From positions 1 through 28,658 of IMG/VR virus record IMGVR_UViG_3300049222_000660: a DNA stretch of 28,658 nucleotides; one strand, given 5' to 3'. Numbering within the stretch: position 1 is the first letter of the stretch; each line of letters starts with the position of its first letter. A model generated the notes under the pieces. The model did not search any database, was not told where the DNA came from, and saw only the letters and a list, made by a program, of their open reading frames with translations. The stretch is from a virus. Shown here one piece after another: positions 1-28,658 of this stretch. A program made the translations under genes and the position numbers.

Positions 1-1421
1 GAAACTTCTTCTGACGCTTCTGTTGTTGATTCTACCGCTTCAAGACGTTTAGCAACTTCTTGTGCTACTCGGTCTTCAAAAGCTTTTTGCTCAGCAGCAA
101 TAGTTTCTTTGTTTTTATGCTTCCAAACTTTTGAAAGTTTTTCTTGATAATTTGCAAAACTATCTTCTGTTTCGTCCAAATCAGAAAGATCTGCTGCAAG
201 TATCTTGCGATCTTCATCATCAAGTTCATAAACTTCGTTTAAAGCTTCCATGCGGGAGTTAAAACGAACTTCTGCTTCGCGAGCTGAATTTTCTTGCTCT
301 AAAGCTGTAAGTTGCTCTTTAGTAGAGTTGAGCTGCTCTTCAACTTCAAGCATTTTCTCTTGAAGAGAATTTTGAGCCTGAACAGCTTCTTCTTTTTCAG
401 CTTTTGTTTTCTCGAGGTCAGAAAGATATTGTTCGCTTTTCTCTCTGATGGCTTCGATGAAAACTTTAGAAATGCTAGCAACGCTCTCTTCAGAGAAGTC
501 TTGCTTGCCAAGCTTTTCGTCTAAAGCTGCTCGGAATTCATTAATGATTTGATCTTTGTCCATAATTTTATTATTAGGTTCTTTGTTTAGTACATTTTCT
601 TGAGAAGAATGGGAAGTTTTTTGATTATTTATAATAATCTTATCGATTGGCTCATTGCGACTCGACTCGACAGGCTTTGGAGAACCAGTCTGAGTAATCA
701 AGCCTTTTACGTCCGCCGCAGGATTAGAAGTAAAGCCAATTCCAAGTGGATAAATATCTCCAATGATTAATCGGTTCACTTTTCTTCCATCTTTTAACGT
801 TCCTTTTCCTCCGAAAGATTTTAAATATGGGGTATAAGCTTCTATTTCTTGTGGGTCAGAAATTAAAGAAGACTCATGAAGGTCGTCTCCACCAACTGCA
901 ATAACGTAATCATTAAATCCCACTTCCCAACTTGCGGAAACAGTATTATAATAATCTCCAGATTGATCAGTTGAATTTTCTACGAGATCTGCAAATTCTT
1001 TACTTGCTGTTCGATAAACCACTGCAGCCAAAGCTATATTGTAAGGATTATCTTCAATCAAAGCTTCGTCGTCGGTCATTAAATCTGAAGTGCTTCCATA
1101 TCGAGAAAATCCAGCAGAAACAATATGGCCAACGATTCTATCTCTGTCATGTTCAATATTGGTTGGTTTGTGAACGAAGTAATCTTTTACCGCAACTGCT
1201 GTTTCGCTATCAATACCATCACCATTTTTATTAAATTTGTTTACAACAGCGGCATTAAATGCAACGCCAACTAAATCAATATTTTTATCCAGATCAATAC
1301 TTGACGGAATCAAGGGTCTCAGTGACTCAAGTGAAGCTCGACTAATATTCGAATCTTCTATCTGGCTCGAAGCGATAATTATGTTATCAAAACTTGTTGT
1401 GTATTTATACGGTAAAGACAT
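1..1421 (-). CDS. Prohead protease-scaffold protein (partial, C-terminus outside window)
   Basis: The gene starts at the ATG at 1421 and is open to the left edge, giving 473 codons. The N-terminal half (about residues 1-250) looks like a phage prohead serine protease: NIEHDRDRIVGHI (near residue 92) supplies the likely catalytic His and SASWEVGF (near 160) the likely Ser. Before them is NKNGDGID, close to the NKNGD motif common in these proteases. Residues after about 287 are very Glu/Lys/Gln-rich coiled coil, as expected of a capsid assembly scaffold. The protein would shape the procapsid and then cleave scaffold and head proteins. It follows terL by 17 nt, a normal head-gene neighbourhood; portal and major capsid genes probably lie to the left. 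An internal ATG at 563 opens the coiled-coil part. Confidence 0.8.
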   Translation of the reverse strand, partial: MSLPYKYTTSFDNIIIASSQIEDSNISRASLESLRPLIPSSIDLDKNIDLVGVAFNAAVVNKFNKNGDGIDSETAVAVKDYFVHKPTNIEHDRDRIVGHIVSAGFSRYGSTSDLMTDDEALIEDNPYNIALAAVVYRTASKEFADLVENSTDQSGDYYNTVSASWEVGFNDYVIAVGGDDLHESSLISDPQEIEAYTPYLKSFGGKGTLKDGRKVNRLIIGDIYPLGIGFTSNPAADVKGLITQTGSPKPVESSRNEPIDKIIINNQKTSHSSQENVLNKEPNNKIMDKDQIINEFRAALDEKLGKQDFSEESVASISKVFIEAIREKSEQYLSDLEKTKAEKEEAVQAQNSLQEKMLEVEEQLNSTKEQLTALEQENSAREAEVRFNSRMEALNEVYELDDEDRKILAADLSDLDETEDSFANYQEKLSKVWKHKNKETIAAEQKAFEDRVAQEVAKRLEAVESTTEASEEV

Positions 1422-1438
1422 ATGAATTAAATGTACAC

Positions 1439-3310
1439 CTAGTTTATAAACATGGGAGTAAAAGTGGTGGTCACTGTTTCTATTTTAGAATCCATCATAT
1501 CATAATAAAGTTTTACCATCCAATTTCCAAGTACTAATGCAGAATAACTATCTTTTCTTGCTTTTTCTGGCCCAGTTTGTCTTTTTAAACTTGGTGGTAA
1601 ATCAAAATTTTGAGTACCACTTGCAGACGTAGTTATCTGAATTAAAGAGCATTGTGTTTTAATTAAATTCATCATATCAAATTGATGTTCAACAAAGTCA
1701 ATCATTTTTGCTTCTTTTGTTTGTCGCTCGCCAGATAAAGATGTTCGCAGAAATTCTATTTTATCGATTGGTATTTTTTGTCTTCTTTGCGCATTGTAAT
1801 CATCGTCAATTGCTCGTGATGCAAACAATATTCTGCGGTGATCAAAGTTAGATTGCAGTAATTCGTTTGCTCTGCGAATCCATTGGCTAGTAGGTTTTCG
1901 CAAATAGCAAATCGTGCCGTTATCTAAATTATATTCTCGCTTACCTTCTACTAATTTTTGTTGATAATGTTCTATATCATCAAAGTTTGTGTTTAAGCAT
2001 TTGATATTAATTTTATTTTCTTTAAACAAACTACTTTCATTTGCAGCATTTATAAATTGAACACCTCCATTATAGTCACCAACAATAGATACAATATTAA
2101 AATTTTTTAATAAATAATAAAAATAAAATATATGTTGTTTTAAATTTGCCCCACTTAATGCGTAACTATGAACAACAGTGCCAATTTTTTTATTATCATT
2201 TAATTTTATTATCATCATTGCAAAGTCGTCACTACTTTCGCTTTCCGCCCAACTGGGGTCAAATGCAAGAATGTATTTTGAATCTGGCGAACCTTTGATT
2301 TCTGTGGTTGGAGATTCTCCATCTTTTAATGTGCAGGCAGCCATTTTTGAAGTCTTGAAATATCCAGAACTATCATCTGTAAATATTGCACCAAACTCTC
2401 GATCGAACTGGCTTTGACTCATAGTTGATTTCGCCTGATTAATCAAATTCTGGTCATACAACTGCCCTGGAGCACAATCATAACTAAATTGCATAATTGT
2501 TCTATGAGCGTCAGACTTTTTATTGCCGCCAGCCTGAATTAATTCTTCAAATTGCTCATAAGCTTTGTACATATATTCAAATTTGTAACTTGCAGAAGAA
2601 AGAGCTATCAATTTATTGTTTGGCCAAATATGACGATCTTTTTCTTGCATTTTGCCCTGTCGAATTAATTCGGTTTCAACATTATACAAATCTTCTCGCT
2701 GAGTCGGATTTTCAACAACACTCAAGAACGGTATGATAACCTCATTGTAAATTCTTTCAGGCATCAAAGCAAACTCGTCGATAATTATTCGATGAAAACG
2801 AAAACCCCGAAGTTTCTCACCATCACCAAGAGGTAAAGCTCGTATTCTAGAATTACCAATTTCGAGCAGCCATTCGTCATTACTTTTTGACTTGTGGCTG
2901 ATGCATTGATTTAAATATAATGCTTGAGGTTTAGATGCAATATCTTCTATTTTCTTGAATATCATTTTTGCCTGACGAAACGATTTAGATAAGATACCGA
3001 TTTCTACCCCTTGGTTAAGTATCGCATCAAGATATGCATATATTGCAGTGGTAAATGATTTACTCATTCCCCGACTCCACACGCCCATAAAATAATCTGT
3101 TTCAAACATTGCTTTAATTGCCATGTGTTGAAATGGAAAAAGCTTGACTCCAGATATTAAATCGGTAGTAAAGGTTATGTTTTCTCTTAAAAATTTATAT
3201 AGCAAAAGTTTCGCGTCTGCTTCTTCAAGATAGCCTTCAATTTCCAAAAGCTTTTTATTGAAATCTCCGTCTTGATTGCGAGATATTTGTTTTCCAGGTT
3301 CCCAAGCCAT
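1439..3310 (-). CDS. terL: Terminase large subunit
   Basis: This 623-residue protein is the ATPase-nuclease motor that cuts and packages phage DNA. The ATPase half shows a Walker A-like SRGMSKSFT (79-87) and a Walker B IIIDEF (175-180, catalytic E179). The RNase H-like nuclease half shows acidic residues in AFDPSWAE (D351), VGDYNGG (D412) and EHQFDMMN (D545). Length and order match T4 gp17-type terminases. The start at 3310 is chosen because its ATG overlaps the previous gene's TAA (TAATG) and AAGGA lies upstream; the frame is open further upstream but would then overlap the previous gene by 45 nt. Confidence 0.95.
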   Translation of the reverse strand: MAWEPGKQISRNQDGDFNKKLLEIEGYLEEADAKLLLYKFLRENITFTTDLISGVKLFPFQHMAIKAMFETDYFMGVWSRGMSKSFTTAIYAYLDAILNQGVEIGILSKSFRQAKMIFKKIEDIASKPQALYLNQCISHKSKSNDEWLLEIGNSRIRALPLGDGEKLRGFRFHRIIIDEFALMPERIYNEVIIPFLSVVENPTQREDLYNVETELIRQGKMQEKDRHIWPNNKLIALSSASYKFEYMYKAYEQFEELIQAGGNKKSDAHRTIMQFSYDCAPGQLYDQNLINQAKSTMSQSQFDREFGAIFTDDSSGYFKTSKMAACTLKDGESPTTEIKGSPDSKYILAFDPSWAESESSDDFAMMIIKLNDNKKIGTVVHSYALSGANLKQHIFYFYYLLKNFNIVSIVGDYNGGVQFINAANESSLFKENKINIKCLNTNFDDIEHYQQKLVEGKREYNLDNGTICYLRKPTSQWIRRANELLQSNFDHRRILFASRAIDDDYNAQRRQKIPIDKIEFLRTSLSGERQTKEAKMIDFVEHQFDMMNLIKTQCSLIQITTSASGTQNFDLPPSLKRQTGPEKARKDSYSALVLGNWMVKLYYDMMDSKIETVTTTFTPMFIN

Positions 3311-4227
3311 TATATAATTTCCTTGTCTATGTAGTATTGTAAATCCACATTCCACAACTTCTTTCCAAGTTTCAATAATTTTGGAATAATATTTTCTGAT
3401 TTTTCTCTGCTGCCAGTAAATATAAACTGACAGTTTCCACTGAATTGGTGGTTAAGTACTCTCATATTGTGGTAAATGTATTTTAAATTTGATTTGTGAG
3501 CGCCTCGTCTATTATTTTTTTCTATTTGTTCCATATCGCTTTCGACGACTATAAATAAATAACTATCAAAATCTTTTGTTCTTTGCAATTCGTATTCAAA
3601 TCGTTCAAGATTGTTTTTGCTTAATGTTGATTTAAAATCTTGCTCACCTTTTCTGTCAACGTATGTATAATCGTAATCTTCTCCGCCTACAGCGTAATCT
3701 CCAAACTCTAATTTCATAGATTCTGAATTTGGAAAAGTTAAAGGTTGTTGTTCGCGCGTGTCTATAAATATTTTTATATTGGGGTCTATATTTTGTTTAA
3801 AAACCTCTGGTAATCTTTCTCCAAACATAGGTTTAATACCTACAGCGTCACATGCTGCTGTATATGAACCGCAATGCTTCTGAAATATGTCAACAGTAGG
3901 AAGATCATTTATTTTTAGCTCTAAATGAGAAGGTCCGACTTTTAAGTCTTTCGCGGCTATTCTTTTTTGCAGTAAATTGAGTATATATTTTTTTACTACA
4001 TCACAATTTTCTTTTTCGCACCATTTTAACAATTGATCTCTATTCGAAAAATCTTTATTAAAATAATCATCCTTATTCTTAAATGGTAATGGATCACCAG
4101 TATATAAATTATATCGAGGATAATATTTTGTATAATATTCTGCAAGCATAATTTTATGAGTCTTTAAATGCGCATGTAAACTTCTCTCGGAAGCAAATTC
4201 CTCGGAACATATTTTGCAGACGTTCAT
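3310..4227 (-). CDS. C2H2 zinc-finger ERCC4-type nuclease
   Basis: A 305-residue protein. The N-terminus carries a classic C2H2 finger (C4, C7, H20, H24). From residue 150 there is an ERCC4/XPF-like nuclease domain: FIDTREQQP (D156), LEFGDYAV (D177), then VDRKGEQDF, corresponding to the ERKxxxD core with Asp in place of the first Glu. ERCC4 nucleases cut branched or flapped DNA. Its place directly before terL suggests resolving replicative branches before packaging, a role T4 gives to the unrelated endonuclease VII; that role is inference. The start at 4227 overlaps the previous stop as ATGA. Extending upstream would only add overlap with the previous gene. Confidence 0.8.
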   Translation of the reverse strand: MNVCKICSEEFASERSLHAHLKTHKIMLAEYYTKYYPRYNLYTGDPLPFKNKDDYFNKDFSNRDQLLKWCEKENCDVVKKYILNLLQKRIAAKDLKVGPSHLELKINDLPTVDIFQKHCGSYTAACDAVGIKPMFGERLPEVFKQNIDPNIKIFIDTREQQPLTFPNSESMKLEFGDYAVGGEDYDYTYVDRKGEQDFKSTLSKNNLERFEYELQRTKDFDSYLFIVVESDMEQIEKNNRRGAHKSNLKYIYHNMRVLNHQFSGNCQFIFTGSREKSENIIPKLLKLGKKLWNVDLQYYIDKEII

Positions 4228-4898
4228 TTTTCGAAGTCGTAAATTTTTAACCAAGATTCTGGAAAACTTCTTCTTTTCCCCAACCAACCTTTGCGTTGTG
4301 CAGCCCAAAATAATTTAACAAATAATCTAGGAACTTTCAAACCAAACCCTTGACAGTTTCTTACGATTGGATTTTCAGCATATAATCTTCTATACAAGAC
4401 CCGCAAACCAACATCTTTAATTTCGCAATTCTCAATCAATATATCTCTCACCATAGGACGATCAACATCATCATAATCTGTCCAATTACCTAAATCAATA
4501 CAAGCTCCATCATAAAATTTACTAAAAGAATTAACAAAAGTACAATCTATAAAAGATAAATTTTTAATTCCACCTTTTGCAGTAATATGTTGTTTTGTAT
4601 TTTGAGATATAAAAGTGCATTTTTTAAAAGATATATTTTCTCCACGAACAATATCTACACAATCTTCATAACCTCCAAGTATGGTACATTTTTCGACTTC
4701 AACGTTCCTACAAAAGGATAACTTCAATCCCTCAGAAACGCCCTGCCCATTAATTTCGCAATCTTTGATTTTTAACGAATATTGCTCTTGGCCAGGTCTC
4801 CAGCTAAAACCCAAAGCGCTATCATCTTCAAATTTAGAATCTGGATTTCCAGGTTTAGGGTTGAAGAATAATTCGTTTTTTATTTCTATATGTTTCAT
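4224..4898 (-). CDS. Right-handed beta-helix (pectin-lyase-fold) protein
   Basis: A 224-residue protein with repeating short coils of about 22 residues, each containing a Cys: LKIKDCEING, VEVEKCTILGG, ISFKKCTFIS, LSFIDCTFVN and ILIENCEIKD. This pattern of stacked beta strands with an inward Cys/Asn ladder is typical of parallel beta-helix proteins such as tailspikes, but no catalytic site can be pointed to. It sits inside the packaging operon, an unusual place for a receptor-binding protein, and is coupled to the nuclease gene by ATGA. Function unknown; virion component or polysaccharide binding are possibilities. Confidence 0.65.
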   Translation of the reverse strand: MKHIEIKNELFFNPKPGNPDSKFEDDSALGFSWRPGQEQYSLKIKDCEINGQGVSEGLKLSFCRNVEVEKCTILGGYEDCVDIVRGENISFKKCTFISQNTKQHITAKGGIKNLSFIDCTFVNSFSKFYDGACIDLGNWTDYDDVDRPMVRDILIENCEIKDVGLRVLYRRLYAENPIVRNCQGFGLKVPRLFVKLFWAAQRKGWLGKRRSFPESWLKIYDFEK

Positions 4899-4913
4899 GC
4901 AGAATTAAATTCA

Positions 4914-5966
4914 TTATATAACATCTTCTTTTGAAACTCCGAGTACCCTAGCTTTCCAGTCTGGCATGGACTCGAGGTTATCAGCTTCTTTCTTTGCCGC
5001 TTTTTTCTGCATGTCTGCAATTTTAATCATCACTTTTCTTTCTTCTTCCTCTTGAAATAATTGCACTAAAGCTAAGATACTAGCATTTTGTTTTTGCTGA
5101 GAAGATATTCTTTTTGATCGATCTCCTTGTAATTTCTGAATAAGAGATTCCATTCTTTTTTCGCATTGATTGTATTCCTCACTCTTGGTTTTTAAGAGTT
5201 CTGCGAGCCTGACGGTTAAATCTTGTTGATCTTCCGCGTCATCAAACATTCTATTCAGTTTATTGATTGCACCTTGAATGTTTTTTAAATGAATATAATC
5301 CATGCAAACATTGATATACAAATTAATTTCATCATTACTTAAGTCAGGTTTATCCCATGTTGCTCGAACAAATTCAGCTTCAAATAAGTTCCTATCTTCC
5401 ATGCTGTCGTAATTATTTATGACTTGTACAAAACGAGGAGAAGACAAAAATGAGCCCAATGATTCAATAGATCTTCTTTCACCAATACTAAGTTTCGATT
5501 CTTCAATTTCTTTTTGGCAATAATCATTTATTTTTTTAATAATTTTACTAATTGCTTTTGGGGGAGTATAGCTTTTATTGACTGCGTTTTCTGACGGATG
5601 AATAACCAAAGAATCTTGGCTTTCAACGTACTGTAAAACAGATGCATATTCTTTCGAATTTCTTGTTATTCTTATATCTGGAAATAATACAGTTGCAATC
5701 TGTAAGGCGTTCATGCCTTCCTTTGTAGAATTAGATATAAATTCTTTTTGGTCTTTTGATAGCTCTACATCTTCTTTTGGGTAAACATGCTTTGTGGCAT
5801 AGTCTATGCCTCTTTCAAGCATAAAAGCTCTAACAGCGCGGCCCTGCTTACTTCTACCATCAAGGTTTTCTAATTCAGGAAACGCTAAGTGAGTTAATTG
5901 AGTTAAATCTGTGATACTTTCACAGTTGTCAACTATAATTTGTTTTTGCTCATCTGTTAATTCCAT
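4914..5966 (-). CDS. Terminase-operon protein with duplicated N-terminal repeat
   Basis: A 350-residue protein not recognised outright. The N-terminus holds two copies of a helical repeat of about 46 residues (3-49 and 69-114): each begins L(T/S)xxQK, has xLxFP(E/D) in the middle (FP at 29-30 and 95-96) and ends with a basic stretch, consistent with two DNA-binding helix-turn-helix units. The C-terminal third is highly charged coiled coil. Lying between a sigma factor and the nuclease-terL pair, it could be a small terminase or a DNA-recognition factor, but that rests on position and helical character only. The start overlaps the preceding stop by 10 nt. Confidence 0.5.
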   Translation of the reverse strand: MELTDEQKQIIVDNCESITDLTQLTHLAFPELENLDGRSKQGRAVRAFMLERGIDYATKHVYPKEDVELSKDQKEFISNSTKEGMNALQIATVLFPDIRITRNSKEYASVLQYVESQDSLVIHPSENAVNKSYTPPKAISKIIKKINDYCQKEIEESKLSIGERRSIESLGSFLSSPRFVQVINNYDSMEDRNLFEAEFVRATWDKPDLSNDEINLYINVCMDYIHLKNIQGAINKLNRMFDDAEDQQDLTVRLAELLKTKSEEYNQCEKRMESLIQKLQGDRSKRISSQQKQNASILALVQLFQEEEERKVMIKIADMQKKAAKKEADNLESMPDWKARVLGVSKEDVI

Positions 5967-6745
5967 AATATAGGTTTTTTATAAGAAATTATATCTTGCT
6001 CTTTGAGTATCTCTTGAGCTTTAGTTTTGAAAATCTTTTTTAAATTTTTAATCTGTTTATATCCTGCCTTGCGACCTTTTTCGCTTGTCTTATAACCCAT
6101 TTGCTTGGCGACTTCTTCTTCCTCAATATTTTTTATAAACAATAATTCATATACAAGATATTGTTTTTTTGAGAGTTCTTTCTTCATCGCTTCGTTTAAT
6201 TTGTCTTGAGCGTCCATCAAATCAAAACTTTCGTCCTGCATAACTCCCACTTCATGAGCGTGATTTTCTAGTGCTAGAGCCATCTTGATTCCATAGGCAG
6301 ATTTTTTAGTTTTTTCCCATTTTGCATATAGTGGGCAAGTAGAATCTTGTAATCCGCTTTTTGTAAAACCACATAAAGAACCTGTCGCAGAATCTTGAGA
6401 TGCGCATGATTGATTGAATGGGCAATTAAGGCAAGGACGAACAAAGTTGCTATAATTATTCCGAAGAATATTTTTCATCTGATTTGTGATGATTTTGTTT
6501 ATCCAAGGTTTAAGCGATCTAGATTGATCCCATTGATCCCATTTTTTGTGAATATGAGCTTTTATGATTTGCTCAACATCCTCAAAATCAAACCAAGCCA
6601 AAGAATCTAAGAACCATTTTCCACGACGTTTTCTGACTTCTAGATCAATTTCGTCGGATTTATCTTCGTATGTGAATTTAGGACTTTTTTGGTCTGCCAC
6701 GTTTCTTAGGTTTGGAAGCTTCTTCTTGGAAATTGTCAAGCTCAT
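5957..6745 (-). CDS. Phage RNA polymerase sigma factor, probable late sigma
   Basis: A 262-residue protein with sigma70-like organisation. Residues about 50-100 (FDFEDVEQIIKAHI, then SLKPWINKIITNQMKNILR) resemble region 2, which binds core polymerase and the -10 element. Residues about 190-245 (LSKKQYLVYELLFIKN, then EEVAKQMGY and a basic helix) resemble a region 4 helix-turn-helix. Between them is an unusual cysteine cluster (C105, C108, C114, C125, C137) that could bind zinc. The likely role is analogous to T4 gp55, directing host polymerase to late promoters. The ATG at 6745 overlaps the upstream gene by 68 nt; a GTG at codon 17 would shorten this, so the start is uncertain. Confidence 0.75.
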   Translation of the reverse strand: MSLTISKKKLPNLRNVADQKSPKFTYEDKSDEIDLEVRKRRGKWFLDSLAWFDFEDVEQIIKAHIHKKWDQWDQSRSLKPWINKIITNQMKNILRNNYSNFVRPCLNCPFNQSCASQDSATGSLCGFTKSGLQDSTCPLYAKWEKTKKSAYGIKMALALENHAHEVGVMQDESFDLMDAQDKLNEAMKKELSKKQYLVYELLFIKNIEEEEVAKQMGYKTSEKGRKAGYKQIKNLKKIFKTKAQEILKEQDIISYKKPILWN

Positions 6746-7058
6746 CCAAAGGAATTAGATCCTTCAGATTCATTTTGTTATTGTCTTGCTGAATGCTATA
6801 AGAAAACTTGGATATATTCGGCACTTCAAAAATATCCACCCCATCTGGATCAAAATCCTCAGATGCCTGGACGGCAACTCTTCGCTTAGGAGCTTTAGAA
6901 ATTGGATTTCTAATAGCTAATTTTTGACTGCTACTAGAAGACGTTGTTTTTGCTGCCGATAATATGCTTAAACCTTCTCCACAACCGCCGCAAAATTTTG
7001 GCGCCTGTAAAGAATACATATTTTTAAAACCACAATGAGGACAATAAGAGAAAGCCAT
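6678..7058 (-). CDS. Zinc-ribbon protein with AT-hook-like tail
   Basis: A 126-residue protein. The N-terminus has two CxxC knuckles (C6/C9 and C23/C26), a zinc ribbon. A Ser-rich linker, an acidic middle and a C-terminal KKRGRPKKS follow; the GRP core flanked by basic residues is the AT-hook signature for minor-groove binding. It immediately precedes and overlaps the sigma-factor gene, so a role as DNA-binding partner in late transcription is plausible (inference). TATAATATATTATT lies directly before the ATG. Confidence 0.6.
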   Translation of the reverse strand: MAFSYCPHCGFKNMYSLQAPKFCGGCGEGLSILSAAKTTSSSSSQKLAIRNPISKAPKRRVAVQASEDFDPDGVDIFEVPNISKFSYSIQQDNNKMNLKDLIPLDELDNFQEEASKPKKRGRPKKS

Positions 7059-7085
7059 AATAATATATTATAGCTTAAAAAAAAA

Positions 7086-7676
7086 TTATATCAAATAACC
7101 GCTGATTACTCTGGCTTGCTTTTTAGTAAATTCTTCCGCTTCAGAACTCCACATTCTTTGGTCTTTTACATATTCTAAACATATTACCCCTATAATTTTT
7201 CCATTTAGAGTTTTTACTGGCCTAGCAAATAGACTTTTAACGCCTTTAGACTGAAGAAAAGATCGAAACGCTATATCTTCATTATAAGAGGAAATATCTT
7301 TACATGCGAAAGTCTGCTCTTGAGATATGCATTTAACTAATCCGTGAAAATTTGATATTCTTATGTTTTGAAGAGAATGCGCTTCTACGCTTATACCGTC
7401 TCCAACCACTTCATATGTGCAACTCATTTTTTGCTGACTTCTTCCGGAAAAATAATGCTCTCCGTTGTGAAATTCTAAAATACTTACCCTGTCAGCTTCA
7501 GTTTCTTGCTTGATGTATTCCAATGCAGTAATTACATTGCTGTGCAACTGCGGGTCATAATTCAATTGCTTATGTTTTTTCTCGTCGTATTTGACTTTTA
7601 GCCACATTCCGACTACTGCAGTTGCGGCAGACACAACTCCAGTTAACACGGTTATAATATCTAAACCTAAATTCAT
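7086..7676 (-). CDS. Membrane-anchored GAF-domain protein
   Basis: A 196-residue protein starting at the ATG at 7676, which overlaps the previous stop as ATGA. Residues 5-26 form one membrane helix. The rest resembles a GAF domain: RVSILEFHNGEHYFSGR near the start of the domain, then VGDGISVEAHS, and a last strand GKIIGVICLEYV. GAF domains bind small ligands or act as sensory or dimer modules; no ligand can be inferred. It is the last gene of a three-gene set with a lipoprotein and a holin-like protein, so it may belong to a lysis or envelope module. Confidence 0.65.
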   Translation of the reverse strand: MNLGLDIITVLTGVVSAATAVVGMWLKVKYDEKKHKQLNYDPQLHSNVITALEYIKQETEADRVSILEFHNGEHYFSGRSQQKMSCTYEVVGDGISVEAHSLQNIRISNFHGLVKCISQEQTFACKDISSYNEDIAFRSFLQSKGVKSLFARPVKTLNGKIIGVICLEYVKDQRMWSSEAEEFTKKQARVISGYLI

Positions 7677-7945
7677 GTTCTTTTTGTAAAAAATGATAAA
7701 GCTAGAGAGCTTCCAAAAACAATAAATACTATAAATAAAAACCATTTAATTGGTGATTCATTATTGTACTTATATGTTTTTATATTTTCATATTCTTCAG
7801 CAGAGATTACTAAATCATCATTGATGTCTACATTTTTAAATTTCTTAATCTCGGAAGGTATGGGATTTAAATTATCTGTCATCAATTTATTAACTGAACA
7901 AGACGAAATAAAAAATAAACTAAATATAAAAAATATTTTACTCAT
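7673..7945 (-). CDS. Small lipoprotein with EF-hand-like loop and C-terminal membrane helix
   Basis: A 90-residue protein. The N-terminus is a lipoprotein signal peptide with lipobox ISSC (modified Cys16). Residues 40-51 (DINDDLVISAEE) match an EF-hand calcium loop at positions 1, 3, 5, 8 and 12, although Gly6 is Leu. Residues about 66-86 form a second hydrophobic segment. The start at 7945 overlaps the holin-like gene's stop as ATGA. A spanin-like role is conceivable beside a holin-like gene, but a C-terminal membrane helix is not typical of outer-membrane spanins. Confidence 0.6.
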   Translation of the reverse strand: MSKIFFIFSLFFISSCSVNKLMTDNLNPIPSEIKKFKNVDINDDLVISAEEYENIKTYKYNNESPIKWFLFIVFIVFGSSLALSFFTKRT

Positions 7946-8376
7946 CTTTTCTTGCTTGGAATTGCGTAAAACCCGACCACCATAAAACATAAATCCATAA
8001 ATGAGGCAAGCATCAAACCGCCAGTCATTTGTACAAGCTCCCAGTCTTTTCCCCCGAAAATCCAAGAAAAGAATCCCCATTTAGCTCCGTCGCCCTTGGG
8101 AACAATAATATTGTATGTAATATGAGGATTCATCGCATAATAAATCATCAAGAAACACATTGTAAAAGTAATTGTCATAAAAAGTATTCTTCGGGTAACC
8201 TTCACAAAAGGATCACTTGCATTTTTTTCTTGACTTTCGATGAGTGCTTGCAACATTTTTTCATCTCTTGCTGCGAGAGCTAATTGATCTTGTCTTTTTT
8301 GTTCAAGCCAGGAATTAAGCAAGTTACAGCCCAGTTTTATTCCCGCTCCAATAATTGTATTCAATATAGGTCCCAT
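7942..8376 (-). CDS. Holin-like membrane protein
   Basis: A 144-residue protein with an N-terminal Gly-rich amphipathic helix, a charged coiled segment (24-55) and two clear membrane helices (about 63-82 and 115-138) ending in SKKR. The ASDPFVKVTRRILF stretch before the first helix is like the three-TM holin family of gene transfer agents and phages (GTA_holin_3TM), which forms inner-membrane holes at lysis. It heads a three-gene set joined by ATGA overlaps. GAGGTG and a GTGTATATATA motif precede the ATG. Confidence 0.6.
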   Translation of the reverse strand: MGPILNTIIGAGIKLGCNLLNSWLEQKRQDQLALAARDEKMLQALIESQEKNASDPFVKVTRRILFMTITFTMCFLMIYYAMNPHITYNIIVPKGDGAKWGFFSWIFGGKDWELVQMTGGLMLASFMDLCFMVVGFYAIPSKKR

Positions 8377-8390
8377 AGCTATATATACAC
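8377..8390 (-). promoter_or_regulatory. Candidate late promoter of the holin-like operon
   Basis: GTGTATATATAGCT on the minus strand abuts the ATG at 8376; GAGGTG overlaps its 5' end. Confidence 0.45.
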
Positions 8391-8415
8391 CTCAATATGA
8401 AAAAAAATAGTTTTT

Positions 8416-8428
8416 GTGTAATATATAT
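8416..8428 (+). promoter_or_regulatory. Candidate late promoter of the antitoxin-like gene
   Basis: GTGTAATATATAT ends 2 nt before the ATG at 8431. It is the same motif on the opposite strand. Confidence 0.45.
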
Positions 8429-8430
8429 TG

Positions 8431-8631
8431 ATGTCACACAAGAGAATTTTAGAAACGCTTAGTAAAAATTTAAATTCATATCAATCAACTCGTTGGCTAA
8501 AAACAGAAAACGCTCGATTAAACGGATCAACTCCAGCAGAATTAATGATGGAAGATCAACAAGATAAAGTATTTAAAATACTAGACGAAGAAATCAAAAG
8601 AATAAAAAGTAAAAAAAATACTAAGATTTAG
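8431..8631 (+). CDS. Small protein resembling the MbcA/ParS/Xre toxin-binding domain
   Basis: A 66-residue plus-strand protein. The segment RWLKTENARLNGSTPAELM, followed by V-x-x-I-L near residue 50, fits the pattern of the DUF2384 (Xre/MbcA/ParS) C-terminal antitoxin domain: Trp-Leu, an Asn, Leu-x-Gly, Thr/Ser-Pro-x-Glu-Leu, then a Val helix. No DNA-binding domain and no partner toxin gene is nearby. It could neutralise a host RES-family toxin, or just share the fold. GTGTAATATATAT precedes the ATG. The 3' end overlaps the convergent gene at 8621. Confidence 0.5.
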   Translation: MSHKRILETLSKNLNSYQSTRWLKTENARLNGSTPAELMMEDQQDKVFKILDEEIKRIKSKKNTKI

Positions 8632-8779
8632 ATTTTTTAGATTTTTTTGTTAATTGCGAATAGCAAACAGCTATTCTTTGCTTTGCGTCCTTAAATTCGT
8701 TTTTTTCTTCCAAAGAATTTATGCAGCGTGTCATAAACTTGCTGTTTGCTTCTTTTTTTCTGGGAGATGGAACGGGCAT
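8621..8779 (-). CDS. Conserved small phage protein with RC...QRxAVCYS motif
   Basis: A 52-residue basic protein whose ATG overlaps the TAA of the tail-fibre-like gene (TAATG). FMTRCINSLEEKNEF followed by DAKQRIAVCYSQ matches a short motif (F-x-x-R-C ... E-F ... Q-R-x-A-V-C-Y-S) often seen in small phage proteins or at the ends of phage structural proteins. Molecular role unknown. The last 11 nt overlap the 3' end of the opposite-strand gene. Confidence 0.65.
   Translation of the reverse strand: MPVPSPRKKEANSKFMTRCINSLEEKNEFKDAKQRIAVCYSQLTKKSKKSKS
8658..8676 (+). terminator. Weak plus-strand hairpin after the antitoxin-like gene
   Basis: GAATAGC-AAACA-GCTATTC is a 7-bp stem followed by an interrupted T tract. 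It lies within the 52-residue minus-strand gene. It may terminate the plus-strand gene, but the T run is poor. Confidence 0.3.
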
Positions 8780-9303
8780 TATAATTTAATATTTGCCTGA
8801 ATTGTTGCGGAAACAGAATATGATCCATAGTCTCCACCCCATCCGCGAAAACCTTTTCCCGATTTGTAGCGCTGAGGCTTTATATTGGAAATTTCTACAG
8901 AATCTTGGTATATTTTAATTGTTGCAACTAAGCGTCTGGATGAGTCTCCAAGTAATATAACATCATTTGTTGTGCTTGGCACTCCATAATTATTAAAATT
9001 TTGAATTCCTGCGGTTTTAGTTAAAGTAAAGGTTCCAGAAACTAGACCGCTTGTAAGACGAAGGACTATAGAACTATTTTGTGAAGTTAAATTCGCATAA
9101 CTAAAGGTTATACTTCCAGGATTATTAAAGCTTGTGGTTGTAGTTTTTGTTTCTGTTTGAAATTCTCCTTGGGCAATTGATGATAAAGCAGTAGCGGCGA
9201 GCATTTTATATGTTGCTCCATTAGGCTTTTGAATTATGATTAAATCTTGAGTTGGATCAAAATTATTTGCACTTAGACTAGGTAAATCATTAATTTTTGT
9301 CAT
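8779..9303 (-). CDS. Tail-fibre/appendage-like structural protein
   Basis: A 174-residue protein. The N-terminus (KINDLPSLSANNFDP, then DLIIIQKPNGATYKM) is the pattern common at the start of phage tail-fibre and appendage proteins (KISDLP...DLxxxxxxxxTxK), which docks onto the virion. The remainder is Ser/Thr/Asn-rich, beta-strand-like and lacks charged helices. It is probably a virion surface protein. A GTGTATGTATATAT motif lies just before the ATG. Confidence 0.55.
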   Translation of the reverse strand: MTKINDLPSLSANNFDPTQDLIIIQKPNGATYKMLAATALSSIAQGEFQTETKTTTTSFNNPGSITFSYANLTSQNSSIVLRLTSGLVSGTFTLTKTAGIQNFNNYGVPSTTNDVILLGDSSRRLVATIKIYQDSVEISNIKPQRYKSGKGFRGWGGDYGSYSVSATIQANIKL

Positions 9304-9306
9304 CAG

Positions 9307-9320
9307 ATATATACATACAC
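9307..9320 (-). promoter_or_regulatory. Candidate late promoter of the tail-fibre-like gene
   Basis: GTGTATGTATATAT on the minus strand ends 3 nt before the ATG at 9303. Confidence 0.45.
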
Positions 9321-9438
9321 TATTTTAAATTAAATAAAACATTTCTGCAGAAACTCTCTGCATTTTATTATTGTATAATACATTTTATATTGAAGATATT
9401 CAATTGCGCATTTATTTATAGAATATTATAAAACACAT

Positions 9439-9450
9439 TGTATTATATAC
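9439..9450 (+). promoter_or_regulatory. Candidate late promoter of the coiled-coil membrane gene
   Basis: TGTATTATATAC ends 1 nt before the GTG start at 9452. Confidence 0.45.
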
Positions 9451-9451
9451 T

Positions 9452-9682
9452 GTGAATCGCCCATTAAGTATTGTTAGTTTGTTATTATTAATATTTTATT
9501 TGGGATGGTTCGCGTGGAAACAAAAAGAAGTTATTCATATTCAACAACAAAAAATTCAAAAATTAGAACAACAATTAATATTTCAAAATATAGTAATAGA
9601 CGCTGCGCTTCAAGAAAAGAATTCACCATTGAATAAACAAAAATATAATTCGCCGCAAAAATACTTTAATTTTCAACAATAA
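9452..9682 (+). CDS. Small membrane-anchored coiled-coil protein
   Basis: A 76-residue protein starting at GTG. Residues 5-22 are a membrane helix and 24-50 a Gln/Glu/Lys-rich coiled coil (HIQQQKIQKLEQQL). This architecture fits an inner-membrane spanin, but it is short for one. TATTATATAC sits immediately upstream, and the gene is followed 16 nt later by another plus-strand gene with the same motif. Confidence 0.6.
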   Translation: MNRPLSIVSLLLLIFYLGWFAWKQKEVIHIQQQKIQKLEQQLIFQNIVIDAALQEKNSPLNKQKYNSPQKYFNFQQ

Positions 9683-9686
9683 CTTA

Positions 9687-9696
9687 TATTATATAC
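9687..9696 (+). promoter_or_regulatory. Candidate late promoter of the acidic protein gene
   Basis: TATTATATAC ends 2 nt before the ATG at 9699 and is identical to the core before the gene at 9452. Confidence 0.45.
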
Positions 9697-9698
9697 AT

Positions 9699-9989
9699 AT
9701 GACAACGGAAAATACAACATCTGAATCAAATGAAAACGTCGATCCTAAGCAAGAAGAAGCTACGGTTGCATTAGCAAATCAAATTCTTGCAAGAGTGAAT
9801 GTATCTGAGGCTTTATCCTTGATATCTCTTAGTGCTGTAATGCAATTAGTTCAAAATAAAGTTGTTGAACAAGCACGCGCAGAGGTTGAGAAAATGGATG
9901 ATGATCAGATCGAAGATCTATTGAATCCTCCTGCTGAAACGGAAGACGTCGAAGACGATTCTGAAGAAGCTAGTAGCGAAGACTCCTGA
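9699..9989 (+). CDS. Acidic small protein of unknown function
   Basis: A 96-residue protein with a strongly acidic Asp/Glu/Ser tail (from about residue 65) and a central helical segment rich in Ala/Leu/Val (25-60). Not recognised. TATTATATAC lies three bases before the ATG. The last 20 nt overlap the convergent minus-strand gene, and a plus-strand terminator-like hairpin lies inside that gene. Confidence 0.6.
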   Translation: MTTENTTSESNENVDPKQEEATVALANQILARVNVSEALSLISLSAVMQLVQNKVVEQARAEVEKMDDDQIEDLLNPPAETEDVEDDSEEASSEDS

Positions 9990-10284
9990 TCCAAGTCAGG
10001 ATTTCATTCATATTAGAATAATTTATTCGACTCGTGGTGTAACTTGCATCACGGGTCGTTTTTATTGTATGGCCATGTTGAATTTCTGAATCAAGAATCA
10101 TTTGCGAAACAAAATCATGTGCACCATTAGATTTTAACCAATTCCAATATATTGCGCGAGTTCCAGGTTTACATTCAACAAGAACATCCTCAAAAACAAA
10201 TAATTTAGCAAATAATGTAACATCGCGAAAACATGTTACTTCACTGGGTGGTTCTGTTAAGCAAGATTCTATAATTAAAATCAT
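9970..10284 (-). CDS. Hypothetical protein
   Basis: A 104-residue protein, not recognised. It begins 2 nt after the LamG-like gene, so it is co-transcribed with it. The N-terminal half is strand-rich (VTLFAKLFVFEDVLVECKPG) and the C-terminal half helical. It may be a small virion or assembly protein by association. Confidence 0.55.
   Translation of the reverse strand: MILIIESCLTEPPSEVTCFRDVTLFAKLFVFEDVLVECKPGTRAIYWNWLKSNGAHDFVSQMILDSEIQHGHTIKTTRDASYTTSRINYSNMNEILTWIRSLRY
10029..10064 (+). terminator. Plus-strand terminator inside a convergent gene
   Basis: GACTCGTG pairs with CACGGGTC (one G-U pair), with an extra TG/CA pair inside, and TTTTT follows. It should end transcripts of the two plus-strand genes at 9452-9989, although it lies within the minus-strand coding sequence 9970-10284. 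Confidence 0.6.
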
Positions 10285-10286
10285 AA

Positions 10287-11243
10287 TTATGCTCGCTCAA
10301 TGTCCCATTTTTTTATTAAATAATTTGCAACAGGATTAATATCTGTAGTAGGAATGCATATCATTTCTGCGATATCAGCTTTTAATTTTTGTGTTTGTTT
10401 GTGGTTTGCGCAAATGCTTAATTGCGAAGGATACCAATAAGTCTCATCAGATATGTCAGGCTCATTACCCTTGGTGTTCTGTGCCGCAATAAATCTTCTA
10501 CTGTTATGAAAAACATTTGCCTCCCTTAAGTAGGATTCGCTGGAATCATAATCGTCTGTAATAGTTGATTTGAGAGACGTAGAAGGCACTTTAGTTGCAT
10601 TATTTGGGGTTCGACGGAAAGTTGGTGGATTAAATTGAGTCGGTAAAAATTCCTCTACCTCGCCATCTATCGAAAAAGATATCATACCCCCTGCAAATCT
10701 TATTGAAAGCAAATGCCAACCTTGACTGACATTTATGGGATTTGGGCCTTTGTAATTTGACAAGCTATAGGTTCTATCATGTCTATATTCAGCCCATGCC
10801 CCAGCAGCGGCATTAAGAGGCTTATACCTCATAAAACCGCGAAAGTTTGTGGCGCCTCCAGCGCGATATTCCCAATCTCTTTTGTGCCCAATTAAAGATT
10901 GATAAGCATTAGTGACTTGATTAACTGTAAATACAACATAAATTGTATTATTATCGTAACTATAATCCCACTGAGATTCTAAATAAGATTGACCATTAAA
11001 AGATAAATATTTTAAAGCTTGTCCTTTTTGATTTGTATAATTTCCAATTGTTATCCCTGATGAAGAGCCTTGTTTTCCTCTTTTGAAATTTTTAAGCAAA
11101 CTGTTTGACGATTTATTATATGCATTTTGAACAAAATTGGAAGAATCTTTTAAAACTGCAAAATCATCAGAAGGATCCAACCATAAAACACTTCGGGTAG
11201 ATAAATATGCATCAAGCAAAGAAAAGTTTGTTATATAACTCAT
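10287..11243 (-). CDS. LamG/concanavalin-like structural protein
   Basis: A 318-residue protein. SVLWLDPSDDFAVLKDSSN near the start, a central beta-rich segment (IYVVFTVNQV; GWHLLSIRFAGGMISFSIDGE, about 175-195) and the C-terminal ADIAEMICIPT...VANYLIKKWDI are the usual layout of LamG/ConA-like lectin domains in virion and surface proteins. It probably contributes to a tail or capsid appendage binding carbohydrate. It starts 8 nt after phoH; GTGTAAATTATAAC precedes the ATG. Confidence 0.65.
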   Translation of the reverse strand: MSYITNFSLLDAYLSTRSVLWLDPSDDFAVLKDSSNFVQNAYNKSSNSLLKNFKRGKQGSSSGITIGNYTNQKGQALKYLSFNGQSYLESQWDYSYDNNTIYVVFTVNQVTNAYQSLIGHKRDWEYRAGGATNFRGFMRYKPLNAAAGAWAEYRHDRTYSLSNYKGPNPINVSQGWHLLSIRFAGGMISFSIDGEVEEFLPTQFNPPTFRRTPNNATKVPSTSLKSTITDDYDSSESYLREANVFHNSRRFIAAQNTKGNEPDISDETYWYPSQLSICANHKQTQKLKADIAEMICIPTTDINPVANYLIKKWDIERA

Positions 11244-11251
11244 GTTATAAT

Positions 11252-11983
11252 TTACACTTTCTTTTGTATTTTACTTATTACATATTTTAGTATTTCACTT
11301 CTTTTTATATCTTCTGGTCCAAAATGAAATGTATGTATACCTTTTTCTTTACTTTGATCATCATTAAAAAGAGAATACATGTCTGCGAAGCCACTCTTTC
11401 CATTGATATCACTTTGCATTGGATCACCACAAATAATTAATTTACTGCCGCGACCAAGTCGAGTCATGAGTGTGGTAAGCTCTTTGAATGTAAAATTCTG
11501 AGATTCATCTGCAATAACAATTTCATTTATCCAACTTGCGCCGCGAAGATAATTTACAGGCATTCCTTTAACAATTTCTTTCTCTTTTACCATGCTGGCT
11601 TGACCAGGAATTAAAAGTTCGTCTAACTTTTCATTCATAGGCATCATGTATGGATTAATTTTTTCAGCCATTTCTCCAGGTAGTGCGCCAAGACTTTTTT
11701 CTCCACTTTCTGCAATTGTGCGGACATATGTAATGCCGCGATCATTATTCATATTGTATAATTGTAATGCTCCATATATTGCTACATATGTTTTACTTGT
11801 TCCAGCAGGTCCACTTATAAATATGATACTGGATTCTTTATCAAATATTATTTTTAATAAAGCTAGTTGCTTTTCTGTTAGGCTTATTTTTTTTAGCTTG
11901 ATATTGCGTTTATGGATTGATGACGCGATTTTGTCAATCTCGTTCTCATCCGTTATCTCGGGTTGTTTACGTTTTCGAGCCAT
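11252..11983 (-). CDS. phoH: PhoH-like ATPase
   Basis: A 243-residue P-loop ATPase. Walker A is GPAGTSKT (58-65), Walker B is IVIADE (155-160) followed by SQN, and GDPMQSD (186-192) is the sensor motif typical of PhoH. PhoH-like proteins are common in phages; some bacterial relatives act as RNA helicases or ATP-binding stress proteins, but the phage role is unsettled. The first 32 residues are a basic extension. This is the first minus-strand gene left of the divergent switch region. Confidence 0.9.
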   Translation of the reverse strand: MARKRKQPEITDENEIDKIASSIHKRNIKLKKISLTEKQLALLKIIFDKESSIIFISGPAGTSKTYVAIYGALQLYNMNNDRGITYVRTIAESGEKSLGALPGEMAEKINPYMMPMNEKLDELLIPGQASMVKEKEIVKGMPVNYLRGASWINEIVIADESQNFTFKELTTLMTRLGRGSKLIICGDPMQSDINGKSGFADMYSLFNDDQSKEKGIHTFHFGPEDIKRSEILKYVISKIQKKV

Positions 11984-11990
11984 TTTACTA

Positions 11991-12003
11991 ATATATAATA
12001 CAC
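11991..12003 (-). promoter_or_regulatory. Candidate late promoter of the phoH operon
   Basis: GTGTATTATATAT, read on the minus strand, ends 7 nt before the phoH ATG and is the clearest copy of the TATA-like late motif. Confidence 0.5.
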
Positions 12004-12145
12004 TTATTTAAGTTATTTTTATATAGTGGCCGGATTTTTTTTGAGTCGAGCAATATGTTATAATATATTAGGTTGTATTTCATATTGAAAAAAGGCACCC
12101 CCGCCCTCTGTTGCACAATTCGATTAAAAAATGAATTCATTTAAT

Positions 12146-12170
12146 GGGTAGGGTCTGCATGGGGGGAGGG
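12146..12170 (+). other. Potential G-quadruplex tract
   Basis: Four G-runs of at least three occur within 25 nt (GGGTAGGG, a 7-nt loop, GGGGGGAGGG) in otherwise AT-rich DNA. The upstream C-tracts could pair with them as an alternative. Confidence 0.5.
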
Positions 12171-12215
12171 TATACAAATAAATAAAACTTTTTTTAACTT
12201 TTTTTTCTATGTTTT

Positions 12216-12260
12216 CATAAGTACTTCTTTATCATATACTTACAGCACAAAGTTTTTTTG
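12216..12260. repeat. Half-copy of the intergenic palindrome element (h1)
   Basis: ATAAGTA and TACTTA form one palindromic arm, followed by CAGCACAAAG and a T run. It matches half-copy h2 at 12,701 and directly precedes an early promoter. Confidence 0.55.
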
Positions 12261-12268
12261 CTATGGGC

Positions 12269-12296
12269 TTGACTTTTGACCAAAGTATGTTAGATT
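12269..12296 (+). promoter_or_regulatory. Early promoter for the gene at 12347
   Basis: TTGACT, 16 nt, TAGATT. Unlike most promoters here it leaves an A-rich leader of about 45 nt ending AAAATTATG. Confidence 0.65.
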
Positions 12297-12346
12297 GTAT
12301 ATATAAGATTAATTAAAACACTTTAACAATTAACAAAATAAAAATT

Positions 12347-12562
12347 ATGAATAAATCACAAATACTTCTTAAAATAGAATCTTTAAACAATCGCCTCGAT
12401 GCTTTTAAATATGTTCGTGGAATCGGATGGTCTCCTGCTGAAGGCAAAGATAGAATTGAAATTCTTTCAGAAATTAAAAATTTAAGAGCTGAATTGCCTC
12501 GTGCAGAATACGAGCAAGAAGTTGCACAATACGGATGGAAGTCTGTAGAGCGTAATGCTTAA
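12347..12562 (+). CDS. Small early protein, unknown function
   Basis: A 71-residue, mostly helical, charged protein with two amphipathic helices around a GIGWSPAEGK turn. Not recognised. It is the first plus-strand gene after the switch region, has an A-rich leader and no Shine-Dalgarno sequence, and is followed by a full intergenic repeat element. Confidence 0.6.
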   Translation: MNKSQILLKIESLNNRLDAFKYVRGIGWSPAEGKDRIEILSEIKNLRAELPRAEYEQEVAQYGWKSVERNA

Positions 12563-12570
12563 AAAGATTG

Positions 12571-12655
12571 CATAAGTTGTTGCATATCAGCAACTTACGC
12601 AAAAATTCCTAGGGCCGGTTTGCGTAACTCGTTGGTATACAGCGACTTACAACAA
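12571..12655. repeat. Intergenic triple-palindrome element 1
   Basis: Left arm AAGTTGTTG-N5-CAGCAACTT; core CCTAGGGCCGG, enclosed by a perfect TTACGCAAA/TTTGCGTAA pair; right arm GTAACTCGTTG-N5-CAGCGACTTAC. T-for-C changes keep G-U pairs in RNA. Confidence 0.75.
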
Positions 12656-12700
12656 ACCTAAAACTTTTCTCAAAATAAACAAACTTTTTTTGCGTGTTTG

Positions 12701-12745
12701 CATAAGTATATGATAATCAACAGCTTACAACACAAACTTTTTTTG
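12701..12745. repeat. Half-copy of the intergenic palindrome element (h2)
   Basis: CATAAGTA, a short spacer, then CAGCTTACAACACAAAC and a T run. It precedes the promoter at 12,754, as h1 precedes the one at 12,269. Confidence 0.55.
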
Positions 12746-12753
12746 TTTCAGGC

Positions 12754-12782
12754 TTGACTTTTGTCGATTTATAGATTAGTTT
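12754..12782 (+). promoter_or_regulatory. Leaderless early promoter for the gene at 12789
   Basis: TTGACT, 17 nt, TAGTTT, then 6 nt to the ATG. Confidence 0.7.
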
Positions 12783-12788
12783 AATAGT

Positions 12789-12935
12789 ATGTTAGATAAG
12801 AAAATAGAACAATTCATTCAAGACAACGGTCTTGTTCGTGTTCAAGCAAGCCCAATGTCAGAGGCTTTTGACCTTTGGGAATGTCCTGGTGGTCATGTTT
12901 GGAATCTTGAGATGATTAAACAAGCAATAAAATAA
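12789..12935 (+). CDS. Small early protein (48 aa), unknown function
   Basis: The product begins MLDKKIEQFIQDNG and contains DLWECPGGHVW; a lone Cys and a His suggest nothing certain. It is supported by a well-placed promoter ending 6 nt before the ATG and by the lack of any competing frame. Confidence 0.6.
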   Translation: MLDKKIEQFIQDNGLVRVQASPMSEAFDLWECPGGHVWNLEMIKQAIK

Positions 12936-12947
12936 TTCGCTTTTTGC

Positions 12948-12976
12948 TTGCAATTACATAAAAAATAGTTTACATT
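12948..12976 (+). promoter_or_regulatory. Leaderless early promoter for the gene at 12985
   Basis: TTGCAA, 17 nt, TACATT, then 8 nt to the ATG. Confidence 0.6.
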
Positions 12977-12984
12977 TAAAACAT

Positions 12985-13263
12985 ATGATTAAGACAAATA
13001 AAACAACATTCAAAGCAATCGTTCATGTACACTCTCTTGACGGAGAAAAACTTCCATTGTGGAATACGCATATGAACGCTTTCGTAGACACTAGTTTAAC
13101 ACATCACATCTTAGAAATTACTGCCGAAAACAAGCACGAAGTCCGTGCTAAGATCTCTCGCATGATGCCAAAGCTACAACACAAAGTCCAATTTAAAAAA
13201 GGCTTTGAAAGAAAAAATGGCGACAATGCTACTTGGTACATTCAACAAATTTATACAAAATAA
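12985..13263 (+). CDS. Small early protein (92 aa), unknown function
   Basis: A basic protein with strand-like FKAIVHVHSLDGEKLPLW and a helix HEVRAKISRMMPKL, ending in strands. The alpha/beta arrangement suggests a compact fold, but no family is recognised. It has its own promoter; the next promoter begins 2 nt after its stop. Confidence 0.65.
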   Translation: MIKTNKTTFKAIVHVHSLDGEKLPLWNTHMNAFVDTSLTHHILEITAENKHEVRAKISRMMPKLQHKVQFKKGFERKNGDNATWYIQQIYTK

Positions 13264-13265
13264 GT

Positions 13266-13294
13266 TTGACACAATAAACAAAATACTTTAATCT
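13266..13294 (+). promoter_or_regulatory. Leaderless early promoter for the gene at 13303
   Basis: TTGACA, 17 nt, TAATCT, then 8 nt to the ATG. Confidence 0.7.
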
Positions 13295-13302
13295 ACTATC
13301 AT

Positions 13303-13518
13303 ATGACAAATACATTAGAAGACAAATACCCAACTCTCAAAGTCGGACTTTCAATGTCTAAAGCCGAAGGAAACTTGAAGTTTCTCGCTCAAGCTAAAAT
13401 GGCAACTCTCACACAAGGAGAAGCCGTACTCGACGCATTGCACGCATTACAACAAGCACGCAAGGCATACGCTGAAGTCACAAAAGAATTGAGTGAATTA
13501 AGAGACGGCTTAAAATAA
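13303..13518 (+). CDS. Small helical early protein, paralogue family member A
   Basis: A 71-residue helical protein. SKAEGNLKFLAQ, followed by LTQGEAVLDALHALQQARKAYAEV, repeats in the proteins at 14281 and, more weakly, 16410, so it belongs to a local paralogue family. No function recognised; a helix-hairpin fold is likely. Its stop TAA overlaps the ATG of a tiny membrane peptide gene. Confidence 0.65.
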   Translation: MTNTLEDKYPTLKVGLSMSKAEGNLKFLAQAKMATLTQGEAVLDALHALQQARKAYAEVTKELSELRDGLK

Positions 13519-13589
13519 TGCTTGACATAATCATTCTGTCTGTCATAATAGGAATCATAACAACAATAAAAGAATCATGCGAAAAGTAA
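13518..13589 (+). CDS. Tiny membrane peptide, family member 1 (23 aa)
   Basis: The ATG overlaps the preceding stop (TAATG). The product is one hydrophobic helix, LDIIILSVIIGIITTI, followed by KESCEK. Similar peptides occur at 17389 and 23956, each coupled to the gene before it; that recurrence is the main support. The 3' end overlaps the next gene by 13 nt. A promoter-like TTGACA...CATAAT lies inside it. Confidence 0.5.
   Translation: MLDIIILSVIIGIITTIKESCEK
13522..13549 (+). promoter_or_regulatory. Early promoter for the gene at 13577
   Basis: TTGACA, 16 nt, CATAAT preceded by CTGT; about 27 nt to the ATG. It lies within the tiny membrane peptide gene. Confidence 0.55.
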
Positions 13590-13885
13590 CACAACAAATT
13601 AAACAAGCATTTGAACGCGGTGAAGCCAAGACAGTCGGCAACACCACCACAGACGGCAATACCGTTTGGTTACATGGTAACGCGATTGTCAAGCGTGACG
13701 CTGACGGCTTGGTTAGATGGTCGCTTGCAGGATGGAACACACCCACCACACGCGAACGCGTCAACGGCATAGCAAATGCCAATGTCTGCCAATTCAAATT
13801 CGAGCCTGTACTAAACGGTCAAGTAATTGACTCATTCGATTGGTTCGCATCGCCAGGATCGCTACCTGATCCACTTGTGTTCTAA
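13577..13885 (+). CDS. Conserved phage protein of unknown function (102 aa)
   Basis: It begins MRKVTQQIKQAFERGE, then has GNTTTDGNTVWLHGNAIVKR and WSLAGWNTPTTRERVNG. This arrangement (MRKVT, an A-F helix, N-T-x-T-x-G, LHGN-I, AGW-T-TT-ERLNG) is familiar from small conserved proteins of many phages with no assigned function. Base composition is less AT-rich than its neighbours. The gene's stop codon lies at the edge of repeat element 2. Confidence 0.75.
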   Translation: MRKVTQQIKQAFERGEAKTVGNTTTDGNTVWLHGNAIVKRDADGLVRWSLAGWNTPTTRERVNGIANANVCQFKFEPVLNGQVIDSFDWFASPGSLPDPLVF

Positions 13886-13965
13886 GTAGCACAGTATCAA
13901 CGACTTAGGGCAAACCGCCCTAGCTTTTTTTGCGTAACTCATTGATATGCAACAACTTACAACAA
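13883..13965. repeat. Intergenic triple-palindrome element 2
   Basis: Degenerate left arm TAAGTAGCAC...CAACGACTTA, which includes the stop codon of the preceding gene; core TAGGGC-AAACC-GCCCTA followed by TTTTTTT, an intrinsic terminator on the plus strand; right arm GTAACTCATTG-N5-CAACAACTTAC. Confidence 0.8.
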
Positions 13966-13999
13966 AATAAAAAAAAGTTAAAATAAATTAAAATAATGC

Positions 14000-14028
14000 T
14001 TGACTTTTGCCGTTTTGTCTGATACATT
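14000..14028 (+). promoter_or_regulatory. Leaderless early promoter for the gene at 14035
   Basis: TTGACT, 17 nt, TACATT, then 6 nt to the ATG. TCTGATACATTG is shared with the promoter at 15,182. Confidence 0.7.
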
Positions 14029-14034
14029 GTTTAT

Positions 14035-14226
14035 ATGATTAAGAAAATAATAAACTCACTTCACGATTCAATCGCTTGTTTTTCTTTTGCGATTATGTTA
14101 TACATTACATCTTTTGTTTTTGTTTTTCCTTTCACGAATTATCATTCAAATTGGCTTTGTGTTACTGCAATAATTCCCGCCGTCTTGCTCGGTTTGTCTG
14201 CTCTATGGCTTAACTCAAGAAGGTAA
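14035..14226 (+). CDS. Small two-helix membrane protein (63 aa)
   Basis: Two hydrophobic segments (about 13-33 and 39-59) are separated by TNYHSNW; the C-terminus is NSRR. It is probably an inner-membrane protein with both ends in the cytoplasm. Unknown function; early expression suggests action on the host envelope or on superinfection, which is speculative. Confidence 0.65.
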   Translation: MIKKIINSLHDSIACFSFAIMLYITSFVFVFPFTNYHSNWLCVTAIIPAVLLGLSALWLNSRR

Positions 14227-14243
14227 AAAAAAACAAAAAAAGC

Positions 14244-14272
14244 TTGCAATTAGTTTTTAAATAGATTAGATT
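14244..14272 (+). promoter_or_regulatory. Leaderless early promoter for the gene at 14281
   Basis: TTGCAA, 17 nt, TAGATT, then 8 nt to the ATG. Confidence 0.65.
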
Positions 14273-14280
14273 ATACTTAT

Positions 14281-14505
14281 ATGACAAACATAATAGAAAA
14301 AACAAAAGAAGAATTAAACTTGGATCTCGATCTTGGCTTGGCATTGGCTGAAGCTGAAGGCAATCTAAATCACTTAGCCCGCGAATCAAATTCATCAGAT
14401 TGGCAAGGCACAATCACGCAAGGCATGACAATTCTTGACGCATTGAACGCAGTTCAAAAAGCAAGAAAAGCCTTTCAAAAAATAAAGCAAAATAAATCAA
14501 AATAA
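14281..14505 (+). CDS. Small helical early protein, paralogue family member B
   Basis: A 74-residue paralogue of the protein at 13303. Both share LxxAEGNLxxLA and TQGxxxLDALxAxQxARKA. An insert, RESNSSDWQG, lies between the two conserved blocks. Function unknown. Confidence 0.65.
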   Translation: MTNIIEKTKEELNLDLDLGLALAEAEGNLNHLARESNSSDWQGTITQGMTILDALNAVQKARKAFQKIKQNKSK

Positions 14506-14508
14506 AGT

Positions 14509-14537
14509 TTGACTTTTGCAAATAAACGCATTAGATT
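14509..14537 (+). promoter_or_regulatory. Leaderless early promoter for the gene at 14543
   Basis: TTGACT, 17 nt, TAGATT, then 5 nt to the ATG. Confidence 0.7.
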
Positions 14538-14542
14538 AAGAT

Positions 14543-14743
14543 ATGATTAAAAATAATAAAAGAATAGAAGTAAGAATAAAAGAATGGTCAACCCATTGGG
14601 CAGTCAAGATCTTTGATCAAGGCACAGACTCAAAAGGCAATGATCGCCCACGCATCAGAATTGCATCGAGTCAATCATATCTCAATCGAATCATGAAAGA
14701 AGAAGGCTTCAATCAGTTTCGTTTTAATGTAATCTTTCAATAA
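14543..14743 (+). CDS. Small early protein (66 aa), unknown function
   Basis: A basic, probably alpha/beta protein: strand IEVRIKEWSTHWAVKIFDQ, a polar turn, then a helix and a final strand FRFNVIF. Not recognised. Two more small genes follow at 4-8 nt spacing, so it heads a three-gene unit ending at repeat element 3. Confidence 0.65.
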   Translation: MIKNNKRIEVRIKEWSTHWAVKIFDQGTDSKGNDRPRIRIASSQSYLNRIMKEEGFNQFRFNVIFQ

Positions 14744-14747
14744 TAAA

Positions 14748-14906
14748 ATGACAACGCAAGAAATAAAAAAAGAAATAATCACACTTCACAAAGTTCTCAG
14801 AGAGTGCATTTTAACAACCTCGCAAAGAGTCGCAATTAAAAATGAAATTGGTCAACTGCAAGATGAACTGCTCACCCTAGATCACCAAGACAACCTCATA
14901 GACTAA
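14748..14906 (+). CDS. Small coiled-coil-like protein (52 aa)
   Basis: A helical protein (MTTQEIKKEIITLHKVLREC...NEIGQLQDELLTL). It starts 4 nt after the preceding stop. The short spacing and heptad-like hydrophobic pattern support a real gene; function unknown. Confidence 0.55.
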   Translation: MTTQEIKKEIITLHKVLRECILTTSQRVAIKNEIGQLQDELLTLDHQDNLID

Positions 14907-14914
14907 AAAATAAA

Positions 14915-15070
14915 ATGATAAATGTATTCAGAAACCCGAATTTCGCTAATTGGTTTAATATCGCCTTTAATGGCGAATTGATTGACGGAGCAAGAACACA
15001 CGCACAAGCTCTTGAAATAGCCAAGAAATTAAGCGTAAAGTACAACTCGCCAATACTTTCTTCTAAGTAA
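14915..15070 (+). CDS. Conserved small phage protein (51 aa)
   Basis: It begins MINVFRNPNFANWFNIAFNG, then ELIDGARTHAQALEIAKKL. The pattern of a strand pair, a short turn and a helix beginning A-x-A-L-E-I-A looks like a small conserved phage family with no known role. It starts 8 nt after the preceding stop, and its stop codon lies in the left arm of repeat element 3. Confidence 0.65.
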   Translation: MINVFRNPNFANWFNIAFNGELIDGARTHAQALEIAKKLSVKYNSPILSSK

Positions 15071-15145
15071 CTGAAGGTCAACAACTTAGGGCAAACCGCC
15101 CTAGCCGTTTTTGCGTAACTCCTTGATAGTCAGCGACTTACAACA
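15064..15145. repeat. Intergenic triple-palindrome element 3
   Basis: Left arm TAAGTAACTG...CAACAACTTA, overlapping a stop codon; core TAGGGC-AAACC-GCCCTA followed by TTTTT; right arm GTAACTCCTTG-N5-CAGCGACTTAC. Confidence 0.8.
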
Positions 15146-15181
15146 AAAGTAAAAATAATTAATCTTTTTTTTAAAAAACGC

Positions 15182-15209
15182 TTGACTTTGTTTCATTTTC
15201 TGATACATT
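15182..15209 (+). promoter_or_regulatory. Early promoter for the gene at 15248
   Basis: TTGACT, 16 nt, TACATT, with an A-rich leader of about 35 nt before the ATG. Confidence 0.65.
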
Positions 15210-15247
15210 GTATATATAACATTAAATTAATATAACAAAAATAAATT

Positions 15248-15373
15248 ATGAATTACGATATCTTGCTTCTTTTAACTTTTATTCCTGCTTTCTTCTTTAT
15301 GCACAAGTCTATGACAGAAAAGAAAATCGATCTTTTTTCAGATGTAAGTAAAGAAAAGCTTGACACAAAATAA
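15248..15373 (+). CDS. Small single-pass membrane protein (41 aa)
   Basis: It begins MNYDILLLLTFIPAFFFM (one membrane helix), then a polar tail rich in Lys/Asp. An A-rich leader without Shine-Dalgarno precedes the ATG. The 3' end contains the -35 box of the next promoter. Function unknown. Confidence 0.55.
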   Translation: MNYDILLLLTFIPAFFFMHKSMTEKKIDLFSDVSKEKLDTK

Positions 15374-15387
15374 AATTACTATAATAT
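15360..15387 (+). promoter_or_regulatory. Early promoter for the HNH gene
   Basis: TTGACA, 16 nt, TAATAT. It overlaps the end of the preceding gene; the leader is about 30 nt. Confidence 0.6.
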
Positions 15388-15423
15388 AAAATACTATAAA
15401 GTTAATTGCTAAAAATAAAAAAT

Positions 15424-15969
15424 ATGAAAATTAAAATATCTGAAGCTTGGAATAAACATCATGGAAAAAACTCTGTAAAGAGTAACCGAACAGATCTCGA
15501 TCTCGGAGATATGCTGAAAATTTCAGAACAAATTCAAATCGAAACAGAGCTTGAAGGAATTGAAAAGTTAGAAAAGATGATCGAAGTAAAAAAGAAAGAA
15601 ATTGCAAGTATCAAAGAAAAATATAAAAGAATAAGAAATAAAATCGCCCACGATCCAAAAGTAGAAATGGTTACAGATGCAGACGAAAGAAGAGCATTCC
15701 AAGATAGGATTTGCAAGCTCGGAGGAAATAAAAAGGCTTTGGGTTGCTCGGTCGATCAATTCAGAATATTCTTAGATGTTCAACTCGAAGACGGCAAACA
15801 ATGGTCTAATTGGACAAATAAAAATGTGCGTAACGCTTGGAATGTTGACCATATAAAAGAGCGACAAAGTGGAGGAGGAAATCATTGGTCGAACTTCGTT
15901 CCTCGCGACAGAAAAGAAAATCTTAACAAAGGTAAACTTGAAAGTGCATTCAATCATTTCTTAAAATAA
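15424..15969 (+). CDS. HNH-like endonuclease with N-terminal coiled coil
   Basis: A 181-residue protein. Residues 34-75 are Glu/Lys-rich coiled coil. From 139, WNVDHIKERQSGGGNHWSN and FVPRDRKENLNKGK match the HNH pattern: D142-H143, N157, then N168-K169. It could be a free-standing homing endonuclease or an early nuclease acting on host DNA. No intron or split gene is visible around it. The ATG at 15424 is preferred over an upstream TTG in the same frame. Confidence 0.7.
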   Translation: MKIKISEAWNKHHGKNSVKSNRTDLDLGDMLKISEQIQIETELEGIEKLEKMIEVKKKEIASIKEKYKRIRNKIAHDPKVEMVTDADERRAFQDRICKLGGNKKALGCSVDQFRIFLDVQLEDGKQWSNWTNKNVRNAWNVDHIKERQSGGGNHWSNFVPRDRKENLNKGKLESAFNHFLK

Positions 15970-15982
15970 TTCACATTCACAC

Positions 15983-16011
15983 TTGACAGAAACAAAAAAA
16001 TAGATTAGATT
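15983..16011 (+). promoter_or_regulatory. Leaderless early promoter for the gene at 16018
   Basis: TTGACA, 17 nt, TAGATT, then 6 nt to the ATG. Confidence 0.75.
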
Positions 16012-16017
16012 ATACTT

Positions 16018-16206
16018 ATGACAGAAAAACAAAGACTCCAAAAAATAATTGACGAAAATCTCGAAGCCGCAGAAAATGGTTCTTCATCGGCTAGAATGTG
16101 CATAATAGCAGCTCAAGCAGATCTTGACAGAATAGCTCAAAATGAGCTTGCGGAAATAATCTCAATTAGCGGATTACCTCTTGAAATGGAGTCTTTAGTT
16201 TTCTAA
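16018..16206 (+). CDS. Small helical early protein (62 aa)
   Basis: Helical, Ala/Glu-rich (KIIDENLEAAENGSSSARM; AQADLDRIAQNELAEII). Not recognised. It has a strong own promoter and repeat element 4 downstream. Confidence 0.6.
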   Translation: MTEKQRLQKIIDENLEAAENGSSSARMCIIAAQADLDRIAQNELAEIISISGLPLEMESLVF

Positions 16207-16285
16207 AGCTCTAACAATCAACAACTTAGGGCAAACCGCCCTCCGGAGTTTTCCGTAACTCGTTGAACGGTAACAACTTACAACA
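16204..16285. repeat. Intergenic triple-palindrome element 4
   Basis: The left arm is poorly preserved and overlaps a stop codon; core TAGGGC-AAACC-GCCCT, with a CCGGAG insert and TTTT; right arm GTAACTCGTTG-N7-CAACTTAC. About 90 nt with no other feature follow before the next promoter. Confidence 0.7.
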
Positions 16286-16372
16286 AAATCAATACAGATT
16301 CCGTGCCAACTTTGCAAGAAAATCGCAGTCGAATCGTGCAAAAACATAGTTGAAAGGTAAGTGAGAATAAAT

Positions 16373-16401
16373 TTGACAAACCCCTTTTTATGTGTTACCT
16401 T
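16373..16401 (+). promoter_or_regulatory. Leaderless early promoter for the gene at 16410
   Basis: TTGACA, 17 nt, TACCTT, then 8 nt to the ATG. Confidence 0.65.
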
Positions 16402-16409
16402 GTAGGTAT

Positions 16410-16613
16410 ATGATTAAGACAAAAGAAACAATAATAAAAGAAATCGACTTCGGAACCAAGCTTGCACAAATGGAGGGAGCAATAGACTTTCTTCATTATA
16501 TGCAAACAGAAAAAAAGGATTCCGACAGAACCTTGACCGAAGAAATGACCACCAAAGGACTTCTTGAAAAGGTTCAAGAGCTTAGAAAAATATTCAAAGA
16601 ATTGCAAAAATAA
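16410..16613 (+). CDS. Small helical early protein, paralogue family member C
   Basis: A 67-residue helical protein and a more distant member of the family at 13303 and 14281: FGTKLAQMEGAIDFL corresponds to LxxAEGNLxxL, and GLLEKVQELRKIFKEL to the LDALxAxQxARKA block. The promoter position fixes the ATG at 16410. Confidence 0.6.
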   Translation: MIKTKETIIKEIDFGTKLAQMEGAIDFLHYMQTEKKDSDRTLTEEMTTKGLLEKVQELRKIFKELQK

Positions 16614-16625
16614 TTCATTTTGTGC

Positions 16626-16654
16626 TTGCAATTTACGAAAAAATAGATTAAATT
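16626..16654 (+). promoter_or_regulatory. Leaderless early promoter for the gene at 16663
   Basis: TTGCAA, 17 nt, TAAATT, then 8 nt to the ATG. Confidence 0.6.
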
Positions 16655-16662
16655 AAATACAT

Positions 16663-16851
16663 ATGATTAAGAAAACTAAATTCAACAAAGGCGATGTTCT
16701 CATCTCACGAGACAATAAAGTCTTTCAATTTATTCAAGCCACCAAGCACGACACGCTTGGAATTATCGCAATGGTTCGCCCATACAGAACCAATCGCAAG
16801 GTTGGCATCCGATTTGAGGATGTAAAAATTCATCCACTTTTTGCAAAATAA
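16663..16851 (+). CDS. Small basic beta-rich protein (62 aa)
   Basis: FNKGDVLISRDNKVFQFIQ, LGIIAMVRPYRTN and VGIRFEDVKIHP suggest a small beta barrel, SH3- or KOW-like, as in proteins that bind nucleic acid or polymerase. No family assigned. Confidence 0.6.
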   Translation: MIKKTKFNKGDVLISRDNKVFQFIQATKHDTLGIIAMVRPYRTNRKVGIRFEDVKIHPLFAK

Positions 16852-16853
16852 GT

Positions 16854-16882
16854 TTGACAAACTCACATAATTAATCCATAAT
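16854..16882 (+). promoter_or_regulatory. Leaderless early promoter for the gene at 16891
   Basis: TTGACA, 17 nt, CATAAT, then 8 nt to the ATG. Confidence 0.7.
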
Positions 16883-16890
16883 ACTAAAAT

Positions 16891-17178
16891 ATGAATAACA
16901 TTGATCTCATTCGCCAAGCAATCGAAAACGCAAAAGATGCACCTGTTTCTAAAAGTGTGTCTAACTTCATTCAAGACATGAAAGCCGAAATTATGGCTGA
17001 GGAATTGGTCGTTGAGCATGGTTTGCTCGAAGCAACTCAAAGAGATGTTGAAGACGAGGTTTCCGAATTGGCTTCATCCGAAGATAAAGCCGAAGAGGAT
17101 GACGACTTCGACAATGACGAGAACCTCCACGATATGGAGTCAGTCAGCCCATCCATGCGAGCAATCTTTGAAGATTGA
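16891..17178 (+). CDS. Acidic early protein (95 aa)
   Basis: A helical N-terminal half (IRQAIENAKDAPVSKSV; FIQDMKAEIMAEEL) is followed by a strongly acidic stretch (about 48-80) and a short conserved-looking end, PSMRAIFED. It could mimic DNA or bind a basic partner; this rests on charge alone. Confidence 0.6.
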   Translation: MNNIDLIRQAIENAKDAPVSKSVSNFIQDMKAEIMAEELVVEHGLLEATQRDVEDEVSELASSEDKAEEDDDFDNDENLHDMESVSPSMRAIFED

Positions 17179-17180
17179 TC

Positions 17181-17209
17181 TCGACAAGTTGCCCTCAATA
17201 TGGTATAAT
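17181..17209 (+). promoter_or_regulatory. Leaderless early promoter for the gene at 17216
   Basis: TCGACA, 17 nt, consensus TATAAT, then 6 nt to the ATG. Confidence 0.7.
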
Positions 17210-17215
17210 AATAGC

Positions 17216-17389
17216 ATGAACAAAGCAATAACAGAAAAAATTGATACATTAATCAGCACGCTTCAAGCGTTGACAATTCAAAGAGTCAATGCCTTGAGAC
17301 TTGGCAAGCAAGAAGAAGCGAGCCAAATTCAAGCCGTGCAAATCGACATTGATAACAAAATCCAAGAGTTAGAAAGGTCAATGTCCTAG
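17216..17389 (+). CDS. Small helical early protein (57 aa)
   Basis: A helical hairpin protein: MNKAITEKIDTLISTLQAL, a basic turn RVNALRLGKQEEA, then IQAVQIDIDNKIQELERS. The promoter position selects the ATG at 17216. Its TAG stop overlaps the GTG of the next tiny gene (TAGTG). Confidence 0.6.
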   Translation: MNKAITEKIDTLISTLQALTIQRVNALRLGKQEEASQIQAVQIDIDNKIQELERSMS

Positions 17390-17463
17390 TGGATTTGGTC
17401 ACAATTATGATAATCGCATCGTTAATTGGAATCTTCAGGGGCTTAACTGATTGTGCTTTTTAA
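17389..17463 (+). CDS. Tiny membrane peptide, family member 2 (24 aa)
   Basis: Starts at a GTG overlapping the upstream TAG. The product, (V/M)DLVTIMIIASLIGIFRG and a short tail with a Cys, is one hydrophobic helix. It matches the peptides at 13518 and 23956 in size, in the Asp near the start and in a central (I/L)G(I/L). Confidence 0.5.
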   Translation: MDLVTIMIIASLIGIFRGLTDCAF

Positions 17464-17506
17464 TTGCACAATCTCTTTGTGAGGCAAGAGAAAAGTTTAG
17501 TTTTTC

Positions 17507-17590
17507 CTAAGTTGTTGCAAGTCAATTACTTAGGGAAAACCGCCCAAGTCGTTTTTTCGTAACTCGTTGGTTGTAAACAACTTACAGCAA
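17507..17590. repeat. Intergenic triple-palindrome element 5
   Basis: Left arm TAAGTTGTTG-N5-CAATTACTTA; core TAGGG-AAAACCG-CCC with a T run; right arm GTAACTCGTTG-N6-AACAACTTAC. It precedes the promoter at 17,605 by 14 nt. Confidence 0.75.
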
Positions 17591-17604
17591 AATGAAAAAA
17601 AAGT

Positions 17605-17633
17605 TTGACAAAGATCTGCGATTTTGCTAGATT
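17605..17633 (+). promoter_or_regulatory. Leaderless early promoter for the gene at 17640
   Basis: TTGACA, 17 nt, TAGATT, then 6 nt to the ATG. Confidence 0.75.
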
Positions 17634-17639
17634 AGAATT

Positions 17640-17831
17640 ATGGAAAACAATGACTCACTCACCCGCCTCTCTCACGCCCACGGCATTACCGATGTCGATC
17701 TCGATGAGCGTCAAGCACTGCTTGACCAGCTTGCCAGGGAAGAACTGGAAGAGTCAGACCGCAAGGCTCTAGAAGAATTCTCTGAAAATGAAGATGTAGA
17801 CTGGGGCTACCACGATCAATACGACTTTTAA
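17640..17831 (+). CDS. Acidic early protein (63 aa)
   Basis: Very acidic and helical (DVDLDERQALLDQLAREELEE), ending WGYHDQYDF. Unknown function. It is the last plus-strand gene, followed by repeat element 6, whose core is the strongest terminator of the series. Confidence 0.6.
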   Translation: MENNDSLTRLSHAHGITDVDLDERQALLDQLAREELEESDRKALEEFSENEDVDWGYHDQYDF

Positions 17832-17908
17832 CATAAGTCGCTGACTATCAATGACCTAGGGAAAACCGCCCTAGGTTTTTTTCGCAAGTCGTTGGTACTC
17901 AACACATT
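17831..17908. repeat. Intergenic triple-palindrome element 6
   Basis: Left arm ATAAGTCGCTG-N5-CAATGACCTA; core CCTAGGG-AAAACCG-CCCTAGG, a perfect 7-bp stem, followed by TTTTTTT; right arm GCAAGTCGTTG-N5-CAAC, with a degenerate end. It closes the plus-strand early operon series. Confidence 0.8.
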
Positions 17909-17930
17909 CGGATTTCTTAGCTCAAATCCT

Positions 17931-18012
17931 TATTTATGTATTTGTATTTGTTATTTAAATATTTGGTATTTGAGTATTTAGTATTTGCTGCCCACAGAAT
18001 TGTATTTGGTAT
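17931..18012. repeat. TATTTG-rich array at the convergent junction
   Basis: About ten copies of TATTT, most as GTATTTG, lie within some 85 nt; on the minus strand they read CAAATAC. No gene is visible. A similar array lies at 23,860-23,950. Confidence 0.5.
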
Positions 18013-18174
18013 TTACATTTTTGCCGTTCGTTTGACCAATTCAATTGTATAAGGTGAATGTTCAGTTACTCGATCAAGATCTGATTCGAGATTACGAATG
18101 GCGTTGACAATATAATCGAGCGTGCCAACAATTCCGGCAGGCTCTCCGTTTTTAAGTATTTGATAACTAGTCAT
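18013..18174 (-). CDS. Small protein (53 aa), unknown function
   Basis: It begins MTSYQILKNGEPAGIVGTLDYIV and ends VTEHSPYTIELVKRTAKM. Strand, helix and strand are predicted by eye. The ATG overlaps the previous stop by 8 nt, and it is the last gene of a five-gene minus-strand unit. Confidence 0.6.
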   Translation of the reverse strand: MTSYQILKNGEPAGIVGTLDYIVNAIRNLESDLDRVTEHSPYTIELVKRTAKM

Positions 18175-18499
18175 TGTTTTGTTTATCTTGTTTTGTTTTC
18201 TGCAAAAGTTTTTCGTGTTGAACTCCGTCTTGTTGAAATTGACTCATTAGCTTGGAAACTTGCATTCTATCTTGCCAACCAAGAACATCGTCAAAAGGTT
18301 GCAACGGAACAAAATCTCCACGCTGATTGAATACTGCGACTTCGTAAGTGTTGGGGTGATCTCCGTAAAAACAAGTTCCACCTTCTACATTAGCTACAAC
18401 GCTAATAGCATAACCATTGTCAAAAGCTAAACTTGCCACGATTCCTAAGTCTTTTGCACTTGGATGTGGTCCGAATTTTAAATCATTAAAGGTCTTCAT
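18167..18499 (-). CDS. Conserved phage protein (110 aa)
   Basis: It begins MKTFNDLKFGPHPSAKDLG, then has FDNGYAISVVAN, TYEVAVF and DDVLGWQDRMQVSKLM. The order F-x-D-L-x-F-x-x-H, DNGY-x-x-SVV, a Y/W-E-x-A-V strand and D-D-V-x-G is one I recognise from unassigned small phage proteins. It overlaps the upstream gene by 14 nt. Role unknown. Confidence 0.65.
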   Translation of the reverse strand: MKTFNDLKFGPHPSAKDLGIVASLAFDNGYAISVVANVEGGTCFYGDHPNTYEVAVFNQRGDFVPLQPFDDVLGWQDRMQVSKLMSQFQQDGVQHEKLLQKTKQDKQNND

Positions 18500-18686
18500 G
18501 GTAGATATATATTGGATTATTGTTGTGTGTGAGTGTTGCGTGTTTAACGAATGTTTTGCTCTCTATGTTCTTATTGAATGTTGATTCTGAAATGAATACA
18601 TCTGTCTGTTCTGTCTTTCTCTCTGCTTTGACAATGACAACGCATCCATCTTTGCTTTTGGTAATAAGGTGTTTTTCTTTGTTCAT
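18486..18686 (-). CDS. Small protein (66 aa), unknown function
   Basis: A basic protein with strands CVVIVKAERK and NPIYIYHEDL; not recognised. It begins on the nucleotide after the preceding stop and overlaps the next gene by 14 nt, so it is part of the same operon. Confidence 0.6.
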   Translation of the reverse strand: MNKEKHLITKSKDGCVVIVKAERKTEQTDVFISESTFNKNIESKTFVKHATLTHNNNPIYIYHEDL

Positions 18687-18929
18687 TTAGTTGCGATAAT
18701 GAGATGAGTCTTGTGATTCAGTGAGAGTTTCATAAGCGTGTGCTTTGTGAGCAATGCACTTTAACGCACTACCAACTACATTTAACATTGAAAGTTGATC
18801 GTTGTCAAGCATATTCTTCTCGGTCATTGGCTCAATCATGTTGTCGTGAATGAATGCCATAACTAATTCGTTTGCTTCGAGCGAGTCAACATCTTGGACT
18901 TGCAAGTGGTTTGGGTCGTTAAGATACAT
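18687..18929 (-). CDS. Small acidic helical protein (80 aa)
   Basis: Helical, with SLEANELVMAFIHDNMIEPM and MLNVVGSALKCIAHKAHAYETL. No family recognised. It overlaps the upstream gene by 11 nt. Confidence 0.6.
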   Translation of the reverse strand: MYLNDPNHLQVQDVDSLEANELVMAFIHDNMIEPMTEKNMLDNDQLSMLNVVGSALKCIAHKAHAYETLTESQDSSHYRN

Positions 18930-19044
18930 AAGTCAATTTGGTTTTGTGTTTTTGTTTTCTATCAAGAATCTTATTCTTCATCTTAAAAGGGCGAGCTTTC
19001 GTGAAAAGGATTGGTTGTCTTATCTTAATCTTTTTCGCTTTCAT
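18919..19044 (-). CDS. Very basic small protein (41 aa)
   Basis: Lys/Arg make up about a third of the product (MKAKKIKIRQPILFTKARPF, then KMKNKILDRKQKHKTK). It may bind nucleic acid. The ATG lies 7 nt after a -10 box, so it is the leaderless first gene of the minus-strand operon. Confidence 0.55.
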   Translation of the reverse strand: MKAKKIKIRQPILFTKARPFKMKNKILDRKQKHKTKLTYVS

Positions 19045-19051
19045 AATTAAT

Positions 19052-19079
19052 AGTATGACAGAATTTTTTGTGAAGTCAA
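19052..19079 (-). promoter_or_regulatory. Leaderless early promoter for the operon starting at 19044
   Basis: TTGACT, 16 nt ending TCTGT, CATACT, then 7 nt to the ATG. Confidence 0.75.
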
Positions 19080-19109
19080 GCGTTTTTTTAGTGAATAATA
19101 AAATGATAC

Positions 19110-19208
19110 CAAACACGGAGGGAGTCGAACCCACAAGAGTATAATTAGGACTGCAATCCGCACCTCTCTTAATCACCACTAATTTGCAGATTAGTTTGAT
19201 CGTGTTGG
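19110..19208 (-). tRNA. tRNA-like gene with aberrant D and anticodon arms
   Basis: On the minus strand CCAACACG and CGTGTTTGG pair as an acceptor stem with one bulge, and GTGGGTTCGACTCCCTC is a good T arm. The middle is not a normal tRNA: a perfect ACTAAT-CTGCAA-ATTAGT hairpin takes the D-arm position and a longer AAGAG...CTCTT hairpin holding GGATTGCAGTCC the anticodon position. GCA (Cys) occurs in both loops, but neither makes a canonical 5-bp/7-nt arm. At about 99 nt it is long and has no encoded CCA. It may be a decayed tRNA-Cys or a tRNA mimic. Confidence 0.45.
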
Positions 19209-19216
19209 TAAGTATT

Positions 19217-19244
19217 AGTATGTCAGAATCTCAAACTAAGTCAA
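19217..19244 (-). promoter_or_regulatory. Promoter of the tRNA-like gene
   Basis: TTGACT, 16 nt, CATACT, then 8 nt to the first acceptor-stem base at 19208. Confidence 0.65.
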
Positions 19245-19270
19245 CCCCTAAATGCAAAAAAATGAAAATA

Positions 19271-19345
19271 GTTGCAAGCTCTTGATGCTCAATGACTTGC
19301 GCGAAATCGCCCAGGGCTTTTTGCCCTAACTACTTCATAACCAAG
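19271..19345. repeat. Intergenic triple-palindrome element 7
   Basis: Left arm GCAAG-CTC-TTG-N5-CAA-TGA-CTTGC, where a C-G pair replaces the usual T-A pair; core GCCCAGGGCTTTTTGCCC; right arm degenerate. It follows the stop of the gene at 19349. Confidence 0.65.
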
Positions 19346-19348
19346 CGT

Positions 19349-19516
19349 TTAGTAACCTAACCATTCCAATACTTTTTGTGCGTTATACTCTTCTTTGTCG
19401 CCCATGTCCAAAATAAATTGATGAATATCTTGGCAACCATGTTTTGAGAGTTCTTCAAACGCTCTTGCTTGGCTAATCATTAAATCTTCGGCTGATTCGT
19501 AATAAGTATCTGTCAT
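19349..19516 (-). CDS. Small acidic protein (55 aa), unknown function
   Basis: It begins MTDTYYESAEDLMISQARAF and ends YNAQKVLEWLGY; helical, with one Cys. It has its own leaderless promoter embedded in the end of the upstream gene and is followed by repeat element 7. Confidence 0.6.
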   Translation of the reverse strand: MTDTYYESAEDLMISQARAFEELSKHGCQDIHQFILDMGDKEEYNAQKVLEWLGY

Positions 19517-19522
19517 ATCTTA

Positions 19523-19551
19523 ATAATAGTTTAGTTGTTTTGTTTTGTCAA
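19523..19551 (-). promoter_or_regulatory. Leaderless early promoter for the gene at 19516
   Basis: TTGACA, 17 nt, TATTAT, then 6 nt to the ATG. Confidence 0.7.
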
Positions 19552-20291
19552 GAGTCAATTCCTTCTTGAACAAATCCCGTTGAATCCTTCTTTGCCATGC
19601 CTTTTTCGATAAGCCCAACAACAACACCTTTCTTATCAAGAAAGCGAAGGTCATTATCATCACCATTGACAACCTCAAAACCTTTCCATGTTTTAGGTAA
19701 TTGATTGCGAAATACAACGGCAACATTGCCACCCATTGAAAGAACCATCTCGCATTTTGTATCGTTTGTTTCCGAGCGACTAAAAGTCAAGTGGTAATTA
19801 GAGGGAAACTTTGCCTCGCCCTTAATAAAAGGCTTGTCGAGAAAAGAACACATTCTTTTAAATGATTTCGTATAATCATAAAACTGAACATCCGAAAATT
19901 TATCAAAGATTGACTTTGGCTGATCTTCGTTAAAGAAAACAGATTCCCACATTACATCACTTGTGAGATTAAGTCGGAAAACCGATTTCATTCCTTTCTT
20001 CGTTGCACTCTTAATTGAATTAGAAATTTCTTTCGATAGCTTCGCAAGAAAGTCTAACTGATGATTGAAGAACAACTTTGTCTTGGCGACACGAGATTCT
20101 TGAATTGAATTCATTTGTCCACGACCTGCCGTATTGAGGCAAGATGCCGTGCAACCTTTAGAACGCCAACGGCAAACTTCGAAGCCTGAAAGACTTGCTG
20201 GGGCAAAGTGAATGCCTTTCGTTATGTAACCTAATTTCTCGCCTTTGAGAATTTTTTGATTACCTGATGTGAGAAGTGTTGTCTTAATCAT
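19548..20291 (-). CDS. GP88-like phage protein
   Basis: A 247-residue protein matching the layout of the phage GP88 family: LTSGNQKILKGEKLGY, FAPASLSGFEVC, then C40-x6-C47-x3-C51 ending CLNTAGRG, VAKTKLFF, FRLNLTSDVMWE and VQFYDYTKSFKR. The spaced cysteines and the R-N-x-T-S-D / Y-D-Y-T-K motifs recall SAM-radical-like phage proteins, but no activity has been established. The start at 20291 (MIKTTLL) is set by a promoter whose -10 box ends 7 nt upstream; the in-frame ATG nine bases earlier overlaps the -10 box. Confidence 0.75.
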   Translation of the reverse strand: MIKTTLLTSGNQKILKGEKLGYITKGIHFAPASLSGFEVCRWRSKGCTASCLNTAGRGQMNSIQESRVAKTKLFFNHQLDFLAKLSKEISNSIKSATKKGMKSVFRLNLTSDVMWESVFFNEDQPKSIFDKFSDVQFYDYTKSFKRMCSFLDKPFIKGEAKFPSNYHLTFSRSETNDTKCEMVLSMGGNVAVVFRNQLPKTWKGFEVVNGDDNDLRFLDKKGVVVGLIEKGMAKKDSTGFVQEGIDS

Positions 20292-20298
20292 GTATTCC

Positions 20299-20326
20299 AT
20301 TATGACAGAATAAGGTGCAAAGTCAA
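20299..20326 (-). promoter_or_regulatory. Leaderless early promoter for the GP88-like gene
   Basis: TTGACT, 16 nt ending TCTGT, CATAAT, then 7 nt to the ATG. Confidence 0.75.
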
Positions 20327-20356
20327 CCCCTAAATGCAAAAAAAGTAAAAAAAGTT

Positions 20357-20442
20357 TTGTTGCGGATATCATTGATATCCAACAACTTACGCCAAAAAGC
20401 CTAGGCCCGTTTTTCGTAACTGCCTGGACTGCAACGACTTAC
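20357..20442. repeat. Intergenic triple-palindrome element 8
   Basis: The left arm is rebuilt as GTTG-c-GGATATC-ATT-GATATCC-aa-CAAC; core GCCTAGGC palindrome with T runs on both strands; right arm GTAACTGCCTGG...CAACGACTTAC. Confidence 0.7.
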
Positions 20443-20466
20443 AAAATAATAATTCAAGACACAAAA

Positions 20467-20488
20467 AAGCCTCCCCGAAGGGAGGCTT
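20467..20488 (-). terminator. Intrinsic terminator after the gene at 20515
   Basis: AAGCCTCCC-TTCG-GGGAGGCTT, read on the minus strand, is a 9-bp stem with a UUCG tetraloop followed by TTTTTT. This is a textbook rho-independent terminator. Confidence 0.9.
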
Positions 20489-20514
20489 GAGCCCACTCGT
20501 TTCCGAGCTTGCGA

Positions 20515-20745
20515 TTAACCAACTGACCTCTTAAAAGATTTGTTAGCACAAGTCGCACGAAGAACATGGCGACGATTTACTCGACGATTTGCTCCATTCA
20601 TGTCCGAAAACATAACATGACGAGGAGTCACGCTATTGACTTTAGCAGAGAAGACCTTGCGTTGCTCACCTTGCTTGACAAGAAGAGAAACGAAACGACC
20701 TTTGAGACTATCAACTACATTTTTGAGTTTTGCTTGATTTTTCAT
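20515..20745 (-). CDS. Small basic beta-rich protein (76 aa)
   Basis: GRFVSLLVKQGEQRKVFSAKV, VTPRHVMFSDMN and RRVNRRHVLRATC suggest a small five-strand barrel with many Arg/Lys, as in RNA- or DNA-binding domains. Not assigned. It starts after an A-rich leader ending AAAATTATG and ends at a strong terminator; it is probably co-transcribed with the upstream DUF932-like gene. Confidence 0.65.
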   Translation of the reverse strand: MKNQAKLKNVVDSLKGRFVSLLVKQGEQRKVFSAKVNSVTPRHVMFSDMNGANRRVNRRHVLRATCANKSFKRSVG

Positions 20746-20792
20746 AATTTTAATTTTTGTTAGGTTTGTGTTTGGTTTGTGATTAAGAATGA

Positions 20793-21530
20793 TTACTTTA
20801 CAAGTGCGACTTCGGAGTCAAGAACACCATGCAATGCGAGAGAACGATTTGGTAAGGCATGAACTCCACCTTTAAGGACATGAGTAAAGCCGTTATACAA
20901 TGAGTGCATATTCCGAGCAGAAAAGTCATCATGTTCGGGTTTGTGCCATTGCTCGACTACATCAGCGATTTTGCCCTTGCTGATCGCACCATTTTGGTAT
21001 GCACGGATAACAAGGTCATGAGCTTGCTCGTTGCCAAGTTCATACTCCTTGTATGCTTCGATGCGTTTCTCATCGCTTGCCCATGTCTCAGTCATCTTGC
21101 CGAGAGTGCGAGCGATAACTTGAGACAAGTCAGTCAAAATGTTTTTTGTGTGCCGTCTTGCAAGAGTCACTTCGTTAGTGAAGATAAGGTTGGAGCAAAC
21201 AAATGGAGCATTACCCATGCACAAACCTGCTGGAAAGCATTTGTCGTGCGAGTTGCGAAGACCAAGAATTGTGCCACGATCATCAGAATCGGAACCTGTG
21301 TTCTTGATGTGAAAGAGACCGAAGTAACGCTGACCGAATCGGTGAAGAGAATGGTAAGTGTCAACAATTTCCCAACCATTGTCTTGGATTTGGTTTTGCA
21401 CACGATCAACAAGGAACGCATGACCGATTGGTTGCCAAGACTCAGTCTTTTCGGGAGTCTGTACGGACTTTACTTCGCTAAAGTCAATTCTTTTTGTGCC
21501 ACATACGGAGAGATCAATTTTTTTATTCAT
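20793..21530 (-). CDS. DUF932-like phage protein
   Basis: A 245-residue protein. GTILGLRNSHDKCFPAGLC, FVCSNLIFTNEVTLARRHTKNI and a helical C-terminal half match the DUF932 pattern (LRNSHD...VCxN...RRHT) of phage and plasmid proteins. Biochemical role unknown. A near-consensus promoter gives it a leader of about 30 nt, and the less AT-rich coding sequence suggests high expression. Confidence 0.75.
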   Translation of the reverse strand: MNKKIDLSVCGTKRIDFSEVKSVQTPEKTESWQPIGHAFLVDRVQNQIQDNGWEIVDTYHSLHRFGQRYFGLFHIKNTGSDSDDRGTILGLRNSHDKCFPAGLCMGNAPFVCSNLIFTNEVTLARRHTKNILTDLSQVIARTLGKMTETWASDEKRIEAYKEYELGNEQAHDLVIRAYQNGAISKGKIADVVEQWHKPEHDDFSARNMHSLYNGFTHVLKGGVHALPNRSLALHGVLDSEVALVK

Positions 21531-21566
21531 AATTTTTAGTGTTGGTTTATCGTCTTTGATGGGTTA

Positions 21567-21595
21567 ATTATACTAAAGTTTTTGGTTTTTGTCAA
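21567..21595 (-). promoter_or_regulatory. Strong early promoter for the DUF932-like gene
   Basis: TTGACA, 17 nt, TATAAT: a full consensus match. The leader is about 30 nt. Confidence 0.85.
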
Positions 21596-21671
21596 GCTTT
21601 TTTTTCTTCGATTAAGTTTTTTTTGTTTCGACTAATTTTTTTTAAGTTCAGTTATCTCGCTTATGTATACA

Positions 21672-21699
21672 AGTATGACAGAAAATGATGTAATGTCAA
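21672..21699 (-). promoter_or_regulatory. Second upstream promoter
   Basis: TTGACA, 16 nt ending TCTGT, CATACT. No ATG follows at the usual distance; the transcript would read through an A-rich stretch with two similar TTARTCGAA blocks into the DUF932-like gene. Confidence 0.6.
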
Positions 21700-21727
21700 G
21701 CTTTTTTTTCATAAAGTTAAAGTTGTT

Positions 21728-21805
21728 GTAAGTTGCTGAATATCAATGAGTTAGGCCAAACCGGCCAGGGCGATTTTCCGTAAGTCGTTGAATAACAAAG
21801 GTTAA
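21728..21805. repeat. Intergenic triple-palindrome element 9
   Basis: Left arm TAAGTTGCTG-N5-CAATGAGTTA; core GGCC-AAACC-GGCC; right arm GTAAGTCGTTG-N5-CAAAGGTTA, half degenerate. Confidence 0.65.
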
Positions 21806-21833
21806 GGCGAGCTTGGGTTTTCCCAAGCCCGCC
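21806..21833 (-). terminator. Strong hairpin after the gene at 21841
   Basis: GCTTGGG-AAAA-CCCAAGC with outer GGC/GCC pairs forms a very stable stem 7 nt after the stop codon. The following T run is weak, so it could stabilise mRNA ends rather than terminate. Confidence 0.5.
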
Positions 21834-21840
21834 CCTTTAA

Positions 21841-22005
21841 CTATACCCTTTTTTCGAGAGAGTAAAGTTCGCCAAGAAGTAGGTTGTGAGCCAATTTCTT
21901 AGCAAACAATTCTTCTCCCCTCAAGCCTCGCAATTCAGCTTGAGCCAAAGCGTAGCCCATATTGCGAACTTTATTCCTAAGATTTTCAATTCGAGAATTT
22001 CGCAT
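21841..22005 (-). CDS. Small basic helical protein (54 aa)
   Basis: MRNSRIENLRNKVRNMGYAL and AQAELRGLRGEELFAKKL are amphipathic helices. Not recognised. It starts 3 nt after the preceding stop and is the last of a run of minus-strand genes. Confidence 0.6.
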   Translation of the reverse strand: MRNSRIENLRNKVRNMGYALAQAELRGLRGEELFAKKLAHNLLLGELYSLEKRV

Positions 22006-22008
22006 ATC

Positions 22009-22218
22009 TTATCCTTGGTTAGGTTGTGAATAGTGGTTGTAAGATTGTTCTGCTTCTTGGGCAGAGTCAAAACTTACTGCGATTAAATCCCTTGAGTCAT
22101 AAGGATGCCAAGGCGTGGCAGACTCTTCAAAGTACAATTCCCATTGCTCTGAATCTTGGTTGAAACTTGGTTTGTCAAGAGGTTGTCCCTCGCATACTGC
22201 ATTAATATATTCGTTCAT
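22009..22218 (-). CDS. Small acidic protein (69 aa), unknown function
   Basis: WELYFEESATPWHPYDSRD and LIAVSFDSAQEAEQSYNHY suggest an alpha/beta fold. It starts 2 nt after the preceding stop. No family recognised. Confidence 0.6.
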   Translation of the reverse strand: MNEYINAVCEGQPLDKPSFNQDSEQWELYFEESATPWHPYDSRDLIAVSFDSAQEAEQSYNHYSQPNQG

Positions 22219-22220
22219 CC

Positions 22221-22418
22221 TTATCCCTCCATGTGGTTGAGTAATTGGTCAAGAACAGATTGCTTATTGCCCTTGAATCCGAATTCAGATTTTACAATTG
22301 AGTAGCAACTTCTGCCTCTCGACATCTTTAATCCGTTGATTTCTAATCTTATTCCTCTTGCGAGAGTCCGTAATCGGAATGCGTTAATTTGTTGTGGTGT
22401 TTCTAGTGTCATGCTCAT
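22221..22418 (-). CDS. Conserved small phage protein (65 aa)
   Basis: QQINAFRLRTLARGIRLEINGLKMSRGRSCYSIVKSEFGFKGNK shows the I-x-x-[FY]-R...L-x-L-E-x-x-G-x-K-x-S-R-G...[FY]GFKG pattern of a small family seen in phages and some bacteria. The basic SRGRS/KGNK parts suggest nucleic-acid contact. The ATG lies 7 nt after a -10-like box. Confidence 0.7.
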   Translation of the reverse strand: MSMTLETPQQINAFRLRTLARGIRLEINGLKMSRGRSCYSIVKSEFGFKGNKQSVLDQLLNHMEG

Positions 22419-22425
22419 AATGTAT

Positions 22426-22453
22426 AGTTTGTCAGATTTTTAGCGAAAGTCAA
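22426..22453 (-). promoter_or_regulatory. Leaderless early promoter for the gene at 22418
   Basis: TTGACT, 16 nt, CAAACT preceded by TCTGA, then 7 nt to the ATG. The -10 box is weaker than in its sister promoters. Confidence 0.55.
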
Positions 22454-22456
22454 GCC

Positions 22457-22864
22457 TTAATACCAAGAAGAGTAAAAAATTCTGTGCTTTTTCTCAAGCA
22501 TTTTTCTTGCTTCTTTGATGAATGCCAAGTCAGATTCTTTGTACCAATAATCGTTATCGGCATGAGGTTCATCATTTTCGTCAGTCCAAAAATAAGAATC
22601 AGAACCAAAAAAGAATCCATCTGTTTCGGGAAGTTCAAAGTTAAGAATTGCTTCCTCAAGAGAATCAATGTCTTCAGATGTGAGTGGCAATACTGCACAA
22701 TTAAAATCACCATCTTCATTTGCGTTTGGACAACCTTTGCTTTGCCAAAGGTCTTCCATCCAACCTTGCAAGCGATTATGTTTTCTCCACTCGCCAACTT
22801 GAATATCGTTATCTGAATTGCGTTTGCGTGGTGGTCGTGCGTATGCGTATTGATCTAATCCCAT
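22457..22864 (-). CDS. Conserved phage protein (MGLDQYAYARPP family, 135 aa)
   Basis: The MGLDQYAYARPP start, then WRKHNRLQGWMEDLW, FNCAVLPLTSEDIDSLEEAI, LPETDGFFFGSDSYF, then YYKE-like WYKESDLAFI and a final YSSWY, is a distinctive family of phage and environmental proteins of unknown function. Unusually for this window it has a Shine-Dalgarno-like AAGGA before the ATG. Confidence 0.8.
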   Translation of the reverse strand: MGLDQYAYARPPRKRNSDNDIQVGEWRKHNRLQGWMEDLWQSKGCPNANEDGDFNCAVLPLTSEDIDSLEEAILNFELPETDGFFFGSDSYFWTDENDEPHADNDYWYKESDLAFIKEARKMLEKKHRIFYSSWY

Positions 22865-22880
22865 GATTTTTTCCTTGTGT

Positions 22881-23114
22881 TTATAGTTGTGCTGATTGAA
22901 ATGAAGACTCTATTCTAAGCTCATTTTGCAATGATGTCAAACTTAAAATGATGTCTTCTAAAACTTCTTCGGCTGATTGAAATGTACTTCCAAGTGGAAA
23001 CTTTTCGGGGTGACGCTCGTTCTGTTCCAAGCAAACCTTGGACATTGGATCTGCGTATGCCATTTCTCCTCGAACGATGTTTAAAATGTTTTCTCTAATT
23101 TTTGCTTGTGTCAT
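22881..23114 (-). CDS. Small helical protein (77 aa), unknown function
   Basis: MTQAKIRENILNIVRGEMAY, a polar middle with EKFPLGSTF, then a helix AEEVLEDIILSLTSLQNELR. It starts 2 nt after the preceding stop, and the upstream in-frame ATG would overlap that gene. Not recognised. Confidence 0.6.
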   Translation of the reverse strand: MTQAKIRENILNIVRGEMAYADPMSKVCLEQNERHPEKFPLGSTFQSAEEVLEDIILSLTSLQNELRIESSFQSAQL

Positions 23115-23116
23115 AA

Positions 23117-23266
23117 TTACTTGCTCCAATCTACTTCATCTAGTTGAACTTCTCCCATTCCGAAGATTAACTCGAAAATCACCATTAACTCTCTCGGACT
23201 TAAATAGTCAAATTGATCAATGATCTCTTTTTGGATACTTGTTTTGGTCATTTGTGTTTCATTCAT
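23117..23266 (-). CDS. Small acidic helical protein (49 aa)
   Basis: MNETQMTKTSIQKEIIDQF, then LSPRELMVIFELIFG and EVDWSK. The ATG overlaps the upstream stop (ATGA), supporting translation. Function unknown. Confidence 0.6.
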   Translation of the reverse strand: MNETQMTKTSIQKEIIDQFDYLSPRELMVIFELIFGMGEVQLDEVDWSK

Positions 23267-23661
23267 AATACTGCTAATACTTGTTTGGGTTCTAATCTTA
23301 CGGCAATAGCATAGTCTACCATTTGTTCCGTGTCCTTGTCAACAAAATTCTCATACTTGTATGGATTATAAGTTACGGGTCGAGCCGTTGGATGTGAATC
23401 TATCCATTTACCAACTAACCAAGGTTCGATGTAACCTTCAATTCCTGCGTGAACATTTTTGCGTTTTTCTTTTAGCACTCTTGCTCTTCCATGCTTACTA
23501 ACCTTAAAGACGCAACTATGCATAGAAAGTTCTTTTGTGTGAGCCTTCACCAATCCATCTTGGCGAATACTCCAACAATCTTTGTGAAGATTTTTATAAG
23601 CATAGACAGGTTGATTGAGATTAATCTCATACTTTTTGTCGTTCGACTTTGTCTTAATCAT
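23263..23661 (-). CDS. Conserved phage protein (132 aa)
   Basis: VYAYKNLHKDCWSIRQDGLVKAHT, VFKVSKHGRARVLKEKRKNVHAGIEG and TYNPYKYENFVDKDT resemble a phage/bacterial family of unassigned function (YRNL-x-x-x-x-WS-V-x-x-x-G-x-V-x-x-H ... G-R-x-R-V-x-x-x-x-x-KNVHA). Very basic. First gene of a seven-gene run, leaderless. Confidence 0.7.
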   Translation of the reverse strand: MIKTKSNDKKYEINLNQPVYAYKNLHKDCWSIRQDGLVKAHTKELSMHSCVFKVSKHGRARVLKEKRKNVHAGIEGYIEPWLVGKWIDSHPTARPVTYNPYKYENFVDKDTEQMVDYAIAVRLEPKQVLAVL

Positions 23662-23668
23662 GTATATA

Positions 23669-23696
23669 AGTATGACAGGTTTTTACCGCAAGTCAA
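23669..23696 (-). promoter_or_regulatory. Leaderless early promoter for the operon starting at 23661
   Basis: TTGACT, 16 nt ending CTGT, CATACT, then 7 nt to the ATG. Confidence 0.75.
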
Positions 23697-23724
23697 CCTT
23701 TTTTTTCATTTAATTGAATATAGT

Positions 23725-23807
23725 TGTAAGTTGTTGAGCTTCAAAGACTTACGTAAAAAACCCTAGGCGGATTTTCCGCAACTTGTTGATATACAACGAC
23801 TTATGTA
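23725..23807. repeat. Intergenic triple-palindrome element 10
   Basis: Left arm GTAAGTTGTTG-N5-CAAAGACTTAC; core with CCTAGG and T runs on both strands; right arm GCAACTTGTTG-N5-CAACGACTTA. Confidence 0.7.
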
Positions 23808-23859
23808 AATTATAATTTTATTCTTTTTTTTCTAATTTTATCTACATTTTATTTTCTTT

Positions 23860-23950
23860 ATTTATTTGGATTGTTATTTGTTCCCCCCTTATTTGTAATA
23901 TATATAATTGGTATTTGGTTGTGTTATTTGGACAAGGGAATATTTGCTTT
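23860..23950. repeat. Second TATTTG-rich array
   Basis: About six TATTTG copies, several as TTATTTGG or GTATTTGG, with a C6 tract in the middle. It shares GGTATTTG with the array at 17,931. No gene fits here. Confidence 0.4.
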
Positions 23951-23955
23951 GGGTT

Positions 23956-24039
23956 TTAATAATCTTCATTTTTATGTTCGATTACTGCGCGGATGAGGCC
24001 GAGGATTACTGAGACAACAATGATTAAAGTCGGATCCAC
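23956..24039 (-). CDS. Tiny membrane peptide, family member 3 (27 aa)
   Basis: Starts at a GTG overlapping the TAG of the glycosylase-like gene (TAGTG). The product is (V/M)DPTLIIVVSVILGLIRAV with a charged tail. It has the same layout as the peptides at 13518 and 17389: an early Asp, about 16 hydrophobic residues with a central Gly, then a short polar tail. Confidence 0.55.
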   Translation of the reverse strand: MDPTLIIVVSVILGLIRAVIEHKNEDY

Positions 24040-24614
24040 TATGCTGTGCCAGAATACTTCTTCCAGATTTCTAAATCAAGATCAGTCACTGACTTGCCTA
24101 GTTGTCGGGCGATGTTCTTGAAGATGTTGGCGAAATAATAGTATGTATTCTCATTAGTTGGGGTGCTCTTCGGGGCGTCACTGTATCCTTGATCACGAAG
24201 GAACCTTAAGATATGTGTGTCGAGCATTGGTTCGTCAAAGTCTTCGCGACTATGAGAAAGAAAGAATCTTGCTGTTTTGAGCCCGATGCCAGCAACCTGT
24301 AGCAAGCGGTTAAGCGTAACGGTTTGGAGGTCTTGGATCTTTGATGCGGAGACATAAGAATTGTATCTTTGCTTGTATGGGCTAAGCTTTGCCCAATGCA
24401 TGATCTCTTGCAGCCGGCCCAATTTAATCAATTTTCTTATACAATTAAATGGAGTAGTTTCTTTTGTTATATCTTTTGCTCTTTCAATAAACACTTCTAA
24501 TTTAGGTGCTTCAATTGAGCTTTTCTTTCCTGCTACATTAATACAAAATAAAATAAATTCTTCTAATTCGTATTGTGTTCTATTATAATTTGTTACTTCC
24601 GCTGGATTAATCAT
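24039..24614 (-). CDS. HhH-GPD-like DNA glycosylase
   Basis: A 191-residue helical protein. LLQVAGIGLKTARFFL (104-119) is a helix-hairpin-helix DNA-binding motif, and MLDTHILRFL (130-139) has the catalytic Asp position (D132) of the endonuclease III/MutY superfamily. The Lys of bifunctional enzymes and a C-terminal iron-sulfur cluster are not evident, so a monofunctional glycosylase, or an inactive relative, is likely. Substrate unknown; it could act on modified or damaged bases. It lies 18 nt after the preceding gene, with an A-rich leader. Confidence 0.7.
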   Translation of the reverse strand: MINPAEVTNYNRTQYELEEFILFCINVAGKKSSIEAPKLEVFIERAKDITKETTPFNCIRKLIKLGRLQEIMHWAKLSPYKQRYNSYVSASKIQDLQTVTLNRLLQVAGIGLKTARFFLSHSREDFDEPMLDTHILRFLRDQGYSDAPKSTPTNENTYYYFANIFKNIARQLGKSVTDLDLEIWKKYSGTA

Positions 24615-24632
24615 ATGTTTTTTTGTTTATGG

Positions 24633-24887
24633 TTATTGTGCAATGTGGAGTGCAGTGCGAAGATTGTCGCAATCTTGCCCGCAAAGAAATACTTCCCTAC
24701 AATAGTCGATGTTTTTTGACTCAATATGTTTGATGAGTTTTACTGCTTGATGAGCAGGAACTCGATCGCGAGGCATACCGCCCCATTTGATTACAACTTT
24801 CATGTGTGGAAAGTGTTCGTTGATTTCGGCGAGTTGATCTTTGTTTAGGTATCCGTAGTTCGCAAGAATGTCTTTTAATGTTTGCAT
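24633..24887 (-). CDS. Small protein (84 aa), unknown function
   Basis: MQTLKDILANYGYLNKDQLAEI, VVIKWGGMPRDRVPAHQAVKLIKHI and CREVFLCGQDCDNLRTAL. Three Cys are clustered near the end. The start at 24887 is set by the promoter; an upstream ATG in frame would place the promoter inside the gene. It forms an operon with the glycosylase-like gene. Confidence 0.6.
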   Translation of the reverse strand: MQTLKDILANYGYLNKDQLAEINEHFPHMKVVIKWGGMPRDRVPAHQAVKLIKHIESKNIDYCREVFLCGQDCDNLRTALHIAQ

Positions 24888-24894
24888 GATATCT

Positions 24895-24922
24895 AGTATG
24901 ACAGATTTTTGGTTGTTGTCAA
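24895..24922 (-). promoter_or_regulatory. Leaderless early promoter for the operon starting at 24887
   Basis: TTGACA, 16 nt ending TCTGT, CATACT, then 7 nt to the ATG. Confidence 0.75.
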
Positions 24923-24924
24923 AC

Positions 24925-25262
24925 AAAAAAACCTACCCAAGGAATTTTCCTTGGATAGGCTAATGTGCATGATTAAGAATAAATAGATGTGGGGAAGGAC
25001 TACTGTATACCTCCAACTTTTCGGCGTGAACATCAGTTCATGGTTTACCTACTTCGAACTACAGACTAGACATGGTATTTGTCGTTTGGCTCATTCGATT
25101 GAACTCTACCAACCCCACCACAGGGATCTGCATACCTTAGCCCGCTCACGACAGGCTTGTTCGGGTCACCCACAGGAAGTCTCCGTCGAGAACTTCCAAA
25201 GTGTTAAAAAATTTTAAAGATCAATTTATTTTATTTGATTGAGTTTATTTCTCAATTGTTAT
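24925..25262 (-). ncRNA. Candidate structured non-coding RNA
   Basis: A consensus promoter upstream and a strong terminator downstream enclose about 335 nt with no plausible minus-strand gene. The central 230 nt (24,985-25,215) are clearly richer in G+C than the surroundings and full of local stems on the minus strand: GGAAGT-T-CTC-GACG-GAG-ACTTCC, AGCC...GGGCT, GGG-TGA-CCC, TGAAC-ATCA-GTTCA. No tRNA, tmRNA, RNase P, 6S or SRP signature was recognised. The 76-codon plus-strand frame across it lacks a promoter and looks random. It could be a regulatory RNA, a ribozyme or a host-targeting decoy. Confidence 0.55.
24932..24959 (-). terminator. Terminator of the candidate non-coding RNA
   Basis: CCTA-t-CCAAGG-AAAATT-CCTTGG-g-TAGG on the minus strand, followed by TTTTTTT. 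It lies just upstream of the next promoter. Confidence 0.85.
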
Positions 25263-25268
25263 ACGAGT

Positions 25269-25297
25269 ATTATACTCTATATTTGATTAAAAGTCAA
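25269..25297 (-). promoter_or_regulatory. Promoter of the candidate non-coding RNA
   Basis: TTGACT, 17 nt, TATAAT. One of the best promoters in the window, but with no gene start at the usual distance. Confidence 0.8.
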
Positions 25298-25305
25298 ACA
25301 CTTTT

Positions 25306-25560
25306 TTATATATTTGTAATTTTATTATTTGCTACTCTATTTATTCTTAATAGGTCTTGTTGTATTTGATTGATGTATTTGTATGTATTATTTGCATCAA
25401 TTATTTTATTGTTTGGATATTGTGTGCAATGATAAAGATCAGCAATAAATTCATTTAGCTTGGCGAGTTTAACATAAACATATTCTTTTTCAGTTAGCTC
25501 GTTACGAAGTTCTTGTTCTGTGGCGAACATCGAGGCTTTCGGGGATAGTGACTCGATCAT
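25306..25560 (-). CDS. Small helical protein (84 aa)
   Basis: Helical, with EQELRNELTEKEYVYVKLA and a Tyr/Asn/Ile-rich second half ending in INRVANNKITNI. Its ATG overlaps the upstream TAA (TAATG). Not recognised. The coding sequence is extremely AT-rich toward its 3' end. Confidence 0.6.
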   Translation of the reverse strand: MIESLSPKASMFATEQELRNELTEKEYVYVKLAKLNEFIADLYHCTQYPNNKIIDANNTYKYINQIQQDLLRINRVANNKITNI

Positions 25561-25781
25561 TAAATAAAAATTCCTTTCAATCTTAATCTTGCTCGGCTTG
25601 CTTCGACTCGTGCGAGACGAACTGCATCTGCTTTTTCTGCAAGTTTTGTAGTATAATAAATACTATCTTCTGCAACTGATCCGTAATTCGCAAACTTACC
25701 TTGCTTGTTCGCAGGTGTATGTTTGCCACTCTTAATATCTGCCATTACTTGGCTCGCTCTCGCATTTTTCGCAATACTCAT
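25560..25781 (-). CDS. Small basic helical protein (73 aa)
   Basis: MSIAKNARASQVMADIKSGK, a polar middle with GKFANYGSV, then AEKADAVRLARVEASRARLRLK. Not recognised; the basic helices could bind nucleic acid. A-rich leader ending AAAATTATG. Confidence 0.6.
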   Translation of the reverse strand: MSIAKNARASQVMADIKSGKHTPANKQGKFANYGSVAEDSIYYTTKLAEKADAVRLARVEASRARLRLKGIFI

Positions 25782-25835
25782 AATTTTATATAATTTTTGG
25801 GTTAATTAGTTTTAGCAATTTGTTTTATGTATTAT

Positions 25836-25864
25836 ACTATAGATTATAAAAGTTAAGTTGTCAA
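25836..25864 (-). promoter_or_regulatory. Early promoter for the gene at 25781
   Basis: TTGACA, 17 nt, TATAGT; the overlapping TATAAT five bases on is too far for standard spacing. The leader is about 50 nt. Confidence 0.65.
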
Positions 25865-25874
25865 TTCTTTTTTT

Positions 25875-26063
25875 TTAAGAAATGAATCCGTATGTTGGAA
25901 GATCAAATTCATGATCGAACATTCCTACTTCATCCCATCCATAAAGAATCAATGCTTGATCGAGATCATCTGCCATTAAATACTTTCTGTCAATAACTGC
26001 AAGTTCACTATCTTTTGGAATCATGCCGTCAACATTTTTTATGTCGATTTCTTGAAATGTCAT
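25875..26063 (-). CDS. Small acidic protein (62 aa)
   Basis: MTFQEIDIKNVDGMIPKDSE, LAVIDRKYLMADDLDQALIL and DEVGMFDHEFDLP. It overlaps the upstream gene's stop (ATGA). Unknown function. Confidence 0.6.
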   Translation of the reverse strand: MTFQEIDIKNVDGMIPKDSELAVIDRKYLMADDLDQALILYGWDEVGMFDHEFDLPTYGFIS

Positions 26064-26317
26064 AGTACTTTTCCTCCAACTCTATAAACAGACCATGTTT
26101 CTTCGCCCTTGTATTGGCTTAGTCGGAAGTTATTATCTGTTTCTGCCCAATCGACTGCACTTTGAAGTGAACGAAAATAAAGAGGCGATTCGCTCGGACT
26201 CGCATCATCTACTAACATATATACTCCCTCTGCGAGATCGCATGGGTTGGCGTTCTTTTCTTTTTCTACTTGAGCTTGCCACTCAAGATATTCTAGTTGT
26301 TCTTCGCAATAGTTCAT
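26060..26317 (-). CDS. Small acidic protein (85 aa)
   Basis: A helix EEQLEYLEWQAQVEKEKN, then strands GVYMLVDD and SPLYFRSLQSAVDWAE, ending WSVYRVGGKVL. Not recognised. Leaderless, first of a two-gene unit. Confidence 0.6.
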   Translation of the reverse strand: MNYCEEQLEYLEWQAQVEKEKNANPCDLAEGVYMLVDDASPSESPLYFRSLQSAVDWAETDNNFRLSQYKGEETWSVYRVGGKVL

Positions 26318-26324
26318 GCACTCT

Positions 26325-26352
26325 ATTATGACAGATTAAGATTCTTTGTCAA
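26325..26352 (-). promoter_or_regulatory. Leaderless early promoter for the gene at 26317
   Basis: TTGACA, 16 nt ending TCTGT, CATAAT, then 7 nt to the ATG. It overlaps the end of the next gene upstream. Confidence 0.75.
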
Positions 26353-26485
26353 GCCTTTTTTTATTGAACTTGCTTTTTCCTCCGAATGCCCCTATTGATG
26401 AACCCATTTCGCCTTTCTGACCTCGCTTACCCTTGCCGAGCTTTTTCTTTCCGTATATATATTTATTTGCGTTTATTTCCTTCAT
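26336..26485 (-). CDS. Small basic Gly/Lys-rich protein (49 aa)
   Basis: MKEINANKYIYGKKKLGKGK, then RGQKGEMGSSIGAFGGKSK. It is unstructured-looking and strongly basic, so nucleic-acid binding is possible. A-rich leader ending AAAATTATG. The 138 nt upstream (26,486-26,623) hold only AT-rich sequence with several GTATTGT copies. Confidence 0.5.
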   Translation of the reverse strand: MKEINANKYIYGKKKLGKGKRGQKGEMGSSIGAFGGKSKFNKKRLDKES

Positions 26486-26623
26486 AATTTTATATAAATT
26501 TTTGTTTATTTGAGTTGTATTGTTTTGCTTTTTATATCAAGCATTTGTATTGTTTATTTAGTATATTGTATTGTATAAGAGTAAATACTATAATAAAGCA
26601 TTTTATATCATGCAAAAATTTGT

Positions 26624-26764
26624 TTATTTATTTCTTAATATTTGAGCAATTAACATTAGTGTTTCATTTATTTTATTTAATTCTATTCTTACATCATCTG
26701 TATATCCATTTGAGATAGATATTTGCTTCGTTAGCTTTTGCAATTCCTTCTTTATTTCGTCCAT
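26624..26764 (-). CDS. Small helical protein (46 aa)
   Basis: MDEIKKELQKLTKQISISNG and ELNKINETLMLIAQILRNK form a helical pair with heptad-like hydrophobics. Support comes mainly from the promoter ending 7 nt before the ATG. Confidence 0.6.
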   Translation of the reverse strand: MDEIKKELQKLTKQISISNGYTDDVRIELNKINETLMLIAQILRNK

Positions 26765-26771
26765 GATTAAT

Positions 26772-26800
26772 AGTATGGCAGAAAGTTTGGCGATTGTCAA
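26772..26800 (-). promoter_or_regulatory. Leaderless early promoter for the gene at 26764
   Basis: TTGACA, 17 nt ending TCTGC, CATACT, then 7 nt to the ATG. Confidence 0.75.
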
Positions 26801-26823
26801 GCCCTTTTTAAAAAAATATCAAA

Positions 26824-26900
26824 TGGCGGGATAGACGAGACTCGAACTCGCGACCTTCTGCGTGACAGGCAGACACTCTAACCAACTGAGCTACTACCCC
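26824..26900 (-). tRNA. tRNA-Asp (GTC)
   Basis: Full cloverleaf of 77 nt with encoded CCA. Acceptor GGGGTAG/CTATCCC, D loop AGTTGGTT, anticodon arm TCTGC-CTGTCAC-GCAGA with GTC, T arm with GTTCGAGTC, and discriminator G as expected for Asp. It follows tRNA-Ser by 32 nt on the same strand and probably shares its transcript. Confidence 0.95.
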
Positions 26901-26932
26901 GATTATTTGATGAAAAAATTTGTATAATTAAG

Positions 26933-27024
26933 TGGCGGAGAAAGAGGGATTCGAACCCTCGGAAGAACTTTCGTCCTTCAGCAGTTTAGCAAACTACCGC
27001 ATTCGACCACTCTGCCATTTCTCC
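26933..27024 (-). tRNA. tRNA-Ser (GCT)
   Basis: A class II tRNA of 92 nt with encoded CCA. Acceptor GGAGAAA/TTTCTCC, anticodon arm GTAGT-TTGCTAA-ACTGC with GCT, a long variable arm (GGACGAAAGTTCTTCC region), T arm GAGGG-TTCGAAT-CCCTC, discriminator G. It would read AGC/AGT codons. Confidence 0.95.
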
Positions 27025-27042
27025 TCGAAATAACATTACACT

Positions 27043-27255
27043 TTATTTGCCGTAAATATTTGTACAATTAAATTCGGGCGAGTCAGTCCACATTCCTTTA
27101 GCATATTTGCCGTCATTTGTTTTGAGATTGATTGTTGCGTACAAGTGTTCAAGCATTGCCTTGTCATCTTCGCTTTCTTTATTTGATGTTTTATTTTTTG
27201 CAATTATTTTATTTATATCATCTAATATATGATCTATTTCTCTTCTTATGTGCAT
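27043..27255 (-). CDS. Small helical protein (70 aa)
   Basis: MHIRREIDHILDDINKIIAK, a charged linker, MLEHLYATINLKTNDGKYA, ending FNCTNIYGK. The ATG overlaps the upstream TAA (TAATG). It is the last protein gene before the two tRNAs. Confidence 0.6.
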   Translation of the reverse strand: MHIRREIDHILDDINKIIAKNKTSNKESEDDKAMLEHLYATINLKTNDGKYAKGMWTDSPEFNCTNIYGK

Positions 27256-27479
27256 TACTTATTATTGTTTTTTAATTTTATTAAATATTCTTTTAAATTA
27301 TTTGCTTCTATATATGCTCTATCTATATTATCATTCTCTATATGAAAAGATATACTCTCATTACTTGTAATAACATTCTCTGTTTCTTCATCATTAAAAC
27401 AAGAAATATTTTGTTCAATTAATTGTATTATTTCATATGATAAATGCAATACATCTTCATCATTATATTTATTTGCCAT
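27255..27479 (-). CDS. Small acidic helical protein (74 aa)
   Basis: LSYEIIQLIEQNISCFNDEE, then SNESISFHIENDNIDRAYIE. The layout EII...E-x-E-x-x...NxS[IM]xF is shared with the next gene upstream (27469), so they may be distant paralogues. Overlaps that gene by 11 nt. Confidence 0.55.
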   Translation of the reverse strand: MANKYNDEDVLHLSYEIIQLIEQNISCFNDEETENVITSNESISFHIENDNIDRAYIEANNLKEYLIKLKNNNK

Positions 27480-27711
27480 TGTTTACTATGTTATTTAATA
27501 ATTGTAATGTATATTTGGCTTCCCATAATGCTTTTTGTTGCAATGCTTTTGTGGCAGATACCGAATTGACAACCTCCTCGCCTAACTGCATATAAAAATT
27601 CATGCTATTATTGCAGAGATTTATGGTTTCGGCTTGCTCTTTAGATAGTTCGTCTATCTTTGTATTGAATATTTCTATTATTTCAGCACTTATTTTTTGT
27701 AATTCATCCAT
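27469..27711 (-). CDS. Small helical protein (80 aa)
   Basis: ISAEIIEIFNTKIDELSKEQ, then CNNSMNFYMQLGEEV and a long C-terminal helix. Possible distant paralogue of the protein at 27255. The start MDELQ is preferred over an upstream TTG in frame. Confidence 0.55.
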   Translation of the reverse strand: MDELQKISAEIIEIFNTKIDELSKEQAETINLCNNSMNFYMQLGEEVVNSVSATKALQQKALWEAKYTLQLLNNIVNNGK

Positions 27712-27745
27712 TTTTTTATGCAATTAAGTATATTTATTTATTATT

Positions 27746-27952
27746 TTATTTATTTTCTAATGGTGGAACATCAATATCTTGCGTATTATGCAAACTAGAC
27801 TCTGTTACATCCATGCTTTCTTCTAATTTGCAACATTCTTTCTCTAAATCTCGCTTGATTTGTGGTGTTGGGGCGGTTTTCATTGCCTCTTTATACAAAT
27901 TTAGCATTTCATTTTTGTTCATTGGCGGTGGATTATTGATTTTCTCATTCAT
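27746..27952 (-). CDS. Small protein (68 aa), unknown function
   Basis: Pro/Glu/Lys-rich: MNEKINNPPPMNKNEMLNLY, a helix IKRDLEKECCKLEES, and a disordered tail. It is the first gene of the operon that runs through the two tRNAs. Confidence 0.6.
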   Translation of the reverse strand: MNEKINNPPPMNKNEMLNLYKEAMKTAPTPQIKRDLEKECCKLEESMDVTESSLHNTQDIDVPPLENK

Positions 27953-27964
27953 AATATACTATAT

Positions 27965-27993
27965 ACTATACTATAATATAAAACACAAGTCAA
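27965..27993 (-). promoter_or_regulatory. Early promoter for the operon and tRNAs starting at 27952
   Basis: TTGACT, 17 nt, TATAGT, then 12 nt to the ATG. A run of TATAGTAT copies surrounds the -10 box. No other promoter is evident before the tRNAs. Confidence 0.65.
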
Positions 27994-28086
27994 GAATAAA
28001 TGTAAATTATTATAAAATTTTGTAAATAATTGAAAGATAATGACTTATAATATTAATCTGTGAAAATCGTTGGAAATCCATGAGAA

Positions 28087-28503
28087 TTACGCTTGATTGA
28101 TTGCTTCTTGGGCAAGTTGCTCGACTTTACTCTCTTCAACCGCCTTATTTGATAAAATATTTTGTTCAATAAACCTCTCATTATCAGCACTAATTTTATT
28201 AATTTTTTCATGTAATTGCGTTATTTTATTTATTATGTCTTGTATTGTATTAATTTCTTCATCATTTGTTAAACAATCTTCTACCAATTTCTTTAAACAA
28301 TAATCTAATGTACTAGAATAACATATTAAATGCCACTTATATTGTATATTATTTGATGTATTATTTTGTTCAATTAGCTCGTTGTCTTGCTTGCCGTTCC
28401 TTCCATAAGGATTTTTTGCTTTTTGTTTTTGCTTTTTTACTTCAACACACAAGTTTAAACTATCATATCTTCTAATTCTATAATTATTTATTGTAATTTG
28501 CAT
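28087..28503 (-). CDS. Phage protein of unknown function (138 aa)
   Basis: The N-terminal strands ITINNYRIRRYDSLNLCVEV, a basic linker with NPYGRNGK, then YKWHLICYSSTLDYCLKKLVED and two coiled helices. It resembles small phage proteins in which a short beta hairpin describes a row or cell value and a W/Y-x-x-x...L-x-x-C/A-L helix follows, but no function is known. A-rich leader before the ATG. Confidence 0.6.
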   Translation of the reverse strand: MQITINNYRIRRYDSLNLCVEVKKQKQKAKNPYGRNGKQDNELIEQNNTSNNIQYKWHLICYSSTLDYCLKKLVEDCLTNDEEINTIQDIINKITQLHEKINKISADNERFIEQNILSNKAVEESKVEQLAQEAINQA

Positions 28504-28658
28504 TATTTTTTATTTGTTTTAAATTTATAATCGAATGTATTATTTTATATATTTAAGTCGGGCAACCCACTTTCACCCATTTTACCCCACATTTTAATAT
28601 TTTTTATTATTATTTTTATTTTATATTTTACTATACTAATATTCTTATTATATTGTAT
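28504..28658. other. AT-rich right edge without a gene
   Basis: No gene beyond a 15-codon frame on the minus strand. ACCCA/ACCCC copies (28,567-28,592) stand out in very AT-rich sequence; on the minus strand they make three G-runs. Confidence 0.4.

Follow-up and report, generated by a model that had tools for sequence, protein, structure and literature searches.

What is made from the roughly 335 nucleotides that lie between a consensus promoter and a strong terminator on the minus strand of a 28.7-kb viral fragment (28,658 nucleotides in all, here called the window)? The original prediction was a structured non-coding RNA with a promoter and a terminator of its own, and both signals were located. 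The sigma-70 promoter, TTGACT-N17-TATAAT, lies at 25297-25269 (-), with the -35 at 25297-25292 and the -10 at 25274-25269; it matches the consensus at 11 of 12 positions and is expected to start transcription near 25262. The intrinsic terminator (24961-24930, minus strand) combines a 14-pair stem, a 4-nt loop and a T run. The implied transcript extends from about 25262 to 24925, in agreement with the length estimated earlier. The composition of the interior, described as unlike anything around it, is indeed distinct from that of the adjoining segment (GC 0.49 at 25000-25199 against 0.195 at 25200-25399), but the description was too strong, since GC reaches 0.455 at 24100-24399 and 0.44 in the tRNA stretch. 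As had been claimed, nothing gene-like is present between promoter and terminator. The sole ORF of at least 50 aa across the element (24987-25217, plus strand; 76 aa) has no match in PHROG, Pfam or a phage tblastn search, and some of the indels among related RNAs, seen in the class-B core alignment presented below, are not multiples of three. These two results rule out a protein-coding reading.

The RNA was identified by a cmscan search against Rfam 15. The manA model (RF01745) matches 24984-25197 (-) from end to end, covering all 192 model positions with a score of 78.1 bits (curated gathering threshold, 55.2 bits). This overturns the earlier statement that no known phage RNA fits. The part of that statement dismissing GOLLD and ROOL was right: apart from manA, the scan of the window returned only two tRNAs, and no other Rfam family rose over threshold at the RNA locus. 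The core is placed at 24984-25200 (-) on the basis of the Rfam match, a conserved UUUGG start at 25200 and covariation. Its homology to RF01745, as judged from the model match, establishes the window RNA as a divergent member of the manA family. That family was first described in 2010 by Weinberg et al., from cyanophages and marine metagenomes, and was rated a certain cis-regulator and probable riboswitch (PMC2864571). The family also figures in an Rfam update (PMC7779021). Rfam assigns RF01745 the type Cis-reg, and the manA RNA noted in cyanophage S-CREM1 is still called cis-regulatory (PMC9964418). The literature searched, whose coverage is incomplete, yielded no description of a free-standing or boxA-led manA RNA. 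The family is already known; what appears new is a divergent, boxA-led and apparently stand-alone subfamily.

To collect relatives, 2.9 million viral contigs were scanned for sequence patterns, and whole records were then scored with Rfam. Two clear classes emerged above the cut-off: class A, of the cyanophage type, with 169-187 bits, and class B, with 64-93 bits. A few weaker relatives scored 16-49 bits. The window RNA belongs to class B, represented here by 41 loci from uncultured tailed phages. Each record, contigs longer than 100 kb included, holds one full manA match; one record has an additional 16-bit fragment. A class-A query retrieved 37 records from the phage collection, all cyanophages or marine single-cell viruses. 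Unlike cyanophage manA, class B is absent from the cultured phages searched: a blastn search of 50,697 phage records with the element yielded AT-rich chance pieces only and no cultured member. When 84,980 bacterial and archaeal genomes were searched for exact copies of a 17-mer from group B, 68 matches emerged, none accompanied by the second manA motif; these matches are due to chance.

An alignment of 32 distinct class-B cores was analysed with RNAalifold and a covariation scan. In the window (minus-strand coordinates throughout), the P1 hairpin (25175-25197; compensatory changes in 5 of 7 pairs) precedes the 5′ strand of a closing helix, UGUGGG (25169-25174), which pairs with CCCACA (24988-24993). 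This helix, counted for covariation on the same alignment, is invariant within group B and reads GGGAG/CUCCC in group A. It encloses the P2 hairpin (25139-25157), the P3 domain (25060-25132) with P4 inside it (25088-25110), and a final hairpin (24994-25014) that carries the conserved GGUAUACAGUARUCC and was defined by alignment and covariation. Compensatory changes affect 4 of 6 pairs in P3 and 4 of 7 in P4. The P2 loop, CGUGA (25146-25150), forms the 5′ strand of a pseudoknot whose 3′ strand is UCACG (25025-25029). Covariation supports this pairing: four sequences combine CG to GC with GC to AU, and one (L181) has GC to UA. The corresponding pairing in class A is GGCA/UGCC, lengthened to GGCAU/AUGCC where the loop permits, so that in either class the P2 loop can find a partner in the 3′ domain. 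In the 2010 paper (PMC2864571), a manA pseudoknot carries a question mark; it may be the P2-loop pseudoknot or another. We had also considered the long-range UGUGGG/CCCACA helix as a pseudoknot and rejected it as nested, the real pseudoknot being the one formed by the P2 loop.

Pairing is preserved in 98.8% of the cells of the alignment, compared with 90.8% when the 3′ letters are shuffled; when the partner is slid by one to three columns, only 41-53% of cells pair. Both sides have changed in compensatory fashion at 21 of the 46 pairs. The check for homologues that vary without keeping their pairing thus came out in favour of structure. Folding against shuffled controls, also among the checks proposed, gave modest energies for the core alone (z = -1.8 and -1.5) and z = -3.05 for the whole transcript including the terminator. 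The case for structure rests on covariation, the z-scores of the core being weak. Those scores and the 76-aa ORF are what could be quoted for a protein gene or for GC enrichment by chance; the strong covariation refutes that explanation and the Rfam match speaks against it too, as do the missing protein matches and the indels, leaving it virtually no credit. Compensatory changes thus show that class B has kept a compact predicted fold made up of the closing helix, P1 to P4, the final hairpin and the P2 loop-3′ domain pseudoknot. The closing helix, P1 to P3, the UAAGGU and GUGGUG segments and the final hairpin are common to the window RNA and RF01745. The penultimate hairpin of the Rfam consensus does not appear to form in the window, where its outer pairs are non-standard; both classes have at that place a hairpin followed by the pseudoknot strand.

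Is this RNA a leader of the gene that follows? A sigma-70 promoter lies upstream of the RNA in the 41 class-B loci and mostly matches the consensus at 10-12 of 12 positions, lower scores being found in loci cut off by a contig end or containing long inserts. In 38 of the 41, a terminator with a stem of 8-16 pairs follows the core at a distance of 7-178 nt, and these terminators are unrelated in sequence. The exceptions are L033, with an imperfect terminator, and L006 and L179, with none; at these two loci, which lack a terminator (L006 also has an ORF 28 nt downstream), the RNA could be a leader. The next gene in the window (24633-24887, minus strand) encodes 84 aa (MQTLKDILANYGY...), appears leaderless and has a separate promoter, TTGACA-N16-CATACT, at 24895-24922 (-), 7 nt before the ATG. 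No match to its product was found in PHROG, Pfam or phages. The same arrangement, with the next gene's own promoter directly after the terminator and its -10 located 6-7 nt from the ATG, recurs in 26 of 36 distinct loci. With such a promoter near its ATG, the next gene cannot have the RNA as the 5′ UTR of its main mRNA. In the window and in most of group B, therefore, the RNA does not occupy the 5′ UTR of a gene it might control, an outcome that does not necessarily extend to cyanophages. We do not think that the 84-aa gene is regulated in cis by the manA RNA.

These data bear on the riboswitch suspected by Weinberg et al., in which a ligand bound to the core would control the terminator and hence the 84-aa gene. 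The Rfam type, the leader positions of manA in several cyanophages and the rating given in 2010 (PMC2864571) all speak for such a role. In a swap test, however, terminator arms formed 6.8 contiguous pairs with their own RNA and 7.1 with the RNA of other loci. As the arms pair no better with their own RNA, nothing points to a riboswitch platform, and the terminator was rejected as one. Taken with the variable distance between core and terminator and the promoter of the next gene, this makes a riboswitch quite improbable in class B. Comparison of the loci instead gives good support to the view that the class-B locus forms a transcription unit of its own, running from a sigma-70 promoter to a terminator and followed by a gene that is self-promoted. 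Class B differs in this, and in its boxA leader, from the catalogued manA.

Promoters close to the start codon are found elsewhere in the window. Six minus-strand ATGs (26764, 26317, 24887, 23661, 20291 and 19044) are preceded by a recurring promoter, TTGAC[AT]-N16/17-(C)TG(T/C)CATA[CA]T, with the -10 exactly 7 nt before the ATG, a spacing that implies leaderless phage mRNAs. Among plus-strand genes (14543, 16018, 16891 and 17640), the gap from -10 to ATG is 5-8 nt. In four other loci (L013, L080, L037 and L089), an extra block of about 100-150 nt, alike across loci (ATCGCCTGTTGGGTAACTCAATAAAAGC and ATCGCCCTTCCCGTAACTACATAAAAGC), separates manA from the terminator. No other Rfam match was found in it, and it looks like a second RNA co-transcribed with manA.

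The segment between the promoter and the core contains two further elements. A leader hairpin, TTGAGAAATAAACTCAA (25239-25255, minus strand), occupies the place of the pre-boxA hairpin in the E. coli rrnB leader, and is followed by a boxA-like element, GATCTTTAAAATTTT (25208-25222, minus strand), a match of the GNTCTTTWH type. This motif is found in 31 of 32 distinct class-B leaders, where 0.85 would be expected in shuffled sequences; because the leaders are related, the figure does not stand for 31 independent events. A TTGAG..CTCAA hairpin is present in 20 of the 32. The published gamma-proteobacterial boxA is GYTCTTTAANA (PMC5725501); 8 of the 32 leaders match it exactly and 31 nearly. The window version, GATCTTTAAAA, departs from it once, with an A at the Y, and counts as a candidate boxA. 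In the rrnB leader of E. coli, as read from MG1655, hairpin, boxA and stable RNA follow in this same order; class B thus shares with rRNA operons a promoter, hairpin, boxA and untranslated structured RNA in the same succession. Unlike the product of those operons, the window RNA is non-ribosomal: matches to E. coli 16S and 23S rRNA, whether as similarity or as complementarity, were no better than those of shuffled sequences, and mimicry of or pairing with rRNA was discarded. One 12-mer of cyanophage manA occurs in 23S rRNA; 1.5% of shuffles do as well, it was one of eight comparisons and it is absent from group B, and we take it to be chance.

Several class-B loci (L023, L028, L030, L033, L079, L082, L084, L086, L160, L167 and L171) are interrupted between boxA and core by an insert that varies and is bounded on its two sides by an inverted repeat, boxA still being kept. 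The repeat is exemplified by GGAGCAAATAAGTTGGCAACTGAGTATCGGGCGCCGACTTGCTCC in L167, and CTGAGTATCGG is common to several inserts. The insert may be one more small RNA module.

The order promoter, boxA, structured RNA, terminator and genes resembles that of the lambda early operon, and boxA is an antitermination element. The RNA might accordingly be a cis-acting leader for processive antitermination, boxA and RNA modifying the polymerase to pass the terminator into the following genes. Lambda nut, HK022 put and the Bacillus EAR element likewise place a structured RNA and boxA near the promoter and before a terminator. In the window, cmscan gave no Rfam hit for these three elements. They act in cis on downstream genes, whereas the downstream gene of the window has its own promoter; read-through would be unneeded at the 26 of 36 loci with a self-promoted gene after the terminator, and the copies of a third group, described below, are followed by tRNAs. 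We consider antitermination unlikely. A different use of a conserved boxA-like leader would be as a decoy, the RNA's boxA titrating NusB/NusE and so weakening host rRNA synthesis. This would leave the strong conservation of a 210-nt core unexplained, and cyanophage manA lacks such a leader; a decoy role seems highly improbable.

In the cyanophage class A, the neighbouring genes are diverse. In cultured cyanophages they include gp32, pstS with small ORFs followed by talC, gp23 with hypothetical genes, purL/hsp20, talC, and the ferredoxin/psbA region. There is no boxA leader, the promoter directly abutting the RNA. The loci read have no separate terminator, and the RNA is often 25-80 nt before a gene. 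In most class-A copies (L004-L047, L165-L177) a T run is only a few nt away from CUCCC, a strand of the closing helix, and the helix itself might act as the terminator. With no separate terminator and a T run after the closing helix, both self-termination and a leader role are possible for class A. An opposite-strand next ORF in P-TIM68, considered as evidence against a leader, was dropped, as a plausible plus-strand ORF exists there. A third group consists of five contigs (L166, L169, L172, L196 and L197) in which boxA (GTTCTTTGACATTT) is followed by an RNA of about 300 nt and then by tRNA-Arg and/or tRNA-Thr. The two members scanned, L166 and L172, give full-length but sub-threshold manA matches of 31-34 bits. 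A further manA-like match of 29 bits (L027:8240-8480, minus strand) lies within a 28-tRNA array, with tRNA-Ser and tRNA-Arg on either side. Tentatively, the third group and the L027 copy fit a stable-RNA gene better than a cis-regulator.

We regard it as probable that the window locus is an independent gene for a structured non-coding RNA of the manA family, made with the assistance of Nus factors and acting in trans. This reading draws on the Rfam match and covariation, on the conserved promoter-boxA-terminator arrangement with terminators unrelated in sequence, on the self-promoted next gene, on terminator arms devoid of RNA-specific pairing and on the single full copy per contig. It draws also on the diversity of class-A neighbours, the boxA-led weak relatives before tRNAs and the rrnB-like order of hairpin and boxA. 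By analogy with rRNA operons, the leader hairpin and boxA would recruit a host complex containing NusB/NusE. The Nus complex is reported to block Rho on reporters and to promote the folding of rRNA (PMC5725501); the list of Nus targets in that study left non-coding RNAs out of consideration. Here it might keep RNA polymerase from terminating prematurely (through Rho) while a long, pseudoknotted RNA that is not translated is being made, and help that RNA to fold. Once finished, the manA RNA would work in trans in the infected cell; the likeliest mode is binding of a protein to the conserved unpaired segments GUGACYGAA, UAAGGU, GUGGUG, UACCA and UAUACAGUA. Nus dependence, trans action and protein binding of the class-B RNA are what we infer from these features.

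With slightly more doubt than belief, the proposal may be extended to the whole family: manA would be a phage-encoded stable RNA acting in trans and no riboswitch, synthesized in several phage groups in the rRNA-like, Nus-assisted manner, alone or with tRNAs, and in cyanophages from an independent gene merely sited before various genes. From 2010 onwards manA has figured as a probable cis-regulator without an assigned ligand or function. A large subfamily built as a gene apart, behind an rRNA-like leader, suggests treating manA as trans-acting and seeking a partner rather than a ligand. GOLLD and ROOL are free-standing structured RNAs of phages or mobile elements, sometimes close to tRNA genes; they are much longer and belong to other families. 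Class-B manA would add a small, compact member to that short list and would be a case of a phage equipping a non-ribosomal RNA with a boxA leader. Its covarying pseudoknot is a defined structure open to testing.

Also encoded in the window are a large terminase subunit, PhoH, a weak sigma-70 region-2-like protein, a Gp88-like protein, an ERCC4-type nuclease and a DUF932 protein. Its terminase shares only about 25% identity with those of isolated phages, and its Gp88-like protein about 45% with proteins of scattered marine and other phages; a host was not found through the relatives of either. Genes for tRNA-Asp and tRNA-Ser lie at 26824-27024 (-), about 1.8 kb upstream of the RNA gene, and the boxA-like leader sequence does not recur before them. 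At 24039-24614 (-) the window encodes a 191-aa protein of PHROG 11575, with a weak match, just below the Pfam cut-off, to an 8-oxoguanine glycosylase-like helix-hairpin-helix.
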